NCBI RefSeq assembly: GCF_003177035.1
Contig: NZ_CP029488.1
Span: 1,612,001-1,676,000, forward strand
Length of the DNA: 64,000 nt
Direction: 5' to 3'
Origin: Salinisphaera sp. LB1
Lineage (GTDB): Bacteria > Pseudomonadota > Gammaproteobacteria > Nevskiales > Salinisphaeraceae
Numbering within the stretch: position 1 is the stretch's first letter; each line of letters starts with the position of its first letter. Shown in pieces: positions 1 to 64,000 of this stretch. Both the position numbers and the translations under genes were made by a program. A model generated the notes under the pieces. The model searched no databases. It was not told the DNA's origin and was given only the letters and a program-made list of their open reading frames with translations.

Positions 1-1379
1 AACGGCCCACCGGGCACCGGCAAGACCACGTTGTTGCGAGACCTTGTGGCGGCTGTCGTTGTCGAACGAGCTCAGGCCCTAGCCAAGTGTCAAAAGCCGG
101 GCGACGCTTTCGCCGCCTCCTCGGAATGGCGCTTTGGCGACAAGACCGTTTTCATCCAGCGTTGGATTGCCCCGCTACGTGGCCATGGCCTAGTTGCCAC
201 ATCGGCCAACAACGGCGCCGTAGAGAATATTTCTCTCGAGCTGCCGGAAGCGTCTAGTATCAACGCTCAGGCCATCGAAGGCCTCGACTACTTCTCGGAT
301 CTGGCAACGGAACTCTTACGTGACTCCCATAGGGCACCCGAGGATCAACTTAGGGGCTGGGGGTTGCTCGCAGCGCGCCTCGGAAACAAGAGCAACAATG
401 ATGAGTTCGCGACCCGGTTCTGGTGGAGGGCGACCAGTCAGGGTGATCGCACTGCGTCGGAAGCGCCGGCGAGTTTCCGGCAGCACCTATACGAGGTGCG
501 TCCCACCGAACCCTGGTTGGACTCGGTCAAGCGATTCCAGGCTGCCGTAGATCACGAGCAAAGGCTACGCGATGAACGCGTCCGCGTGGCTAATGCGCTG
601 CACGAAGAGCCGGCGCAAGTGGCCCGTGTGCAAGACGCCAACAACGCCTTGAAAGACGCTGACGCTCAGCTAAAACATGCAGCGGCTCAGGTCGACAAAC
701 ACGCGGGTAGAGTCGAGGCGCGACAGAAGGCTACGAAAGCTGCCAGAGATGCGATGGCGCAACATCAAGCGACCAGACCCAGCTTTTTCAAGCGTCTATT
801 TTTACGTCGCCGGACTCGGGAATGGCGCGAGCAGGCCAAGCTTCTGAGTGATAACAACACCGCAGCCCTATCCGACGAAAAAATAGCCAAAGGCTACTGG
901 CGAGAGTGGGACGGAAAGCACGGTGACGCAGTCCGTCAGAAGGATCGCCTGCGGCTCGGGTCAAATTAGCCGAGGGTAAGCTCGCGACTATTGGCCGAAC
1001 CATTGCTGAGGCCTGGTAACGCTGGGGTGACTGTGTTCCCGATTTCAAGCGCTGGATGGCGCTCGAAGATGCCACCGAGCGAGAGTTGTCGGCCCACTGG
1101 TCTGACCCGACGTGGCGCAAAGCGCGTGCGCAGGCGTTTTTCGAGGTGCGACGTCTTCATCGCGCATTTCTGTCGCATGAGCGCAATCGAATGCGATTTT
1201 CGCTGGGCGCGGCGATCGACACGATCCAAGGCAAAGCGCCTGCTGATACTGATCCCACGATTGTTGCTGATGCTTGGGATACGCTGTTTTTCGTCATCCC
1301 CTTGGTATCTACCATTCTTGCATCGCAGCCGCATCCGATTTGTGCGCTTATTGCCGTGCGGGCCTGTGCCGCAATGTGA
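1..1379 (+). pseudogene. Decayed superfamily 1 helicase-like ATPase (5' end outside window)
   Basis: The window opens inside this gene. The first codons read NGPPGTGKTT, a Walker A loop. A charged Ala/Gln/Lys/Arg-rich stretch follows at about residues 190-290 and looks like coiled coil. A P-loop domain interrupted by a coiled insertion is typical of large DNA2/NAM7-type helicase-like ATPases. Frame 1 stops at 967-969. Homologous-looking text continues in frame 3 (KLAEGKLATIG from about 970), meets an in-frame TAA at 1017-1019, and runs on to a segment with LFFVIPLVST near 1290-1320, which resembles the stretch before Walker B in this family. Similarity fades at about 1340, and no Walker B or C-terminal half is present. 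One frameshift, one stop and a truncation make a functional product unlikely. The 3' end overlaps the end of the histidine kinase gene on the other strand. The family call is firm for the P-loop and inferred for the rest. Confidence 0.7.
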
Positions 1380-2697
1380 TCGTGGCGCGCAGGCCGGTGG
1401 CAAAACGTGTGGCCTCGCTCAGCTCGATGCGACCGCCGATCCGTTCGATCAATGTCTTGACGATGGAGAGGCCGAGCCCCGAGCCCACCACATCGGTACC
1501 CAGGCCGCGATAAAACGGTTCGAATACGCGCTCGCGTTCGGTGGGGTCGAGGCCGGGGCCGCTGTCCTCGACCGTAATCGTCACCCCGTCCGGGGTTGGC
1601 GCTGCCTGAAGATCGATGATCCCGTGGGGCGGCGTGTAGTGGATGGCGTTCGCCACGAGGTTCCGCAAGGCGGTGGTCAGTTCGATCTCGGCAGTCACCA
1701 CCTGGATATCGGCGCCATTGACGCCGATATCGATGCCCTTGGTTTCGGCGAGCGGCATCAGGTCGGCGAGTAGGCGACGGAACAGGTCGTGTGCGGAGAC
1801 CACGCTTTCCGGCATGGGCGGCGCGCTTTGTGCGCGTGCATAGGTCAGCAGTTGGTCGAGCAGCGCGCGATTGCGGTCGATGCCGTGGCGCAGGGTTCGT
1901 ACGCGCTGCCGGGCGTTTTCGTCCATCCCGGCGCTGTCGAGGTGCTCGGCCTGCAGCGACAATGCAGTCAACGGCGAGCGCAGTTCGTGGGCGGCCGCGG
2001 CGATGAATCGTTGCTGCATCGCCATCGAATCGGCGACGCGTGTCAGCAGCCGGTTGATGGCGGTCACGAACGGGCGGATTTCCTCCGGCAAGCCTGTGGT
2101 GGCCAGTGGCTGCAGATCGCGTTCGCGCCGCTGGTCGACTTCGGCGGCGGCGGCCATGACCGGGGCGAAGATCCGTCGTACCAGCCCGGCCACGACCAGC
2201 AAAAGCACCGGCACCAGAATCAGGAAGGGCAACAGTCCGAGCAGCGCGCTATAGCCGGCGGTTTCGTCGCGAATGGCCGTCGGTTGGGCGACCGCAATCC
2301 GTTTGGAAGAACCCAGTCCGGTCACGAATATGCGGTAGGTCTGGCCGTGGATGGTACGCGTCTGCAGCCCGTCCACCAGATCCGGCGGAAAACCCGCCGA
2401 CCGGGCGCCAGGGTGGCCGCGCTCATTGCGCGGGGGCAGCACGGCGACTCTCAATCGCGCCTCGGGGTCGATATCGGGGCGAGACGCGACTCGTGAGTTC
2501 GGCGCCGGCGGGTGCTCGGTATCGAACAGCGCGGCGGTCTGACGCAGCATGGTGTCCTGCATTTCGTTCGCTTCCGTGAAGATCAGCGCGAACGATACGG
2601 CGCTGCCGGCCAGGGCAACCGCGATAATCGCGAGTAAAAGCCAGAACGATAGCCGCAGGCGCAGGGAGTGTTTCAATCGGGTTTGGAAACCATCCAT
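1348..2697 (-). CDS. Sensor histidine kinase (QseC/TctE-like)
   Basis: Membrane sensor kinase of 449 aa that should phosphorylate the response regulator encoded just upstream. A first membrane helix lies at about residues 17-39, a periplasmic loop of roughly 110 residues follows, and a second helix (LLPFLILVPVLLLVVAGL) lies near 150-172. Cytoplasmic motifs are all present: H-box AAHELRSPLTAL with the phospho-accepting His, N-box NLVANAIHYTPP, G1 VEDSGPGLD and G2 GSGLGLSIVKTL. Its ATG lies inside the end of the regulator gene (25-bp overlap), so the two are translationally coupled. It is the last gene of a leftward unit PepSY protein, DUF347 protein, regulator, kinase, which suggests that it controls or senses what those two proteins handle. 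The signal is unknown. Confidence 0.93.
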   Translation of the reverse strand: MDGFQTRLKHSLRLRLSFWLLLAIIAVALAGSAVSFALIFTEANEMQDTMLRQTAALFDTEHPPAPNSRVASRPDIDPEARLRVAVLPPRNERGHPGARSAGFPPDLVDGLQTRTIHGQTYRIFVTGLGSSKRIAVAQPTAIRDETAGYSALLGLLPFLILVPVLLLVVAGLVRRIFAPVMAAAAEVDQRRERDLQPLATTGLPEEIRPFVTAINRLLTRVADSMAMQQRFIAAAAHELRSPLTALSLQAEHLDSAGMDENARQRVRTLRHGIDRNRALLDQLLTYARAQSAPPMPESVVSAHDLFRRLLADLMPLAETKGIDIGVNGADIQVVTAEIELTTALRNLVANAIHYTPPHGIIDLQAAPTPDGVTITVEDSGPGLDPTERERVFEPFYRGLGTDVVGSGLGLSIVKTLIERIGGRIELSEATRFATGLRATITLRHRPARQ

Positions 2698-3338
2698 CCC
2701 ACGCCTCGGACGTTCTTGATATGACCACCACCGAGTTTCTTGCGCAGCGCGTGCAGAAGGAACTCGACCGCGTTGCTTTCGACTTCTTCGCCCCAGCCGT
2801 AGATGCGTTCTTCCAACTGGGCGCGCGACAGAATCGCGCCCGGATGCGCCATGAGCGCCTCCAGCAGTGCAAACTCCCGCCGCGACAGCCGCACCTCCGG
2901 CCCATCGGCCACGTTCGCAATGCGCGTGGTCGGGTCCAGCGCCAGCGTTGCACTGCGCAGCACGGGGTCGGCCTGCGGGGTCCGGCGGCGCAGCACCGCG
3001 CGCATGCGCGCCAGCAGTTCGCTCATGGCAAACGGTTTGGTCAGATAGTCATCGGCGCCCCGGTCGAGACCGCGGATGCGATCATCCACGTCATCCCGCG
3101 CCGTCAGGATCAGGACAGGTGTCGCGTTGCCCGCGCGACGAATATCGGCCAGCACCTTCAGGCCGTCGCGGCGCGGCAGCCCCAGATCGAGCAGGATCAG
3201 GGCGTAGGGCTCGGATTCAGCGGCGAGGGTGGCCCAGTGACCATCCCGGACCCAGTCCACCGCGTAGGCGGCCGTCTTGAGTGCCTCCTCGACGGCCGCC
3301 CCGATCATGGCATCGTCTTCAATCAGCAGTACGCGCAT
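2673..3338 (-). CDS. OmpR/PhoB-family response regulator (QseB/TctD-like)
   Basis: DNA-binding response regulator of 221 aa. The receiver domain begins MRVLLIEDD. The acidic pair lies at positions 8-9, the phospho-accepting Asp is D51 in LLDLGLP, T79 is in LTAR, and K101 is in the YLTKPF motif. The C-terminal winged helix (about 125-220) contains LSRREFALLEALMAHPG and ends VRGVGWMVSKPD. The ATG at 3338 is chosen because an upstream in-frame start would add nine residues (MGMGWVEVL) with no counterpart in the family. The gene lies 46 bp downstream of the DUF347 gene and overlaps the kinase gene, forming one operon. Confidence 0.94.
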   Translation of the reverse strand: MRVLLIEDDAMIGAAVEEALKTAAYAVDWVRDGHWATLAAESEPYALILLDLGLPRRDGLKVLADIRRAGNATPVLILTARDDVDDRIRGLDRGADDYLTKPFAMSELLARMRAVLRRRTPQADPVLRSATLALDPTTRIANVADGPEVRLSRREFALLEALMAHPGAILSRAQLEERIYGWGEEVESNAVEFLLHALRKKLGGGHIKNVRGVGWMVSKPD

Positions 3339-3384
3339 AAGGACTTCGACCCAACCCATGCCCACCGTGCCGACACGGCCGGCG

Positions 3385-4164
3385 TCAAGCCAGGCGTCTT
3401 GGGCGCCATAGGCGGCTGGCTACGAGCATCAGCGCCGACATCAGCACCAGGGCCACCGCCGATGCCTGGAGCCGGCCCAGTTCCAGCCCGCCCTGGGAGA
3501 CCGATTTGGTGAGAAAGTCGCCGAACGTGGCGCCAAACGGACGTGTAAAGATGAATGCGATCCAGAACAGAACGATCGCGTTGACCCGCGTCGCGTAGTG
3601 CAAGGCCAGGACCACGCCGATCACGCCAGCGGTCACCAGCGCCCCCTGAATATAGCTCAGGCCGACGACATCGACCAAGGCATCGCCGAACGCGGTACCC
3701 AGGCTGTTGGAGAAGATGACCGCGATCCAGAACATGATTTCGGTGTCGGTACGGACAATGCCGTGAATACTCAAATCGCGTTTACGGTAGTACCAGACCG
3801 CCAGCGTGGCCAGAAGAGCCGCGATCAGAAGGATCGAGCCCCACACATAGCCCAGGCCGAGCGTGCGGTCCATCATGTCCGAGACTTCAGTGCCCATGGT
3901 CGTGGTGGCCACGATGGCGAGCCAGAACAGCGCAACGCGATAGCGTTGGGCGCTGATCTGGGCGGACAGCACGGCCATCAGGAATATGCCGGTGACCATC
4001 AACGCCGTGACATATCCCAGCCCGAGGGTCATTGAAAGGGCATCGCCGGCGGTCTCGCCCAGGGTGGTCGCAATGATCTTCAGGACCCAGAACAGCAGGG
4101 TGACCTCGGCGACTTTGCTGGCAATGTCAGCACCGCGGCTTGTTGTGGCTGTCCAATCGTTCAC
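3385..4164 (-). CDS. DUF347/COG4705 four-repeat membrane protein
   Basis: Integral membrane protein of 259 aa and unknown function. Four internal repeats are visible, each with two hydrophobic helices around an FW...G...D pattern: LFWVLKIIATTLGETAGD, LFWLAIVATTTMGTEVSD, MFWIAVIFSNSLGTAFGD and LFWIAFIFTRPFGATFGD. The repeats point to about eight membrane helices made by duplication, as known for DUF347 proteins. The start is the GTG at 4162-4164, preceded by AAGGAGG with a 7-nt gap. An ATG ten codons further out has no ribosome binding site. It lies between a secreted PepSY protein and a two-component system, an arrangement that suggests a stress or metal-related envelope function. That role is inference. 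Confidence 0.88.
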   Translation of the reverse strand: MNDWTATTSRGADIASKVAEVTLLFWVLKIIATTLGETAGDALSMTLGLGYVTALMVTGIFLMAVLSAQISAQRYRVALFWLAIVATTTMGTEVSDMMDRTLGLGYVWGSILLIAALLATLAVWYYRKRDLSIHGIVRTDTEIMFWIAVIFSNSLGTAFGDALVDVVGLSYIQGALVTAGVIGVVLALHYATRVNAIVLFWIAFIFTRPFGATFGDFLTKSVSQGGLELGRLQASAVALVLMSALMLVASRLWRPRRLA

Positions 4165-4311
4165 GATCCAACCTCCTTGTGTGGTCGAGTGCACACGAAC
4201 CGACCGACGAGCGGGCCGGCCCGGCTTGACGTCCCCTGTGCAGGACGATCATGGGCGGGCCCGGACGCCGGTCCCGTCCGTCCGGGCCCTGTTTCCGAAA
4301 GGCTGCGAACG

Positions 4312-4647
4312 TCAGTCGGTTTCATCGCCCTGGTCATCGCGATCCGTGCGATCGGCGGTCGAGGCGAGCACCGAGCCATCCCGGGCATCGACCTTCACGT
4401 CGAATACTTTCTGGCCATTGACGACTTCCACGTCGTAGGCCCAGCCCTCGCGCGTATGTTCGTATTCCGCCTTCGATGCCCGGCCGTGGACGTGTTGCTC
4501 GGCGGTCTGGACGGCCTGGGACAGCGAGACCCTGGCGTTGGCAATCGCCGTGGCATCGTTTTCGTTGCCGGTCGAGGCATAGGCCGCCGTTGCGGCGGTG
4601 GTGGCAAGCGCGACCGCCAGAGCGGTCAGGGTGTGGACTCTTGGCAT
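4312..4647 (-). CDS. Secreted PepSY-domain protein
   Basis: Small exported protein of 111 aa. An N-terminal signal peptide (about residues 1-25, ending near AAYAS) precedes one PepSY domain (about 35-95), recognisable from ISLSQAV-like helix text (VSLSQAVQTAEQ), the central YEHTREGWAYDVEVV strand and the terminal VFDVKVDARDGSVL strand. The tail is acidic and rich in Asp. PepSY domains are known as periplasmic inhibitor or binding modules. It is the first gene of the leftward unit that ends with the sensor kinase. A 147-bp gap separates it from the DUF347 gene, so a second internal promoter is possible. Its periplasmic location would suit a ligand or partner for the sensor; this is inference. 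Confidence 0.85.
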   Translation of the reverse strand: MPRVHTLTALAVALATTAATAAYASTGNENDATAIANARVSLSQAVQTAEQHVHGRASKAEYEHTREGWAYDVEVVNGQKVFDVKVDARDGSVLASTADRTDRDDQGDETD

Positions 4648-4839
4648 GATCTTGCTCCGTCGTGGCGACGCCGGTATTGGCGCCGGGACAAAGCCTAGGG
4701 TTCCAGACTTAGAACAGACTTAGCCGGCGCCCGAGCCCGCTTGTGATCGGCTCGCGAGCATCGGGTAGCGTCGGGCCAAGGCCGGCTGCATGGTAGGTTC
4801 GGTGCAGCCGCCTCGCTGTATCCGCTCGCATGCGCTCTC

Positions 4840-4984
4840 GGGTGGGCTCGGGATCGTGCTGACCACGCTCATGGGAAGCATGGTGCTCAAGCAACCGATC
4901 GATGCGGCGGCCGGTATCGGCATATTTCTGATCCTGGCCGGTGTGGTGATCATCAATGGCTGGTCGACGGTGGCGACTCATTAA
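4840..4984 (+). pseudogene. Remnant of SMR-family drug efflux gene (EmrE-like C-terminus)
   Basis: The reading frame ending at 4984 encodes SGGLGIVLTTLMGSMVLKQP then a hydrophobic helix AAGIGIFLILAGVVIINGWS and a short tail. This corresponds to the third and fourth membrane helices of EmrE-type small multidrug transporters (WSGxG...G...QPLD...G..LI.AGVVIIN.S). The first two helices and the catalytic Glu region are absent: upstream in-frame text is unrelated and Arg-rich. About 45 of the usual 105-110 residues remain, so this is a decayed fragment and not a working transporter. Confidence 0.6.
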
Positions 4985-5423
4985 TAGCCTATGTCTTGTG
5001 TCCACGTTGCGGGGCAGGTCTTGTCTTGTGCGTCATGTGGCAGTTCTAGGTCTGGCCCTAAAGGGCACATGCCGTATCGCACTTTATGCTCTGGTCTCGC
5101 GCGAACCCGGGGGATCGACATATCGCTGTTCCAGGTGGTCCAGTCCGCAACCGCCCGTACTTCGCGCGGGCTAGCCGTACCGGCCCGGCACGAGCGTTTC
5201 GTGCCTCATCCCGCCCCCCGTAACGCTGGTCGGTATACGCATGTTTCTTGAGTGGGCCGAATAACGCTGTCTTGTCGGGTAGCTGGCGCGGTTACGGGGC
5301 CAACAGATGCCCAAGAGACTGGACCGGGCGCATCATCGGAGCTGTGTGTAGTGCTGGCAAGTACGGTGGTGGGCGGCCAATGTACCGGCTATCGCGGCTC
5401 CAACCAAGAGTACTCAAGCGTTG
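4985..5423. other. Intergenic stretch without recognisable gene
   Basis: About 440 bases between the SMR remnant and the GntR promoter. No reading frame here has a ribosome binding site or recognisable protein. The base composition is less GC-rich than the flanks, as expected for decayed sequence. The only signals seen are at its right end, where the promoter of the GntR gene begins. Confidence 0.4.
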
Positions 5424-5477
5424 TTGACAGCTACGTTAGTTATGGTCTTATATATGACTATAAGAATATAAGGAGGG
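5424..5477 (+). promoter_or_regulatory. Promoter, palindromic operator and RBS of the GntR gene
   Basis: TTGACA at 5424-5429 is a consensus -35 box. About 18 bases later the AT-rich TTATAT/TATATA (5448-5454) can serve as -10. Positions 5440-5463 form a 24-base palindrome in which 10 of 12 pairs match (half-site TTATGGTCTTAT). It covers the -10 region, as expected for an autorepressing GntR-family protein. AAGGAGGG at 5470-5477 is a strong ribosome binding site three bases before the ATG at 5481. Confidence 0.65.
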
Positions 5478-5480
5478 AGA

Positions 5481-6215
5481 ATGAGCGACACGCTGCCGGG
5501 GGACGACCGGTTACCGCGCTATCGTCGGGTTTTCGATGCGCTGCTCGACTCTGTGGTCGCAGGATGCTGGCAACCGGGCGACCGATTGCCATCCGAGCAA
5601 AGCTTGGCGGAGCAGTACGGCGTCGCGCCAGGCACGGTGCGCCAAGCCATTTCGAATCTGGTCCATGATGGTGTGCTGGAGCGACGGCAAGGCCGAGGCA
5701 CTTTTGTCCGACAGCCGAACTTTACTTCGGCCATGTTCCGCTTTTTCCGCTTCGAAAGTGCTGGTGGGGAAGCGCTGTATCCGTCGGCGCGCATCCTCAG
5801 TTGCGTTCGCGTGCCGCCGCCCCCCGCTGTCGCGGAGCAACTTGGCATCTCTGGCCGTGCGAGCGCGATCCATCTGTCGCGCTTGCGTTTAATCGGCGAG
5901 GCGCCCGTTCTTGCCGAGTCGATCTGGTTGCCATACAGCCTGTTCAAACCGCTGTTGAAAGTAGCGCCGGATGGTTGGGGGCCGTTGCTGTACCCGCTCT
6001 ATCAAGAGCTGTGCGGGCAGGTCATCGCCCATGCCGAAGAAACGCTGACCTTCGGTTGGTGTGACCCGGAAACCGCTGATCTGCTGAATGTCGCACCGAA
6101 AACGCCCGCAATCAGCATTGAGCGTCTCGCCGGTGGCTACGACGGCACACCCCTGGAGTGGCGGCGAACGCTGGGCCGTGCCGAAAAATTCCGTTATCGA
6201 ACGGAAATTCGCTGA
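5481..6215 (+). CDS. GntR-family regulator with UTRA ligand domain (HutC subfamily)
   Basis: Transcription regulator of 244 aa. The N-terminal winged helix (about residues 12-76) carries PGDRLPSEQSLAEQYGVAPG, TVRQAISNLVHDGVLERRQG and RGTFVR, the classic GntR signature. Residues 95-240 fit a UTRA ligand-binding domain (IHLSRLRLIGEAPVLAES, ISIERLAGGYDGTPLEWRR). The start is fixed by a strong ribosome binding site, and the promoter has a palindrome likely bound by this protein. It stands 31 bp ahead of the TRAP transporter genes in the same direction, so it probably represses them until the imported substrate or a product binds the UTRA domain. Confidence 0.93.
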   Translation: MSDTLPGDDRLPRYRRVFDALLDSVVAGCWQPGDRLPSEQSLAEQYGVAPGTVRQAISNLVHDGVLERRQGRGTFVRQPNFTSAMFRFFRFESAGGEALYPSARILSCVRVPPPPAVAEQLGISGRASAIHLSRLRLIGEAPVLAESIWLPYSLFKPLLKVAPDGWGPLLYPLYQELCGQVIAHAEETLTFGWCDPETADLLNVAPKTPAISIERLAGGYDGTPLEWRRTLGRAEKFRYRTEIR

Positions 6216-6246
6216 ACAAGTTAATAATAATCAGGAGGAGAGAAAT

Positions 6247-7215
6247 ATGAACATACTTACAAAAGTCATCGCAGCGGCCGCGGTCTTGATGTGCTGCACG
6301 AGCGCCTGGGCGGCGCCGAGAACCATACGCATTGCAACGCATGTTTCGAAAGTCTCACCGTTGTATGACCAGGCGCAGCTTTTTGCCGACGAAATATCCA
6401 AGAAGCTGCCTGGCGAATTCGACTTCAAGATCTACCCGAACGGTCAGCTTGGCAAGGAAGATGCCCTGATCAATAACGCCAAACTGGGCTCGATCGAAAT
6501 GATCGTCGTTGCGTCGGGCGTCCTGAAACTCGACGGTAAGCTGGGTATCTTCGATCTGCCGTGGTTGTTCAAGAACTACGATCAGGTCGAGAAGCTGTCG
6601 AAAGGCAGTTTCGGGCAGGCGGTCAAGAAACGCATTGAGGATAAGCAGAACCTCGTCGTGCTGGGGATGTATGCCAGCGGTTTCCGCCAAGTGATCAACA
6701 ATAGGCGGCCCATTGTTCATCCGGCGGATATGAAAGGGCTCAAAATCCGCGTGACGGGTAGCAAATATCGTCGGGAGGGCTTTTCGCAGTTGGGTGCAGA
6801 CCCGCAGCCGATCGCCTGGACCGAGACATTTACCGCCATTCAGCAGGGCGTCGTCGATGGCGCGGAAGCATCGATCTACGCGTTTTACGGCGCCAAGCTC
6901 TATGAGATCAACAAGTACATCAGCCTGACCCGACACAGCTATACGCCGTCGTTCCTGATTGCTTCGCCGACGTTCTGGGCGAGTCTGAGCGACCAGCAGA
7001 AGAAGGCATTTCGGGAAGCTGCCGCGGACATCACCGACAAGGCGTACGCGGACGCGCAGTCGCTAGACCAGCGTTATCTCAAGAAGATGAAAGACGACGT
7101 GAAGGTCAACGAGGTCGATTCGTCGGCGTTCCAGGCCAAGGTCAAGCCCGTTTACCAGGAGTACGAGAAGAAGTACGGCTCGAAGTGGGTCGACATGATC
7201 CAATCCACGAATTGA
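6247..7215 (+). CDS. dctP: TRAP transporter substrate-binding protein, DctP family
   Basis: Periplasmic solute receptor of 322 aa for a TRAP transporter. The signal peptide spans residues 1-23 (cleavage after SAWA). The mature part has the DctP fold: IRIATHVSKVSPLYDQA at the start, LFADEISKKLPGEFDFKIYP, the GQLGKEDALI segment, and the conserved lid region GLKIRVTGS...LGADPQPIAW. The Arg in the last-but-one segment is the usual carboxylate anchor, so the ligand is probably an organic acid. The ATG at 6247 has AGGAGGAG at 6232-6239 and gives a proper signal peptide; an upstream in-frame ATG does not. It forms an operon with the two membrane genes that follow. Confidence 0.94.
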   Translation: MNILTKVIAAAAVLMCCTSAWAAPRTIRIATHVSKVSPLYDQAQLFADEISKKLPGEFDFKIYPNGQLGKEDALINNAKLGSIEMIVVASGVLKLDGKLGIFDLPWLFKNYDQVEKLSKGSFGQAVKKRIEDKQNLVVLGMYASGFRQVINNRRPIVHPADMKGLKIRVTGSKYRREGFSQLGADPQPIAWTETFTAIQQGVVDGAEASIYAFYGAKLYEINKYISLTRHSYTPSFLIASPTFWASLSDQQKKAFREAAADITDKAYADAQSLDQRYLKKMKDDVKVNEVDSSAFQAKVKPVYQEYEKKYGSKWVDMIQSTN

Positions 7216-7224
7216 TGCAAGGTC

Positions 7225-7677
7225 ATGCTCCGCGCGCTTGATCTGTTGATGGCGGTGGTCGCTGGGGCGCTCGTCGCCACAACGGCGATCGTCACTTGCT
7301 TGTCGGTCTTTTTCCGATCGGTGCTGAACGCGTCGCTGTCGTGGCCAGTCGAGGTCTCCGGCTACCTGCTGATCCCCATCAGCTTCGCTGGCGCCTATCT
7401 GGCCCTGCGTGGGCAGGGGCATATTGCCTTCGACATGCTTGCCCAGTCGCTACCGGCAACGGTTCGCAAGACGATGCTTACGATCGTCGATGTTGGGGTG
7501 GGGGGATTTCTGCTCATGCTTGCGTATCTCGCGTACCACATGATCGCCGTGGTCGGCGGCACGCCGTTAGAGACGGTGCCGTTGCCGCGAGGCTTGTTCA
7601 TGGCCGCGATCCCGATCGGATCGGTAGCCATGGTTCTCGGGCTGGTTGGCAACATCATCGACCGCTGGAAGCACTAG
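7225..7677 (+). CDS. dctQ: TRAP transporter small permease, DctQ family
   Basis: Small membrane subunit of 150 aa with four hydrophobic helices (about residues 8-30, 45-63, 85-106, 125-143). Family markers are visible: VFFRSVLNASLSWPVEVSGY with the conserved Arg and the W-E pair, then GAYLALRGQGHIAFDML. It pairs with DctM to form the membrane part that is driven by a sodium gradient. It lies 9 bp after dctP and 2 bp before dctM. Confidence 0.93.
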   Translation: MLRALDLLMAVVAGALVATTAIVTCLSVFFRSVLNASLSWPVEVSGYLLIPISFAGAYLALRGQGHIAFDMLAQSLPATVRKTMLTIVDVGVGGFLLMLAYLAYHMIAVVGGTPLETVPLPRGLFMAAIPIGSVAMVLGLVGNIIDRWKH

Positions 7678-7679
7678 CC

Positions 7680-8942
7680 ATGGCGTGGTTCATCCTTGGT
7701 GTGCTCCTTGCGCTCATCGCGGTGGGCGTGCCCATCGCGTTCGCGCTGATGATCACGGCGGCCGTGTCCATGTATGCGGTCGGCATGAGTCTCATTACCC
7801 TGCCGGTGCAGATGTTCTCGGGCATGAACAGTTTTCCGCTGCTCGCGATCCCGCTGTTCATTTTGATGGGCGAGTTGATGAGCGCCACGAGCATCAGTGA
7901 GCGACTGGTCCAGTTTGCCGGGGCATTGGTCGGTTGGCTGCGGGGTGGCCTGAGTCAAATCAACGTGTTGACCAACATGTTCATGGCCGAGATGAGCGGG
8001 TCCGGCGTGGCGGATGCGGCGGCGCTAAGCCGCGTGTTCGTGCCGGAGATGGAGAAGGCTGGCTACCCGCGAGACTTCTCCGCAGCGCTCACCTCGGCCG
8101 CTGCGACGCTGGGCATCATTATTCCGCCGTCGATTCCGGCCGTGTTGTATGGCGTGACCACCAACACCTCCATTCGGGATCTATTCATTGCCGGCATTGT
8201 GCCTGGGTTGCTCCTCGCCTTCGCGTTCATGATCACCAACTATCTGTTCGCCAGGCGAAACGACTATCCGGTCGATCACCGGTTCGACGTTGTTAGGCTT
8301 GGTGTTGCGTTCCGGCGCGCGCTCGTGCCTTTGCTGATTCCGATTCTCGTCGTCGGTGGGCTGGTGTTTGGGATATTCACGCCGACCGAGGCGTCGGGTA
8401 TCGGTGTGGCATTGGCGTTTTTCTTCGGCCTGGTCATTTCTCGTGATCTGACGCCGCGGCTGATCGGCCGGGTATTCGCCAACGCTGCACGGCAGGCCTC
8501 GGTCGTGATGATGCTCGTGGGGGGATCGGCGGTGCTGGGTCAGGTGCTGGCCAACGAGCAGCTGCCTCAACAGATCGCGACCCAGATGGCCGCGGTCACG
8601 CAGAATCCGATCCTGATTCTGCTGCTGATTAATATTTTTCTGCTGTTTCTGGGCATGGTGCTGCACGCGTCGGCGGCCATCATCATTGTGGTGCCGATGC
8701 TGCTACCACTGGCACAGCAGATCGGCATGGACCCGGTCCATTTCGGCATCATGGTATGTCTTAATCTGGGCATCGGCCAGCAAACCCCGCCGGTGGCATC
8801 GGTTCTTCTGACCGTGTGTTCGATCAACGAAGTCAAGCTCCAAAACGTACTTCGTTACACCAAGTGGTTTCTACTTGCGATGTTTTGTGTGCTGCTGGTC
8901 GTGACTTACGTGCCTGAGGTTACCGTGTGGTTTAAACACTAG
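7680..8942 (+). CDS. dctM: TRAP transporter large permease, DctM family
   Basis: Main membrane subunit of 420 aa with about 12 hydrophobic segments. Typical DctM text is present: MFSGMNSFPLLAIPLFILMG, LTSAAATLGIIIPPSIPAVL, FGIFTPTEASGIG, and near the C-terminus MVCLNLGIGQQTPPVASVLL. The ATG at 7680 is 2 bp after the dctQ stop and matches the usual N-terminus (MAWFILGVLLALIAVGVPIA). A longer in-frame reading starts inside dctQ and is not supported by homology. It works with DctP and DctQ. Confidence 0.95.
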   Translation: MAWFILGVLLALIAVGVPIAFALMITAAVSMYAVGMSLITLPVQMFSGMNSFPLLAIPLFILMGELMSATSISERLVQFAGALVGWLRGGLSQINVLTNMFMAEMSGSGVADAAALSRVFVPEMEKAGYPRDFSAALTSAAATLGIIIPPSIPAVLYGVTTNTSIRDLFIAGIVPGLLLAFAFMITNYLFARRNDYPVDHRFDVVRLGVAFRRALVPLLIPILVVGGLVFGIFTPTEASGIGVALAFFFGLVISRDLTPRLIGRVFANAARQASVVMMLVGGSAVLGQVLANEQLPQQIATQMAAVTQNPILILLLINIFLLFLGMVLHASAAIIIVVPMLLPLAQQIGMDPVHFGIMVCLNLGIGQQTPPVASVLLTVCSINEVKLQNVLRYTKWFLLAMFCVLLVVTYVPEVTVWFKH

Positions 8943-9026
8943 CGTGCCGCTCGGGTAAGAGATTGATTGGAGCCGACTTGACCCGCTCCTATCGTTGTTT
9001 TCGTCTAACGAAAGGACATCGTTTCG

Positions 9027-9887
9027 ATGGTTGACGTCGGCTCCACGACAGATCGCGACCCGCTTTTGGATGGCCACTTTCACATTTTTCTACAGTCTCT
9101 TGACCTCGTGAAAAACCCGCGACATCGCCCGCAGTACGACGCTACCGTCGAAGATTATCTGGCATATCAGCGCGCGTTCGGGCTTGCCGGGGGGCTCCTC
9201 GTACAACCCAGCTTCCTGGGTAATGATAATTCGTTCCTACTCGCGACTTTGGAGAAGTTGGTCCATGAGGCTCCGGGTTCGTGCTTTAAAGGCGTGGCGA
9301 GTGTGTCTCCCGGTACCAGCCATGCCGAACTGCAGCGGCTGGATACTGCCGGGGTGGTGGGAGCGCGGTTCAATCTTTTTCAAAAGAGTCTGCCCCCGTT
9401 CCAGGAGGGGGCATGGCGTTCGTTATTGGAACGCATCGACAATTTGAACTGGCATGTCGAGGTTCAGATCGAAGGTGAGCGATTGCCACAGGTTCTATCG
9501 CACTTAACCGCTGCTTGTAGGCGCGTGGTCGTGGACCACTTCGGTAGGCCGGCTGCGGATAATCCGACCCGATGCCCGGGATATAAAGCGCTCATCAGTG
9601 ACCAATCGGAACGTCTTTGGGTCAAGATCTCTGCGCCTTATCGTGTTTTCCCCCACCTGCCCCGCGATGAAGCGGCAAGCCACGCGGCGGAATTGGCAGA
9701 GGGTTATGCCGCTTCGTTAGGCGAGCATGCGCTGGTGTGGGGGAGTGACTGGCCGTGGACGCAATATGAAGAGGGCATGAGCTGGGAACAAATCATGCGC
9801 TGGCGCTATTTGTGGGCCGAACGGTTCGGACTCCAAGGGCTGCGTACACTCGTTCCTCAGTTCGGCTTGGTCTCGCGTGAGCGGTAA
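9027..9887 (+). CDS. Amidohydrolase, 2-pyrone-4,6-dicarboxylate lactonase-like
   Basis: Predicted metal-dependent TIM-barrel hydrolase of 286 aa in the COG3618/LigI group. Seen motifs: the N-terminal metal-site text LLDGHFHIF (HxH), the central VVVDHFGRPAADN, and the C-terminal LVWGSDWPWTQYEEG with the catalytic Asp. LigI opens the pyrone ring of an aromatic degradation intermediate; other members hydrolyse sugar lactones. Here the barrel motifs are clear but the exact substrate is not. AAAGGA about 11 bases upstream is a weak ribosome binding site. It lies 84 bp after dctM and is probably cotranscribed, so the imported acid may be its substrate or precursor. Confidence 0.85.
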   Translation: MVDVGSTTDRDPLLDGHFHIFLQSLDLVKNPRHRPQYDATVEDYLAYQRAFGLAGGLLVQPSFLGNDNSFLLATLEKLVHEAPGSCFKGVASVSPGTSHAELQRLDTAGVVGARFNLFQKSLPPFQEGAWRSLLERIDNLNWHVEVQIEGERLPQVLSHLTAACRRVVVDHFGRPAADNPTRCPGYKALISDQSERLWVKISAPYRVFPHLPRDEAASHAAELAEGYAASLGEHALVWGSDWPWTQYEEGMSWEQIMRWRYLWAERFGLQGLRTLVPQFGLVSRER

Positions 9888-10014
9888 CTCAGTAACTACT
9901 CATTTGGAGGCGTTGTTGCGGTCGCTTCGTCGTCTGGGGCTTTCCTGCCCGGTTACGTTCCGGGCCTGAATTTCGACGAAAACGTGTGGCGCTATGCCAA
10001 ACGCACGGCGCAGT

Positions 10015-10866
10015 TCACAGCCTGCTGCGAAAGGCCGCCGCGAGCTCGTCGACGGCAGCGCTCGGCCTCCCGAGCTTCACATTTGAATGAAGCATGATAG
10101 GTAACGACGGCAGCTCCGGTAGCCCGAGTTGGCGACCAATATCGATTGCGCCAAGCGGCAGCATGCGCGGCGCCAGAGCGGCAACTCCGATGTTCGCCAT
10201 GACGGCCGCCGATACGGCGGCGACGCCGCCGCCGACGAAGGCTTCCCTCCAGGCAATGCCCGCTTCGTCCAGAAGCCGGCCGGCCATGATGCGGACGTTG
10301 CAGGGCTCTGCAAGGGTGGCCACCGGCAAGGGTTCATCAGCCCGATGTCGCCAATCGGGGGCGGCAAACCAGCCGAACGTCTCCTCGCCCAGAAATTCGC
10401 CGTCATTGCGTCCGGTATCCATGCGAACGAGCACCGTATCGAGTTCGCGGCGTTCGAATTTTTGAAGCAGGTCGGCCGACGATCCGATCCGGACCTCCAT
10501 CAACAATCCCGGGTCTCGTGTGTTCATGCGAGCAATCAGTGCGGCGAGCCCGGGGCCCGCGACATGGTCGCTGATGCCGATCGTGAGACGTTGCCGAGCC
10601 TTTGTGATGGCAGCACGGGCTCGATCGTGTGCCTCCAGTAGTTCCTGCGCGCGCTGCAAAAAAGCGGCGCCATGCGCCGTCAGCGTCACCCATCTCGGGG
10701 TGCGCTCGATAAGACGGTAGCCCAGCCGCGTCTCAAGGCGCTTGAGCTTTAAGCTGACCGCAGACTGGGTTGTCCCCGTGGCTTGTGCCGCGCGCGTAAA
10801 GCTCCCGAGTTCGGCGATGCGCACGAATGCTTGAACGGTAGTCAGATCAAGCGGTCGATTAGTCAT
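10015..10866 (-). CDS. LysR-family transcription regulator
   Basis: Regulator of 283 aa. The N-terminal winged helix is clear: LTTVQAFVRIAELGSFTRAA, QATGTTQSAVSLKLKRLETR, LGYRLIERTPRWVTLTAHG. The effector domain follows from about residue 90 (ITIGISDHVAGPGLAALIAR). It is convergent with the amidohydrolase gene and divergent from the tautomerase gene, with an inverted repeat in the shared 98-bp gap. By the usual LysR layout it should control the tautomerase gene and its own expression. The effector is unknown. Confidence 0.92.
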   Translation of the reverse strand: MTNRPLDLTTVQAFVRIAELGSFTRAAQATGTTQSAVSLKLKRLETRLGYRLIERTPRWVTLTAHGAAFLQRAQELLEAHDRARAAITKARQRLTIGISDHVAGPGLAALIARMNTRDPGLLMEVRIGSSADLLQKFERRELDTVLVRMDTGRNDGEFLGEETFGWFAAPDWRHRADEPLPVATLAEPCNVRIMAGRLLDEAGIAWREAFVGGGVAAVSAAVMANIGVAALAPRMLPLGAIDIGRQLGLPELPSLPIMLHSNVKLGRPSAAVDELAAAFRSRL

Positions 10867-10891
10867 TTCAAATTATCATCGCAGATATATT

Positions 10892-10917
10892 TAGCCATAT
10901 CATATCAATATGGGCTA
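10892..10917. promoter_or_regulatory. Inverted repeat in LysR/tautomerase divergent promoter
   Basis: TAGCCATAT (10892-10900) and ATATGGGCTA (10908-10917) are inverted with a 7-base AT-rich centre and one extra G in the right arm. It lies 26 bp before the LysR start and 47 bp before the tautomerase start, the usual place for a LysR operator. The surroundings are strongly AT-rich compared with the genes. Confidence 0.5.
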
Positions 10918-10964
10918 GCGGTAATTAGTATTGAATCCCCCCGCAATCGACAAGGTGAGAAACG

Positions 10965-11345
10965 ATGCCGCTGTCCCATATTTCACTGAGTGCAGGAAAG
11001 TCCAGGGCTTATCGTCAGGCGATCTGCGACAGCTTGGGCGATGCATTATCGGCGACCTTCGATGTGCCAGAGAACAATAAGTTCGTCCTGGTCCACGAGC
11101 ACGAGGCCGGGAACTTTCATTACAGCGCCGATTATCTCGGTGTCGAGCGAAGCGATGAGCTCGTGGTGATCCAGATTGTCGCGAACAATACGCGGTCTTT
11201 GCAGCAAAAGAAGCGGTTGTATGAGCGCATCACGGCGTTACTGGGAGAAAACCCAGGCGTTAGACCGGAAGATGTCTTCATCAACCTGATCGAGGTACCG
11301 AGTGAAAACTGGTCTCTTGGTCTCGGCCTCGCTCAGTACGCTTGA
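10965..11345 (+). CDS. Tautomerase-family protein
   Basis: Protein of 126 aa in the tautomerase superfamily (Tautomerase_2 type). After removal of Met it begins with Pro (MPLSHISL), the catalytic base of this superfamily. Two beta-alpha-beta units are visible: residues 1-60 and 61-126, the second with ELVVIQIVANNTRSLQQKK and PEDVFINLIEVPSENWSLG. The Asn-Trp/Gly end matches the family. Such enzymes isomerise keto-enol acids or dehalogenate small acids. The position beside a LigI-like hydrolase and TRAP transporter suggests a role in breaking down a ring-opened dicarboxylate. A hairpin follows the stop codon. Confidence 0.85.
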   Translation: MPLSHISLSAGKSRAYRQAICDSLGDALSATFDVPENNKFVLVHEHEAGNFHYSADYLGVERSDELVVIQIVANNTRSLQQKKRLYERITALLGENPGVRPEDVFINLIEVPSENWSLGLGLAQYA

Positions 11346-11377
11346 GGTGGCATCGTTCTGTCTTATTCACAGTGCGA

Positions 11378-11397
11378 GGCGGCCCGAATGGGCCGCC
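11378..11397 (+). terminator. GC-rich hairpin after tautomerase gene
   Basis: GGCGGCCC (11378-11385), loop GAAT, GGGCCGCC (11390-11397): an 8-bp perfect stem 33 bases after the stop codon. No T-run follows, so it is a weak candidate terminator. Confidence 0.35.
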
Positions 11398-11496
11398 GCC
11401 CAATCAGTCGAAAGGAAACGCAAGAATTAGACTGTGCCGGCCTGCCCCTGCCGTTAACAATGATTGCATGTTCGGCATCGCGCGAGGTTTTCGGCC

Positions 11497-12417
11497 ATGG
11501 GGTCAATCAAGCAACAGATGGGGGGCCGTGAGTGGGCCATGCTTCTGGCGCTCGCGCTTCTCTGGGGCGGGTCGTTCTTCTTTGTTGAAATCGCCATCGG
11601 TTCGGTTTCGCCGCTTGCGATCGTATTTCTACGGGTGGTGCTGGCGGCGATAGCACTCTGGTGCTTCTCGGCATGTGCCGGCGTGTCTATCCCACGCGAG
11701 CGCCCCATCTGGTCGGCGTTCGCGGTCATGGCCGTGCTGAACAACGTGATCCCCTTCTCGCTGATCGTCTGGGGGCAGCGAGACGTAGGCGCTGCATTGG
11801 CTTCTATCCTGAACGCGACCACGCCGTTCCTGACCGTATTAGTGGCCGGCGTCTGCCTGCCGGACGAGCGGATGGCGCCGAACAAGGTGATCGGCGTCAT
11901 GGTCGGTTTTTTCGGCGTGGCACTGGTTGTCGGCGGCAATAGAGTGATTGATCTTGGCCAAGATCTGATGGCGCAATTGGCGATCATTGGCGCAGCCCTT
12001 TCTTATGCCTGCGCTGGCGTATACGGCCGACGATTCAAGCAAATGCGGATCAACCCGATCGCGGTTGCGACCGGGCAGGTCACGATGTCGAGCCTCGTAC
12101 TTGCGTTATTGGTGCTCGTTTTCGGTGTGGCCCTGCCATCGCCGAATATTGGATGGACGGTCTGGCTGGCGCTCCTCGGCCTGGGTCTCTTTTCTACGGC
12201 CGTTGCTTACATCCTGTATTTCCGGCTGCTGGAAAGCGCTGGCGCGACCAATCTCCTGCTCGTGACCTTGCTGATCCCGGTCGTAGCGACGGGGCTGGGG
12301 GTGGCTGTGCTCGGCGAGGCGCTTGGTGCAGCGGATTACGCAGGGATGGCATTGATTGGAGTCGGCCTACTCACCATCGATGGGCGTTTTCTGATTGCGG
12401 CTTTGCCGAGGCTATAA
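11497..12417 (+). CDS. EamA/DMT-family transporter
   Basis: Inner-membrane exporter-type protein of 306 aa with ten hydrophobic helices in two EamA halves (about residues 8-140 and 155-295). Recognisable text: MLLALALLWGGSFFFVEIAI, the conserved P-L-A-I-V-F-L-R-V-V stretch, ALASILNATTPFLTVLVAG, and in the second half TAVAYILYFRLLESAGATN with LLIPVVATGLGV and GEAL. The start at 11497 (MGSIKQQMGG) has GCGAGG about 8 bases upstream; a TTG eleven codons earlier is possible but less likely. Substrate unknown; DMT proteins usually export amino acids or metabolites. Confidence 0.88.
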   Translation: MGSIKQQMGGREWAMLLALALLWGGSFFFVEIAIGSVSPLAIVFLRVVLAAIALWCFSACAGVSIPRERPIWSAFAVMAVLNNVIPFSLIVWGQRDVGAALASILNATTPFLTVLVAGVCLPDERMAPNKVIGVMVGFFGVALVVGGNRVIDLGQDLMAQLAIIGAALSYACAGVYGRRFKQMRINPIAVATGQVTMSSLVLALLVLVFGVALPSPNIGWTVWLALLGLGLFSTAVAYILYFRLLESAGATNLLLVTLLIPVVATGLGVAVLGEALGAADYAGMALIGVGLLTIDGRFLIAALPRL

Positions 12418-12682
12418 CAGACGGCATCTCGCCGAGAGACGCTTCCGATGATGAGATAAGGCCGGCCCGACCCATCCGGATTCGGCAACGCTACATGGGC
12501 CATGGCGCAAAGGACGGTTAGCGTAAGCGGCCCCGGCGAGCATGAGTCATTCGGAACATGACGACGAGACAGCCCGCGAAGCGGTATGCGCCGGCAGCAA
12601 TACCGCGATCACAGTCTCCAGTTACAGCGACAAGCGCCGCGGTCGAGCTCCACCCGGCCACGGGAGCACGTGTCGGCCGGCG

Positions 12683-13564
12683 CTAATCGATCGTTGCCAA
12701 CAGATGATTCCAGAACCGCTCGGCCGGGGGACGCAGCGATCGCCGCTCGGGCCGGGTCAACACGAATTGCTGACGGGCTGGGCAGGCCAGCTCGAAAGGC
12801 GCCACCAGTATCTGCGGGTCGCCGACCAGGCCGCGGTGGGCCAGTGCAATACCGCAGCCCTGGGCCGCGAGTCGCAGGGTCATGCTCTGCGTGTCGCACC
12901 ATAGATGCCGGGCCGGCATCTCCGACAGGCCCGCGGCATCCAGCCAGTCCGGCCAGCCGACGGTGAATCCCGCCGTATGCAGCAGGGTATGACCGGTCAG
13001 TGCCGATGGGGCGGTGAGCGTCGCCGCGAGTGCTGGCGCACACACGGGCGTCAAGGCATCGGTGCCCAACGATTGTTGTACGAGATGCGGCCAGTCGCCG
13101 GCACCGTAGCGGATTTCCAGATCCACGTCCTCGCCGATGAAATCGTCTGCCCACACGCCGGTGACCACGCGCAGCGGCGTTTCGGGTTGCTGGCGATGAA
13201 AGCTTTGCAGACGCGGCGCCAACCAGAACTGCTGGATCGCCGGTGTGGCGCGGATAGTGACCGGCGCGTCCGGTTCGGGCCCGAAAACCTCGGCCGTGCC
13301 GTGGGCGAGTCGGTCGAACGCATCCTGCACGCTCGGCAGCCACGCCCGCCCGGCCTCGGTCAGCGTGAGCGAGCGAGCATGGCGGATGAACAAGTCCTGG
13401 CCGAGCCGCGCTTCCAGCATGCGGATGCGCTGGCTGATGGCCGACTGGGTGACAGCCAGTTCCTCGCCGGCCCGCGTGAAGCTGAGCGTACGCCCAGCGG
13501 CCTCGAAGGCCTGCAGCCAGGCCACCGGGGGCAGGCGGGCCATCAGCGCACGCCTCGTCGCCAC
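12683..13564 (-). CDS. LysR-family regulator, GcvA-like
   Basis: Regulator of 293 aa. The helix-turn-helix text LPPVAWLQAFEAAGRTLSFT, RAGEELAVTQSAISQRIRML and LGQDLFIRHARSLTLTEAG is of the GcvA subgroup, as is the effector domain (DVDLEIRYGAGDWPHL, AAQGCGIALAHRGLV, ACPARQQFVLTRPE). It is divergent from a gamma-butyrobetaine-dioxygenase-like gene, with two palindromes between them, so it probably regulates that gene. Confidence 0.92.
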   Translation of the reverse strand: MATRRALMARLPPVAWLQAFEAAGRTLSFTRAGEELAVTQSAISQRIRMLEARLGQDLFIRHARSLTLTEAGRAWLPSVQDAFDRLAHGTAEVFGPEPDAPVTIRATPAIQQFWLAPRLQSFHRQQPETPLRVVTGVWADDFIGEDVDLEIRYGAGDWPHLVQQSLGTDALTPVCAPALAATLTAPSALTGHTLLHTAGFTVGWPDWLDAAGLSEMPARHLWCDTQSMTLRLAAQGCGIALAHRGLVGDPQILVAPFELACPARQQFVLTRPERRSLRPPAERFWNHLLATID

Positions 13565-13601
13565 GTCGGTGCGGGCGTCATCGATTGATTACCCTGATTC
13601 A

Positions 13602-13643
13602 TACGGCCATGATGCCGTAAAAGCCTTAGCTCAGCTAAGGCTT
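13602..13643. promoter_or_regulatory. Two adjacent palindromes between LysR and dioxygenase genes
   Basis: TACGGC-6-GCCGTA at 13602-13619 and, directly after it, a 23-base perfect palindrome with arms AAGCCTTAGCT / AGCTAAGGCTT around a single C at 13621-13643. The second contains the T-N11-A pattern typical of LysR sites. Both lie between the divergent starts and are likely regulator binding sites; the longer one could also act as a hairpin. Confidence 0.5.
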
Positions 13644-13744
13644 CGGGGCGGGATTCATCGTTTGTCGGGATCATGGCGCCGGTTCATTCTGGGTGCCAGC
13701 ATTTCGCGAGCCCGGTGCTCGCTCGAATCAAGACGAGGATGGAT

Positions 13745-14917
13745 ATGGCGTCCGTGATCGATCGAGAACGCGTCGACATGAAGGAGCTGGCCGATTACAG
13801 CGACGGCCCTGCGCTGGTTTCGGCCGCGCTCACCGAAGGCTCTGGCTCGCCGCGTGTCGCGCTGGCCTGGGACGACGGCGCCGAGACCGCGTTGCCGCCG
13901 ATCTGGCTGCGCGATCACTGTCCCTGCGACGCCTGCCGCCATGCCACCTCGCGCGAGCGCTTGTTCAAGATCATCGATGCCGAAGTCGGCGTGCCGAACG
14001 TCTCGCTCGACCACGGCGTGTTGGTTCTCGACTGGCCGGACGGCCACGAAAGCCGTTTCGACAGCGTCTGGCTGCATCAGCGCCGGCCGGGCCAGCATCG
14101 CTTTCAGCCGGCCGTCCCCGCGGCCCGCGCCTGGCGTGAGGGCTTCCTGCCGGCGCGCGTGGCGCACGGCGATTTCACCGCCGGCAGCGAGGGCCAACGG
14201 CGCTGGCTCGAAGCGCTGATTCGCGACGGGCTCGTGCTGCTCGACAATGGCCCGACCGAGCTCGACGAAGTCGTGCGCATCGCCGAATCCATCGGCCCGA
14301 TGCGGGCGACCAACTTCGGCGCCCGCTTCGACGTGCAGTCCAAGCCGAACCCGAACAATGCCGCCTACACTGCGATCGAGCTGGAACTGCATACCGATCT
14401 GCCGAACTGGCGCCATCCGCCGGATATCCAGTTGCTGTATTGCCTGGAAAATGATGCGCAAGGCGGTGCCTCGACCTTTGCGGATGGCTTCGCGGTGGCC
14501 GAGGCCATGCGCCAGGAAGCGCCGCGGCATTTCGCGATGCTGGCCGAGACGCCCATCGATCTGCGTTTCCAGGACGACGCGCACGACATCGCCGTGCGTG
14601 AGCCGATCATCCGCGTCGACGACCATGGTGAACTGCGCGAGATCCGCTTCAACAACTGGATTCGCGACGCCGTCGACATCGCCCCCGACCGGATCGAGGC
14701 CTGGTACGCTGCCTACTGCGACTTCTGGGCCCGCCTGCGGGCACCGCGCTATCGCGCCGACTTCGAGTTGGCCCCCGGCCAGATGGTCGCCTTCGACAAC
14801 CGGCGCGTGCTGCACGGCCGCGGCGAGTTCAATCCCAACACCGGCAAGCGTCATTTGCAGGGCTGCTATCTCGATTACGACATGGTCGAGTCCAAGTTGC
14901 GCGTTCTGGCGCGCTGA
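13745..14917 (+). CDS. Gamma-butyrobetaine dioxygenase-like 2-oxoglutarate/Fe(II) oxygenase
   Basis: Protein of 390 aa with the two-part layout of gamma-butyrobetaine and trimethyllysine hydroxylases. The N-terminal domain (about 1-105) has the zinc-binding DHCPCDACRH; the C-terminal TauD-type oxygenase domain carries the iron ligands LELHTDLPNW (HxD) and NRRVLHGRGEF, where the Arg nearby can bind 2-oxoglutarate. The enzymes hydroxylate trimethylammonium acids, the last step of carnitine synthesis; related bacterial proteins act on other betaines. The start at 13745 follows GAGGA by 5 bases; an ATG two codons earlier or one further upstream is possible. It is divergent from a GcvA-like regulator. 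Exact substrate is inferred only. Confidence 0.88.
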   Translation: MASVIDRERVDMKELADYSDGPALVSAALTEGSGSPRVALAWDDGAETALPPIWLRDHCPCDACRHATSRERLFKIIDAEVGVPNVSLDHGVLVLDWPDGHESRFDSVWLHQRRPGQHRFQPAVPAARAWREGFLPARVAHGDFTAGSEGQRRWLEALIRDGLVLLDNGPTELDEVVRIAESIGPMRATNFGARFDVQSKPNPNNAAYTAIELELHTDLPNWRHPPDIQLLYCLENDAQGGASTFADGFAVAEAMRQEAPRHFAMLAETPIDLRFQDDAHDIAVREPIIRVDDHGELREIRFNNWIRDAVDIAPDRIEAWYAAYCDFWARLRAPRYRADFELAPGQMVAFDNRRVLHGRGEFNPNTGKRHLQGCYLDYDMVESKLRVLAR

Positions 14918-15117
14918 GCGGCGTTCGTCGCCATGACCGCGGACGCGGCCCGGCCCCACGGCTTCGGGGCCAGGGCTTTCGAGTCATCCATGCGCGGGAT
15001 GCGTGTCTTGCCCTCGTGGCTGGCCGTCGCCATGATCCATGGTGTACTGCCTCCGCATGAGCGCGATCGACGTAGGTGATTGCGCGATCTCGCTTGAGCG
15101 CAACGCATCGATGGATC

Positions 15118-16719
15118 ATGACGCACACTGACCGCCACGGCCGACGCCGAATACTCAAGGGCCTCGCGGCCGGTTTGGTCGGCGCCCGGCTGTGGCCCGG
15201 CGCCGCCCGCGCGGGTGCGCTCGGCTGGCGCGCGCCATGGGGGGCGCCGCCGGGCGCGGGGGTTTTCCAACGCCCGCTGCCGGTGCCGAAGCAGGCCACG
15301 GGCGAGCTCGATGCCGCCGGTGTCCGCCATTATCAACTCGCCGCCCGACCCGGTGCGAGCGAACTGGTCGCCGGTGTGCAGACGCGGACCTGGAGCTACA
15401 ACGGCTCTTGGCTGGGGCCGACGCTGCGTATTCCGCGCCACCACCCAGTCAAGTTGCACGTGCACAACGGGCTCGATCAGCCCACGACCTTGCACTGGCA
15501 CGGGGCGCAAGTGCCCGGGCGCATGGATGGCGGCCCGCACAGCGTGATCGCGCCGGGCCAGACCTGGACGGCTGCCTACACGCTCACCCAGCCGGCCGCC
15601 ACCCTCTGGTATCACCCGCATCCGCACGCCTACACCGGGCCGCAGGTGTATGCCGGCATGGCCGGCATGCTCTGGATCGACGACGATACGGACGCGCGGC
15701 TGGCGTTGCCGCGCACCTACGGCATCGACGATCTGCCGGTCGCGATCCAGGACCGGCGCATCGACGCCGACGGCCGGCTTGCCTACATGAGCGCCGCAGG
15801 CGACGTCATGGGCATGAAGGGCGATCGGTTCCTGGTCAACGGCGTGGAGCAGCCCTACGCCGAAGTGGCCGCGGGGTGGCTGCGCTTACGGGTGCTGAAC
15901 GCCTCGAATGCACGCATCGTCAATCTGGCCTTCCGCGATGGCCGGCGTTTTCATGTCATCGCCGGGGATGCGGGGCTGTTGGCGGAGCCGGCGCCGATGG
16001 ATCAACTGCTGCTGGCGCCGGCCGAACGGGCCCAGATTCTGGTCGATCTGCGCGGCGACGACGGCCGGCACGTGGTACTCACAAGCGACTCCGGCGCGGT
16101 CGTGCCCGATTTGTATCGCACACCAATGGCGGTCGACGCCCATGATCGCCGGGGCTTTGATCTGCTCGAGCTGCGGGTCGGCCCGTCGCTGGCACTCGGC
16201 ACGCGTCTGCCGGCGCAGCTCGTCGACCCACCGCGCCTCGAACCCGACGGGCCCACGCGGCGCTTCGTCATGAACGGCATGATCGTCTCGGACGCATTCG
16301 CGCGCATGCAGGCCGGCCACGGCTATATCCCGCGTGCGGCCAACGGGCCGGGCGGCATGAGCGCGGGCGTGGGTGGCCGCGACCTGTTCGCCATCAACGG
16401 TGAAACCATGGACATGCACAAGATCAATGTCCGCGTGAAGCTTGGCACCACCGAAGTCTGGCAGGTCACCAACGTGAGCCTCATGGCGCATCCGTTCCAC
16501 ATGCACGGTACGTCGTTTCTCATCCGCTCGCGCGACGGCCGCTCGCCGGCGCCGCACGAGCGTAGCTGGAAGGATGTGGTGCTGGTGCGCGGCGGCGAGA
16601 CGGTAGCGCTGATCGCGTCATTCGATCACCCGGCCGATGCCGCACATGCGTACATGTATCACTGTCATATCCTCGAGCACGAGGACAACGGCATGATGGG
16701 GCAATTCGTCGTTGCGTAG
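15118..16719 (+). CDS. Multicopper oxidase, CueO/SufI-type, Tat-exported
   Basis: Periplasmic copper enzyme of 533 aa. A twin-arginine signal (GRRRILKGLAAGL) lies at the start and ends near AARA. Three cupredoxin domains carry all copper ligands: LHWHGAQVPG and WYHPHPHAYT in domain 1, and HPFHMHGTSFL plus the type 1 site HCHILEHEDNGMM in domain 3. Met-rich text in the C-terminal third (MNGMIVSDAFARM, GGMSAGVGG, GETMDMHKIN) recalls the cuprous-ion site of CueO, so copper detoxification is a reasonable role. The ATG at 15118 is chosen because the Tat signal starts right after it; an in-frame start 14 codons earlier is weaker. No other copper genes are adjacent. Confidence 0.92.
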   Translation: MTHTDRHGRRRILKGLAAGLVGARLWPGAARAGALGWRAPWGAPPGAGVFQRPLPVPKQATGELDAAGVRHYQLAARPGASELVAGVQTRTWSYNGSWLGPTLRIPRHHPVKLHVHNGLDQPTTLHWHGAQVPGRMDGGPHSVIAPGQTWTAAYTLTQPAATLWYHPHPHAYTGPQVYAGMAGMLWIDDDTDARLALPRTYGIDDLPVAIQDRRIDADGRLAYMSAAGDVMGMKGDRFLVNGVEQPYAEVAAGWLRLRVLNASNARIVNLAFRDGRRFHVIAGDAGLLAEPAPMDQLLLAPAERAQILVDLRGDDGRHVVLTSDSGAVVPDLYRTPMAVDAHDRRGFDLLELRVGPSLALGTRLPAQLVDPPRLEPDGPTRRFVMNGMIVSDAFARMQAGHGYIPRAANGPGGMSAGVGGRDLFAINGETMDMHKINVRVKLGTTEVWQVTNVSLMAHPFHMHGTSFLIRSRDGRSPAPHERSWKDVVLVRGGETVALIASFDHPADAAHAYMYHCHILEHEDNGMMGQFVVA

Positions 16720-16946
16720 CGGTGCCGTCAGACGATGCGGCCGGGGAGGGTGCTTGCCGCTTCAAGCGTAGACCAATCATCCTCGGTGCGCCGCCGGTCG
16801 GATGGTCCGTGCGCAAGAGATCGTGGACACGACGGAATAGCCTCCGTAATATCACTGATCCGTACATGCGTTGTACGTCTTCAGGTCCGGGCTCGGGCCG
16901 CACGCGGTCGCGGGCGTTGGGTGTTTCGAAATTTTCGGAGGCCGTG

Positions 16947-17201
16947 ATGCGCCGATTGACCGATATATACACCGTGTCTTGTCCGAATCGCAATTGCGGG
17001 CACACCATGGAACGCTCGGCATGGTGGCTTTTGCAAAGCGACAGCCAGAGCGCCTGCCCGGCCTGTGGTTGCGACCTGTCGAAAGCGATAGAAAGCCAGC
17101 GTGTTGCATTATGGCAGGACGGCTACGACGCCAACGCCCGGCGGCCGGCCCGGGCCAACCCTCAGTCGGCGCCCGAAACCGGCGTATCGGCCGCTTCCTG
17201 A
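16947..17201 (+). CDS. Small zinc-ribbon protein
   Basis: Protein of 84 aa starting MRRLTDIYTVSCPNRNCGHT. Two CxxxxC/CxxC pairs (CPNRNC and CPACGC, about 33 residues apart) form a probable zinc ribbon similar in style to phage Ogr/Delta and other short zinc-finger proteins. The C-terminal half is Arg/Ala-rich and probably disordered. CGGAGG 5 bases before the ATG at 16947 fixes the start; an upstream in-frame extension lacks support. It is followed 30 bp later by the CHAD gene in the same direction. No function assigned. Confidence 0.65.
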   Translation: MRRLTDIYTVSCPNRNCGHTMERSAWWLLQSDSQSACPACGCDLSKAIESQRVALWQDGYDANARRPARANPQSAPETGVSAAS

Positions 17202-17231
17202 CCGTCTATCGCCCCGTGGCCTGAGGTGATC

Positions 17232-18128
17232 ATGTCATACCGGATGCAGCTCGATGCCCCGGTAGCGGCGAATGTGCGCCGCATACTCGGGCAGCAGATC
17301 GACCGGGCCCGCCGCGATTTGACGGCGGACGACGCGGTCGAGGCAGTGCATCAGTTCCGCAAGCGCTGCAAGAAGATACGCGCTCTACTCCGCCTGGTGC
17401 GTCCGGCCCTGGGCAAGCAGTTCCGGGTCGAGAACGATCGATTCCGCGACATGGCGCGCCGCGTCGCAGCTGCCCGCGATGCCCAGGTGCTGGGCGAGAC
17501 GTTTGACCGCCTGCTCGATGCCTACGACGACGAAATCGATCGTCGCCACTATGTGCCGGCGCGCCCGCGGCTGTCTGCCGCCGGCGGCGAGTCCGGGCCG
17601 CCAGCGCGCCCCGAGCAGGCTGTATTCGACGAACTGGACGCGGAATTGGCGCAAGCCAGGGCGGCGTTGGCCGAATATCGGTTTTCCGCCGACGGTTTCG
17701 AGGTAATCGCCGACGGCCTGGCCCGGACCTACGATCGGGCGCGTACCGCCATGAAGCAGGCCTGCGCCAACCCCACGGCGGAGGCGTATCACGACTGGCG
17801 CAAACAGGTTAAATACCATCGCCATCATTGCGATCTGCTACGTGATTTGTGGACCCGGCCGATGAAGGCTCGGGCATCCGAATTGCAGCGGCTGGCCGAT
17901 TGGCTTGGCGACGAGCACGACCTCGCGATTCTTGCCGCCCGAGTCGAGGCGGGCCGACAGGCGAACCCCGACAACCGCAGCCAGCAGGCCGTGCTGACGC
18001 TCATCGACCGCCGACGAAGCGATCTCCAGCGCGCGTGCGAACCGCTCGGTCGTTGTCTGTTCGCCGAAAAACAGCGCGCCTTCCGCAAGCGCATGGTGCA
18101 GTACCGGAAAGCCCGGCGCCGCGCGTGA
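17232..18128 (+). CDS. CHAD-domain protein
   Basis: Soluble helical protein of 298 aa, covered by one CHAD domain. Both conserved His/Lys/Arg clusters are present: AVHQFRKRCKKIRALLRLVR near residue 40 and YHDWRKQVKYHRHHCDLLRD near 180. CHAD domains bind polyphosphate and often accompany polyphosphate metabolism or storage granules; no ppk or CYTH domain is seen here. The ATG at 17232 follows TGAGG by 5 bases; a GTG at 17226 overlaps that site. The gene follows the zinc-ribbon gene and may be cotranscribed. Confidence 0.9.
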   Translation: MSYRMQLDAPVAANVRRILGQQIDRARRDLTADDAVEAVHQFRKRCKKIRALLRLVRPALGKQFRVENDRFRDMARRVAAARDAQVLGETFDRLLDAYDDEIDRRHYVPARPRLSAAGGESGPPARPEQAVFDELDAELAQARAALAEYRFSADGFEVIADGLARTYDRARTAMKQACANPTAEAYHDWRKQVKYHRHHCDLLRDLWTRPMKARASELQRLADWLGDEHDLAILAARVEAGRQANPDNRSQQAVLTLIDRRRSDLQRACEPLGRCLFAEKQRAFRKRMVQYRKARRRA

Positions 18129-18456
18129 AACGGCGGCAGGGCCGCGCCTGCGGCCTGTCGACGTTTGCTGCGGTCTCGTGCGCGGCCGTCGTTCGCGGCC
18201 AGTCGCCGTGTTGCGTGTGCGCTGCGCCCGGATCGGGGTAAGCGCAGGCTTTTCGGTCGTGCGCATCGACTGGTGCGAACCGCCGGAGCGGCGCAAACCG
18301 TGCCGGGCGGTTGTCACGCCGGCGGCGTGAGGGCCTTGGGGCCGGCCGCCCGCGTCTCGTCGGATGCCGGCCGAATCGTCGTATTTCGCCACGCCTTGGG
18401 CCCGGCCGCGCCTCGATACGTCTCGGGTTGTGCGGACAGCGCCGCGCCCGTCCGAC
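18129..18456. other. Intergenic stretch between convergent genes
   Basis: About 330 GC-rich bases between the convergent CHAD and EAL-GGDEF genes. No supported gene, repeat or strong T-run terminator was seen. Confidence 0.4.
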
Positions 18457-20268
18457 TCAGAGTGCGGAGGCGGCGCTGACGGTGTTGCCGTAATGCTTGG
18501 CTTGCTCCTTGAGCAGCGTGATGATGGACAGAAACGCGTATTCCGAGCGGTCGCGCGTATGTTGGTCCACAGTCAGCAGCGCGCTGCTGGCCGAGAGCAA
18601 CGGGAACTCGGTTCGGCGGCCGCGCCGGTCCAGCCCGACCAGGTACCCGGCCTGGCGATCCCCTTCGCTATACAGGGATTCGGCACTGGAGCGGAAATCG
18701 TCGAGTACGCGGCGCGCGGTCTGGGCGATCGCCGGATAGGGTTCGTCCTGTACCGCCACGAAGAAATCGTCCCCGCCGATATGCCCGATGAAGGCGCCGA
18801 GCATCGCGAAATTCTTCTGCAGGATCTCGGCGAACATGCGCAGCACCCGATCGCCCAGGCGAAAGCCGTAGGCGTCGTTGAAGACCTTGAAATTATCGAG
18901 ATCGAAATACAGCAGTGCGGTGCGACAGTCGCTGATCTTGAGCTCGTTGATGAAGCGCTCGATCGAGGGGTTGCCGGGCAGCTTGGTCAGCGGATTCTGG
19001 TCGCGCGCCAGTTCCAGATTGCGTTCCTGTACCGCCAGGACCAGCGCCTCGGCGCTGAGCACCCCCAGATAGGCGCCGTCGTCGGTAATCACCACGCCGT
19101 CACGGCTCGGGGCCACCGAATATTGCTCGAGAATGAGGTCGATGGCGGTGTGAACGTCGGCAACCGGGCAGCGACGCACGAACAGTTCAAGATATTCCTC
19201 GCGCCGTTTTCGCGCCAGCAGGTCGCGACCGTAGGGCGAATAGATGTATTCCTTGAGTTCGGTTTCCCGGATGATGCCGATGGGATGCCGGTTCTCGCCG
19301 AGAAACGGAAAGAACGAGCGTTCCGGGTGGCGGCGGAAAGCATCCAGGATATCGACCATGCCCATGCTCACATCCAGCGCGGGCGCATGGTCGAGCTGCT
19401 GGTGCACCGATGTCGCGGTTTCGTGTTTCTTGCGCCGGTCGGCCGCGTGCATGTCGAGTACGCTCGGATAGTCGGGCCTGAGCTCCGACAATTGCCGGGT
19501 GGGCCGCTGGATGAGATAACCCTGAACCAGGTCGCACCCGATCTCGCGACAGGTATAGAGCTCGGCCGCGGTCTCCACCCCCTCGGCGACCACGCGGATC
19601 CCGAGCGTCTTGGCGAGGCTCACCACATGCGAGACGAATAGTTTCTTGCGGCGGTCGTTATCGATGTTGGAAATGAAATAGCGGTCGATTTTCACATATT
19701 CGGGGTTGGTGTCGTAGAGCAGCGACAGGCCCGAAAAACCGGTGCCGAAATCGTCGAGCGCCATTTGCACCGTGCTGTCTCGGTACTTTTCGAGAACCTG
19801 GTAGGAGCCGGCCTCGCGATTGAGGTGATTGCGTTCTGACACCTCCAGTACCACAGACGAGGGCTGGAGCTTGTAGCGCTCGAGCGCCCAGACCGTTCGC
19901 TTGGGATTGTAGGCCGTGCTGCTGAACAGCCGATTGTCGATGTTGAAGAAAAGGCGCAGATCGCGCCCGAAAGACAGTCTGCTGAATTTTTCGAACGCGG
20001 CGCGCTTGAGCAGGGCGTCGGTCTCGATCAGCAGGTCGTGTTCATGCGCGAAATCGAGCACCGCGTCGATGCTGTTGAGTCCGGTGTCCTGCCAGCCCCG
20101 CATGAGGGCTTCGACGCCGTAGCAGCGTCCGCTGTTGATGCTGACGATCGGCTGGAAGGCGTAATCGATGTGACGCGTGAGCCGGTCGATAAAGTTGGCC
20201 GGGCTCGGCGGATTGGACTCTGCGCGCGCCGTGTTCTTAAGTTCAGAGGCCATGGGGAATACGGTCAC
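18457..20268 (-). CDS. EAL-CBS-GGDEF cyclic-di-GMP protein
   Basis: Protein of 603 aa with an unusual domain order. Residues 30-260: EAL phosphodiesterase domain with GVEALMRG, FFNIDNR, ALDDFGTGFSGL, VKIDRYF, VVAEGVET and GYLIQRP; the key catalytic acids look intact. Residues 300-410: a CBS-like pair (FFPFLGENRHPIGIIRETEL, GVVITDDGAYLGVLSAEAL). Residues 425-590: GGDEF domain whose signature reads GGDDF and which lacks the upstream RxxD inhibitory site. It may degrade c-di-GMP with the GGDEF domain as a GTP-sensing module, or act in both directions. The GTG at 20268 has AAGGA about 8 bases upstream; an ATG five codons later is an alternative. No membrane helix, so cytoplasmic. Confidence 0.92.
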   Translation of the reverse strand: MTVFPMASELKNTARAESNPPSPANFIDRLTRHIDYAFQPIVSINSGRCYGVEALMRGWQDTGLNSIDAVLDFAHEHDLLIETDALLKRAAFEKFSRLSFGRDLRLFFNIDNRLFSSTAYNPKRTVWALERYKLQPSSVVLEVSERNHLNREAGSYQVLEKYRDSTVQMALDDFGTGFSGLSLLYDTNPEYVKIDRYFISNIDNDRRKKLFVSHVVSLAKTLGIRVVAEGVETAAELYTCREIGCDLVQGYLIQRPTRQLSELRPDYPSVLDMHAADRRKKHETATSVHQQLDHAPALDVSMGMVDILDAFRRHPERSFFPFLGENRHPIGIIRETELKEYIYSPYGRDLLARKRREEYLELFVRRCPVADVHTAIDLILEQYSVAPSRDGVVITDDGAYLGVLSAEALVLAVQERNLELARDQNPLTKLPGNPSIERFINELKISDCRTALLYFDLDNFKVFNDAYGFRLGDRVLRMFAEILQKNFAMLGAFIGHIGGDDFFVAVQDEPYPAIAQTARRVLDDFRSSAESLYSEGDRQAGYLVGLDRRGRRTEFPLLSASSALLTVDQHTRDRSEYAFLSIITLLKEQAKHYGNTVSAASAL

Positions 20269-20572
20269 ACGGATATCCTTGGTTCATGGGCTCACGGTCT
20301 TTCTTATCGGCCACCTGGCGGCAAAAAAGAGGGCAATACACGAAAAGTCAAAAAAGATTAATCTTCGCCAATCCGGCCGTAAGCGGCACCATCGATCCAA
20401 GCTACGGCTCGAATATGGCAGTTTCGTGTCGCCGGCGGCAACGGCATACGGTGCGGCTCGTCTGGCGGCGCAAGCGCGCCGGACGATTCCGGCCGCGCCC
20501 TGGCGCGCGGGGCGGCCTGCCGATCGCGAACGCTGTCGTTACACTAGGGCCTTCGCGTTTGTCAGGGCATGT

Positions 20573-21523
20573 ATGAAAATCGTAGCGATCGGGGCCGGCG
20601 CCTGGGGCAAGAACATCATCAACAACCTCGAGGCGCTGGGTGTGTTGTCGGGTATCGTCGAGGGCAATAACCGGCGCCTCAATGCCTATGCCGCTGCGGA
20701 TCCCGAGCTTGCCCTGTATGCCGACTGGCAGGCGGCCCTGGCCTCGGACTGCGACGCGGTGGCAATCGCCACGCCCACGCCGACGCATCACGAGATCGCG
20801 CTCGCCGCGGTCCGGGCCGGCAAGGATGTGTTCGTCGAAAAGCCGATGACCCATAGCTCGGACGATGCGCGCGAACTGGCCCAGGCGGCCGAGGCCGGTG
20901 GGCGCGTCCTCATGGTCGGCCATCTGTTGATGTACCAGCCGGCCATTGCCTGGATCAAGGCCTATGTCGAGGGCGGAGAACTGGGCACGTTGTTTTCGAT
21001 CCGGCACGAGCGACTCAATCTCGGACGCGCCCGCAGCGCGGAGAACGTGATCTGGGATATCGGCGTGCACGATATGGCGATCATGCTCTATCTCACCGGC
21101 GAGGCGCCCGAGCGCGTGCGCGGCACCGGCCATCGCATGCTCGGGCTGGCGGTCGAGGACGAGGTCCACGTGCATCTGGAATTCCCCAGTGGTATGCGCG
21201 GCAATATCCATACTTCGTGGCTGTGGCCCGAGACTACGCGGCGGACCCTGCTGCGCGGTTCACGCGGCATGCTCGTCTACGACGAAGTGGCCCAGACCGT
21301 GACGCATCACCGCAAGTGGATCGACGCCGATCTGCAGAACCACGACGAAGGCAGCGAAGTCGTGCACCGTGGCGACGCACAGCCGCTGCGGCTGGAACTG
21401 GCGCACTTCCTGGATTGCGTGAAAACGCGCCAGCGTCCGCGGTCGGATGGTGCGAGCGCGGTCACGGTGATCGAAACACTGGAGCGCATCAACGCGGCGG
21501 TCGCCCAATCGAGTCGTTACTAA
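20573..21523 (+). CDS. Gfo/Idh/MocA-family NAD(P)-dependent oxidoreductase
   Basis: Enzyme of 316 aa. The N-terminal Rossmann domain begins MKIVAIGAGAWGKNIINNLE (GxGxWG) and includes AVAIATPTPTHHEIALAA and the lysine motif DVFVEKPMTHSS. The C-terminal domain has IWDIGVHDMAIMLYL, the usual substrate-side His/Asp segment. The members oxidise or reduce sugar derivatives; the N-terminus and length resemble UDP-GlcNAc 3-dehydrogenase (WlbA/WbpB-like) proteins, but no sugar gene is adjacent. The ATG at 20573 gives the normal Rossmann N-terminus; the frame is open further upstream but without homology. Its TAA stop lies at the left junction of a small repeat element. Confidence 0.9.
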   Translation: MKIVAIGAGAWGKNIINNLEALGVLSGIVEGNNRRLNAYAAADPELALYADWQAALASDCDAVAIATPTPTHHEIALAAVRAGKDVFVEKPMTHSSDDARELAQAAEAGGRVLMVGHLLMYQPAIAWIKAYVEGGELGTLFSIRHERLNLGRARSAENVIWDIGVHDMAIMLYLTGEAPERVRGTGHRMLGLAVEDEVHVHLEFPSGMRGNIHTSWLWPETTRRTLLRGSRGMLVYDEVAQTVTHHRKWIDADLQNHDEGSEVVHRGDAQPLRLELAHFLDCVKTRQRPRSDGASAVTVIETLERINAAVAQSSRY

Positions 21524-21641
21524 GAGCCTATTGGAATAGGTTCCAAGCGCGCCGTTCAAGCCTATGCGCTGTACCCGGCGGCACAGGGCGCGGGCCGCCG
21601 GGCCTGGAGCAGCGTGGCTTGGAGCCCGTTGGAATAGGCGC
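21524..21641. mobile_element. 118-bp MITE-like element with terminal inverted repeats
   Basis: The left end reads GAGCCTATTGGAATAGG and the right end, read on the opposite strand, starts GCGCCTATTCCAAC, so the outer GCCTATT text is inverted at both ends. The flanks are CTAA on the left and TTAA on the right, matching the YTAR target duplications of IS5-type elements apart from one base. It fills exactly the gap between the stop codons of two convergent genes. It has no coding capacity. Confidence 0.5.
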
Positions 21642-22421
21642 TTAAACGGTAGCGAAAGTGCCCACGACCGGCACGTGATCCGACGGGCGCTTGCGCCCCC
21701 TCTCGCCGACGTGGGCGCGGCAATCGGTACAGGCTTGCGCCAACGCCCGCGAAGCCAGAATGTGATCGATACGCAGCCCCGCGTTGCGGGCCCAGCCGCC
21801 GTTGCGATAATCCCACCAGGTAAAGCGATGCCGGCCTTCCTTGTCGGCTTCGAAGGCCATCCAGCAATCAGTGAGCCCGGTGTCGAGCAAGGCCTGCAAC
21901 GCCGCACGCTCGGGCGGTGAGCACAGGATACGGCCTTCCCACTTGTCGGCGTCGTAGGTGTCCTCGGGGCGGGGCGCGACGTTGAAGTCGCCGGTGAGCA
22001 CGAGTTGGTCGTGGCTTTCGAGTTCGCGCGCGAGCCACAGGCGCAGGGCTTCGAACCAGGCCAGCTTGTAGTCGTAGCTCGGGTTGTCCAGATCCTTGCC
22101 GTTCGGGCAGTACACCCCGATCACGCGTACGCCGTCCACGGTGCCCGCGATCACACGCTTGTGGTCATCCTCGAAGTCCGGCAAAGCCGTGATGACGTCG
22201 GTGGCCGGGGTTTTCGACAGCAGGGCCACGCCGTTGTACGTCTTCTGGCCGGCGAACACGCTGTGGTAACCGGCCTCGGCGAGCGCCTCGGCCGGAAACT
22301 TGTCGTCGGTGAGCTTGGTTTCCTGCAGGGCGAGCGCATCGACCGGATTTTTCTCCAGCCAGGCGGTGACATGCGGCAAGCGCACGTTGAGCGAGTTCAC
22401 GTTCCAGGTGGCGATTTGCAT
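21642..22421 (-). CDS. xthA: Exodeoxyribonuclease III
   Basis: DNA repair enzyme of 259 aa: 3'-5' exonuclease and AP endonuclease. Family motifs in order: MQIATWNVNSLNVRLPHV, LALQETKLTDDKFP with the metal-binding Glu, GVALLSKTP, GVYCPNG, LTGDFNVAPRPEDTYD, and the C-terminal FTWWDYR...GLRIDHIL and PSDHVPVVG with the catalytic Asp-His. Full length for the family. It is convergent with the Gfo/Idh/MocA gene across the 118-bp element and divergent from the DUF1499 gene. Confidence 0.96.
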   Translation of the reverse strand: MQIATWNVNSLNVRLPHVTAWLEKNPVDALALQETKLTDDKFPAEALAEAGYHSVFAGQKTYNGVALLSKTPATDVITALPDFEDDHKRVIAGTVDGVRVIGVYCPNGKDLDNPSYDYKLAWFEALRLWLARELESHDQLVLTGDFNVAPRPEDTYDADKWEGRILCSPPERAALQALLDTGLTDCWMAFEADKEGRHRFTWWDYRNGGWARNAGLRIDHILASRALAQACTDCRAHVGERGRKRPSDHVPVVGTFATV

Positions 22422-22507
22422 GGGCGTCCGTGTCGGCAGCAGTGAATGGCGATGAATGAAGGCGGCGGGTGTAGCATCAAAACTCCCGAACGCGACGAGC
22501 GAGCGCC

Positions 22508-22987
22508 ATGTCCGGTGTATTCGACAAGCTGATCCACAGTCCGACCGTTGTCGCCATTGTAATGGCCGCGGGCCTGACGGGCTGTGCCACCGGCCCGCCG
22601 AAGCGGTTCAGGGTGGACAACAGCCATTTCACCCCCTGTGCCCGCGCGCCGCATTGCGTATCGTCCCAGGCCGCGCCGGATGATTCGCACTACGTCATGC
22701 CGCTTGCCTACAGGGGGTCGGCCGGGCGGGCAAGGCAGGCCCTGCTCGCGGTGCTCGCCAGCCAGGACAACGCCAGGATCGTCTCGGCTGAGAGCCGCTT
22801 CATCCATGCGACCTTCACTACCACGCTCGGCTTTGTGGACGATGTCACGTTCATCGTTCAGCCCACCGAATCGATCATAGACGTCAAATCATCCTCGCGC
22901 ATCGGCTATTACGATTTCGGGGTGAACCGCGATCGGGTGGCCCGGACTCGCAGGGCATTCGAGCGGCGTGTCGGTGCGGTGACGTGA
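22508..22987 (+). CDS. DUF1499-family lipoprotein
   Basis: Exported protein of 159 aa. A lipobox (AGLTGC) ends the signal sequence at about residue 26. The DUF1499 core is clear: HCVSSQAAPDDSHYVMPL near residue 50, SAESRFIHATFTTTLGFVDD near 95 and SRIGYYDFGVNRDRV near 130. The family is widespread but has no assigned function. It is probably anchored to a membrane by lipid. A hairpin lies just past the stop and before the convergent prlC. Confidence 0.85.
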   Translation: MSGVFDKLIHSPTVVAIVMAAGLTGCATGPPKRFRVDNSHFTPCARAPHCVSSQAAPDDSHYVMPLAYRGSAGRARQALLAVLASQDNARIVSAESRFIHATFTTTLGFVDDVTFIVQPTESIIDVKSSSRIGYYDFGVNRDRVARTRRAFERRVGAVT

Positions 22988-22989
22988 AA

Positions 22990-23015
22990 GCGGGCGCCAC
23001 CGGTCTGGCGCCCGC
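22990..23015. terminator. Hairpin between convergent DUF1499 and prlC genes
   Basis: Arms GCGGGCGCCA (22990-22999) and TGGCGCCCGC (23006-23015) with a six-base loop, a 10-bp perfect stem. It lies between two convergent genes, so it could slow transcription from both sides, though T-runs are missing. Confidence 0.45.
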
Positions 23016-23025
23016 GTGCTTGCGA

Positions 23026-25107
23026 TCAGGCCGCTTTCGGCCCGCTCAGCCCGCTGTGGCGCAGCAGCGCGTCGATCGAGGGCTCCCGGCCGCGGAAGGC
23101 GACGAAGCTGTCCATGGCGTCGCGGGTGGCGCCCCGTTCCAGCACTTCGGTGAGAAAACGTCGGCCGGTTTCGGTATCGAACAGCTCGGTTTCCTCGAAC
23201 GCCGAGAAGGCGTCGGCCGACAGCACTTCGGCCCATTTGTAGCTGTAGTAGCCGGCTGCGTAGCCGCCCGCGAAGATGTGCATGAAGCTGTGCGGGAAGC
23301 GGTTGAACTCGGGCGCGGGCAGCAGGGAGACTTCACTGCGCACCTGGTTGAGCGTGTCCATCACGGCAGCGCCGTGCTCGGGATCGAAATCGCGATGCAG
23401 GCGCAGGTCGAACAGCGAGATCTCCACCTGGCGCAGCATCTGCCAGCCGGCCATGTGGTTGCGGGCCGCTGCGAGCTTGTCGAACAGCGCCTGCGGGACG
23501 GGCTCGCCGGTCTCGTAGTGAGCCGCGAACAGGTCGAGTGATTCGCGGTACCAGCACCAGTTCTCCATGAACTGGCTGGGCAGTTCGACCGCGTCCCATT
23601 CCACGCCGGAAATGCCGGCCAGCGACGGCCGCGCCACGCGCGTGAGCATGTGATGCAGGCCGTGGCCGAACTCGTGGAAGAGGGTGGTGACTTCGTCGTG
23701 GGTGAGCAGCGCCGGCTTGTCGCCGACCGGCGGCGAGAAGTTGCAGGTGAGAAACGCCAGCGGTTTCTGCACGCCGCCGTCGTCCATGACGCACCGGTTC
23801 TGGAATGGATGCATCCAGGCGCCGCCGCGCTTGCCTTCGCGGGCATACGGGTCGAGATAGAACACCCCCCGCGAGGTGTCGTCGGCATCGGTGATCTCGT
23901 AGACGGTCACGTCGGGGTGATAGACGGGCACGTCGTCACGGGCGTGGATATTCACGTCGTACAGGCGCTGGGTGACCTTGAACAGGCCGTCGATCACGGC
24001 CGGGGCGGGGAAGTAGGGCCGTAGATCCTCGTCGGAGAAGTCGTAGCGGGCCTCCTTGAGTTTTTCGGCATAGTAGGCAATGTCCCAGGCGGCCAGTTCG
24101 TCGATGCCGTCCTCGGCGGCCAGGGCCCGCAGCGCGGCCAGTTCCTCGCGGGCGGGCGCGAAGCTGCGCTCGGCCAGATCGAGCAGGAAGGCTTCGATCT
24201 GGGCTGGCGATTCGGCCATCTTGCGGGCCAGTGAGCGCTCGGCGTAGTTGTCGAATCCGAGCAGGCCGGCGGCTTCGTGCCGTAGCGCGAGCATCTCGTC
24301 CATGACCGGCGAGTTGTCGTATTCGCCGGCATGCGGGCCGGCATCCGAAGCGCGGGTGGCGAAGGCTTCGTACACGGCATGCCGCAGCGCCCGATCCTCG
24401 GCATAGGTGAGCACGGCGAGGAAGCTGGGCGCGTCGAGGGTGATCAGCCAGCCGTCCATGTCCTTGTGGGCCGCGTTCTGTGCCAGCAGATCGAGCGCGG
24501 ATTGGGGCAGGCCCTCCAGCGCGGCATGGTCGGTGATGTGCCGCTGCCAGATCTGGGTGGCATCCAGCACATTCTGTTCAAAGGTGGTGGAGAGCGCCGA
24601 CAGGCGCTGCGCGATCTCCTTGTAGCGCGCCTTGGCGTCTTCGGACAGGGCCACGCCGGCCAGTTCGAAGTCGCGCAGGCGATCGGTGATTACGCGCTGT
24701 CGGGTCGCATCCAGCCTGGCGAACTCGTCGCCATCGCGAAGCGCCTTGATAGCTTCATAAAGCGCCGTGTTCTGGCCCACCTCCGAGGAGAAGGCGGTCA
24801 GTTTGGGCAAACAGGTCTGGTAGGCCTCGCGCCATTCCGGCGAGTCCATCACCGCGTGCATGTGTGCGACCGGGGAGAAGGCGCGTTCGAGGCGGTCTTC
24901 GGCGTCCTCGACCGGAGCGATGAGGCCGGCCCAGCCGCTGGCCGTGGCATCGGTCGTGCAGCGCTCGATCGCCGCCTGCGCCTCGGCGATCAGGGTATCG
25001 ATCGCCGGCTCCGCGTGTTCTGGCGACAGTTGCTCGAAGTCCGGCAGCTCGCCGGTGGCCAGCATGTCGAGAAGCGGGTTGTCGGCGGGTTCGGTCACTG
25101 CACTCAT
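23026..25107 (-). CDS. prlC: Oligopeptidase A, M3 metallopeptidase
   Basis: Cytoplasmic zinc peptidase of 693 aa that degrades short peptides such as cleaved signal peptides. The catalytic motif TTLFHEFGHGLHHML is present, with the third zinc ligand region downstream (GVEWDAVELPSQFMENWCW). The N-terminus (NPLLDMLATGELPDFEQLSP) and the C-terminus (FAGGYAAGYYSYKWAEVLSA) match oligopeptidase A, and length is normal. It is divergent from gor, with about 140 bp between the starts. Confidence 0.96.
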   Translation of the reverse strand: MSAVTEPADNPLLDMLATGELPDFEQLSPEHAEPAIDTLIAEAQAAIERCTTDATASGWAGLIAPVEDAEDRLERAFSPVAHMHAVMDSPEWREAYQTCLPKLTAFSSEVGQNTALYEAIKALRDGDEFARLDATRQRVITDRLRDFELAGVALSEDAKARYKEIAQRLSALSTTFEQNVLDATQIWQRHITDHAALEGLPQSALDLLAQNAAHKDMDGWLITLDAPSFLAVLTYAEDRALRHAVYEAFATRASDAGPHAGEYDNSPVMDEMLALRHEAAGLLGFDNYAERSLARKMAESPAQIEAFLLDLAERSFAPAREELAALRALAAEDGIDELAAWDIAYYAEKLKEARYDFSDEDLRPYFPAPAVIDGLFKVTQRLYDVNIHARDDVPVYHPDVTVYEITDADDTSRGVFYLDPYAREGKRGGAWMHPFQNRCVMDDGGVQKPLAFLTCNFSPPVGDKPALLTHDEVTTLFHEFGHGLHHMLTRVARPSLAGISGVEWDAVELPSQFMENWCWYRESLDLFAAHYETGEPVPQALFDKLAAARNHMAGWQMLRQVEISLFDLRLHRDFDPEHGAAVMDTLNQVRSEVSLLPAPEFNRFPHSFMHIFAGGYAAGYYSYKWAEVLSADAFSAFEETELFDTETGRRFLTEVLERGATRDAMDSFVAFRGREPSIDALLRHSGLSGPKAA

Positions 25108-25248
25108 TTATCGCCTCGCGGGCCATTGTCGGTAGTTGCATGATGATGCGGTGCAACCCGCTGCAATCAAGGGCGCGGTCGCGGCTGGCCGGGGCCGCGG
25201 CGGCGTGCCTACAATGCCGATATTCGGTTGATTGATGGATCAAGGATC

Positions 25249-26598
25249 ATGTTCGAGACTTGTGACCTGCTCGTTATCGGCGGCGGCTCCGGCGGTATTG
25301 CCACGGCGCGGCGCGCCGCTGCCCACGGTGCGAAAGTCGTGCTCGTCGAGCGTGGGCGTCTGGGCGGCACCTGCGTCAACGTCGGCTGCGTGCCCAAGAA
25401 AGTAATGTGGCATGCCGCTGAATTCGCCATCCACGCGGCCCATGCCCACGACTACGGCTTCAACGCGGTGCCGCAGGATCACGACTGGTCGACACTGGTG
25501 GCCAACCGCGAAACCTACATCAAACGCCTGAACGGCATCTACGACCGCAATCTCGACAAGAGCGGCGTGGAATATGTCGCCGGCGAGGCCCATTTCGTCG
25601 ATACCCGCACGGTCGAGGTCGACGGTCGGCGGATCAGCGCGACGCACGTGCTGATCGCCACCGGCGGTAAGCCGCGTTGGCCGGAGATTCCGGGCGCCGC
25701 GCTCGGCACCGATTCCGACGGATTCTTCACCTGGACGCAGCGCCCCGAGCGCGTCGCCATCGTCGGCAGCGGTTATATCGCCTGCGAACTGGCTGGCGTG
25801 CTGAACGCGCTCGGCAGTCGGGTCACGCTGTTGCTGCGCAAGGGTCATGTGCTGGCGGGCTTCGACGCCATGCTAGGCGAGACGCTGATCGAGCGCATGC
25901 GCGCGGCCGGTATCGCGATCCACATGAAGCGCCAGGTGGCCGAGCTCGCCGAAGGCGACGACGGTATCGTCGCGCGTTTCGAGGACGGCAGCACGATCAG
26001 CGGCTTCGACGAACTCATCTGGGCCATTGGGCGCGTGCCTAACACCGAAGGCCTCGGGCTGGAAAACACCGGGCTGGAATTGCACGCCGACGGCACGGTG
26101 CCGGTCGACGGATGGCAGGATACGCCGGTCGCTGGCATACATGCCCTGGGCGACGTGACTGGCGCCGTCGAACTCACGCCGGTGGCCATCGCGGCCGGGC
26201 GGCGCCTCGCCGATCGTCTGTTTGGCGGCATGCCGGAGCGGCGGCTGGACTATCACAACATTCCGAGCGTGGTGTTCACCCATCCGCCGATCGGCACCGT
26301 CGGCCTGTCGGAAGCCGAGGCGCGCGCGGCCTACGGCGACGACGCGGTGAAGATCTATACCAGTCACTACGTGGCGCTGTACCATGGCGTGCTCGACGAC
26401 AAGACACCTTCCGACATGAAGCTGGTCTGCGTGGGCGAAGACGAAAAAGTCGTGGGGGCGCATGTCATCGGTGATGGCGCCGACGAAATGACCCAGGGCT
26501 TTGCGGTAGCCGTGAAGATGGGCGCCACCAAGCGCGATTTCGACGATACCGTCGCCATTCATCCGACCAGTGCGGAAGAATTCGTGACCATGACGTGA
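25249..26598 (+). CDS. gor: Glutathione-disulfide reductase
   Basis: Flavoenzyme of 449 aa that reduces GSSG with NADPH. FAD-binding [20 protein letters not shown] is at the N-terminus; the redox-active disulfide is C42/C47 in [13 protein letters not shown]; the NAD(P) site is [20 protein letters not shown]; the interface domain has [18 protein letters not shown] and ends with the catalytic-base text [14 protein letters not shown]. The ATG at 25249 follows AAGGA; an earlier TTG is less likely. The next gene starts with a GTG overlapping the stop codon, so the two are coupled. Confidence 0.95.
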
Positions 26599-27485
26599 GT
26601 CGGCCCGGCGCTGCCCTGTTCGAGCGCCTGGCGGCCATGGGCCTGCTGACCGGGCTGCTCGCCGCCTGTTCCGGCCAGTTCTGGATCAATGCCCTGGTGC
26701 CGCGCTGGGGCTACGCCCGGCATTCGGACATCGCCTATGGCGATCAGCCGCGCCAGAAGCTCGATGTCTACGCGCCGCACCAGCCCGCCGCCGGCCGCCC
26801 CGTAGTGGTGTTTTTTTACGGTGGCAGCTGGCAGACCGGCAACAAGAACGGTTACCGCTTCGTCGGCGAGGCGCTGGCCTCGCGCGGCATTACGGCTGTC
26901 CTGCCCGATTATCGGTTATACCCGAACGTCAGATTTCCGGCCTTCATCGATGACGGCGCCGCCGCCGTAGCCTGGACGAAACGGCACATCGGCGCTTATG
27001 GCGGCAACGCCTGCCATCTGTTCGTGGCCGGCCATTCCGCCGGCGCGCAGATCGCGGCGATGCTGGCCACGAACGCACGATACCTGGCCGATGCCGGCGC
27101 CTCGATCCACGACCTATCGGGCTTCATCGGCCTGTCCGGGCCGTACGATTTTCTGCCCATCACCGACCCTGTTCTGCAGAAGATATTTGCGCCGAAACAT
27201 AATGGGCCGAATACGCAGCCGATCCATTTCGTCAATGGCGACGAGCCGCCGATGCTGTTGCTGCACGGCGGAGCGGACACCACGGTGTTGCCGAAAAACA
27301 CGACGAATATGGCCGCCCGAGTCAAGCAAGCGGGCGGATCGGCCGAAGTAAAAATTTATCCGGGTGTGAACCACGTGATGCTGATCGCGCCCCTTGCATC
27401 GGTGCTTCGCTTCAAGGGTGACGAGCTCGATCGCATCGCGGATTTCGTCAATCTTCATGCCGCGGACAGGCCCTGTTCAGCTTGA
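26595..27485 (+). CDS. Alpha/beta-hydrolase, carboxylesterase-like lipoprotein
   Basis: Predicted esterase of 296 aa. The N-terminus resembles a lipoprotein signal ([10 protein letters not shown]). The catalytic parts are [19 protein letters not shown] (oxyanion region), the nucleophile elbow [15 protein letters not shown], the Asp region [13 protein letters not shown] and the His in [10 protein letters not shown]. This matches the BD-FAE/kynurenine-formamidase-like group that removes acetyl or other acyl groups. The GTG start at 26595 overlaps the gor TGA, indicating coupling; functional connection to glutathione is not evident. Confidence 0.88.
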
Positions 27486-27527
27486 CTGGGTAGACTCCTG
27501 CGCTCGCGAACAGCCGAGGGGCCGGAT

Positions 27528-27941
27528 ATGCGCCGAAAGGTATGCGCCGCTGCCTGTGCGGGCTTGCTGCTGCTGACGAGTTGTGGCGCGGCCAGTGCAG
27601 AATCCGTTGAGTGGAAAACGTTGAGCGTGGCGGCATCGGCCTACAACTCGGTGCCCTCCCAGACCACCCGTCACGACCCGTCGGTCGCGGCGTGGGGTGA
27701 TGTGCTCAAGCCGGGGATGCACGCGATCGCGGTCTCGCGTGATCTGATCAAGAAAGGTCTCACCCATGGCACCAAGGTGAAAATCCAGGGGCTGCCGGGC
27801 ATCTACGTCGTGCGCGACAAGATGGCTGCGCGCTGGACCAACAAGATCGATATCTACATGGGGCACAACGTCTCCAAGGCGCGCAACTGGGGTGTTCAGC
27901 ACGATATTCACATTCTCTACGCCGAGAACGACAACAGCTGA
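27528..27941 (+). CDS. Secreted 3D-domain protein
   Basis: Exported protein of 137 aa with a signal sequence that ends in a possible lipobox (LLTSC). The mature part fits the small double-psi beta-barrel 3D domain also found in MltA: SVAASAYNSVPSQT near residue 35, AVSRDLIKKGLTHGTKVKI near 75 and MAARWTNKIDIYMG near 105, with the Asp residues that give the domain its name. Such domains bind or cleave peptidoglycan glycan strands; this one is a stand-alone copy. GAGGGG precedes the ATG. It lies 42 bp after the esterase gene. Confidence 0.85.
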   Translation: MRRKVCAAACAGLLLLTSCGAASAESVEWKTLSVAASAYNSVPSQTTRHDPSVAAWGDVLKPGMHAIAVSRDLIKKGLTHGTKVKIQGLPGIYVVRDKMAARWTNKIDIYMGHNVSKARNWGVQHDIHILYAENDNS

Positions 27942-28055
27942 CTCGGCCCGGTTGTGTCGGCGTCGCGAGCGCCGGCTCGGGTGCGGCATTACCCGTGATC
28001 GCGCCAGTTAAGTTAATCTGCGCTCTCCGATGACAAGACAAACCAAGGAGAGGTC

Positions 28056-28805
28056 ATGGCCGGCCAGCTGGTACTCCTGCGCCACGGACAGAGTCAGTGG
28101 AATCTGGAAAATCGCTTCACCGGATGGGTCGATGTCGACCTGACCGAGACGGGGCGCGACGAGGCAAGGCGGGCGGGCAGGCTGCTGGCGGACGAAAACA
28201 TCCGCTTCGACATCGCCTTCACCTCCGTGCTGACCCGTGCGATCAAGACGCTGTGGATCGCCCTCAGCGAAATGGAACAGCCCTGGTTGGACGTCGAGCG
28301 CCACTGGCGGCTCAATGAGCGCCATTACGGCGGCCTGCAGGGTCTGGACAAGTCGGAGACGGCTGAAAAGCACGGCGACGATCAGGTGCACATCTGGCGT
28401 CGCAGCTACGACACGCCGCCGCCCGAAATGGACGCCGACGATCCGGGACACCCGCGCAACGACCCGCGCTATGCCAGGCTCGACGCCCGCGTGCTGCCGG
28501 GTACCGAATCCCTCAAGCTGACGCTTGAGCGCGTGCTGCCGTACTGGCATGACGCCATCGCGCCGCGCCTTAAGGCCGGCGACAACGTGCTGGTCGCCGC
28601 CCACGGCAACAGCCTGCGGGCGCTGGTGAAGTATCTCGACGGCATTGCCGACGATGAGATCACCGGCTTGAACATCCCCACCGGCATCCCGCTGCGCTAC
28701 CAGCTCGACGACGAGCTGAACGTCATCGAATCGGGCTATCTCGGCGATGCCGACGCGGCCGAGAAAGCCGCCAAGGCCGTGGCCGATCAGGCCAAGGGCA
28801 AGTAG
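28056..28805 (+). CDS. gpmA: 2,3-bisphosphoglycerate-dependent phosphoglycerate mutase
   Basis: Glycolytic enzyme of 249 aa interconverting 3- and 2-phosphoglycerate. The phosphohistidine motif [19 protein letters not shown] (H10) opens the protein; [31 protein letters not shown] and the second His in [17 protein letters not shown] complete the active site. Full length for the family. AAGGAGAGG stands 4 bases before the ATG. The gene ends at the border of the repeat-rich gap. Confidence 0.97.
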
Positions 28806-28823
28806 CCCTGGATCGTGTGACAG

Positions 28824-28952
28824 GACGTAAATCGTCCGCAAATGAACGCGAATTAACGCAAATAAACGACGGCTAGAACGCGCATCACTAGCCGTGCCAT
28901 TGCGGCCGGGATCATTGGCTTTGCCGTCTGTACTATTTGCGGACGGTGATTT
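28824..28952. repeat. Structured repeat, copy 1
   Basis: Outer arms CGTCCGCAAAT (left, 28833-28843) and ATTTGCGGACG (right, 28935-28945) are perfectly complementary. An inner hairpin has arms ACGGCTAG and CTAGCCGT around about 28869-28895. The first 100 bases are close to 87% identical to copy 2 at 29114. Position pairs differ in a compensating way between copies. Confidence 0.75.
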
Positions 28953-28962
28953 CCGGCGGTCG

Positions 28963-28992
28963 GTCGGATTAGCGCGCAGCGCGCAATCCGAC
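28963..28992. repeat. REP-like hairpin 1
   Basis: Arms GTCGGATTAGCGCGC and GCGCGCAATCCGAC meet around a single A; one unpaired base in the stem. Core GTCGGATT/AATCCGAC is shared with the hairpin at 29022. Confidence 0.6.
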
Positions 28993-29021
28993 GTTCAGTC
29001 CGCAGGTTCTGAGGCTCGGCT

Positions 29022-29052
29022 GTCGGATTACGGTGCAAGCACCTAATTCGAC
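29022..29052. repeat. REP-like hairpin 2
   Basis: GTCGGATTACGGTG and CACCTAATTCGAC form an imperfect stem. It shares the GTCGGATTA start with the hairpin at 28963. Confidence 0.55.
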
Positions 29053-29113
29053 TTACGTAACTTTGGCCGATTAGGTCAAGGGAAGGGGAAAGTAGCCACA
29101 GGCTGCACGGAAA

Positions 29114-29272
29114 GACGTAAATCGTCCGCCAATGAACGCGAATGGACGCAAATAAATGGCGGCTAGAGCGCGGATCAATAGCCGCGTCATTGCGGCCGGG
29201 ATCACTGGTTTTTTGTGTATTATTTGCGTTCGCCGCTTGTTGCGGCGATTGCGTGCATTGGCGGACGGTTTT
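29114..29272. repeat. Structured repeat, copy 2
   Basis: Outer arms CGTCCGCCAATG (29123-29134) and CATTGGCGGACG (29256-29267) pair perfectly. A second nested pair ACGCAAATAA / TTATTTGCGT, an inner hairpin GCGGCTA/TAGCCGC and an extra hairpin CGCCGC/GCGGCG (29231-29247) are present. It is a direct repeat of the unit at 28824, longer by about 30 bases on the right side. Confidence 0.75.
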
Positions 29273-29302
29273 CCAGGCTAAGGTGCCAGCGCCGAGTCGC
29301 GC

Positions 29303-29839
29303 TCAGGTCTCGCGCCGGCCCGAGCGCAGTCGATCGGCGGCATCATCCAGCAAGCCCTGTGCGATCAGCCAGGCTCGCGCGTCCTCGGCGTCGTCGGCAA
29401 ACCAGGCGGCCGCGCTGCCGAGCCGGAAGGTATAGCCCCAGGCGTCCATGTCGGCGCACATCGTGGCCCGGTCGATGCCGTCGATACGGTCGCAGATCAT
29501 GATCTGCCAGTAGCACACGGCGTTTTCTTCGTCGTAGTCGCCGCCGGCATCGGTATCCAGTACGGCCCGACGTGCCGGGTCCATGCAGACGTAGTGGCCG
29601 GCCTCGTGCAACGCCGAATGCAGCGGGGTGTCGGGACGCACCAGCAGCGTATCGCCCTGTAATCCGGCCTCGACCTCGCCCCAGAAGCTGCCCGGGATTG
29701 GAGCGTCGAGCGAGATCTCGGTGACGCTGAGCTGAAAATCGGCCAACAGCTGGCGCAGCGTGGCGGTCCCGATCGCGTCGACACGGGTGATGTGGGCGGT
29801 CGGCGCCGGGCTTTCGCGTACAGTCTCGGGATTGTTCAC
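29303..29839 (-). CDS. Conserved hypothetical protein with HEAGH motif
   Basis: Protein of 178 aa without signal peptide or membrane helix. Residues 78-83 read HEAGHY, the short zinc-binding motif of gluzincin-type metallopeptidases, preceded by TPLHSAL. A candidate third ligand lies in DYDEENAVCYWQIM. The rest is acidic and Ala-rich. It may be a small metallopeptidase-like protein; activity is not proven. The start is a GTG at 29839, 14 bases from the start of the divergent lipoprotein gene, so the two promoters must overlap the other gene. Confidence 0.72.
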   Translation of the reverse strand: MNNPETVRESPAPTAHITRVDAIGTATLRQLLADFQLSVTEISLDAPIPGSFWGEVEAGLQGDTLLVRPDTPLHSALHEAGHYVCMDPARRAVLDTDAGGDYDEENAVCYWQIMICDRIDGIDRATMCADMDAWGYTFRLGSAAAWFADDAEDARAWLIAQGLLDDAADRLRSGRRET

Positions 29840-29853
29840 GGCACGAGTCGCAA

Positions 29854-30696
29854 ATGAAAGGGGCGCGCCGATGCTATCTCATCGTGCCATTGCTTGCGTT
29901 GACGTTTGTTGTCGCAGGGTGCGCGTTGCATTCCGGGCGGACGGATCGGGCGGCCGCGCGGCATCTGGTATCGGTGTATCGGGTCTCGGGCCTGCTGGCT
30001 CAGGCCGCGCCTGCGGTGTCGGGGTCGCTCAATCGCAATCTGCCGCAGACGGTCGCGCTGGACCGGCGCCAGCAAGTGGATCGTCGGGTGAATCGGGCCT
30101 TTGCACCCTCGCCATTGGTCGAACAGACCATCCGCCGCCTGGCGAAGTCGGCACGCGACCAGGGCCGTGCGCGCGATCTGGCGCGGGCGGCCGGATGGCT
30201 GGACAAACCGCTGGCGCGAAGGATGATCGCGCTCCAGCGCGAGGTAGGCCAGCCGGGATTCGCCCGGGGTTTCAAGCAATTCACGGACAAGCCGGCCGGC
30301 CATCAGCGAAAGCGGCGGTTGCGCACCGTCGACCAACTCGCTCGCGACATGCGGCTGGCGGATCTTCAGACGCGCTTTAACGTGACCCTGCTGGGCGCCA
30401 TGATCAGGGCGCGCAATCTCGCGCTCGGCCCGTCTGGGCGGGTCGACGAAACACAAATTCAGCGTATCCTATCGAATACGAGGAAAGGGCTCCGCCGCAA
30501 GTTGGAGCAGCAGCTGCCGCTGATGCTGCTCTACGTCTATCGCGCTGTGGGCACCGATACGCTTGAGCGCTACGCCGCTCTCCAGCACCGATCCGCTATG
30601 GTTTGGGTCAACGCGACGCTCGTGCAGTGTATCGGAAAGACGCTCGAAGCGGCGGGCCGGAGTATTCCGGAGGCTTCAAAGACAAAGGATCTATAA
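29854..30696 (+). CDS. Lipoprotein of unknown function
   Basis: Protein of 280 aa with a clear lipoprotein signal (YLIVPLLALTFVVAGC, Cys near residue 23). The mature part is helical, basic and Arg/Gln/Leu-rich without enzyme motifs. The second half (about 120-270) recalls DUF2059-like helical domains, but the match is weak. No obvious ribosome binding site precedes the ATG. It ends directly at the start of the CoA-binding gene, suggesting cotranscription. Confidence 0.7.
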   Translation: MKGARRCYLIVPLLALTFVVAGCALHSGRTDRAAARHLVSVYRVSGLLAQAAPAVSGSLNRNLPQTVALDRRQQVDRRVNRAFAPSPLVEQTIRRLAKSARDQGRARDLARAAGWLDKPLARRMIALQREVGQPGFARGFKQFTDKPAGHQRKRRLRTVDQLARDMRLADLQTRFNVTLLGAMIRARNLALGPSGRVDETQIQRILSNTRKGLRRKLEQQLPLMLLYVYRAVGTDTLERYAALQHRSAMVWVNATLVQCIGKTLEAAGRSIPEASKTKDL

Positions 30697-31110
30697 GTGC
30701 CGATAATCACAGACGACGTCAGTATCCGAGAAATTTTGGCCCAGGCTCGTCGTATCGCCGTCGTCGGACTCTCGCCCGATCCGAGCCGTCCTTCGTACGC
30801 CGTGGCCAAGGGCATGATGGAAGCCGGTTACGAGATCATCCCGGTCAATCCGAACGCTGACCGCATTCTCGGGCTGAAAGCGTTTGCCGATCTCAAGTAC
30901 GTCACCGATACCATCAATATGGTCACGGTGTTTCGCGATCCGCGGCATGTGCCGTCGATCGTGGAGCTGTGCATCGAAAAAGGCGTACCCAACCTGTGGT
31001 TGCAGGAAGGCGTGGTGCATCACGAGGCGGCGCGCGAAGCGGCGGCACACGGCATCCACGTGATCATGGACCGGTGTATGTACAAGGAATTCAACCGGCT
31101 GCTCGGCTAG
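30697..31110 (+). CDS. CoA-binding domain protein (YccU-like)
   Basis: Protein of 137 aa consisting of one Rossmann-type CoA-binding domain: RIAVVGLSPDPSRPSYAVAK near residue 18, MMEAGYEIIPVNPNADRILG near 40, and VPNLWLQEGVVHHEAAREAA near 97, with the end HVIMDRCMYKEFNRLLG. Members bind CoA but their role is unknown. The GTG start directly follows the TAA of the lipoprotein gene. The TAG stop overlaps the TA of the left end of a repeat element at 31108. Confidence 0.9.
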   Translation: MPIITDDVSIREILAQARRIAVVGLSPDPSRPSYAVAKGMMEAGYEIIPVNPNADRILGLKAFADLKYVTDTINMVTVFRDPRHVPSIVELCIEKGVPNLWLQEGVVHHEAAREAAAHGIHVIMDRCMYKEFNRLLG

Positions 31111-31143
31111 GGCCTGTTGCCGTTTCGTGCGAGCGCCGCGTTG
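31107..31143 (+). repeat. Isolated left end of the 268-bp element family
   Basis: From CTAGGGCCTGTTGCCGTTTC onwards, 37 bases are identical to the left end of the full element at 62931. No matching right end occurs in the following 300 bases, so this is a truncated or solo terminus. Confidence 0.65.
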
Positions 31144-31449
31144 CGGCCCTGCGCCGTATTTCCTGATACGGTCCATGCGCCTTGCCCGCCCGGAAATCAC
31201 GCGCAATCCAGGCCCTCGGTTGCAACGAGGGCGCGGAATCGAGGGGTGAGGGCATGATGGCCGGCCGCCGGCGCTTTTTCGCCCGGCCTCGCGGTTTGTT
31301 GCACGAATCTTGCGTCGATGGATGCCGTGGCGGTGCGGCGGGCTGAGCCCGGTTTGCGGCTGTTATCGCCTTGTCGCCTTGTCGGCGTTCAGCGTACCGA
31401 CCACTATGGTGTGGATAGTCCGAATTAGAAATCCCAGGAGACGCGCAAC
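31144..31449. other. Intergenic stretch before the YhcB-like gene
   Basis: About 300 bases with GC-rich imperfect inverted repeats near 31255-31295 but no supported gene. A promoter for the YhcB-like gene is expected towards 31400; AGGAGA stands at 31436-31441. Confidence 0.35.
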
Positions 31450-32148
31450 ATGGCGAATCTGAGCCCGGTAGTCATGATCATCATTCTCGCCGTCTGCGTG
31501 GTCATCGCGCTGGTCATTGGTTATTTCATCGGCAGTCGCGCCGGCAATGACTACAACGAGGTCGCGGACAAGGAAAAACAGAAGCACGACGATCTCAAGG
31601 CCGACGTGCGCGAGCATTTCCAGCAGACCTCGGCGATCATGTCGCGCATGGTTGATGACTACCGCGACATGTATCGGCACATGTCGGAGGGCGCGCAGAA
31701 ACTGGCGGATTTGAGCGACGAGAAGATGGTCGCACCGCCGCCGTCGCCGGAACAGATCACGCAGGCCGGCGCGGATGAAAAGAGCACGAGCGCCCCGGCG
31801 CGCGGCGGCGACAAGCCGGCCGCTCACGCCAACGAGTCGAAGCCGGCGGAGAATACGGCAGCCGCCAGACCGGGCGCGGGGGCGAGCAACCCGGCCGCTA
31901 CATCGCCCTCCCGGTCGGGCGGCGCGGGCGGCAATGCCACGAAAAAGTCCAATGGCGCGAGCGCTGCTGCTGGCGGCGAGCAGAAGCCGGCCGCCAGCGC
32001 GGCCGATAGCAAGACCTCGGCCAGCCAAACCGGTGGGGCCGGCGCTCGGCCCGCGCCGGCGAATGCAGGGCAGGCCTCCGCGTCCGCCGAGTCCAAGTCG
32101 GGCCAGGCCCGGCATGTGCCCATCGGCAGCGCGAACAAGCGCAAATAG
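31450..32148 (+). CDS. yhcB: YhcB/ZapG-family (DUF1043) inner-membrane protein with long tail
   Basis: Protein of 232 aa. One N-terminal membrane helix (VVMIIILAVCVVIALVIGYF) is followed by a short coiled segment and the DUF1043 core VREHFQQTSAIMSRMVDDYR and DMYRHMSEGAQKLA, up to about residue 95. In E. coli this protein helps cell division and envelope growth. The remaining 135 residues are Ala/Ser/Pro/Gly-rich low-complexity text with a basic end, clearly longer than in E. coli (about 130 aa in total). AGGAGA precedes the ATG. Confidence 0.88.
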   Translation: MANLSPVVMIIILAVCVVIALVIGYFIGSRAGNDYNEVADKEKQKHDDLKADVREHFQQTSAIMSRMVDDYRDMYRHMSEGAQKLADLSDEKMVAPPPSPEQITQAGADEKSTSAPARGGDKPAAHANESKPAENTAAARPGAGASNPAATSPSRSGGAGGNATKKSNGASAAAGGEQKPAASAADSKTSASQTGGAGARPAPANAGQASASAESKSGQARHVPIGSANKRK

Positions 32149-32240
32149 CCGGGCTCGAAACGGCCGGGCGGCTACGCGAGTCCGGCCGGGTCAGGCGTCG
32201 CGATGGCGCATCGATCGCGGCTGGGCGCCATCGGCTGGCC

Positions 32241-32657
32241 TCAGGACGAGAGCCGATGGGCGGCCGAACGCTGGATCGTCTCCACCATGGAATACAGGCC
32301 GTTGCGGCGATTCATGGTGATGTGCTGCTCAAGGTTGAGATCGGCGAAGATCTGGTTGATATCGGTTTCGGCGATCTCGCGCGGCGTCTTGTCGGAATAG
32401 ATCATCAACAGCACGCCGATCAGGCCGCGTACGATATGGGCGTCCGAGTCACCGCGGAAATGCAGTTTGTCGTCATCGGCCTCGTCGGCCACCAGCCAGA
32501 CCTGGCTCATGCAGCCACGCACCCGGGTCGCTTCGTTGCGTTCGGCGTCCTCGAGCGGCTCGAGCTTGCGCCCCAGATCGATGATGTAGCGGTAACGCTC
32601 TTCCCAGTCCGGCAGCATCTCGAAAGTGGTCTTGAGCTGTTCGACGCGGTCATCCAT
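32241..32657 (-). CDS. sufE: Cysteine desulfuration protein SufE
   Basis: Sulfur-transfer partner of a cysteine desulfurase, 138 aa. The active Cys lies in RVRGCMSQVWL near residue 49; other family text is WEERYRYIIDLGRKLEPL at the front and HITMNRRNGLYSMVETIQ near the end. No suf operon is adjacent, so SufE is encoded alone here. It is divergent from yidD. Confidence 0.95.
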   Translation of the reverse strand: MDDRVEQLKTTFEMLPDWEERYRYIIDLGRKLEPLEDAERNEATRVRGCMSQVWLVADEADDDKLHFRGDSDAHIVRGLIGVLLMIYSDKTPREIAETDINQIFADLNLEQHITMNRRNGLYSMVETIQRSAAHRLSS

Positions 32658-32727
32658 GGCGTAGTGTCGTTAACGAGAACTATCGGCTTAAGGTTGGGTC
32701 GGAAAATCGTGCAGTCAAGCAAGAGCC

Positions 32728-33033
32728 ATGTACGCGCGCCGCATTGCTAGACAACTCAGGGCCGCGATCGCCCGGCTGACGGTGGTCCTGCTGCGGGCGC
32801 CGATCCTGTTCTATCGCTATGCGATTTCGCCGTTGCTCGGCCCGCGCTGCCGGTTTGCGCCGACCTGCTCGGAATACGCGCTGACGGCGCTGTCGCGCCA
32901 CGGCCCGATTCGCGGCAGTTGGCTGGCGATCCGCCGTATCACGCGTTGCCATCCGCTCAACGAAGGCGGTTTCGATCCGGTTCCGCCGCGCGCCGGGCAC
33001 GCGGGCCACGAGCATCACCACGGCGACGGTTGA
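32728..33033 (+). CDS. yidD: Membrane protein insertion efficiency factor YidD
   Basis: Small amphipathic protein of 101 aa that aids YidC. The family pattern is complete: [40 protein letters not shown] and [17 protein letters not shown], with its three conserved Cys. The C-terminal His-rich end ([12 protein letters not shown]) is variable in the family. It usually lies with rnpA and yidC; here it stands alone between sufE and ileS. Confidence 0.95.
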
Positions 33034-33215
33034 GGCTCGGCAAGACGTCCGGCGATGCATGCGCGAGCGGCAGGGTTTATAGTGTCGCGCTCTGTAGGTT
33101 TTGGCGAGCGATGTTGGCCGGCACGGCCAGCGGCGCGTCCGATTTGAAATCAAGCGGGCGGGCCTTCGTGCGCCGCGCCCGTCTTTGTTCTCGTTTTCTA
33201 CCAGTACGTTGAGCC

Positions 33216-36200
33216 ATGAGCGGTTTTTCCGAGCACAAGCCCCTGAACCTGCCGGCGGTCGAGACCGAGATCCGGCGCTGGTGGGAGGACGCCGGCGTAT
33301 TCGAGGCCAGTACGGCCGCGCGCGCCGACGGCCCGACCTTCACCTTTTACGAAGGCCCGCCCACGGCCAACGGCCGGCCCGGCATTCATCATGTGCTCGG
33401 GCGCACGATCAAGGACGCGTTCTGCCGCTACAAGACCATGCGCGGCTATCGCGTGGATCGAAAGGCCGGCTGGGATACGCACGGCCTGCCGGTGGAGATC
33501 GAGGTCGAGAAGGAACTGGGCCTGAAATCGCGCGAGGACATCGAGGCCTACGGCATCGACAAGTACAACGCGGCCTGTCGCGAGTCGGTGCTGCGCTACA
33601 AGAACCAGTGGGACGAACTCACGCGCCGGATCGGCTACTGGGTGGATCTCGATGCGCCGTATGTCACCTTCTCCAATGAATACATCGAGTCGGTCTGGTG
33701 GCTGCTCAAGCAGCTGCACGACAAGGGCCTGCTGTACAAGGGCCACAAGATCCACTGGTACTCGCCGGGCTCCGGCACGGTGCTGTCCTCGCACGAGGTC
33801 AGCCTCGGCTACAAGGAAGTGCAGGATCCGTCGATCACGGTGAAGTTCTTCCTTGAGGACGAGCCGGATGTGGCGATCCTGGCCTGGACCACCACGCCCT
33901 GGACCATGCCGTCCAATGTGGCACTGGCCGTCGGCCCCGACATCGAGTACGCGAGGGCGCGTGCCGAGGACGGCTCGGTCTATATCCTGGCGAAGGAATG
34001 CGTGGCCGCAACGCTCGGCGAAAACGCCGAAATCCTCGAGACCTTCGGCGCCGAGGCGCTGATCGGCCGCCGCTACACCCCACCCTACGATTGTTTCGCC
34101 GATCACCCCGAGGCACACAACGCCTGGCACGTGATCGCGGCCGACTTCATCACCACCGACGATGGCACCGGCATCGCGCACGAGGCGCCGGCCTTTGGTG
34201 CGGACGACTTCACGGTTACCGCGGCCGCCGGCATGCCGGTGTTCAACCCGATCGAGCGCGACGGGCGTTTCCGCGAGGATTTTCCGCTGGTTGGCGGGCT
34301 GTGGTTCAAGGACGCCGACAAGCCGATCGCACGCGATCTGAAGGAACGCGGCCTGCTGTTCAGCCAACAGGTTACGGTCCACAACTACCCGCACGACTGG
34401 CGCAAGGGCACGCCCTTGATGAACTACCCGGTCGAGTCCTGGTTCGTGGCGACGCAAGCGCACAAGGACCGGCTGGTCGAATACAACAACCGGATTCACT
34501 GGCATCCGCCGCATGTCGGCACCGGCCGCTTCGGCGACTGGCTGGCCAACAACGTGGACTGGGCGCTGTCGCGGCATCGCTACTGGGGCACGCCGCTGCC
34601 GATCTGGGTCAACGACCAGAACCCGGACGATATCGTCGTCATCGGCTCCATCGCCGAGTTGCGCGAGTACGCTGGCGACCAGGTGGCTGATGATGCCGAT
34701 CTCGATCTGCACAAGCCGCAGGTCGATGCCATCACCTGGTCGGCCGCCGATGGCGGCACTATGCGGCGCGTGCCTGAAATCATCGACGTCTGGTTCGATT
34801 CGGGCGCCATGCCGTTCGCGCAGTGGCACTACCCGTTCGAAAACAAGGAAATCTTCGAGGCGAACTTCCCGGCCGACTTCATCTGTGAGGGCGTGGACCA
34901 GACCCGCGGCTGGTTCTACTCGTTGCACGCCATCGGCACGCTGATCCAGGACTCGCCCGCCTACAAGAACGTCATCGTCAACGGCCTGCTGCTGGACGCC
35001 AACGGCGAGAAGATGTCCAAGTCCAAGGGCAACACGGTCGACCCGTTCGAGGCCCTGGAGACGCACGGCGCGGACGTCATCCGCTGGTACATGCTGTCCA
35101 ACAGCCCGCCCTGGGACAACACCAAGTACGCCGACCGCGGCCTGCGCGAGACGCGCACCAAGGTGTTCGGCACGCTGGAGAACGTGTATTCGTTCTTCGC
35201 CACCTACGCCAACATCGACGGCTTCACCGCGGGCACGCCGGCCCCGGCCGTGGCGGAGCGTCCCGAGCTGGATCGCTGGATCCTGTCGCGGTTGCAGTCC
35301 ACGGCCGCCGAAGCCGCGGCGGCACTCGACGACTACAACCCGACGCGGGCCGCGCGTGCGGTCGAGCGTTTCATCGATGCGCTGTCGAACTGGTACATCC
35401 GCCGCTCCCGGGCCCGTTTCTGGGCTGGCGCGCGCGCGGATGCGAACGACAACGCCAGCGACGAGGCCGTGGCCGACAAGCGCGCGGCCTACCACACCAC
35501 GCTCACCTGCCTGCGCGATACGGCCGCGATGATGGCGCCGATCGCGCCGTTCTTTGCCGACTGGCTGTACAGCCAGCTGGCCGCGCAGGAAGACGCGCGG
35601 GCCTCGGTGCATCTGGCCGATTTCCCGACCCCCGATCCGGCCATGACCGACACCGATCTCGAACGACGCATGGCGCTGGCGCGGGCGATCGTGGCCAATA
35701 CGCTGGCCCTGCGCAACGAGGCCGGGCTGAACGTGCGCCAGCCGGTGGCGCGGATTCTCGTGGTTGAGGAACCCGGCGTGGCACGGGCCGACGTGGAAGC
35801 CGTGGCTGCCATCGTGCGCGACGAGGTCAACGTCGATGCCATCGAATATGTCGCCGGCGAGGGCGATCTGGTCAAGCGCCAGGCCAAGCCCAACTTCAAG
35901 CAGCTCGGCAAGCGCCTGGGCAAGAAGATGAAGGCGGTGGCCGCTGCCGTGGCCGAGCTGGACGACGACGCGATTGCAGCCTATCTGCGCGACAACGCGC
36001 TGACCGTGACCGCCGACGGCGAGGCCGTGGAACTGGGCGAGGGCGATCTGCTGGTTTCCGCCGAAGGCGTCGAAGGCTGGCTGGTCGGCCGCGAGGATGG
36101 CGTTACGGTGGCACTTGATAGTACACTTACCGATTCGCTGATCCAGCGTGGGCTGGCGCGCGAAGTCGTCAACCGTATCCAGCGGCTGCGCAAGCAGGCG

Positions 36201-36407
36201 GAATTTCACGTCGCCGATCGCATCCGGGTGGAGTACCGCGCCGGAAACGATGCATTGGCGGCGGCCATCGCCGCGCACGGCGACTGGATCGCGCGCGAAA
36301 CGCTGGCGCGTACGATGGCAATGGCCGAGACGCCGGCCGGCGATGTCCAGGCCGATTTCGAGGTCGGCGACAGCGAGCTGGCAATGGCGCTGACGCGCGA
36401 ACGCTAG
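33216..36407 (+). CDS. ileS: Isoleucyl-tRNA synthetase, type 2 (IleRS2)
   Basis: Charges tRNA-Ile. Length (1063 aa) and sequence are of the IleRS2 type, longer than the usual gammaproteobacterial IleRS1 of about 940 aa. The class I signature, normally HxGH, reads G-I-H-H (residues 56-59 in ANGRPGIHHVLGRT). KMSKS lies at 599-603. The editing domain has the expected AWTTTPWTMPSN segment, and the C-terminal region ends with a long alpha/beta extension (VNRIQRLRKQAEFHVADRIR) instead of a zinc finger. Known IleRS2 enzymes resist mupirocin, and those with GxHH strongly so. rpmE2 follows 54 bp later. Confidence 0.97.
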   Translation: MSGFSEHKPLNLPAVETEIRRWWEDAGVFEASTAARADGPTFTFYEGPPTANGRPGIHHVLGRTIKDAFCRYKTMRGYRVDRKAGWDTHGLPVEIEVEKELGLKSREDIEAYGIDKYNAACRESVLRYKNQWDELTRRIGYWVDLDAPYVTFSNEYIESVWWLLKQLHDKGLLYKGHKIHWYSPGSGTVLSSHEVSLGYKEVQDPSITVKFFLEDEPDVAILAWTTTPWTMPSNVALAVGPDIEYARARAEDGSVYILAKECVAATLGENAEILETFGAEALIGRRYTPPYDCFADHPEAHNAWHVIAADFITTDDGTGIAHEAPAFGADDFTVTAAAGMPVFNPIERDGRFREDFPLVGGLWFKDADKPIARDLKERGLLFSQQVTVHNYPHDWRKGTPLMNYPVESWFVATQAHKDRLVEYNNRIHWHPPHVGTGRFGDWLANNVDWALSRHRYWGTPLPIWVNDQNPDDIVVIGSIAELREYAGDQVADDADLDLHKPQVDAITWSAADGGTMRRVPEIIDVWFDSGAMPFAQWHYPFENKEIFEANFPADFICEGVDQTRGWFYSLHAIGTLIQDSPAYKNVIVNGLLLDANGEKMSKSKGNTVDPFEALETHGADVIRWYMLSNSPPWDNTKYADRGLRETRTKVFGTLENVYSFFATYANIDGFTAGTPAPAVAERPELDRWILSRLQSTAAEAAAALDDYNPTRAARAVERFIDALSNWYIRRSRARFWAGARADANDNASDEAVADKRAAYHTTLTCLRDTAAMMAPIAPFFADWLYSQLAAQEDARASVHLADFPTPDPAMTDTDLERRMALARAIVANTLALRNEAGLNVRQPVARILVVEEPGVARADVEAVAAIVRDEVNVDAIEYVAGEGDLVKRQAKPNFKQLGKRLGKKMKAVAAAVAELDDDAIAAYLRDNALTVTADGEAVELGEGDLLVSAEGVEGWLVGREDGVTVALDSTLTDSLIQRGLAREVVNRIQRLRKQAEFHVADRIRVEYRAGNDALAAAIAAHGDWIARETLARTMAMAETPAGDVQADFEVGDSELAMALTRER

Positions 36408-36461
36408 TCACGAGATACACGAACAACTTCCACCAATCGCAAACGCGACGGTCTAAAGATC

Positions 36462-36722
36462 ATGAAACAGGATATCCATCCCCAGTACCGCCCGGTCGTC
36501 TTCAAGGACATGGGCAGCGAGTTCGCTTTCCTGACCCGTTCGACCATCGACTCGAACGAGACCATCGAGTGGGAAGACGGCAACACCTATCCGCTGGTCA
36601 AGCTGGAAGTCACCAGCGATACGCATCCGTTCTACACCGGCAAACAGAACATCATGGATACCACCGGCAAGGTTGAACGCTTCAACCGTCGGTTCGGCAT
36701 GATGAAGAAGAAAAAAGCCTAA
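36462..36722 (+). CDS. rpmE2: 50S ribosomal protein L31 type B
   Basis: Ribosomal protein of 86 aa. The text [20 protein letters not shown] and [11 protein letters not shown]...[11 protein letters not shown] is type B L31. The zinc-binding Cys of type A is absent, as usual for the zinc-independent form. Its stop codon lies in the loop of a terminator hairpin. Such paralogues are often used under zinc limitation, but no Zur site was identified here. Confidence 0.96.
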
Positions 36723-36735
36723 ACCGGCTTTTTCT
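36712..36735 (+). terminator. Rho-independent terminator of rpmE2
   Basis: AAAAAGCC (36712-36719) pairs with GGCTTTTT (36726-36733); the loop TAAACC holds the stop codon TAA. A run of T closes the stem. Confidence 0.75.
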
Positions 36736-36846
36736 CGTGCCGGTCATGCCGGCATGCGGATCGTTTCGTGTTCGAGGCATCGGCCGCACCGGCGGCCGGT
36801 GCCTTCGTGTGTCTGACGTTTGCGTCTGACGATACGGCCCGGCGCG

Positions 36847-37743
36847 TTACGCCGTATTGGACGGCCCGGCGCGAGCGGCCTCCAGGAAACCGGCGATGGG
36901 CGGCTCCTCAAGGCTGGCGCGCCGTGCGCCCAGATGGATCTGCTTCGCGATGCCGGCCGGACCGAGCCGCACTGGCGTAATCGCCAGCTCGGCCGCGTAT
37001 TCATCGACCAGCCAGCGTGGCAGGGCCGACACGCCGCGTCCGGCGGCCACCAACTGCAGCATGATATCGGTGGATTCGAGCGTCTTGTGGCGCCGTGGTG
37101 TGACATGCGCCGGCCCGAGCAGCTCGGTGAAGATATCCAGCCGGGCCGGGTCCACCGGGTAGGACAACAGCACCTCATCGGCCAGCGCCTCGGCGGTGAC
37201 GTATTCGCGCCCGGCCAGGCGATGGCCGGTCGCCACCACCAGTACCTGCTCGTAATCGAACACCGGCTCGAAGACCACACCGCGCTTGGCCAGCGGATCG
37301 GGCGTGACCAGAATATCGATATCGTGGTTGAACAATGCCGCCATGCCGCCGAAGCGAAACGCCTGGATCACGTCGATGTCCACGCCCGGCCAGGTCGCCA
37401 GATAGGGCGCCACAATCTTGAGCAGCCAGCGATAGCAGGGGTGGCATTCCATGCCGATGCGCAGCGTGCCGTACTGCCCGGCGGCATAATCGGCCAGCAC
37501 CGTATCCAGCCGCTCCAACTGCGGCAGCAGGCGCTCGGCCGCGGCGAGCAGATAATCGCCGGCCGGCGTCAGGCGGATGCGCCGCCCCTCCCGGCGCCAG
37601 ATCGCCGTGCCGGCCTGATCTTCCAGTTTGCGGATGGCATGGCTCAACGCCGACTGGGTCAGATGCAGTGATTTGGCCGCGGCGGTCAACGAACCGTCGC
37701 GTTCGATCTGGCGCAGGATGCGCAGGTGGATGCGCTCGATCAT
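36847..37743 (-). CDS. metR: LysR-family regulator MetR
   Basis: Homocysteine-responsive activator of methionine genes, 298 aa. The helix-turn-helix GSLTAAAKSLHLTQSALSHA is followed by MetR-specific text: LRIGMECHPCYRWLLKIV, FDYEQVLVVATGHRLAG and LLSYPVDPARLDIFTELL. It is divergent from metE, the classic MetR target, with 128 bp between the starts. Confidence 0.94.
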   Translation of the reverse strand: MIERIHLRILRQIERDGSLTAAAKSLHLTQSALSHAIRKLEDQAGTAIWRREGRRIRLTPAGDYLLAAAERLLPQLERLDTVLADYAAGQYGTLRIGMECHPCYRWLLKIVAPYLATWPGVDIDVIQAFRFGGMAALFNHDIDILVTPDPLAKRGVVFEPVFDYEQVLVVATGHRLAGREYVTAEALADEVLLSYPVDPARLDIFTELLGPAHVTPRRHKTLESTDIMLQLVAAGRGVSALPRWLVDEYAAELAITPVRLGPAGIAKQIHLGARRASLEEPPIAGFLEAARAGPSNTA

Positions 37744-37871
37744 TCGTTGTATGAGCTTCAGTCATGTATTGATGCAAATATACCAATATTAGTCATGATC
37801 GAGTCGCTCTAACATCTCGACCGATCGCCAGCGGTGCTGGCTCGGATAACGCAGAACAGGAGCGACGATCC

Positions 37872-40148
37872 ATGACCACATCCCATAATCTCGGTTTCCC
37901 ACGCATCGGCGAACGCCGTGAGTTGAAGAAAGCCACCGAGGCCTACTGGGCGGGCGATCTCGATCGTGCCGGCCTGGAAGCGGCGGGTGCCGCCATCCGG
38001 CGCGCGAACTGGGAAAAACAACGCGAGGCCGGTATCGACCTGATTCCGTCCAACGATTTCTCCTTCTACGACCAGGTTCTGGACATGGCCTGTCTGGTCG
38101 GCAACGTGCCGGCGCGGTTCGACTGGGACGGGGCGAACGCCAATCTCGATCTGGCCTTCGACATGGCCCGTGGCACGGACAGCGCCATCGCCTGCGAGAT
38201 GACCAAGTGGTTCGATACCAACTACCACTACCTGGTGCCCGAGTTCACCGCGGACACGACCTTCAAGCTGGCTGGCACCAAGGTCTTCGACGAATTTGTC
38301 GAGGCGAAGGGGCAGGGCATGACCACCAAGCCCGTGCTCATCGGCCCGGCGACCTATCTCACCCTCGGCAAGGTCACCGACGGCTCGGAGCTGGACAAGT
38401 TCGCGCTCGCCGACCAGCTGATCCCGGTCTACGTCGAGATTCTGGACCGGCTGGCGGCGGCCGGCGCCGAGTGGGTCCAGATCGACGAACCGATCCTCTC
38501 GCTCGATCTGAGCGCGGCCCAGCGCGCGGTCATCGAGCAGACCTATGCCGCGCTGTCGCGCGTCGGCGATCTCAGGATCATGGTCACGAATTATTTTGGT
38601 GAGCTGCGTGACAACCTCGACCTGTTCACGAGCCTGCCGGTCGAAGCTTTGCATATTGACGCCGTACGCGGCGCCGGCGAACTCGAGACCGTGGCCGCGC
38701 GGTTACCGGCGGGCGTGCGTCTTTCCGTCGGCATCGTGGACGGGCGCAACGTCTGGAAGACCGATCTGGCCCAGGCCAGGGCGGCGCTGGCGCAGGTGCG
38801 GGAGATCGTGGGTGGCGATCGCCTGATGATCGGCCCGGCCTGCTCGCTGCTGCACAGCCCGGTGGCGCTGCGCAACGAAACCCAACTCGATTCGCGGCTG
38901 GCCGACTGGCTGGCCTTTGCCGAAGAGAGGCTGGCCGAGATCGTGGCACTGGCCCGTGCGCTCGACGGCGATGTCGACGAGGCCCTGTTCGAGGCCAACG
39001 CCCGGGCAATGGCGGATCGCCGCAACTCCACACTCATCCACGACGACTTCGTGGCCAAGCGCGTGGCAGGGCTTACGCCCGCGGACTACCGGCGTACCTC
39101 GGATTATCCTGAACGTGCGCGTCAGCAACAGGCCAAGTTGAAGCTGCCGATGTTCCCGACCACCACTATCGGCTCCTTTCCGCAGACGCAAGACGTGCGC
39201 CGCGCACGTGCCGCGCACAAGAAGGGCGATCTGTCCGACGCCGACTACGACGCATTCCTGAAGCAGCAGACTGATGACGCCATCGCCATGCAGGAAGACA
39301 TGGGCTTCGACATGCTCGTGCACGGCGAATTCGAGCGTAACGACATGGTCGAGTATTTCGGCGAGCAACTGGCCGGCTATGCCTTCACCAAGCTTGGCTG
39401 GGTGCAGAGCTATGGCTCGCGCTATGTGAAGCCACCGATCATCTACGGCGATGTCTCGCGGCCGAAGCCGATGACGGTGAAATGGTCGAAATACGCCCAG
39501 TCGCAGACAAAAAAGCCGATGAAGGGCATGCTCACCGGCCCGGTGACCATGGTGCAGTGGGCCTTCGTGCGCGATGACCAGCCCCGGTCCGAAACCGTGA
39601 AGCAGGTTGCACTCGCCATCCGCGACGAGATCGTCGATCTGGAAGCGGCCGGCCTGGCCGCGATCCAGTGCGACGAGGCGGCCTTTCGCGAAGGCCTGCC
39701 ACTGCGCCGTGCCGATTGGAATGAATACCTGGACTGGGCCGCGGCCGCCTTCCGGCTGGCAGCGGGCGGCGTGCGCGACGATACCCAGGTGCACACCCAC
39801 ATGTGCTACTCGGAGTTCAACGACATCATCGAGTCGATCGCGGCCATGGATGCCGACTGCATCTCCATCGAAACCTCGCGCTCCCAGATGGAGCTGCTGG
39901 ATGCCTTCGTGAAGTTCCAGTATCCGAACGAGATCGGCCCGGGTGTCTACGATATCCACAGCCCGCGTGTGCCGAGTGCTGACGAGATGGTCGCCCTGCT
40001 CGACAAGGCCGTGGCCGTGTTGCCGGCCGAAAAACTCTGGGTGAACCCGGACTGCGGACTCAAGACCCGCGGCTGGGCCGAGGTCAAGCCGGCGTTGGAG
40101 AACATGGTCGAGGCCGCAAAGCGGATGCGTCAGGCTCGCGCGGCCTGA
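37872..40148 (+). CDS. metE: Cobalamin-independent methionine synthase
   Basis: Transfers methyl from 5-methyltetrahydropteroyl-triglutamate to homocysteine; 758 aa. N-terminal half begins NLGFPRIGERRELKKATEAY; the C-terminal catalytic half starts near residue 425 (FPTTTIGSFPQTQDVRRARA) and holds the zinc ligands in HTHMCYSEFND and VNPDCGLKTRGW. Full length. Divergent metR probably activates it. A strong terminator follows. Confidence 0.97.
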   Translation: MTTSHNLGFPRIGERRELKKATEAYWAGDLDRAGLEAAGAAIRRANWEKQREAGIDLIPSNDFSFYDQVLDMACLVGNVPARFDWDGANANLDLAFDMARGTDSAIACEMTKWFDTNYHYLVPEFTADTTFKLAGTKVFDEFVEAKGQGMTTKPVLIGPATYLTLGKVTDGSELDKFALADQLIPVYVEILDRLAAAGAEWVQIDEPILSLDLSAAQRAVIEQTYAALSRVGDLRIMVTNYFGELRDNLDLFTSLPVEALHIDAVRGAGELETVAARLPAGVRLSVGIVDGRNVWKTDLAQARAALAQVREIVGGDRLMIGPACSLLHSPVALRNETQLDSRLADWLAFAEERLAEIVALARALDGDVDEALFEANARAMADRRNSTLIHDDFVAKRVAGLTPADYRRTSDYPERARQQQAKLKLPMFPTTTIGSFPQTQDVRRARAAHKKGDLSDADYDAFLKQQTDDAIAMQEDMGFDMLVHGEFERNDMVEYFGEQLAGYAFTKLGWVQSYGSRYVKPPIIYGDVSRPKPMTVKWSKYAQSQTKKPMKGMLTGPVTMVQWAFVRDDQPRSETVKQVALAIRDEIVDLEAAGLAAIQCDEAAFREGLPLRRADWNEYLDWAAAAFRLAAGGVRDDTQVHTHMCYSEFNDIIESIAAMDADCISIETSRSQMELLDAFVKFQYPNEIGPGVYDIHSPRVPSADEMVALLDKAVAVLPAEKLWVNPDCGLKTRGWAEVKPALENMVEAAKRMRQARAA

Positions 40149-40186
40149 TTCGTGATCCATCCGGCGGGGCGCAAGCCTCGTCCTTG

Positions 40187-40216
40187 GCCGCCCCGGCCTG
40201 CCGGGGCGGCATTTTT
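40187..40216 (+). terminator. Rho-independent terminator of metE
   Basis: GCCGCCCCGG (40187-40196), loop CCTG, CCGGGGCGGC (40201-40210), then ATTTTT. A 10-bp perfect stem 39 bases after the metE stop. Confidence 0.9.
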
Positions 40217-40231
40217 GTGTCCAACTGGCGA

Positions 40232-40944
40232 TCAGCCCAGCCAACGCTGCGGATGATTGGGCGCCAGCACGCCGTCGTCCCAGTCATCCCAGCCCGTGAA
40301 CGGGATGGGCCGGTCGCGATCGATATGGCGCAGGCGTTCGGCCCAGGCGTGTTTGGCCTCGGCCAGATGCCGGCGCCTTGTACGCCGTGGGTGAGTTGCG
40401 GCGCGAGCACGTCGAAACCCATGTAGTAGAGAGAATAGTTGATTGGCCAGAGCAGACGCTCGATCGGGCCGCCACGTCCATAGGGCAGAAAAGAGCGTCG
40501 CGGCCCGCCAGTGGTCACCGAGAGCATGGCGCGCTTGCCGCGGAAATGGCCGGCGTCGTAGCGGCGACTGCCGGTGTACAGCCCGCCGTAGACGAACACC
40601 CGGTCGAACCAGCCTTTCACGATCGCCGGCTGGGCATGCCACCAAAGCGGAAACTGCAGGATCACGAGGTCGGCGCGCTCCAGTCGGTCGATCTCGCGCG
40701 CCACATCGGCCGGCAGTTGCCCACGCTCGCTGGCGTGGCGCTGTTCGGTCAGCGGCGCGAAACGCTCGCTATCGGCGCGCTCGGCATAGTGCCGCGGCCC
40801 TTCGACGGGGTCGAAACCTTCGGCATAAAGATCGGATATTTCGACCGTATGGCCGCGGGCTTCCAGCGTATTACGCGCCGTGGCGGTCAGCGCGGCGTTG
40901 AACGAGCGGGCTTCGGGATGGGCGTGGACGATGAGGGTAGGCAT
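40232..40944 (-). pseudogene. NAD(P)H:quinone oxidoreductase (flavodoxin fold), frameshifted
   Basis: The first 190 codons encode a normal MdaB/NQO1-like flavoprotein: MPTLIVHAHPEARSFNAAL, VILQFPLWWHAQPAIVKGWF and VTTGGPRRSFLPYGRGGP. After THGVQGAG (near 40375) similarity leaves this frame and continues in a neighbouring one (HLAEAKHAWAERLRHIDRDR, then a Trp/Asp-rich end closing at 40232). One base appears to be lost at that point. The original frame reads 40 more unrelated codons over the metE end and stops at 40084. Either a recent frameshift or a sequencing error. It is divergent from a LysR regulator. Confidence 0.8.
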
Positions 40945-41033
40945 AACGTGCCTCGTGAATGAGCCGGATTGCTACCCTGGGTCTTTCCTTTCTGCAATAG
41001 AATCGGCATTAATCGAAAGGCAGATTTGCAACA

Positions 41034-41921
41034 ATGCAAGATTCGCTCGACTGGAACGCACTACGCTGGATTCTGGCGATCGCACGGGCGGGCACGCTGG
41101 CCGGCGCGGCGCGCCAGCTCGGGGTGAGCCATGCCACGATCTTCCGGCGTCTGGGTGCCGTGGAGCGTGATCTCGGCCAGCCGGTATTCGTGCGCCAGCG
41201 CGCCGGCTACGTCCCGACGGCGCTAGGTGAGCGGCTCATCGTCGAAGCGGCTGCGATGGAAGATCGGGTACAGGCGGCCATGCTTGCGCTGGGCGACGGT
41301 GCGGCGGCGCCGGCCGGTCGCGTCCGGTTCACGACCACCGATACGCTGTTCGACGGGCTGCTGGCCTCGATCCTGGTGGATGTACGCGAGCGTTATCCGC
41401 AGATCGCGCTGGAAGTCGCGATCTCGAACGAAACCTACAGCCTGTCGCGGCGCCAGGCCGATCTGGCGCTACGGCCGATGGCCTCTCCGCCGGAAGCCCT
41501 GGTCGCCCAGCGCGTGGGCCACGTTGCGATGGCGCCATACGTCGCACGCGGGGCAAGCCCGGCGGCGCGTTCACGCTGGCTCGGTCTGGACGACAGCGTG
41601 TTCTTTCCGGCGCTGGCGGCCTGGATGCGTCGCCACGATGTGGACGACTCCGGCTGGCGCATCGATACGCTGCTGGGGCTGGCCGCGGCGGTGCGTCGCG
41701 GGGCGGGTGTGGCGCTGTTGCCCTGTTATCTGGCCGCCGCCGATCCGGCGCTGGTGCGCGTGGGCGAGATCGTGCCGGAACTCGCCACCGATCTGTGGCT
41801 GCTGGTGCACCCGGACCTGCGTCGCGTGGCGCGTATCCGGGCGGTGCGGGAGGCAATCAGCGAGGCGCTCGCCAGCCCGGCGATTCAGGCTCGTTTCGCA
41901 GGAATGTCCGATCCGTCCTGA
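41034..41921 (+). CDS. LysR-family transcription regulator
   Basis: Regulator of 295 aa. DNA-binding text: DWNALRWILAIARAGTLAGA, ARQLGVSHATIFRRLGAVER. The variant helix with HATIFRRL and the effector domain (VRFTTTDTLFDGLLASIL) belong to the group that often stands beside oxidoreductase genes. It is divergent from the frameshifted quinone oxidoreductase, its likely target. The last 37 bp overlap the end of the opposite siderophore-interacting-protein gene. Confidence 0.9.
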   Translation: MQDSLDWNALRWILAIARAGTLAGAARQLGVSHATIFRRLGAVERDLGQPVFVRQRAGYVPTALGERLIVEAAAMEDRVQAAMLALGDGAAAPAGRVRFTTTDTLFDGLLASILVDVRERYPQIALEVAISNETYSLSRRQADLALRPMASPPEALVAQRVGHVAMAPYVARGASPAARSRWLGLDDSVFFPALAAWMRRHDVDDSGWRIDTLLGLAAAVRRGAGVALLPCYLAAADPALVRVGEIVPELATDLWLLVHPDLRRVARIRAVREAISEALASPAIQARFAGMSDPS

Positions 41922-42661
41922 TCGGCTTCGCTATCGGCGCGCTTGTTGGCCTTGTGTGCTTCTTCGTTGCGGCCGTTTTGCCAGTAGCTTGAGATATAGA
42001 GTGCGGCGCGTGGCACGCCGCGATCGCCGCGCAGGTGCTCGCGCAGGCGGCGCATGGTCGCGAATTCGCAGGCACACCACACCGACGGCTGGCCGGCCGG
42101 CCAGTCGAGTGCGGCCACGGCGTCGTAGAGCGGCGCGCTGTCCTGGCCGGGGTGCGGGTTGATCACCCACTGGAGGGTAACGCCGTCGGGGGCGTCCAGG
42201 TTCTGGATGTCGCTCTCGTGCAGTACTTCAATGATGGCGTGCCCGGACGTGGTGCGTGGCAGTGTTTCCAGGTTGGCGGAAATCGCCGGCAGGGCGGTCA
42301 TGTCGCCGATCAGCAGCACCCAGTCGGCGGCCGGGTCGACGCGCTTCTTCGGGCCCGGGCCGCCGATGTCGATGGTCTCGCCGGGCTGGACGTCCTCGGC
42401 CCAGCGCGCGGCCGGGCCGCCGTCGCCGTGGCGTACGAAATCGATGTCGACCGAATCGTCGCGCTGGGAGCGGATGGTGTAGGTACGCAGCAGCGGGCGC
42501 TCGCTGTGAGCTTGGGGAAAGCGCAGTTTGACGTAGGCGCTGGGCTGGTCGGCCGGGAAATCGGCCATGCCTTCGCCGCCGAGGGTCACGCGCAGCATGT
42601 TCGGCGTGATTTCAGTCTTGTCGAGTACGGTGAAGGTTCGGGGTGACGGTCTGCGATTCAT
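41885..42661 (-). CDS. Siderophore-interacting protein (ferric-siderophore reductase, ViuB-like)
   Basis: FAD-dependent reductase of 258 aa that releases iron from siderophores in the cytoplasm. FAD-binding text RPLLRTYTIRSQRDD lies near residue 60, WAEDVQPGETIDIGGPGPKK follows, and the SIP domain has DWVLLIGDMTALPAISANLE and VWCACEFATMRRLREHL. The C-terminal tail (about 25 residues) is charged and variable. Its ATG overlaps the stop of the MarR gene by four bases (ATGA), so both are one transcript, under two MarR-type operators. Confidence 0.92.
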   Translation of the reverse strand: MNRRPSPRTFTVLDKTEITPNMLRVTLGGEGMADFPADQPSAYVKLRFPQAHSERPLLRTYTIRSQRDDSVDIDFVRHGDGGPAARWAEDVQPGETIDIGGPGPKKRVDPAADWVLLIGDMTALPAISANLETLPRTTSGHAIIEVLHESDIQNLDAPDGVTLQWVINPHPGQDSAPLYDAVAALDWPAGQPSVWCACEFATMRRLREHLRGDRGVPRAALYISSYWQNGRNEEAHKANKRADSEADQDGSDIPAKRA

Positions 42662-43104
42662 GAAGAGCGATCCTGGGCGTGTTCGAGATTGGTGATCATG
42701 GCTTCGGCGAGATCGGTGAAACGGGCGAGATCGGCATCCGACAACCCGCCGGCCATGCGCGCGCCGGCACGGGCCTCGACGGTTGCGATCCGGGCCGCGA
42801 GTTCGCGTCCGGCATCGGTGAGTTCGAGCTGTTGACTGCGGTTGTCGTCGGGATGCGGTTGGCGTACGACCAGGCCTGCGGTCACAAGACCCTTGATCAC
42901 CCGGGCGATGCGGCCCTTGTCCTGGCGCATGCGCTCGGCGATGTGTTGGGCGGTACCGTGCCGGCTGCGGGCGATGCCCTTGAGCACGCGTATCTCGCCG
43001 ACGGTGAGATCGATATCGGCCGCGGCATAGCCGTCGCGCATGGCGCGCTTATAGGCATGGAGCAGACGGTGCAGTGTTTCGCCGGTGGGGGAATATTCGG
43101 CCAT
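42658..43104 (-). CDS. MarR-family transcription regulator
   Basis: Regulator of 148 aa with the winged-helix text GEIRVLKGIARSRHGTAQHI, AERMRQDKGRIARVIKGLVT and VRQPHPDDNRSQQLELTDAG. It is coupled to the siderophore-interacting-protein gene. Two near-identical 19-bp palindromes stand directly upstream of the ATG, so it most likely represses this operon. The inducer could be linked to iron or redox state; that is inference. Confidence 0.93.
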   Translation of the reverse strand: MAEYSPTGETLHRLLHAYKRAMRDGYAAADIDLTVGEIRVLKGIARSRHGTAQHIAERMRQDKGRIARVIKGLVTAGLVVRQPHPDDNRSQQLELTDAGRELAARIATVEARAGARMAGGLSDADLARFTDLAEAMITNLEHAQDRSS

Positions 43105-43110
43105 GATGGG

Positions 43111-43161
43111 TAGTTGAGGATGTCAACTAATGCTCTATGTCTTGGTTGACGTTGTCAACTA
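43111..43161. promoter_or_regulatory. Tandem MarR operators
   Basis: TAGTTGA-5-TCAACTA (43111-43129) is a perfect inverted repeat, and TGGTTGA-5-TCAACTA (43143-43161) is nearly the same. Their centres are 32 bp apart, about three helical turns. The first starts 6 bases before the MarR ATG (read leftwards). Confidence 0.8.
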
Positions 43162-43306
43162 GTCTGATGTTGTATGGTGTCGACGCGGCGTCAGCGTCCG
43201 GGATCGCCGGGCGCCCGACGAAGGCTCGGCAATGCAGACGGGATCATGGAGGGCGTGATCCGGCGGGCCCGGTCAACAGATGGCCCGCTGGGCGGCAAAG
43301 GGCATC

Positions 43307-44773
43307 GTGAATCGGTTTCTGTTTTATCGCTATGCGTTACTCGGGCTGGTGCTGTGCTGGGCGGCCGCCGCATCCGCGGCTCCGCTAGCGACGTTGCAGC
43401 AGGTGCGCGTACATCACGCCGGCCGGCATACCCGCGTCGTCCTCACGTTTTCCCGGGTGCCGTCGTTCCACGATTTCGTGCTCAGTTCGCCGGTGCGCGC
43501 CGTCATCGATCTGAAGGCCACGCATCGGGCGCATGCGGCGAGTGCCAACAGCGCGGGCGCGATTCGCAATATCCGCTGGGGCCGTCGCAAGCACGGCACG
43601 CTTCGCGCGGTGTTCGGCCTGAAACCCGGCACGCATTTCGCGGGTGTCGAGCGCCACGGACACCAGTTGATCGCGCGTTTCGACAACACCCGCGCGGCGC
43701 ATGCCCGGCCGGCGAGCGTGGCGCCCCGGAAAAAGCCGCTGGTCGTCGTGATCGACCCGGGCCACGGCGGCAAGGATCCGGGCACGTCCGGCCCGCACGG
43801 ACTGCATGAAAAAACCGTCACGCTGGCGATCGGGCGCATGGTCTATGCCAAGCTGGCCGCCACGCCCGGCATCAAACCGGTGCTCACGCGCCACGGCGAT
43901 CATTTCGTGACGCTGGCCGATCGTGTCGCCATTGCCCAGCGCAAGCATGCGGACGTATTCGTCTCGATCCATGCCAATGCCTCGCCGGGGCATCCGAATG
44001 TCGCTGGCGGCACCTGCTACGAGTTGTCGGAGCACGGCGCGAGTAACGCCGAGGCCGCGCAACTGGCGCGTTTCGAGAACGGTCATGACCGGGAAGTGGC
44101 CGGTGTGCGGTTTTCCAGCGACGACATGACACTGAACACGGTGCTGACACAGATGTTCCAGAGCCAGTCGATCGATGCCGCCGATCGCCTGGCGCAGCGC
44201 ATCATTCACCAGTTCGGCAAGATCGAGCCGCTCTACCACGGCAAACCGCAGCGGGCGAACTTCGAGGTGCTGCGCGATCCGATGGTGGCATCGGTGCTGT
44301 GCGAGACCGCGTTTCTCACCAATCCGACCCAGGCCCGGAAGCTGCACGGGCACGCGTTCCGGGCCAAGCTGGCCGACGCCATCTATCACGGCATCGTGGG
44401 TTACCTGAAACACAACCCGCCCATGCACCCGTCGACCCAGTCGCCCGAGGTTTATATCGTGCGCAACGGCGATACCCTGTCGGGTCTGGCAGAACGCGCC
44501 GGGGTCACGAGCGCGCTGCTGATGACGATCAACGACTTGACCAGTCGCGACATCGAGCCGGGTCAGCGACTGATCGTGCCGGGTCTCCAGACGGCGTCGA
44601 AGGCCCACCCGGCGCATTATCGCGTGCAATCGGGCGACACGCTGTATTCGATCGCGACCGCGCACAACGAGAGCGTGGCGGCTCTGAAGGCTGCGAATTC
44701 GCTCGATTCCTCGACCCTGCGCGTAGGCCAGGTGCTGCGCGTGCCCGCCGGCGGAAGCCATCAGGAAAGCTGA
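43307..44773 (+). CDS. N-acetylmuramoyl-L-alanine amidase, AMIN-Amidase_3-LysM (AmiC/AmiB-like)
   Basis: Periplasmic cell-wall hydrolase of 488 aa that splits the peptide from glycan during cell separation. Signal peptide (FLFYRYALLGLVLCWAAAAS), AMIN domain (about 30-125), Amidase_3 domain (about 145-365) with VIDPGHGGKDPGTSG, LHEKTVTLAIGR, VSIHANASPGH and the catalytic Glu in VLCETAFLTNP, then two LysM repeats (VRNGDTLSGLAERAGV, VQSGDTLYSIATAHNE) as in AmiB. The GTG at 43307 has AAAGGG about 4 bases upstream and gives a short basic n-region; an ATG at 43280 is possible. Confidence 0.93.
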   Translation: MNRFLFYRYALLGLVLCWAAAASAAPLATLQQVRVHHAGRHTRVVLTFSRVPSFHDFVLSSPVRAVIDLKATHRAHAASANSAGAIRNIRWGRRKHGTLRAVFGLKPGTHFAGVERHGHQLIARFDNTRAAHARPASVAPRKKPLVVVIDPGHGGKDPGTSGPHGLHEKTVTLAIGRMVYAKLAATPGIKPVLTRHGDHFVTLADRVAIAQRKHADVFVSIHANASPGHPNVAGGTCYELSEHGASNAEAAQLARFENGHDREVAGVRFSSDDMTLNTVLTQMFQSQSIDAADRLAQRIIHQFGKIEPLYHGKPQRANFEVLRDPMVASVLCETAFLTNPTQARKLHGHAFRAKLADAIYHGIVGYLKHNPPMHPSTQSPEVYIVRNGDTLSGLAERAGVTSALLMTINDLTSRDIEPGQRLIVPGLQTASKAHPAHYRVQSGDTLYSIATAHNESVAALKAANSLDSSTLRVGQVLRVPAGGSHQES

Positions 44774-44855
44774 GGCGCGATCCGGTCCGGGCAGCGCGGG
44801 CCACGCCGGTTGCCGGTTTGCGCCCTGTATGGGGTTTTCGCGATGCCGGCACGGG

Positions 44856-44881
44856 CTCGTATGAAACGGTAACAGGCCCTA
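44856..44881 (-). repeat. Isolated right end of the 268-bp element family
   Basis: CTCGTATGAAACGGTAACAG followed by GCCCTA matches the right terminus of the element at 63177-63200 with two C-to-T changes and ends with TA. No left end is visible upstream. It stands directly before gltX. Confidence 0.55.
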
Positions 44882-44919
44882 AAATGGCGGATTACGCGCT
44901 CGTATCGGTTGCAAGTCCT

Positions 44920-46365
44920 ATGTCCGTCGTCACTCGCTTCGCCCCCAGCCCGACCGGTTATCTGCATATCGGCGGTGCGCGCACGGCGCTGTATTCCTGG
45001 CTACACGCGCGCCAGAACAATGGTCGCTTCGTGCTGCGCATCGAGGATACCGATCGCGAACGCTCCACCGACGATGCCGTGGCCGCGATTCTCGATGCCA
45101 TGGCCTGGCTCGATCTCGAGCACGACGGCGAGATCTACTATCAGACGAAGCGTTTCGATCGCTACGCCGAGGTGATCGCGCAGTTGCTGGCCGAGGGCAA
45201 GGCCTATCGCTGCTATTCGACTGCCGAGAAGGTCGAGGCCATGCGCGAGGCCGCGCGTGCGCGTGGCGACAAGCCCAAATACGACGGCACCTGGCGGCCG
45301 ATGCCGGGCAAGACGCTGCCGGAGCCGCCGGCGGGTGTCGACCCGGTGATCCGCTTCGCCACGCCGCTGGACGGCGTGACGGTCATCCCCGATCTGGTGA
45401 AGGGCGACATCACCATCGCCAACAGCGAGCTCGACGATCTCATCATCGCCCGCGCCGACGGCACGCCGACCTACAACTTCTGTGTGGTGGTGGACGACAT
45501 GGACATGGGCATCACCCATGTCATCCGCGGCGACGACCACGTCAACAACACCCCGCGCCAGATCAATATCTTCAAGGCACTGGTGGACAGCCAGATCGGC
45601 GGCAACAGCGAGCTGCCGTATTACGCGCATGTGCCGATGATTCTCGGCCCGGATGGCAAGCGGCTGTCCAAGCGTCACGGTGCGGTCGGCGTGATGCGCT
45701 ATCGCGAACAGGGGTTTCTGCCCAGCGCGTTGCTTAATTACCTCGTGCGTCTCGGCTGGGCGCACGGCGATCAGGAAATCTTTACCCGCGAACAGATGAT
45801 TGAACACTTCGACATCGCCAACGTGCAGGGCGGGGCTTCGACCTTCGACCCCGAGAAGCTGCTGTGGGTGAACCAGGAGCACATCAAGGCAGCGGCACCG
45901 GCGGCATTGATCGACGAACTGGCCTGGCATCTGGCTCGGCACGGCATCGAGGGCGTTGATCAGGACGATCTGATCGCCATCGCCGGCGTACAGCAGGCGC
46001 GTTGCAAGACGATGGCGGAGATGGCCGAGCAGAGCCTGTTTCTGTTCCGCGAGGTCGCCGAATACGAGCCGAAGGCGGTCAAGAAACACATCAAGACCGC
46101 CACGCCCGATCTGCTCGCCCAGGTCCGGGATACGCTCGCGCGCCTTGAAAGCTGGCACGCCGAGGATCTGGCGGCCGCGGTCAAGGGCGTGGCCGAGGGC
46201 AACGAAGTCGGCATGGGCAAGGTCGCCCAGCCCATCCGCATCGCGCTCACCGGCGGGCCCGTATCGCCGTCGATCGACGACACGCTGGTGCTGCTCGGCC
46301 GCGAGGCCACGCTGGCCCGGCTCGATCAGGCGGTGGACGCGTTCCGGACCCTGAAGGCCGGGTAG
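44920..46365 (+). CDS. gltX: Glutamyl-tRNA synthetase
   Basis: Charges tRNA-Glu; 481 aa, normal length. HIGH region VTRFAPSPTGYLHIGGARTA at the N-terminus; the KMSKS counterpart is GKRLSKRHGAVGVM near residue 250; ITHVIRGDDHVNNTPRQINI and the C-terminal anticodon domain (KGVAEGNEVGMGKVAQPIRI) fit. ATG at 44920 gives the family N-terminus. An in-frame ATG at 44884, twelve codons earlier, follows a repeat end and is less likely. Confidence 0.97.
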   Translation: MSVVTRFAPSPTGYLHIGGARTALYSWLHARQNNGRFVLRIEDTDRERSTDDAVAAILDAMAWLDLEHDGEIYYQTKRFDRYAEVIAQLLAEGKAYRCYSTAEKVEAMREAARARGDKPKYDGTWRPMPGKTLPEPPAGVDPVIRFATPLDGVTVIPDLVKGDITIANSELDDLIIARADGTPTYNFCVVVDDMDMGITHVIRGDDHVNNTPRQINIFKALVDSQIGGNSELPYYAHVPMILGPDGKRLSKRHGAVGVMRYREQGFLPSALLNYLVRLGWAHGDQEIFTREQMIEHFDIANVQGGASTFDPEKLLWVNQEHIKAAAPAALIDELAWHLARHGIEGVDQDDLIAIAGVQQARCKTMAEMAEQSLFLFREVAEYEPKAVKKHIKTATPDLLAQVRDTLARLESWHAEDLAAAVKGVAEGNEVGMGKVAQPIRIALTGGPVSPSIDDTLVLLGREATLARLDQAVDAFRTLKAG

Positions 46366-46485
46366 CCGATCCGTTGGCCGGCGACAGGCGCTGCCGCCGG
46401 TTCTGTATCGCCGGCGGGTATGACCCGTGTAATCGATAGCGGTTTGCTATTCGATCGCGCAATACCATAACGTTGGTCATATCGA

Positions 46486-46506
46486 TACAATACTTATTCA
46501 ATTGTA
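46486..46506. promoter_or_regulatory. Candidate ArsR operator
   Basis: TACAAT-9-ATTGTA at 46486-46506 is a perfect 6-bp inverted repeat in an AT-rich island 10 bases before the ArsR start, overlapping the expected transcript start. Confidence 0.5.
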
Positions 46507-46515
46507 GAGGTCGAC

Positions 46516-46824
46516 ATGGCCACAACCATCGACATCACGGTTCTCGGCGACGGTCGCGCCACGCGCATGGCCGAAATGTTTCGCCTGCTGGGCGAGCCGA
46601 ATCGTCTGTCGTTGGTCTATGCCTGCCTGGAGCGCCCGCAGAGCGTGGCCAGTCTGGCCGCGCAGATCGATATCTCGATGTCGCTGGCCAGCCATCATCT
46701 GCGACTGTTGCGCTCGGCCCGGCTGCTGGCGGCCGAGCGGCGTGGCAAGCAGGTGTTCTATGTGGCCGCCGACGATCATGTTCAGCGCGTGCTGCGCGAC
46801 ATGATCGAACACAGCCATGAATGA
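46516..46824 (+). CDS. ArsR/SmtB-family metal-responsive repressor
   Basis: Regulator of 102 aa. Winged-helix text MFRLLGEPNRLSLVYACLER, SLAAQIDISMSLASHHLRLL and RRGKQVFYVAADDHVQRVLR. The C-terminal helix holds D-D-H...H-S-H-E residues where zinc-type alpha-5 sensors bind metal; the alpha-3 CxC arsenic motif is absent. It lies 9 bp before a His-rich CDF exporter and most likely represses it until zinc or a similar ion binds. Confidence 0.92.
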   Translation: MATTIDITVLGDGRATRMAEMFRLLGEPNRLSLVYACLERPQSVASLAAQIDISMSLASHHLRLLRSARLLAAERRGKQVFYVAADDHVQRVLRDMIEHSHE

Positions 46825-46833
46825 GGGCGGGCG

Positions 46834-47805
46834 ATGAGCAGCGCGCATACGCACGATCACGAGCACGCGCATCATGATCACGGGCATGACCACGATCATG
46901 AGCATGGCCTCGGCGGTCATCACCATCACGGCAGCGGCAAGACGTTGATTTTCTCGCTCTGCTTCACGTTCGCCTTTGCGCTCGTGGAGGTCGCTGGTGG
47001 CTGGCTGTCCGGTTCGCTGGCTCTGCTGTCCGACGCCGGTCACATGTTCACCGATACGTCCTCGCTGGCGATCGGTGCTTTCGCGGCCTGGCTGTCGCGG
47101 CGACCGGCATCCAATTCGCATTCCTTCGGTTTGCAACGCGCGGAAGTGCTGGGCGCGCTGGTCAACGCCGTGATGATGATCGGGGTGGTCGCCGCGATCG
47201 CGATCTCCGCGATTCATCGCCTGTTCCAGCCGGAGCCCGTCGCCGGTGGCATGGTGATGATCATCGCCGGCATCGGCCTGCTGGTAAACATTCTCATCGG
47301 CTACATTCTGCTGCGCGGCGAGCAGACCATGAATGTGCGCGGGGCCTTGCTGCATGTGCTGGGCGATCTAATGGGCTCGGTCGCCGCGCTGGTTGCGGGT
47401 TTCGTGATCCTGTTCACCGGCTGGACGCCGATCGATCCGTTGTTGTCGCTCTTCGTCTGCGTGCTGATCTGTCTATCGGCGATTCCGCTGCTGCGCGAAG
47501 TCGTGCGCGTACTCATGGAAGGCGTGCCCAAGGGCGTGGACGCCGCAGGCGTGAGTCGTGCCCTGGCCGACGTGGACGGCGTGCGATCGGTCCACGACCT
47601 GCATATCTGGAGCTTGTCCTCCAGCCAGCGCGCGCTCGCCGCCCACGTCGAGATCGCCCGGCTGACGGATTGGAACGCGGTTCTGCCGCGGCTGCAGCAA
47701 TTGCTGGCCGAGCGTTATTCGATCACCCACACCACGTTGCAGCCCGAAGATCGCAACACGGCACGCGCATGCGCCGTGGACATCGATTGCGGCGTGGCCA
47801 CGTAA
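46834..47805 (+). CDS. Cation diffusion facilitator (zinc-type, CzcD/ZitB-like)
   Basis: Inner-membrane metal/proton antiporter of 323 aa. The N-terminus is a His/Asp tract (HDHEHAHHDHGHDHDHEH) likely to collect metal. Six membrane helices follow (about 40-225). The transport sites are LLSDAGHMFTD in helix 2 and ALLHVLGDLMGS in helix 5, i.e. HxxxD in both, the pattern of zinc-selective members. A cytoplasmic C-terminal domain (HDLHIWSLSSSQRALAAHVE) completes it. Cotranscribed with the ArsR gene. Confidence 0.94.
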   Translation: MSSAHTHDHEHAHHDHGHDHDHEHGLGGHHHHGSGKTLIFSLCFTFAFALVEVAGGWLSGSLALLSDAGHMFTDTSSLAIGAFAAWLSRRPASNSHSFGLQRAEVLGALVNAVMMIGVVAAIAISAIHRLFQPEPVAGGMVMIIAGIGLLVNILIGYILLRGEQTMNVRGALLHVLGDLMGSVAALVAGFVILFTGWTPIDPLLSLFVCVLICLSAIPLLREVVRVLMEGVPKGVDAAGVSRALADVDGVRSVHDLHIWSLSSSQRALAAHVEIARLTDWNAVLPRLQQLLAERYSITHTTLQPEDRNTARACAVDIDCGVAT

Positions 47806-47997
47806 AGTCACCCGTCGGCGGTCGCCCGCGGCAAAGCGGCGCGGGCGAGTGTCGCGCTCCTGCTGCCGGGAACCGCTATGGGCATTCGTTGCACGTGTAT
47901 CCATGATCGTTTGTGGCCGCGCAGTCGGGCCAAACGCGACGCCTGTGCCGGCCCACTCGCCCATCGCGGCGGGCCGCGATCCTGAACACCCACTACC

Positions 47998-48372
47998 TCA
48001 GGGCTGGGGCGTGGTCTGTGTATCGGTCCGTTCTGTGTTCGCCGGTTCGCCCCGATCCAGATACTCGAGCTTGTCGGGTATGCCGTTCCAGTGATCCGCA
48101 TCCGGTGGCGCATCGATCATACGGTCTATGACGGGCCAGCGCGCCGCCAGATCGGCGTTGATGGCCAGGAAATGCCCCTGGTCCGCGGGTAACTCATCTT
48201 CCTCGAAGATCGCGCGCGCCGGGCATTCCTCGACGCACAGCGTGCAGTCGATGCATTCCACCGGGTCAATGGCGAGGAAGTTCGGCCCTTCGTGAAAACA
48301 GTCAACCGGGCATACTTCGACGCAATCGGTGTATTTACACTTGATACAGTTGTCGGTTACGACGTGGGTCAC
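47998..48372 (-). CDS. fdxA: Seven-iron ferredoxin FdxA
   Basis: Electron carrier of 124 aa with one 3Fe-4S and one 4Fe-4S cluster. By comparison with Azotobacter ferredoxin I the ligands are C9, C17, C50 and C21, C40, C43, C46 ([17 protein letters not shown] and [14 protein letters not shown]). The end ([20 protein letters not shown]) is typical of FdxA. It is convergent with the CDF gene and divergent from the DUF3565 gene. Confidence 0.95.
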
Positions 48373-48516
48373 GATTGCGACTCCATGCGGTTTGCGCCGA
48401 AGACGTTATCGAGGCGGTGACGGATTTGCCTTGATTTGTGTCAATCAGAGCGCTGCAAGATGCGGTCGTGGTTCCCTTGATCCTGAGTGTCAGCAACCTG
48501 TCCTGGTGATCTGCCC

Positions 48517-48720
48517 ATGCGACGCCCGATTACCGGCTACCACCTCGACGAAGAGCAACACTGGGTGGCCGAACTCGCCTGCGGCCATTGTCAGCACGTA
48601 CGCCATGACCCGCCGTGGGTAGAGCGGCTGTGGGTGACGACCGCGGCCGGCCGGGCCTCGATGCTCGGTTTCGAGTTGAATTGCGTCAAATGCGACCAGG
48701 GCGCGCCAAAGGATTTATAG
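48517..48720 (+). CDS. DUF3565-family protein
   Basis: Small protein of 67 aa: MRRPITGYHLDEEQHWVAEL, ACGHCQHVRHDPPWVERLWV, and the end LNCVKCDQGAP. The Cys and His residues (CGHCQH, CVKC) form a probable metal site. The family is common in gammaproteobacteria without known function and is frequently seen near anaerobic or redox genes. Start at the ATG before MRRPITGYH matches homologues. Confidence 0.85.
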   Translation: MRRPITGYHLDEEQHWVAELACGHCQHVRHDPPWVERLWVTTAAGRASMLGFELNCVKCDQGAPKDL

Positions 48721-48759
48721 CGACGCAAGCGGTGGCCGGTGTAGGGCCCGGTGATTTGA

Positions 48760-48900
48760 TCTCTGCGAAAGAGCGCTCGCGTGTCGCGGAACACGGTGCG
48801 CAAATATCTTCGCGGTGGCGAGATCGGTCGCTATACGGCACGTGCGGCACAACCGAGCAAACTCCATGCGCACAAGCCATACCTGCAAGAATGCATCGCG
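48760..48900 (+). pseudogene. IS21-family transposase (IstA) N-terminal remnant
   Basis: The frame through 48781 reads LRKSARVSRNTVRKYLRGGE and PSKLHAHKPYLQE, the helix-turn-helix and following region of IstA. Only about 40 of some 340-500 residues remain; then similarity stops within 60 bases. There is an in-frame stop upstream (48757-48759). No IstB and no element ends were found. Confidence 0.7.
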
Positions 48901-48956
48901 GCCACGGCGCCTTGGCTGTGGATGTGGCATGGCGGGCGCGGGCCCGTACGCGACGC

Positions 48957-49355
48957 CTACAGATATGGGGCAAGAAACCCGGCAGGCTGCTTGCTGAATG
49001 CGACGCTTACGATATAGGCAAAGACGATCAGCGCCATGAGCCCGGTCACTGCGCGCGTGCCGGTCTGCCGCCCGCGGAAGACGGCGACGCCGAGCGCAAT
49101 ATAGACGATCAGGCCGATCACCTTGGCGGTCAGCCAGTCGCTGTTGAGAAATGGATACTGGTGAATCAAGAATGCGAGTGTCAGTCCGCTGGCCAACAGC
49201 AGCGTATCGATCAGGTGGGGTAGTACGCGCAACCAGCGCCACAGCGCGCGTTTCGACAGCAACACCCATAGCGCGCGCGACGCGAACAGGCTGCCGCTGA
49301 GTGCGACACAGGTCACATGGACGGTTTTGATTGCGTCGTAGTACGCGTCGATCAT
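48957..49355 (-). CDS. SirB2-family membrane protein
   Basis: Membrane protein of 132 aa with four hydrophobic helices (about 5-30, 42-62, 72-92, 104-125). The text IKTVHVTCVALSGSLFASRA, VLPHLIDTLLLASGLTLAFL and DWLTAKVIGLIVYIALGVAV is of the SirB2 family (COG3094), function unknown. The ATG at 49355 shares one base with the TGA of the Crp/Fnr-type regulator gene, showing coupling and supporting a redox or NO link. Confidence 0.88.
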   Translation of the reverse strand: MIDAYYDAIKTVHVTCVALSGSLFASRALWVLLSKRALWRWLRVLPHLIDTLLLASGLTLAFLIHQYPFLNSDWLTAKVIGLIVYIALGVAVFRGRQTGTRAVTGLMALIVFAYIVSVAFSKQPAGFLAPYL

Positions 49356-50047
49356 CACGCCATGAGTTGCCCGCGCAGCGAGGCCATGTTCGGGATATGA
49401 AGACAATGGCCCTGCATTTCGATCAGATCCTCATCCTGCAGCAGACGCAATATGCGCGACAGTGTTTCCGGTGTCACCGCGAGTTTGGCGGCGATCAGTG
49501 ACTTGGCGGCCGGTAATCTGACCGTTGCCGGCCCCATGTCCCGGCCGCATGCCAGGCTGAGCAGGTAGTGGACCACGCGATAACGGCTGTTTTGCAGTGA
49601 CAGCGCCTCGATTTCGTCCCAGTGGGTCTCGATCCGTTGGGTCAGGTTGGCCAACACGGTCCGGCAGGTGGCAAAGGAGGCCTGGAGGATTTCCAGATAG
49701 GCTGCAGTGTCGATCGCCACCCATACACCGGCCTTCAGGCCCTGGGCATTGACCAAATACCGCGGCGCGTTCATGAACATCACGCTCTCGGCAAAACTCT
49801 GTCCCGGCTCGATCAGCCGCATGATCTTTTCATGGCCGTTATGGGATACGCGGTAGAGCTTCACGGTGCCGGAATACAAGAGGAAGAAAGCCGACGCCTG
49901 ATCGCCCTGCTGAAACAGCATCTGGCCGCTCGAGAACTCGCGGATGCGAAGCGCAGGCAGTAACCACGCGTGCTGTGCGTCGCTCAGGCCGGAGAAAAGG
50001 TCATGTGTTCGTAGCGACTCGATGATTGCGCTCTCTGTGTCTTTCAT
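49355..50047 (-). CDS. dnr: Crp/Fnr-family regulator, Dnr-like
   Basis: Transcription regulator of 230 aa. Cyclic-nucleotide-type fold in the first 140 residues (GQMLFQQGDQASAFFLLYSG, GHEKIMRLIEPGQSFAESVM) and a helix-turn-helix (AAKSLIAAKLAVTPETLSRI). There is no N-terminal Cys cluster, so it is not an oxygen-sensing Fnr; overall text and length resemble the NO-responsive Dnr. It is divergent from nnrS, whose promoter has a perfect Fnr/Dnr box. By position it should control nnrS and the nar operon. Confidence 0.9.
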   Translation of the reverse strand: MKDTESAIIESLRTHDLFSGLSDAQHAWLLPALRIREFSSGQMLFQQGDQASAFFLLYSGTVKLYRVSHNGHEKIMRLIEPGQSFAESVMFMNAPRYLVNAQGLKAGVWVAIDTAAYLEILQASFATCRTVLANLTQRIETHWDEIEALSLQNSRYRVVHYLLSLACGRDMGPATVRLPAAKSLIAAKLAVTPETLSRILRLLQDEDLIEMQGHCLHIPNMASLRGQLMA

Positions 50048-50302
50048 CGAACAACACTCCTGTCAGACGAGGCTCGCAACGCACCTGTCGGTTGATTCCG
50101 CTTTCGGCGTTCCATGCGTCAATCGCCGTGCGCATTCGGCGCGGGCGTCTCGATCGATAGCCCACGCGCGCCATCCGGCTTTACCGGGCCTGGCTGCAGA
50201 ATGACGGCGACGGGCGCGCCCAGTCCCCGGGTTGATACGATTTGGGCCATAACGCGACGTCACGTGACACGGGAACGGGTCCAGAGTTCATTAAAGAACG
50301 GC

Positions 50303-50316
50303 TTGATCGGGATCAA
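50303..50316. promoter_or_regulatory. Perfect Fnr/Dnr box upstream of nnrS
   Basis: TTGATCGGGATCAA is an exact TTGAT-4-ATCAA site. It lies 116 bases before the chosen nnrS start and 255 bases before the dnr start, in a 385-base gap otherwise without features. Confidence 0.85.
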
Positions 50317-50432
50317 GGCTGACATCGGGCCGAAGCGCATACGCTGCCAAGAAAGCCGACGAGAGTCTATTCAACCGGGCGGGCGTGGGCGAAACGATGT
50401 TGAACGGACCCAATACAAGGCATGAGGCACAG

Positions 50433-51674
50433 ATGTCGCCCTTGGCGTGTCACCCCCTGAATCGCGTTCTTTTCGCCAGACCCCATCGGCTGTTCTTTCT
50501 GATCGGCGCGTGGCAACTCATTCTGAGCATCCTGTTCTGGTTCGTTGTCTTGACCGGCCTTTATCTGCCGGCGCTGCCTGTATTGCCGCTCACCGTCAAT
50601 GCCACGTCGGCGCATCTGTTTCTCATGCTCTATGGGTTGTTTATCTTCTTTGTGTTCGGTTTCCTGCTCACCGTGTTTCCCCGTTGGCTGGGCACCGCGG
50701 AGATCGATCGGCCCCGCTATACCGGAATAGCCGCGCTGTTGACCGTCGGCATGGTTACTTACTATCTCGGCCTGCTGACCAGCCGCGATGTGGCCCTCAT
50801 CGGCAATGGGCTGTTTGTCGGCGGTTGGGGGCTGGGCCTCTGGACGCTGCTCAGCATATGGCAACGCTCCAGCCGTGAGGATAAGCGCTTTGCGCTGTTT
50901 CCACTCGGATGCGTCGCCATGGGCGGTATGGGGGCTGCCAGCCATGCGCTGTGGCTCTGGACATCGCAGGGTGAACTGCTGGTGATTGCGGGGGCCGTGG
51001 GGCTCTGGCTCTATCTCGTTCCCTTGGTCATCGCCATCAGCTATCGGATGATTCCGTTCTTCAGTGCTCGTGCGCTGGCAGACTACGCTGCCATCAAACC
51101 CCGATGGACTCTGCCCGCCACACTGATTTGCGTACTCACGCACTTTGGGCTGACCGTTTTCGATCAGTCCGAGTGGCTTTTTCTGTGCGATCTGCCGCTG
51201 GCTTTCATTGGCGCCTGGCACAGCTATCGCTGGGGGCTGTGGCGCAGTCTGCGGGTGCCGTTGCTCGGTATGCTCCATATCAGCTTCGCCTGGCTGACCG
51301 TGGCGATGGGTCTGTATGTCATGCAGAGCCTGTTGCAATGGACCCGCATGCCGCTGGATCTGGGCCTGGCGCCGTTGCATGCACTGGCAATCGGTTTCGT
51401 CACCAGCATGCTCGTGGCGATGGCATCTCGGGTCAGCCTGGGGCACTCCGGCCGGCCGTTGACGGCCGACCGGACCACGCTATGGGCCTTCGCCGTGGTC
51501 CAGCTCACGGCCCTCGTGCGCGTGCTGGCCGAATTCCCGTTGCCGGGCCATGGCTATGCCTATCTCGGCCTGGTTCTGGCGGCGGCGCTGCTCTGGCTGG
51601 CGGCGTTCATCCCCTGGGGGCTGCATTTCGGCGCCATCTATTGTCGGCCGCGAGTGGACGGCGCGCCCGGCTGA
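50433..51674 (+). CDS. nnrS: NnrS-family heme-copper membrane protein
   Basis: Polytopic membrane protein of 413 aa with about 12 helices, linked to resistance against nitric oxide during denitrification. Family text: FARPHRLFFLIGAWQLILSI, HLFLMLYGLFIFFVFGFLLT, VIAISYRMIPFFSARAL, and LAPLHALAIGFVTSMLVAMA SRVSLGHSG with the conserved His. The ATG at 50433 has GAGG 5 bases upstream; longer starts at 50397 or 50385 are possible. It is controlled by the Fnr/Dnr box at 50303. Confidence 0.92.
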   Translation: MSPLACHPLNRVLFARPHRLFFLIGAWQLILSILFWFVVLTGLYLPALPVLPLTVNATSAHLFLMLYGLFIFFVFGFLLTVFPRWLGTAEIDRPRYTGIAALLTVGMVTYYLGLLTSRDVALIGNGLFVGGWGLGLWTLLSIWQRSSREDKRFALFPLGCVAMGGMGAASHALWLWTSQGELLVIAGAVGLWLYLVPLVIAISYRMIPFFSARALADYAAIKPRWTLPATLICVLTHFGLTVFDQSEWLFLCDLPLAFIGAWHSYRWGLWRSLRVPLLGMLHISFAWLTVAMGLYVMQSLLQWTRMPLDLGLAPLHALAIGFVTSMLVAMASRVSLGHSGRPLTADRTTLWAFAVVQLTALVRVLAEFPLPGHGYAYLGLVLAAALLWLAAFIPWGLHFGAIYCRPRVDGAPG

Positions 51675-51691
51675 GCGGGCCACGCCAGTCC

Positions 51692-52135
51692 TCAAGAGCT
51701 GGCCTTGTGGATACTGACCGGTTCACCGCTGCGGTCAAAGAATACGAAATCCTGCAGGCCTTCACCGATCATCAACGCCCGGGCCATGCGCTCAAGGTGC
51801 GGCTCGCAGGCTGACGATGACGGCGGTTGGCCGAATCGTCCCGGCATCACGGCGGTCATCAGGAATTGCCAACTCGATTCGATCGCGTCGGCGGTTTTCG
51901 TGATTTCTGCCAACGACAGCGAAGCGGTCACGGGCCAGTCGCGCACCATTACGGGCACCAGACAACCTTCGTCGACCATCGGTTTCGCGGTATCGCGATG
52001 GCGCCGATAAGCGACTTCGGCCTTGAGCAGTACTGTCAGAAGCCGGGCGGGATCGGGTTCGGTCCGTGCCAGCGCGATCAGCTGGTCGAACGATTCAAGC
52101 GTTGGCAGTGGGGCGGAACAAGCCGTGCGATTCAT
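51692..52135 (-). CDS. Hypothetical protein at the end of the nar operon
   Basis: Protein of 147 aa of unknown function. No signal peptide or membrane helix. Visible features: FDQLIALARTEPDPARLLTV, an Arg-rich EVAYRRHRDTAKPMVDEG and the end LQDFVFFDRSGEPVSIHKAS. Its start overlaps the stop of the PPIase gene by four bases, so it is translated with the nar genes and may help nitrate respiration. I do not recognise the family. Confidence 0.7.
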   Translation of the reverse strand: MNRTACSAPLPTLESFDQLIALARTEPDPARLLTVLLKAEVAYRRHRDTAKPMVDEGCLVPVMVRDWPVTASLSLAEITKTADAIESSWQFLMTAVMPGRFGQPPSSSACEPHLERMARALMIGEGLQDFVFFDRSGEPVSIHKASS

Positions 52136-52890
52136 TGCAGCAACGGGCTGTCGACGGCTTCGATATCCACACCCTGGATATCGGCCTCGGCAATCAGAAT
52201 TCTCAGATACTGGCTCACCGCCCGGCGCCAGGATCGCTCGCGTAGATAATCGGCGATCAGGGTGCGGACATGATCATATGGTAACGGCACGCCGCCCTGC
52301 CGCTCGGCCACGACGACGACATGAAAACCATAGCGGCTTTCCACCGCGCGCTGGGCCAGCCCCAGGGGCAGTCGCAGCACGACGTCTTCCAGCTCGGGGA
52401 CCGTCTGCCCCCGCCCGACCCAGCCGAGGTCGCCCCCGTTGTCGGCCGAGGGGCATCGCGAATGTGTTCGTGCCAGTTCGGCAAGACGGTCGGGATCGCG
52501 TTGTAATATCGCGATCAGTTCATCGGCCTGCTTGCGGGCTTCGATACGGGCCGCGGCGTCGTCCGGCGCGGCTGCAAGCAGAATATGCGACATCCGCACG
52601 TGCACTGGCGTACCGAAGCGCTTGCGGTTCGCGTCGAAATAGCGCCGGCAATCGGCGTCGCTCGCTTCGGGCACGACGATTTCGGCCGCCAGCAATTCAT
52701 CGATGGCCGCGTCCAGCCGCCCATCGGTGGCGATGCTCAAGGCCCGGGCGCGTTGACGCAGCAGCTCGCGGATCGCCAGCCGGCGAGCGGCCTCGGCGCG
52801 TTTTTCATCGATCGTGCCGGATTCGACCAGGCCGGACTCGGCATTGATCTGATGTTCGGGCAGCAGTACGTGGTTGACCAATGCCAGCAT
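52132..52890 (-). CDS. Parvulin-type peptidylprolyl isomerase (NifM/PpiC-like)
   Basis: Protein of 252 aa. The central parvulin domain (about residues 95-190) has VRMSHILLAAAPDD, LARTHSRCPSADNGGDLGWV and VESRYGFHVVVVAERQGG. A helical N-terminal part precedes it. No signal peptide, so probably cytoplasmic, like NifM. PPIases of this type commonly follow narI in gammaproteobacteria and are thought to aid assembly of nitrate reductase. It starts 9 bases after the narI stop. Confidence 0.9.
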   Translation of the reverse strand: MLALVNHVLLPEHQINAESGLVESGTIDEKRAEAARRLAIRELLRQRARALSIATDGRLDAAIDELLAAEIVVPEASDADCRRYFDANRKRFGTPVHVRMSHILLAAAPDDAAARIEARKQADELIAILQRDPDRLAELARTHSRCPSADNGGDLGWVGRGQTVPELEDVVLRLPLGLAQRAVESRYGFHVVVVAERQGGVPLPYDHVRTLIADYLRERSWRRAVSQYLRILIAEADIQGVDIEAVDSPLLQ

Positions 52891-52899
52891 GAAGAACTC

Positions 52900-53586
52900 C
52901 TAAACCTTGTGTCCGCGCACGACCTGATAGCGCCGGGCGACATAGCGATAGGGCACGCTCCAGATATGCACCAGCCGGGTAAATGGAAATGCCAGAAACA
53001 CGGTCAGTCCCAGGAACAGATGCACCTTGAACACCCAGTACACGCCGGCCAGATAAGCCGAAGCACCGGGACGGAAGGTGACGATATGCTGGGCCCACTC
53101 GGCCAGTGCGATCATTTCGCTCCCATCCAGGTGCTGGGCCGAGATCGGGATCGTGGCCAGGCCGAACACGAGCTGCACGTACAGCAGCACCAGGATGAAG
53201 ATATCGCCGCGAAGCGACTGCGCGCGGACCAGTCGATGAAACAGCCGCCGATAGAGCAATATGCTCGCGCCGATCAACGCCGCGGCTCCCGCCACGCCGC
53301 CGGAGATCATCGCCAGCAACTGCTTGCTGTGGGGAGTCAATCCGAAATACGGGTACAGCGCATGCGGCATGAGCAGCCCGATCAGATGGCCGAAGAACAG
53401 GAAGATGATCCCCAGATGAAACAGGACGCTGCCGACCTGGAACAGCATCGAATTATTCAGCAGCTGACTGGAATTCGTCTTCCAGGTGTACTGACTCATG
53501 TCGTAGCGCACGAGGCTGCCGAACAGGAACACGGTGCCGGCCAGATACGGGTAGATCTGGAACAGAATGAAATCGGTCGTGTGCAT
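52900..53586 (-). CDS. narI: Nitrate reductase gamma subunit (cytochrome b)
   Basis: Membrane subunit of 228 aa that oxidises quinol and passes electrons to NarH. Five helices and heme-binding His residues: FILFQIYPYLAGTVFLFGSL, LFHLGIIFLFFGHLIGLLMP, and VFKVHLFLGLTVFLAFPFTR LVHIWSVP. The ATG at 53586 has GGAGGTTGAGG upstream and gives the standard N-terminus; an upstream in-frame start lies within narJ. It starts 4 bases past the narJ stop. Confidence 0.96.
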   Translation of the reverse strand: MHTTDFILFQIYPYLAGTVFLFGSLVRYDMSQYTWKTNSSQLLNNSMLFQVGSVLFHLGIIFLFFGHLIGLLMPHALYPYFGLTPHSKQLLAMISGGVAGAAALIGASILLYRRLFHRLVRAQSLRGDIFILVLLYVQLVFGLATIPISAQHLDGSEMIALAEWAQHIVTFRPGASAYLAGVYWVFKVHLFLGLTVFLAFPFTRLVHIWSVPYRYVARRYQVVRGHKV

Positions 53587-53590
53587 GACC

Positions 53591-54322
53591 TCAACCTCCC
53601 GGGGCGTGTTGCGATGATGGAGCCGCCGTGTCGGAATCCGGCGCCCCCTGACGGGTGGCGCCACAGCGGGTTTGCGGTTGCGTACCGCCAAAGCTCACCG
53701 GGGCCTCCATCCACACGGCGTCGATCGCGGCCGGGGTGTCGTCGCGGCTTTCCCGGCTGGCCATCCGGGTGAGGTCGACGGGGGTCGGGTCGGCGCCGAT
53801 CAGGCGCAGCAATACGGTGAACGCACTGGCATAGCCGCTGCCACGCTCGACCAGGCGCACGCGTATGCGCTGCAGAATATGCGTGGTTTCGGCCAGCCAG
53901 TCGTGCGCGGCCGCGTCCGGCAGCTGGGCGCAGAATTCGAGAAAGACCGGCAGGAAATCCGGTAATTCCCGGCTGTCGATGGCCAGGCCATGTTCATGGT
54001 AGGCGCGCTTGAGCTCGATCATCGCCGGGCCGCGATCGCGCGATTCGCCGTAGATGTGTTCGAATACATACAGCGACACCTTGCGACCGCGATCGAAGGT
54101 CTCGAGGTAGTCCGACTGGGCGTCGAGCAGATCCCGCTCGCCCAGTTCCGTGACGAACTCGGCAATGGCCGCGCGCTCGGAGGCGCTCAATCCTGCTGAC
54201 GCTTGCAGAATATCGACTAACTCGGCGGCATGCTGCTGGAGTGTGGCGTTCGGATAGTCGAGCAGCCGCGCGAGTGCCTGCAGCGGGCGGGCGAGTTCGC
54301 AACTCGGGGCGACGGCGCTCAT
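53591..54322 (-). CDS. narJ: Nitrate reductase assembly chaperone
   Basis: Cytoplasmic TorD-type chaperone of 243 aa needed for molybdenum-cofactor insertion into NarG. Family text: LQALARLLDYPNATLQQHAA, YLETFDRGRKVSLYVFEHIY and SRDRGPAMIELKRAYHEHGL, then LPDFLPVFLEFCAQLPD. The C-terminal 60 residues are low-complexity and variable. The start overlaps the narH stop by four bases. Confidence 0.96.
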   Translation of the reverse strand: MSAVAPSCELARPLQALARLLDYPNATLQQHAAELVDILQASAGLSASERAAIAEFVTELGERDLLDAQSDYLETFDRGRKVSLYVFEHIYGESRDRGPAMIELKRAYHEHGLAIDSRELPDFLPVFLEFCAQLPDAAAHDWLAETTHILQRIRVRLVERGSGYASAFTVLLRLIGADPTPVDLTRMASRESRDDTPAAIDAVWMEAPVSFGGTQPQTRCGATRQGAPDSDTAAPSSQHAPGG

Positions 54323-55896
54323 TTACTCGTCTCCGAATCGGCCGGCGCTGGCCTGGACGCGGGCTCGGGGGCCGACGGCGCGTGCTCGCGCTGTTCCGGG
54401 CTTTTGGAGCCGAACAGGTTGCCGCGGGTGACGCCCTGGGTATGGCAGCCGTCGCCGAAGGAAAAACCACAGCCGGCGCGCTCGCCCCATGGATCGGCGG
54501 TCGCCTGCTCGCGATGGCCGGTCGGGATCACGAAGCGATCCTCGTAGTTGGCGATGGCCATGGTTTGATACATGTCGTCGACCCGCGCGCGCGTCAGCCC
54601 CACCTGCGCCAGCACGGTTTCGTCGGGCGTGCCGTCGACCGTTAGCGAGCGGCGGAACACGCGCATCGCCAGCAGTCGCCGCAGCGCATGGATGATCGGT
54701 TCCTCCTCGCCGGCCGTGAGCAGGTTGGCCAGATACTTGACCGGAATCTTGAGCGATTCGACGTCCGGAATCTCGCCGTCGCGGGCGATATTGCCGGCAT
54801 CGGCCGCCGCCTGTATCGGCGATAGCGGCGGCACGTACCAGACCATGGGCAAGGTGCGGTATTCCGGGTGCAGCGGGAAGGCGACCCGCCATTCCTTGGC
54901 CATCTTCCAGACCGGAGAGCGTTTGGCGGCTTCCAGCCAGTTATCGGGTACGCCGTCGGCCCGCGCCTGGGCCTGTATTTCCGGATCGTGCGGATCCAGG
55001 AAAACATCCATCTGGGCTTCGTAGAGGTCGGCTTCGTTCGGCACGCTGGCCGCGTCCTTGATCCGGTCGGCGTCGTAGAGCATGACGCCGAGATAACGAA
55101 TCCGCCCGACACAGGTCTCCGAGCACACGGTGGGTTCGCCGGCCTCGATGCGTGGGTAGCAGAAGATGCATTTCTCGGATTTGCCGGACTGCCAGTTGTA
55201 GTAGATCTTCTTGTACGGACAGCCGGAAATACACATGCGCCAGCCGCGGCAGCGGTCCTGGTCGATGAGCACGATGCCGTCTTCCTCACGCTTGTAGATG
55301 GCGCCGCTGGGACAGGAGGCCACGCAGGAAGGATTCAGGCAGTGCTCGCACAGCCGGGGCAGGTACATCATGAAGGTGTGTTCGAACTGCCCGTAGATCT
55401 CGGTCTGGATGTTGGCGAAGTTGTAGTCGCGCTTGCGCTTGGCGAATTCGCCGCCGAGGATCTCTTCCCAGTTCGGCCCCCATTCGATCTTGTCCATCGG
55501 CTTGCCGGTGATCGCCGAGTAGGGCTTGGCGGTGGGCTGGGCCTTGGACGCCGGGGCATTCTGCAGCCGCTGATAGTCGAAGTTGAACGGCTCGTAGTAG
55601 TCGTCGATCTCGGGCAGATGCGGGTTGGCAAAGATCTTGGCCAGCAGCCGCCACTTGCCACCCTGTCGGGGCGTGATGTCGCCGTCGTCGCGGCGTACCC
55701 AGCCACCTTTCCAGCGATCCTGATTCTCCCAGTCCTTGGGGTAGCCGACGCCGGGTTTGGTCTCGACATTGTTGAACCACGCGTATTCCATGCCCTCGCG
55801 CGAGGTCCACACGTTCTTGCAGGTGACCGAACAGGTATGACAGCCGATGCACTTGTCGAGGTTCAGAACTTTGCCGATCTGGGCGCGGATCTTCAT
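54319..55896 (-). CDS. narH: Nitrate reductase beta subunit (iron-sulfur)
   Basis: Electron-transfer subunit of 525 aa with four Fe-S clusters. Cys groups: NLDKCIGCHTCSVTCKNVW, LCEHCLNPSCVASCPSGAIY, CRGWRMCISGCPYKKIYYNW and KCIFCYPRIEAGEPTVCSET; the Trp in the third group is the usual 3Fe-4S replacement. The end has CGFSFGDGCHTQGVTRGNLF and a 35-residue Pro/Ser/Ala tail. It starts 70 bases after the narG stop. Confidence 0.97.
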   Translation of the reverse strand: MKIRAQIGKVLNLDKCIGCHTCSVTCKNVWTSREGMEYAWFNNVETKPGVGYPKDWENQDRWKGGWVRRDDGDITPRQGGKWRLLAKIFANPHLPEIDDYYEPFNFDYQRLQNAPASKAQPTAKPYSAITGKPMDKIEWGPNWEEILGGEFAKRKRDYNFANIQTEIYGQFEHTFMMYLPRLCEHCLNPSCVASCPSGAIYKREEDGIVLIDQDRCRGWRMCISGCPYKKIYYNWQSGKSEKCIFCYPRIEAGEPTVCSETCVGRIRYLGVMLYDADRIKDAASVPNEADLYEAQMDVFLDPHDPEIQAQARADGVPDNWLEAAKRSPVWKMAKEWRVAFPLHPEYRTLPMVWYVPPLSPIQAAADAGNIARDGEIPDVESLKIPVKYLANLLTAGEEEPIIHALRRLLAMRVFRRSLTVDGTPDETVLAQVGLTRARVDDMYQTMAIANYEDRFVIPTGHREQATADPWGERAGCGFSFGDGCHTQGVTRGNLFGSKSPEQREHAPSAPEPASRPAPADSETSK

Positions 55897-55966
55897 GTCG
55901 AGACCTCCAAATGAACACGAGTCCTCGTGCGCGCCGGGGCCGTAAGCCTACTGGCAACAAGCGCAC

Positions 55967-58900
55967 TCATCGCACGTAGTCCTGCTGCTCGATGCTCTCG
56001 TCGTCGCCCTCGAGCCAGTCGACCCGGTCCATCTTGCGAATAATCACGAATTCGTCCCGATTGGCGCCCACCGGGCCGTAGTAGTTGAAGCCGTAGCTCT
56101 GCTGGGCATAGCCACCGATCATGTGTGTGGGCTTGACCAATGTGCGCGTCACCGAGTTGTGGATACCGCCGCGATTGCCCGTGATCTCGGAGCCGGGCGT
56201 GTTCACGGTGCGATCCTGGGCGTGGTACATCATCGCCATGCCTTCGCGCACACGCTGCGAGACGACCGCCCGGGCCACGACGGCGCCGTTGACGTTGTAG
56301 CCCTCGATCCAGTCGTTGTCCTCGATGCCGGCGCGCTGGGCATCGATTTCCGAAATCCAGATGATCGGCCCGCCGCGCGAGAGCGTGAGCATGATCAGGT
56401 TGTCGGTATAGGTGCTGTGGATACCCCATTTCTGGTGCGGCGTGATCCAGCTGAGTACCAGCTCCTTGTTGCCGTTGGGCCGGGCGTCGAGCATCGCCTT
56501 CCAGGTCTTGGTATTGACCGGTGGCCGGTAGCTCGCAAAGCCCTCGCCGAAGGCGCGCATCCACTGATGATCCTGGTAGAACTGCTGGCGTCCGGTGAGC
56601 GTGCGCCAGGGGATCAGTTCGTTCACATTGGTCCAGCCGGCGTTATACGACACATGCTCGGATTCGATCCCCGACCAGGTCGGTGAGCTGATGATCTTGC
56701 GCGGCTGGGCGACGAGGTCGCGAAACTGGATATGTTCCCCCGCCTTGGCCGCTGCCAGGTGGCGATGCTCGCGCCCGGTGATTTTCTCTAGCGCCGCCCA
56801 GGCTTTGATGGCCACGCTGCCGTGGGTTTCCGGCGCCAGCGACATCACCGTGTCGCAGGCCTGGATCGCGGTGTCCAGACGCGGCCGGTCGTCGCCGAAT
56901 TGCGGGCGGTGCTGGGCGCCGAGCTCGGCGACTTCCTCAGCCGTGTCCCAGTTGATCCCCTTGCTGCCGTTGCCGAGTTCTTCCAGCAGCGGGCCCACGC
57001 TGGTGAATCGTGCATAAGTAGCCGGGTAGTCGCGCTCGACCTGCTTGATCGCGGGCATGGTCTTGCCCGGTAGCGGGTCGCATTCGCCGCGGTACCATTC
57101 GGCGGCGTCGAACGGCTGGCCCAGCTCGCCCGGCGTGTCGTGCAGCAGCGGCAGCGTGACCAGATCCTGTTCGACGCCAAGCCGGCCCTGGACGACCTGC
57201 GAGAACGCGCCGGCGATGCCTTTGAAGATGTCCCAGTCCGAACGCGATTCCCAGGCCGGATCGACCGCCTCGGACAATGGATGGATGAACGGATGCATGT
57301 CCGAGGTATTCAGATCGTCCTTTTCGTACCAGGTCGCGGTGGGCAGCACGATATCCGAGTACAGGCAGGTCGAGGACATGCGAAAGTCCAGCGTGACCAG
57401 CAGATCGAGCTTGCCCCGGGGCGCTTCGTCGTGCCACACGACTTCCTCGACGCGCTGGCTGCCCTGGGTGCCCAGGTCCGGCCCCTGCACGCTGTCGTCG
57501 GCACCCAGCAGGTGCTTGAGGAAATACTCGTGGCCCTTGCCCGAGGCGCCCAGCAGGTTCGAGCGCCAGATGAACATATTGCGCGGCCAGTTTTCCGGCG
57601 CGTCCGGGTCCTCGCAGGCCATACGGAGTTTCTTGGTGCGCAGCTGCTCGACCACGTATTCGGCCGGATCGCGGCCGGCCGCCGCGGCTTCGCGCGCGAT
57701 TTCGAGCGGGTTGCGGTTCAATTGCGGCGCCGAGGGCAGCCAGCCCATGCGTTCGGCGCGAACGTTGTAATCGATCAGGCTGCCGCGCCATTGCTCGGGA
57801 TCGGCCAGTGGCGACAGGATCTCGCCAACGTCGACCTGTTCGTAGCGCCACTGATCGGAGTGGGAATAGAAGAATGACGTGCCGGCCATTTGGCGCGGCG
57901 GACGCATCCAGTCCAAGGCAAAGGCAACCGGCAGCCAGCCGGTCTGCGGGCGGAGTTTCTCCTGGCCGACATAGTGCGCCCAACCCCCGCCGGATACGCC
58001 CACACAACCGCACATCATCAACATGTTGATGATGCCGCGATAGCTCATGTCATTGTGATACCAGTGATTCAGGCCGGCGCCCAGAATCACCATCGATTTG
58101 CCGCGGGTCTTGGCGGCGGTTTCGGCAAAGCGGCGTGCGGTCCGAATCACGTGCGCCGCGGGCACGCTGGTAATCGTTTCCTGCCAGGCCGGTGTATAGG
58201 CGACATCATCCGCGAAGGTACGAGCCGCCGTATCGTCGTCGAAACCGCGGCCGACGCCGTAGTGGGCGACCATCAGATCGAATACCGTGGCGACCCGCAC
58301 GTGTGTGCCGTCGGCCTGAGCAAGTCGCTTGACGGGAACCCGTCGCCACAGGATGTCGCGCTGGGTATTGGACGTGAACTGTTCGTGCTCGACGCCACCG
58401 AAATACGGGAAGGCGACCGCGGCGACCTCATCGGCATGATCGAGCAGCGTCAGCCACGGGTGGATATCGGCGTCGTCGGCCGTCTTCTCCTCGAGATTCC
58501 AGCGGCCGCTGCCATCCCAGCGAAAGCCGGCCGCGCCCTGCGGCACGGCGGGGGCATCGGTGGTCTCATCCCAGATCACGGTCTTCCAGTCACCGTGCAC
58601 AGGAGCCGCGCCGCTCAGATCGCTGGCGCGGACGAATCGGCCCGGCACCAGGCCGTCTTCGTGGGCGTCGAGCCGGACCAGCATCGGCATATCGGTGTAG
58701 CGCCGCGCATAATCCTGGAAATACGGGTCGGGATTGTCGACGTGGAATTCCTTGAGGATCACGTGGCCGAGCGCCATCGCCAGCGCGGCATCGGTGCCTT
58801 GCTTGGGCGACAACCACAGATCCGCGAATTTGGTGGCCTCGGCATAGTCCGGGGAGCAGACCACGATCTCGGTGCCGTTGTAGCGGGCCTCGGTCACGAA

Positions 58901-59698
58901 ATGGGCGTCGGGCGTGCGCGTCTGCGGCACGTTGGAGCCCCACATCATGATGAACTTGCTGTTGTACCAGTCGGCGGACTCCGGCACGTCGGTTTGTTCG
59001 CCCCAGGTCATGGGGGAGGACGGCGGTAGATCGCAGTACCAGTCGTAGAACGACAGGCAAACCCCGCCGATCAAGGACAGATAGCGCGCCCCGGCCGCGT
59101 AAGAGAGCATCGACATGGCCGGGATGGGCGAGAAACCGACCACCCGGTCCGGCCCCCAGCGTTCGATGGTGTGCACGTTGGCAGCGGCGATGATCTCGTT
59201 GACCTCGTCCCAGCTCGACCGAACCATGCCGCCAAGTCCGCGGCGCTTCTGATAGCTGCGCCGTTTGGCTTCGTCGTCGACAATCGACGCCCAGGCATCC
59301 ACCGGGTCGGCGTGTGCGGCGCGTGCCTCGCGCCACAGCTTGATCAGGGTCGCACGTACCAAGGGATACTTGAGTCGATTGGCGCTGTAGATATACCAGG
59401 AATAACTGGCGCCACGCGGGCAGCCGCGGGGCTCGTGGTTGGGCAGATCGGGCCGGGTACGGGGGTAATCGGTCTGCTGGGTCTCCCAGGTCACCAGCCC
59501 GTCCTTGACGTAGATCTTCCACGAGCAGGAGCCGGTGCAGTTCACGCCGTGGGTCGAGCGCACGATCTTGTCGTGCTGCCAACGCTGGCGATAGCTTTCT
59601 TCCCAGGACCGGTCGTCGTGATTGACCTCGCCGTGGCCGTCGGCGAATGCATCGCCCTGGCGCCGGAAATAGGTCAGTCGATCGAGGAAATGACTCAT
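55967..59698 (-). CDS. narG: Nitrate reductase alpha subunit (molybdoenzyme)
   Basis: Catalytic subunit of 1243 aa that reduces nitrate to nitrite on the cytoplasmic side. The N-terminal iron-sulfur ligands are H50, C54, C58 and C93 (STHGVNCTGSCSWKIYV...RGCPRG). The molybdenum-coordinating Asp is D223 in YDWYCDLPPSSPMTWGEQTD. Other NarG text: SNVPQTRTPDAHFVTEARYN and GVSGGGWAHYVGQEKLRPQT. Full length. The operon runs narK-narG-narH-narJ-narI leftwards. Confidence 0.98.
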   Translation of the reverse strand: MSHFLDRLTYFRRQGDAFADGHGEVNHDDRSWEESYRQRWQHDKIVRSTHGVNCTGSCSWKIYVKDGLVTWETQQTDYPRTRPDLPNHEPRGCPRGASYSWYIYSANRLKYPLVRATLIKLWREARAAHADPVDAWASIVDDEAKRRSYQKRRGLGGMVRSSWDEVNEIIAAANVHTIERWGPDRVVGFSPIPAMSMLSYAAGARYLSLIGGVCLSFYDWYCDLPPSSPMTWGEQTDVPESADWYNSKFIMMWGSNVPQTRTPDAHFVTEARYNGTEIVVCSPDYAEATKFADLWLSPKQGTDAALAMALGHVILKEFHVDNPDPYFQDYARRYTDMPMLVRLDAHEDGLVPGRFVRASDLSGAAPVHGDWKTVIWDETTDAPAVPQGAAGFRWDGSGRWNLEEKTADDADIHPWLTLLDHADEVAAVAFPYFGGVEHEQFTSNTQRDILWRRVPVKRLAQADGTHVRVATVFDLMVAHYGVGRGFDDDTAARTFADDVAYTPAWQETITSVPAAHVIRTARRFAETAAKTRGKSMVILGAGLNHWYHNDMSYRGIINMLMMCGCVGVSGGGWAHYVGQEKLRPQTGWLPVAFALDWMRPPRQMAGTSFFYSHSDQWRYEQVDVGEILSPLADPEQWRGSLIDYNVRAERMGWLPSAPQLNRNPLEIAREAAAAGRDPAEYVVEQLRTKKLRMACEDPDAPENWPRNMFIWRSNLLGASGKGHEYFLKHLLGADDSVQGPDLGTQGSQRVEEVVWHDEAPRGKLDLLVTLDFRMSSTCLYSDIVLPTATWYEKDDLNTSDMHPFIHPLSEAVDPAWESRSDWDIFKGIAGAFSQVVQGRLGVEQDLVTLPLLHDTPGELGQPFDAAEWYRGECDPLPGKTMPAIKQVERDYPATYARFTSVGPLLEELGNGSKGINWDTAEEVAELGAQHRPQFGDDRPRLDTAIQACDTVMSLAPETHGSVAIKAWAALEKITGREHRHLAAAKAGEHIQFRDLVAQPRKIISSPTWSGIESEHVSYNAGWTNVNELIPWRTLTGRQQFYQDHQWMRAFGEGFASYRPPVNTKTWKAMLDARPNGNKELVLSWITPHQKWGIHSTYTDNLIMLTLSRGGPIIWISEIDAQRAGIEDNDWIEGYNVNGAVVARAVVSQRVREGMAMMYHAQDRTVNTPGSEITGNRGGIHNSVTRTLVKPTHMIGGYAQQSYGFNYYGPVGANRDEFVIIRKMDRVDWLEGDDESIEQQDYVR

Positions 59699-59759
59699 GG
59701 ACGGGCTCCTGATGCGATCGCGCAGGTAGCGGTGTCGTGCGCTGGGGCCTGTTTCGCCC

Positions 59760-61109
59760 TCATGCCGACGCCTTGCTGGGTGTGGCAGCCGGTTGCCTGC
59801 GCTGCTGGCGTTTCATGGCGGCCATCAGCACGCCGGTCAGCGCGATGCTGGCGAGCGCCAGACCGATGTAGACGGAAAAGCCCCAGGCATAACCGCTTGG
59901 CCCGAACCATTCCACGAATTGCCCGAGTAGCGGCGGTACGGCGAAGCCGCCCAGGGCGCCGAGCCCACCGACCCAGCCGGAGGCGCCGCCGACGGCATCG
60001 GGTACGTAGCGCGGCAGCATGCAGAACACCGCGGCATTGTTGACGCCCATCCCGATGGCGATGCAGATTTCGCCGGCGATCGATAACACGAACGTGCCCG
60101 AGAATGTCATCAGCAGGGCGCCGAAGAGCAGCAGCGTCAGCGATGCCACCGCGACTTTTTCCCCGCCCAGTCGGTCGGCCCAGCTGCCGCCGGGAACGCG
60201 AATAAGCGACGACAGCAAGGAAAAGCCCGCGGTCAGCTCCACGGCGGTCCAGTGGGTGGTATGAAAATACGTCTGCCAGTAGGTCGCCAGCCAGGCCGTG
60301 AGCGCCAGAAAGCCGCCGAACGTCGTGAAATAAAGCAATACCAGCGGCCACGTCCGCCATTGCCGGGCCGCTTCCACGAGCGTGCGGAAGGCATTGTCCT
60401 GCGGGAATAGTTCCTGACCTGCCTCGGTGGCGGCTTGACGCGCGTCCTCTCGCGACAATCCCTGCTTGCGGAGCTGGAAATAGCCGGCGTTGTGGCTTAG
60501 CCCGAAGTAAAGCGCGACGCCGATGACCACGATGGCGATCGACAGCATGTAGGCCGCCCACAAGCCCCAGAATGCAATGATCAGCGGCAGTATCAGCGCC
60601 ACCAGCCCGGGTGATGTATTGCCGAGCCCGGCATAGGTACCCAGCGCCCAGCCTTGCCGCTGCTTGGGAAACCAGTAGGAGACCTGCCCGATACCTACCG
60701 AGAACGTGGCAATCCCACAGCCCCCCAGCGCGCCGAAGAACAGCAGCAATGGGTAATACGATTGAGTCAGATGGGCCGGATACAGGCTGATCAACATCCA
60801 CCACAGGCCGGCGATGCCGAGCACCGACATCACCAGCAGAATCAGGAAAGGTAGCTTGCCCCCGTTGTTGTCGACCCAGGCACCGAACGGGATGCGTAGC
60901 AGCGAACCGGTGAGCATCGGAATGGCGACGAGGAAGCCGACCTGGCCGGGGCTGAGCTTCATGACTTCGATGAAATTCTGGGCCGTCGGCCCGAACAACG
61001 AGACGGCCCCGAACCCGATGAAGAACCCGAGGGTGGCACCGAACAGTGCCTTCGACGGGCTGCCGGCGATCGACTGCGCACGAGTGGAAAGTTGATCGCC
61101 TATGGCCAT
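59760..61109 (-). CDS. narK: Nitrate/nitrite transporter, NarK family (MFS)
   Basis: Membrane transporter of 449 aa with 12 helices. Nitrate signature text in helices 5 and 11: GIGQVSYWFPKQRQGWALGT YAGLGNTSPG and GMGVNNAAVFCMLPRYVPDA VGGASGWVGGLGALGG, with the conserved Arg in helix 2 (LLRIPFGAWVD). It likely brings in nitrate, alone or in exchange for nitrite. It heads the nar operon, with a near-consensus Fnr/Dnr box 110 bases upstream. Confidence 0.95.
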   Translation of the reverse strand: MAIGDQLSTRAQSIAGSPSKALFGATLGFFIGFGAVSLFGPTAQNFIEVMKLSPGQVGFLVAIPMLTGSLLRIPFGAWVDNNGGKLPFLILLVMSVLGIAGLWWMLISLYPAHLTQSYYPLLLFFGALGGCGIATFSVGIGQVSYWFPKQRQGWALGTYAGLGNTSPGLVALILPLIIAFWGLWAAYMLSIAIVVIGVALYFGLSHNAGYFQLRKQGLSREDARQAATEAGQELFPQDNAFRTLVEAARQWRTWPLVLLYFTTFGGFLALTAWLATYWQTYFHTTHWTAVELTAGFSLLSSLIRVPGGSWADRLGGEKVAVASLTLLLFGALLMTFSGTFVLSIAGEICIAIGMGVNNAAVFCMLPRYVPDAVGGASGWVGGLGALGGFAVPPLLGQFVEWFGPSGYAWGFSVYIGLALASIALTGVLMAAMKRQQRRQPAATPSKASA

Positions 61110-61218
61110 AGTCAGGATCCTGAAGCCATACGCAGGCCGCTCTGATGGCCCGAATATGTGTAGGAATGGGATTCAGTAGTTTCGGATCAGAGGCTACCTC
61201 GCTGGCGAGAACTTGAAA

Positions 61219-61232
61219 TTGACGAAGATCAA
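61219..61232. promoter_or_regulatory. Near-consensus Fnr/Dnr box upstream of narK
   Basis: TTGACGAAGATCAA differs from TTGAT-4-ATCAA at one base. It lies 110 bases before the narK ATG, reading leftwards, a good distance for class II-type activation with a long leader. Confidence 0.7.
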
Positions 61233-61562
61233 GTAGGCCTCGACGCTGTTGTCAGGATCTGAAGTTCCGCTGCCTCGTGGTATCCGGGTATCTTTCGCTG
61301 TATCGCGCTTTTGGCGTGGGGCCGGGTCTGGCGCCGGGAGTAGTGGCAAGCTTGCGGCGCGCCATCGACCTCGCCGCCTGGCGGTCCACGTCACAAGAGC
61401 CGGGGCCGTCACGCGACGATTGGCGTGCCCGGCTTGTGCGTTCAGGCCATGCAAGTGCGCGGTGCCCGCGGTGCGCCCGGACTCTGCTGATCGCGTCGCC
61501 GCTGATTGACACGGCGTGCAGCGAAATGGCGTGATCCAGGCAGGATTCTGCCGGAGCAGGGC
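61233..61562. other. Intergenic stretch between narK promoter and DUF488 gene
   Basis: About 330 bases with no supported gene. GGAG stands about 8 bases before the DUF488 start. No further repeat or hairpin was noticed. Confidence 0.35.
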
Positions 61563-61913
61563 ATGCGCATCAGACTGAAGCGGATATACGACGATGTGGC
61601 CGATGACGACGGCTATCGGGTTCTCGTCGATCGGATATGGCCGCGCGGCGTCGCCAAGAAAAACGCCAGGCTCGATGCGTGGTCCAAGGAACTGGCGCCG
61701 TCGAACGAGCTGCGGCGATGGTTCGGCCATGATCGCGAGCGCTGGGAGGCGTTTTGCCGGGCCTATCGGGCGGAACTGGATGAATGCGATCCACAGGCGA
61801 TCGATGAGCTGCGTCGCCGCGCCGACACCGAAGGCTTGACCCTGTTATTCGCCGCCCGCGATACCGAGTGCAACAATGCGGTGGTGCTGGCGGATTATCT
61901 GGAGAGCCGTTGA
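61563..61913 (+). CDS. DUF488-family protein
   Basis: Cytoplasmic protein of 116 aa. Family text: IRLKRIYDDVADDDGYRVLV, DRIWPRGVAKKNARLDAWSK and ELAPSNELRRWFGHDRERWE, with the end LTLLFAARDTECNNAVVLAD. Several DUF488 proteins are annotated as uroporphyrin-III C-methyltransferase-like by error; no real function is known. The start at 61563 matches the family N-terminus (MRIRLKRIYD). The next small gene overlaps it by one base. Confidence 0.9.
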   Translation: MRIRLKRIYDDVADDDGYRVLVDRIWPRGVAKKNARLDAWSKELAPSNELRRWFGHDRERWEAFCRAYRAELDECDPQAIDELRRRADTEGLTLLFAARDTECNNAVVLADYLESR

Positions 61914-62113
61914 TGGGTGACGAAGGCGATCTCGTGTTGGCCGAGCGCGTCCGATCGGCGTGCGTCGAGGCGGCGCGGCTGGGTTATGAAGATGCCGCGA
62001 TGTCGGGCCTGTGCGGCGAGGGTGCATTGGAGGCAGCGATCGGCGCGATTGAAAAGCTCGATCTGCGCGAACTGTTGCCGGCACCGCACACCGCGCAAGA
62101 CAAGGAATGCTGA
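61913..62113 (+). CDS. Small conserved protein coupled to DUF488 gene
   Basis: Protein of 66 aa. The core LAERVRSACVEAARLGYEDA AMSGLCGEGALEAAIGAIEK LDL is helical, with no membrane helix. The ATG shares one base with the DUF488 stop (TGATG), so translation is coupled. Similar short proteins occur beside DUF488 genes in other bacteria, which supports it as a real gene; its role is unknown. Confidence 0.72.
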   Translation: MGDEGDLVLAERVRSACVEAARLGYEDAAMSGLCGEGALEAAIGAIEKLDLRELLPAPHTAQDKEC

Positions 62114-62124
62114 AGTGCGCGGCT

Positions 62125-62165
62125 TATTAACCCGGCACAAAAATAGATGATTTTTCGGGTTAATA
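62125..62165. repeat. AT-rich hairpin 1 of a three-hairpin cluster
   Basis: TATTAACCCG (62125-62134) and CGGGTTAATA (62156-62165) pair perfectly; within the loop AAAAAT and ATTTTT can pair again. It begins 12 bases after the stop of the small gene, so it can act as its terminator. Confidence 0.55.
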
Positions 62166-62210
62166 GCGCGCGTATGCGACCGCATGCTCGCTGCGGCCAT
62201 CGGCCGCGAA

Positions 62211-62259
62211 GCCTTCAAAAATAAAAGACGGACAGGCGCCGGCTTTTATTTTTGAAGGC
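62211..62259. repeat. Long perfect hairpin 2
   Basis: GCCTTCAAAAATAAAAG (62211-62227) and CTTTTATTTTTGAAGGC (62243-62259) form a 17-bp perfect stem with a 15-base GC-rich loop. The stem is much more AT-rich than the surrounding DNA. Confidence 0.65.
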
Positions 62260-62263
62260 GTTG

Positions 62264-62290
62264 AAAACAGCTGATGAAGTCAGCTGTTTT
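62264..62290. terminator. Bidirectional terminator-like hairpin 3
   Basis: AAAACAGCTGA (62264-62274), loop TGAAG, TCAGCTGTTTT (62280-62290): 11-bp perfect stem with A-run and T-run at its sides. It lies between convergent genes, 10 bases before the end of the nitronate monooxygenase remnant. Confidence 0.6.
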
Positions 62291-62299
62291 GATGCCGGA

Positions 62300-62929
62300 T
62301 TAATAATTGAAATTCCGGCTTAGAGCAGCTTCTGCCTCCGCCACAAGCCGAGCGATGATCTCGCCGGCCGGCGCGATCTGTTCGATCAGGTCGATGGCTT
62401 CGCCGGCGAACAGCACGGCGGTGTCGGCATCGCCTTCGGCTACGGCCTTCCGGTAGCGCTCGCGTTCGCGTGTGACCTGATCGGCCAGAGCCGATTCACG
62501 GTGGTGCCAGTCCTGGGTGAAGCGATTGTCGATCACGCGGCCGGTATAATCGCCCCAGTCATAGCCGCGCACGATATCGAATACGCGCGTGCGCAGGGTC
62601 TGGTCTCCGCCGGAGCGCGTGATCGCCTGTTTCGCGGCCTCCAGACCCAGGGCTTCGGTGCTGGCATAGAACCGGGTGCCCATGAGCACGCCGCACGCGC
62701 CGAGCATGAGTGCGGCGGCCAGCCCGCGGCCGTCGGCGACCCCGCCGGCCGCGACGACGGGCACCGGGGCCACGGCGTCGGCCACCGCCGGTACCAGGCT
62801 GAAGGTGTTGCGCGTTGCGCCGTGGCCGCCGCCTTCAGTGCCCTGTGCGACGATCAGATCGGCGCCGATTTCGGCGGCGTGTCGGGCATCGGCAAGGTTC
62901 TGGATCTGGCATATCACCAGAGCTCCGGC
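62300..62929 (-). pseudogene. Nitronate monooxygenase, C-terminal part (gene split by element)
   Basis: This is the C-terminal two thirds of a class of FMN enzymes that oxidise nitronates. The text resumes with AGALVICQIQNLADARHAAE and has the FMN-phosphate motif IVAQGTEGGGHGATRN, then VPVVAAGGVADGRGLAAALM and GTRFYASTEALG. The N-terminal part is separated from it by the 268-bp element. An internal GTG at 62917 could start translation, but the N-terminal FMN-barrel strands would be missing. Confidence 0.85.
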
Positions 62930-62932
62930 CTA

Positions 62933-63200
62933 GGGCCTGTTGCCGTTTCGTGCGAGCGCCGCGTTGGCGTCCGCAAATCGTGTCCGGCAAGGCGCGAGCC
63001 GCCGCGTCGTGGCGTGCCACGACCCAGGCTTGCAACGCCGCCGGGCGCGATTTGCGGCCCAACCCTTAGGGACAAGCGCTGTTTTGCGGCAATCCAGCGT
63101 TGTAGCTCTCTCACGTAGAATGATTACGCTACGTTCGCTACGCCTCGTCTTGCCGCAAAACAGCGCTTGGCGCGGACTCGTACGAAACGGCAACAGGCCC
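62933..63200. mobile_element. 268-bp palindromic MITE-like element inserted in nitronate monooxygenase gene
   Basis: Terminal inverted repeats of 24 bases (left GGGCCTGTTGCCGTTTCGTG, right ending CGAAACGGCAACAGGCCC) with one mismatch. Flanked by TA on the left and TG on the right, hinting at a TA target (IS630/Tc1-type). Inside are three more perfect inverted repeats: CCGCAAATCG/CGATTTGCGG (62971, 63047), GTCGTGGC/GCCACGAC (63005-63022), and a 19-base pair AAGCGCTGTTTTGCGGCAA at 63074 with its complement at 63151. No gene inside. Confidence 0.8.
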
Positions 63201-63515
63201 TGGTACGCGTGGGACGTATTTCGCGCAGTCGCCAAAGGAGAACATGATGGCCGCGGGGCCTTGTGCAAGCGCCTGATCGAGCAGGGCCGGCTGCTCGTGC
63301 AAAGCCCAGGTGATGAAGCCGACGCCGAAACGACAATGCCGGCAGTAGGCCATTTCTTGCGCCAGCCAATCGGCATCGCCGTAACCGGCGCCGATCAACC
63401 CAAGTCCGCCCGCGAGGCTGACCGCGCGGGCAAGCGCCCCGCCGGAAACGCCGCCCATGGGGGCAAGCAGGATCGGATGTTCAATATCGAACTGGCGGGT
63501 CAACGCGGTGTGCAT
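63201..63515 (-). pseudogene. Nitronate monooxygenase, N-terminal part (gene split by element)
   Basis: Encodes about 105 residues: MHTALTRQFDIEHPILLAPM, GGVSGGALARAVSLAGGLG, and GPAAIMFSFGDCAKYVPRV, the N-terminal strands and FMN region of the family. A good GGAGG precedes the ATG at 63515. Similarity stops exactly at the element border at 63200. In the interrupted state the frame runs on into the element and ends at 63138. Confidence 0.85.
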
Positions 63516-63636
63516 AAACGCCTCCTGGGTTGAATGGCACAAGCCCGTAACGGTCGCGCTCGGTTACCGTAGACGCGTTAAGCGCCCGGATGAAACAGTT
63601 CCTGTTTGTCTGGCTTGTGGCCGCTTCGCGGGGCGG

Positions 63637-64000
63637 TCAGACGAATGGCGCGACCCGATCGCGGAGAAGCGCCGCTGACTGCGCGAGGGCAGCGCGTTCG
63701 GGGCCGTCGAGCGCCATTTCGATCACCCGTTCGACACCGGCGCGCCCGACCACGCAGGGCACGCTGAGATAGAGGTCCGACACGCCGTAGGCGCCGTCGA
63801 GAGCGGTGGAGACCGTGAGCACGGCGTGGTCGTCGTTCAGGATGGCCGCGCAGATGCGATCCAGCGATAACGCGATCGCATAGCTGGTATGGCCCTTCGC
63901 ACGGATCACCTCGTAGGCCCCGTCTCGCGTGGCGCGGGCGATGTCTTCGCGTTGCGCGGCAGGCAGCGCCAACGGTGCGCCCGCTACATGCGCATGGCTC
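63637..64000 (-). CDS. L-lactate dehydrogenase, C-terminal part (5' end outside window)
   Basis: The leftward frame is open to the window edge and encodes about 120 residues. It begins SHAHVAGAPLALPAAQRED, equivalent to the substrate-domain segment of L-lactate dehydrogenases (LDH/MDH superfamily), then VIRAKGHTSYAIALSLDRIC with the conserved Tyr, AVLTVSTALDGAYGVSDLYL and SVPCVVGRAGVERVIEMALD. This matches LDH more than MDH. The NAD domain and catalytic His lie beyond 64000. Confidence 0.9.
   Translation of the reverse strand, partial: SHAHVAGAPLALPAAQREDIARATRDGAYEVIRAKGHTSYAIALSLDRICAAILNDDHAVLTVSTALDGAYGVSDLYLSVPCVVGRAGVERVIEMALDGPERAALAQSAALLRDRVAPFV

Follow-up and report, generated by a model that had tools for sequence, protein, structure and literature searches.

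The window is a 64,000-nt stretch of the genome of Salinisphaera sp. LB1 (G000; 4,141,708 bases, one contig). Two look-alike units lie in it between a gene of the histidine phosphatase superfamily, which we take to be gpmA, and a convergent open reading frame. The features are as follows (strand given where one was assigned).

28056 to 28805, + strand: upstream neighbour, histidine phosphatase superfamily gene (His_Phos_1)
28780 to 29212: tandem duplication with a period of 290 nt, the first unit beginning within the phosphatase coding sequence
28833 to 28865, + strand: copy 1 left arm, (C)GTCCGCAAATGAACGCGAATTAACGCAAATAA, made of 10-nt units that follow a GTCCGC edge
28869 to 28895: copy 1 inner hairpin, ACGGCTAG...CTAGCCGT, pairing 8/8
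28935 to 28945, - strand: copy 1 right arm, short, with ATTTGCGGACG as the sole fitting part
29123 to 29155, + strand: copy 2 left arm, (C)GTCCGCCAATGAACGCGAATGGACGCAAATAA
29159 to 29185: copy 2 inner hairpin, same columns as in copy 1, pairing 7/8
29222 to 29250: copy 2 counterpart of the copy 1 right arm (ATTTGCG, 29222 to 29228) and the stretch that copy 1 is without
29232 to 29246: small hairpin GCCGCTTGTTGCGGC within the copy-2-specific stretch
29251 to 29267, - strand: copy 2 outer right arm, GCGTGCATTGGCGGACG
29303 to 29839, - strand: downstream neighbour, convergent open reading frame of 178 aa without a Pfam match

No Rfam family reached its gathering score over the window, and neither tRNA nor tmRNA was found there. 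The plasmid collection, searched for distant DNA similarity to 28820 to 29280, gave no match. A further repeat, GTCGGATTAGCGCGCAGCGCGCAATCCGAC ... GTCGGATTACGGTGCAAGCACCTAATTCGAC, is seen between the two copies at 28963 to 29052; a stretch closely resembling it sits inside an element near G000:C1:354500.

A sequence-only reading of this locus had described two related repeats with two independent compensating base changes. The likeness is confirmed with the letters as given: 28824 to 28922 and 29114 to 29212 are 88% identical over 99 nt, and the helices of copy 1 pair as claimed (outer 11/11, inner 8/8). A shift of 290 gives 127 matches over 200 positions from 28760, the runner-up among shifts of 270 to 299 giving 63, and the similarity takes in 3′-terminal sequence of the phosphatase gene (repeats D2 and D3). 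Since it starts inside the coding sequence, the copies are a tandem duplication, with a period of 290, and are not independent of each other. The outer helix of copy 2 does pair 12/12 with the partner originally proposed, but that partner (29256 to 29267) is not homologous to 28935 to 28945 of copy 1. The alignment counterpart of the latter is 29222 to 29232, which pairs 8/11 with the left arm of copy 2; the proposed partner lies 34 nt beyond this counterpart, past the stretch missing from copy 1 with its own small hairpin. What had been taken for an outer A-T to C-G compensation comes down to one changed letter in the left arm and an indel on the right-hand side. In the inner hairpin the two-sided A-T to G-C change is real, but the adjoining pair is lost (G.A), leaving 7/8 in copy 2. 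The matched changes in these stems are no valid evidence for a conserved RNA fold.

Imperfect palindromes can be corrected by template switching. The arm changes of the two window copies could have been coordinated in this way after the duplication, without selection. The tandem duplication itself fits such a history, as does a one-letter left change combined with a right indel that yields a longer palindrome; on the other side, there are two copies only and the direction of change cannot be told. We consider this account plausible, at somewhat less than even odds.

Fold and covariation of the arms

Both copies fold better as RNA than dinucleotide shuffles (z -3.2 for 28829 to 28950 and z -6.6 for 29119 to 29268), as expected from an inverted arm pair. 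For covariation, arms of one flavour lying up to 600 nt apart were paired in own-genome segments and in loci L071 to L109 and L130 to L177, giving 107 pairs. We kept 81; in the other 26 an arm did not fit the gapless 26-column model or the arm pair was a duplicate. Of the 729 cells at nine variable columns, 436 match between the two arms, against a mean of 424.3 (sd 9.5) when partners are exchanged within genome and flavour, and 240 of 2000 such shuffles reach the observed value. Taken by genome there is no excess in G000 (102/180 vs 101.2) or in the relative G003 (137/216 vs 139.2); the relative G013 alone has one (152/243 vs 138.0; 20 of 2000 shuffles). A single column of the nine has an overall excess of agreement (10 of 2000). 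The test concerns the outer arms, the inner hairpin being comparable in the two window copies alone.

As agreement within pairs is no better than between them, pairing is not the conserved feature, and there is no overall pairing constraint. The claim that the fold is kept does not survive its own check of stem-breaking against stem-keeping changes, as arm variants agree no more within elements than between them across the 81 pairs. Compensation is not the rule; what is conserved is the sequence of the arm, repeating every 10 nt. The excess in G013 is compatible with a weak effect there or with sub-families. That selection maintains a fold, in a structured RNA or in single-stranded DNA, as first suggested, seems very improbable to us. 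In its favour are the folding of both copies beyond shuffles, the single A-T to G-C change of the inner hairpin and the arm-to-arm excess among the G013 pairs. These are outweighed by the arms overall, which show no within-pair agreement, by the indel behind the outer change, by sequence logos that have no conserved interior and by the Rfam result.

The arm family and its distribution

The arm is about 30 nt long and reads GTCCGC N RAT NN RCGC N RAT NN RCGC. With up to three mismatches, the pattern CGTCCGCNAATNNACGCNAATNNACGC has 65 matches in the Salinisphaera sp. LB1 genome (34 forward, 31 reverse) against none on either strand for the pattern read backwards. A search of the same genome with 28820 to 28960 gave 35 matches; apart from the two in the window, each covers 28 to 47 nt of the left arm. 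Logos of 198 xAAT and 145 xGAT arms from this genome and its relatives (some arms counted twice where loci overlap) have a sharp outer GTCCGC edge followed by RAT-NN-RCGC units every 10 nt that weaken inward; conservation is slight beyond the edge and further inside. The window copies are built from arms of this family type, the right arm of copy 1 being truncated.

Neighbouring arms 30 to 500 nt apart point inward in 37 cases in the own genome (127 arms), outward in 11 and in the same direction in 20; the corresponding numbers for G013 (99 arms) are 22, 6 and 47. By eye, arms in G013 (L130 to L149) are nested, with an xAAT pair outside and an xGAT pair inside, often with a GAATACAG[AG]C joint. 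Among 94 interiors of at least 40 nt, 58 match another at E 1e-5, which rules out that all interiors are unrelated. Most of this sharing is between pairs nested over one stretch of DNA, between adjacent members of a tandem array, or in matches of about 20 to 50 nt that resemble further arms. It also involves two arrays of G000 that are related to each other, an array of G013, the GxxExxY gene described below and a MITE-like family of about 160 nt. The last has ends CTTGATTATGTAC...GTACATAATCAAG and a single internal GTCCGC arm (by eye, at most of 21 own-genome places; L037, L040, L042, L046, L048 and others). Tandem arrays of elements are found in the own genome at 1024354 to 1025522 (L055), 1040217 to 1041375 (L070) and 1333498 to 1333943 (L057), where they repeat every 377, 373 and about 210 nt respectively; the first two arrays are related.

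All counts of the family depend on the genome searches and arm patterns used. A second arm pattern is present in 13 of 41 genomes, 11 of them within the genus of 14, with 93 matches in the own genome, 104 in G003, 138 in G013, 41 in G006, 23 in G002 and 0 to 13 in the other nine. Three of the 14 genus genomes are without the arm pattern. In a phylum sample it occurs in 2 of 299 genomes, of which one is the own genome and the other has a single match; the reversed control likewise gives one match in one genome. The exact 30-nt form was found in at least 120 stretches and, among the matches listed, in Thiodiazotropha, Thiodictyon, Nevskia, Solimonas, Chromatiales and Rhodanobacteraceae. A search of open-licence PMC text for the arm sequences returned no paper that looks related by its title. 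The phosphatase gene of the window locus is present in 13 genus genomes. It is followed by two copies of the unit in the own genome; by eye, over 560 nt, G002 has a degenerate copy and the other 11 have none. The earlier guess of a mobile palindromic family is supported by the many copies, the very different copy numbers among relatives and the presence or absence at the same place.

The arms might instead be host regulatory or nucleoid-protein sites, with pairs held by function and the GxxExxY gene as a hitch-hiker. An arm sequence conserved on a 10-nt repeat, with pairing not conserved, would suit such sites. Their absence from three of 14 genus genomes and from 297 of the 299 phylum-sample genomes would not, nor would a window locus that is not conserved, with a degenerate copy (by eye) in one of 12 relatives having the locus. 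We regard this explanation as improbable.

GxxExxY genes between the arms

Some arm pairs of other genomes enclose a frame that was recognised by eye as GxxExxY, a protein with a domain of about 115 aa and a PD-(D/E)XK fold whose D...ExK residues are present. A TIGR04256 search of 41 genomes located 22 genes in 15 genomes, two of them in the own genome, where NCBIfam and Pfam (PF13366) agree on both. One of the two, G000:C1:3761299-3761640, lies between arms of the window's own flavour at 3761227 (+) and 3761680 (-), its ATG being within the left arm and its protein 130 aa long; genes in G003 (C49) and G013 (C16) are likewise placed between such arms. The second own-genome gene (1338263) has ATCCGCAGATTTCACAGATT arms. 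Neither lies in the window, which is without a TIGR04256 match; we therefore class the window copies with the element at G000:C1:3761227-3761680 as its gene-less relatives, short of full membership.

The association of arms and gene holds from both sides. From the gene side, the best inverted repeat between 170 nt upstream and 170 nt downstream was compared with 40 shuffles for each gene, and repeats beyond shuffles flank 45 of 57 GxxExxY genes against 1 of 33 controls. The search of 41 genomes contributes 19 of 20 genes (one of the 19, in G007, is weak and not arm-like; two of the 22 genes were excluded as too near contig ends), and the controls comprise 1 of 20 Y1_Tnp genes, those with loci returned (its repeat has another sequence), and 0 of 13 gpmA genes. 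The wider set contributes 26 of 37, namely 22 of 29 phylum-search loci (30 loci, one too short, all from one bacterial family and hence not independent) and 4 of 8 plasmid-record loci from Spirochaetota, Bacteroidota, Fusobacteriota, Gemmatimonadota and Alphaproteobacteria. Among the 11 failures of the wider set (4/8 plasmid, 7/29 phylum), several have degenerate arms by eye and others (Persicobacter, Prevotella) have none.

From the arm side, contigs found by the arm 30-mer alone (at least 120 stretches) hold 101 arm pairs. Seven of these enclose a stop-to-stop frame of at least 100 aa, and six of the seven match a GxxExxY profile made from alignment A3; five had already been recognised by eye and one was new. 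In the own genome and relatives 7 of 107 pairs enclose such a frame, two being GxxExxY. G002 has 23 arm matches and no GxxExxY gene, so the arms outlast the resident gene or do not need one. PADLOC had nothing at E values up to 0.1; PHROGs had a single match (E 0.013), as did the PDB when searched by sequence (E 0.1). In the portions of open-licence PMC text returned for 'GxxExxY', the mentions are not about repeats.

The arms of GxxExxY genes differ among themselves (GTCCGCAAATGAACGC, ATCCGCAGATTTCACAGATT, ACCACAGATTACACAGATT, TCACGCAAAGGCGCAAAG, ACCGCAGAGTACGCAGAG, ACCACGAAGCACACGAAG). By eye they have a common unit form, CRCRRAK per 9 to 11 nt, with G021 (CAGGATGATCAGGATG) as an exception. 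Arms of the GTCCGCAAATGAACGC type are common bacterial intergenic repeats, and we take ATCCGCAGATTTCACAGATT, ACCACAGAGGACACAGAGG, ACCACGAAGCACACGAAG and TCACGCAAAGGCGCAAAG arms to be such repeats too. Arm class tracks protein subfamily: on a tree of 24 proteins from loci with readable arms, the odd CAGGATG type left out, three arm classes need 3 changes, against a shuffled mean of 10.7, and none of 200 shuffles is as low. Five genus genomes carry two arm classes, and their genes group by protein and not by host. Near-copies and shared descent contribute to this tracking, and protein and arm could have been inherited together without ever being in contact. The correlation with arm count takes no account of kinship.

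The carA-carB junction was read in all 14 genus genomes. From the carA stop to the carB ATG there are 93 to 111 nt in eight genomes and 448 to 456 nt in five that carry a GxxExxY element, the own-genome one being G000:C1:3761227-3761680; an element of about 450 nt thus stands where eight relatives have a spacer of about 100 nt. Its start coincides with the carA stop codon or falls inside it (TAG shares the G of GTCCGC, or the junction is GTCCGCGAATGA or GTCCGCAAATAA, translated as V-R-E-stop and V-R-K-stop), and its far end is 8 to 14 nt upstream of carB. As no spacer of about 100 nt is left beside the element, the spacer seems to have been replaced and not inserted into. Judged from its presence in 8 of 14 genomes, the short spacer is likely ancestral.

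In the remaining genome, G002, the carA-carB gap is 400 nt and holds the gene of a 23S rRNA intervening-sequence protein (PF05635), with one stop within its TIGR02436 match, between CGGGACTCGGG arms. This G002 gene shares with the present element iterated inverted arms and the same spacer; protein and arm sequence are unrelated. Genes of its kind were seen in carA-carB of two genomes (L381, G002; L395, G035, by eye), and four of seven in relatives have inverted repeats beyond shuffles, of CGGGACTCGGG or TGAGGCGTGAGG type. A second small-gene element may use the same architecture and the same spot.

Relation to known mobile repeats and proposed mode of spread

The arm pairs have the terminal inverted repeats by which MITEs are recognised. 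Bacterial MITEs are described as having short terminal inverted repeats with most copies gene-less (PMC10969869), and the present element resembles them in both respects. It differs in having no target-site duplication, none being detected at nine lengths between 2 and 12 in 96 of 107 pairs (z between -1.1 and 0.5; inverted extension beyond the arms, z 1.3 to 2.2), and in that no transposase relative was found with Y1_Tnp, the sole family searched. Every one of the 14 genus genomes has Y1_Tnp, whatever its arm count, and none of its eight matches in G000 lies within 4 kb of a listed arm; a link to RAYTs was rejected on these two grounds. An ordinary MITE with an unseen transposase, carrying the GxxExxY gene as cargo, would account for terminal inverted repeats that are sharply bounded outside and decay inward, for many copies in some relatives and zero in others, and for interiors common to several loci. 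Such an element is nevertheless unlikely, given the missing target-site duplication, the Y1_Tnp results and the recognised gene between the arms, which is GxxExxY in six of seven long frames on contigs found by arm sequence.

REPINs are REP doublets that form hairpins around spacers, are extragenic and occur many times per genome (PMC3116915). The element is likewise made of inverted doublets of short repeats, extragenic and numerous. Its arm, however, is an iterated 10-nt unit, its logos are without an edge GTAG, and its gene encodes a PD-(D/E)XK protein whereas RAYTs are Y1/HUH transposases. Single arms fold at -4.4 kcal/mol, against -3.7 kcal/mol for mononucleotide shuffles (119 arms), and the consensus is without a clear stem. 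A further source states that CGTC-tagged REPs are without a dedicated transposase and, for TIRYTs, that inverted repeats flanking a gene can belong to a repeat family (PMC3733652). Both window copies happen to begin CGTCC, but C precedes only 21 of 119 G000 arms and is not conserved, and the protein is another one. TIRYTs resemble the element in having a gene flanked by inverted repeats of a repeat family and differ in the protein.

Free-standing homing endonuclease genes are small nuclease genes that sit in spacers between essential genes without a target duplication. The element shares these three properties. It differs in its repeat arms and its many gene-less copies, and homing would here be read from one junction, carA-carB, where the spacer is longer or shorter.

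We favour, with a probability of roughly 0.6, the reading in which the window units, duplicated in tandem, are non-coding representatives of a dispersed element with inward arms of about 30 nt made of iterated 10-nt units, whose coding members hold one GxxExxY gene between the arms. The 10-nt repeat suggests that the nuclease would read the arms as double-stranded sequence from one face of the helix. It might cut at the arms or at empty spacers, and the element would then spread by copying during break repair, by analogy with free-standing homing endonuclease genes. Gene-less copies could be elements that have lost the gene, or other DNA around which arms have formed; they may be moved in trans by nuclease made elsewhere and then drift. 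The window pair would be one such gene-less copy, duplicated later in tandem, with its matched changes due to drift and an indel, perhaps with template switching. A broader proposal, which we put forward tentatively and hold less firmly than the reading above, is that the arm types (GTCCGCAAATGAACGC, ATCCGCAGATTTCACAGATT, ACCACAGAGGACACAGAGG, ACCACGAAGCACACGAAG, TCACGCAAAGGCGCAAAG) form one superfamily with the unit CRCRRAK per 9 to 11 nt, each read by its own subfamily of GxxExxY nuclease. They would belong to a mobile element that has no transposase and homes into the spacers of co-transcribed genes; its own arms would supply the stop and start codons, and it would shed gene-less copies in large numbers, such as the window pair.

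Matched arm changes of a palindrome within one tandem pair are weak evidence for RNA structure. GxxExxY is a named family to which the searches made here gave no function, and the repeats were likewise without an explanation; the link between them offers a likely DNA substrate for the protein and a likely source for the repeats.
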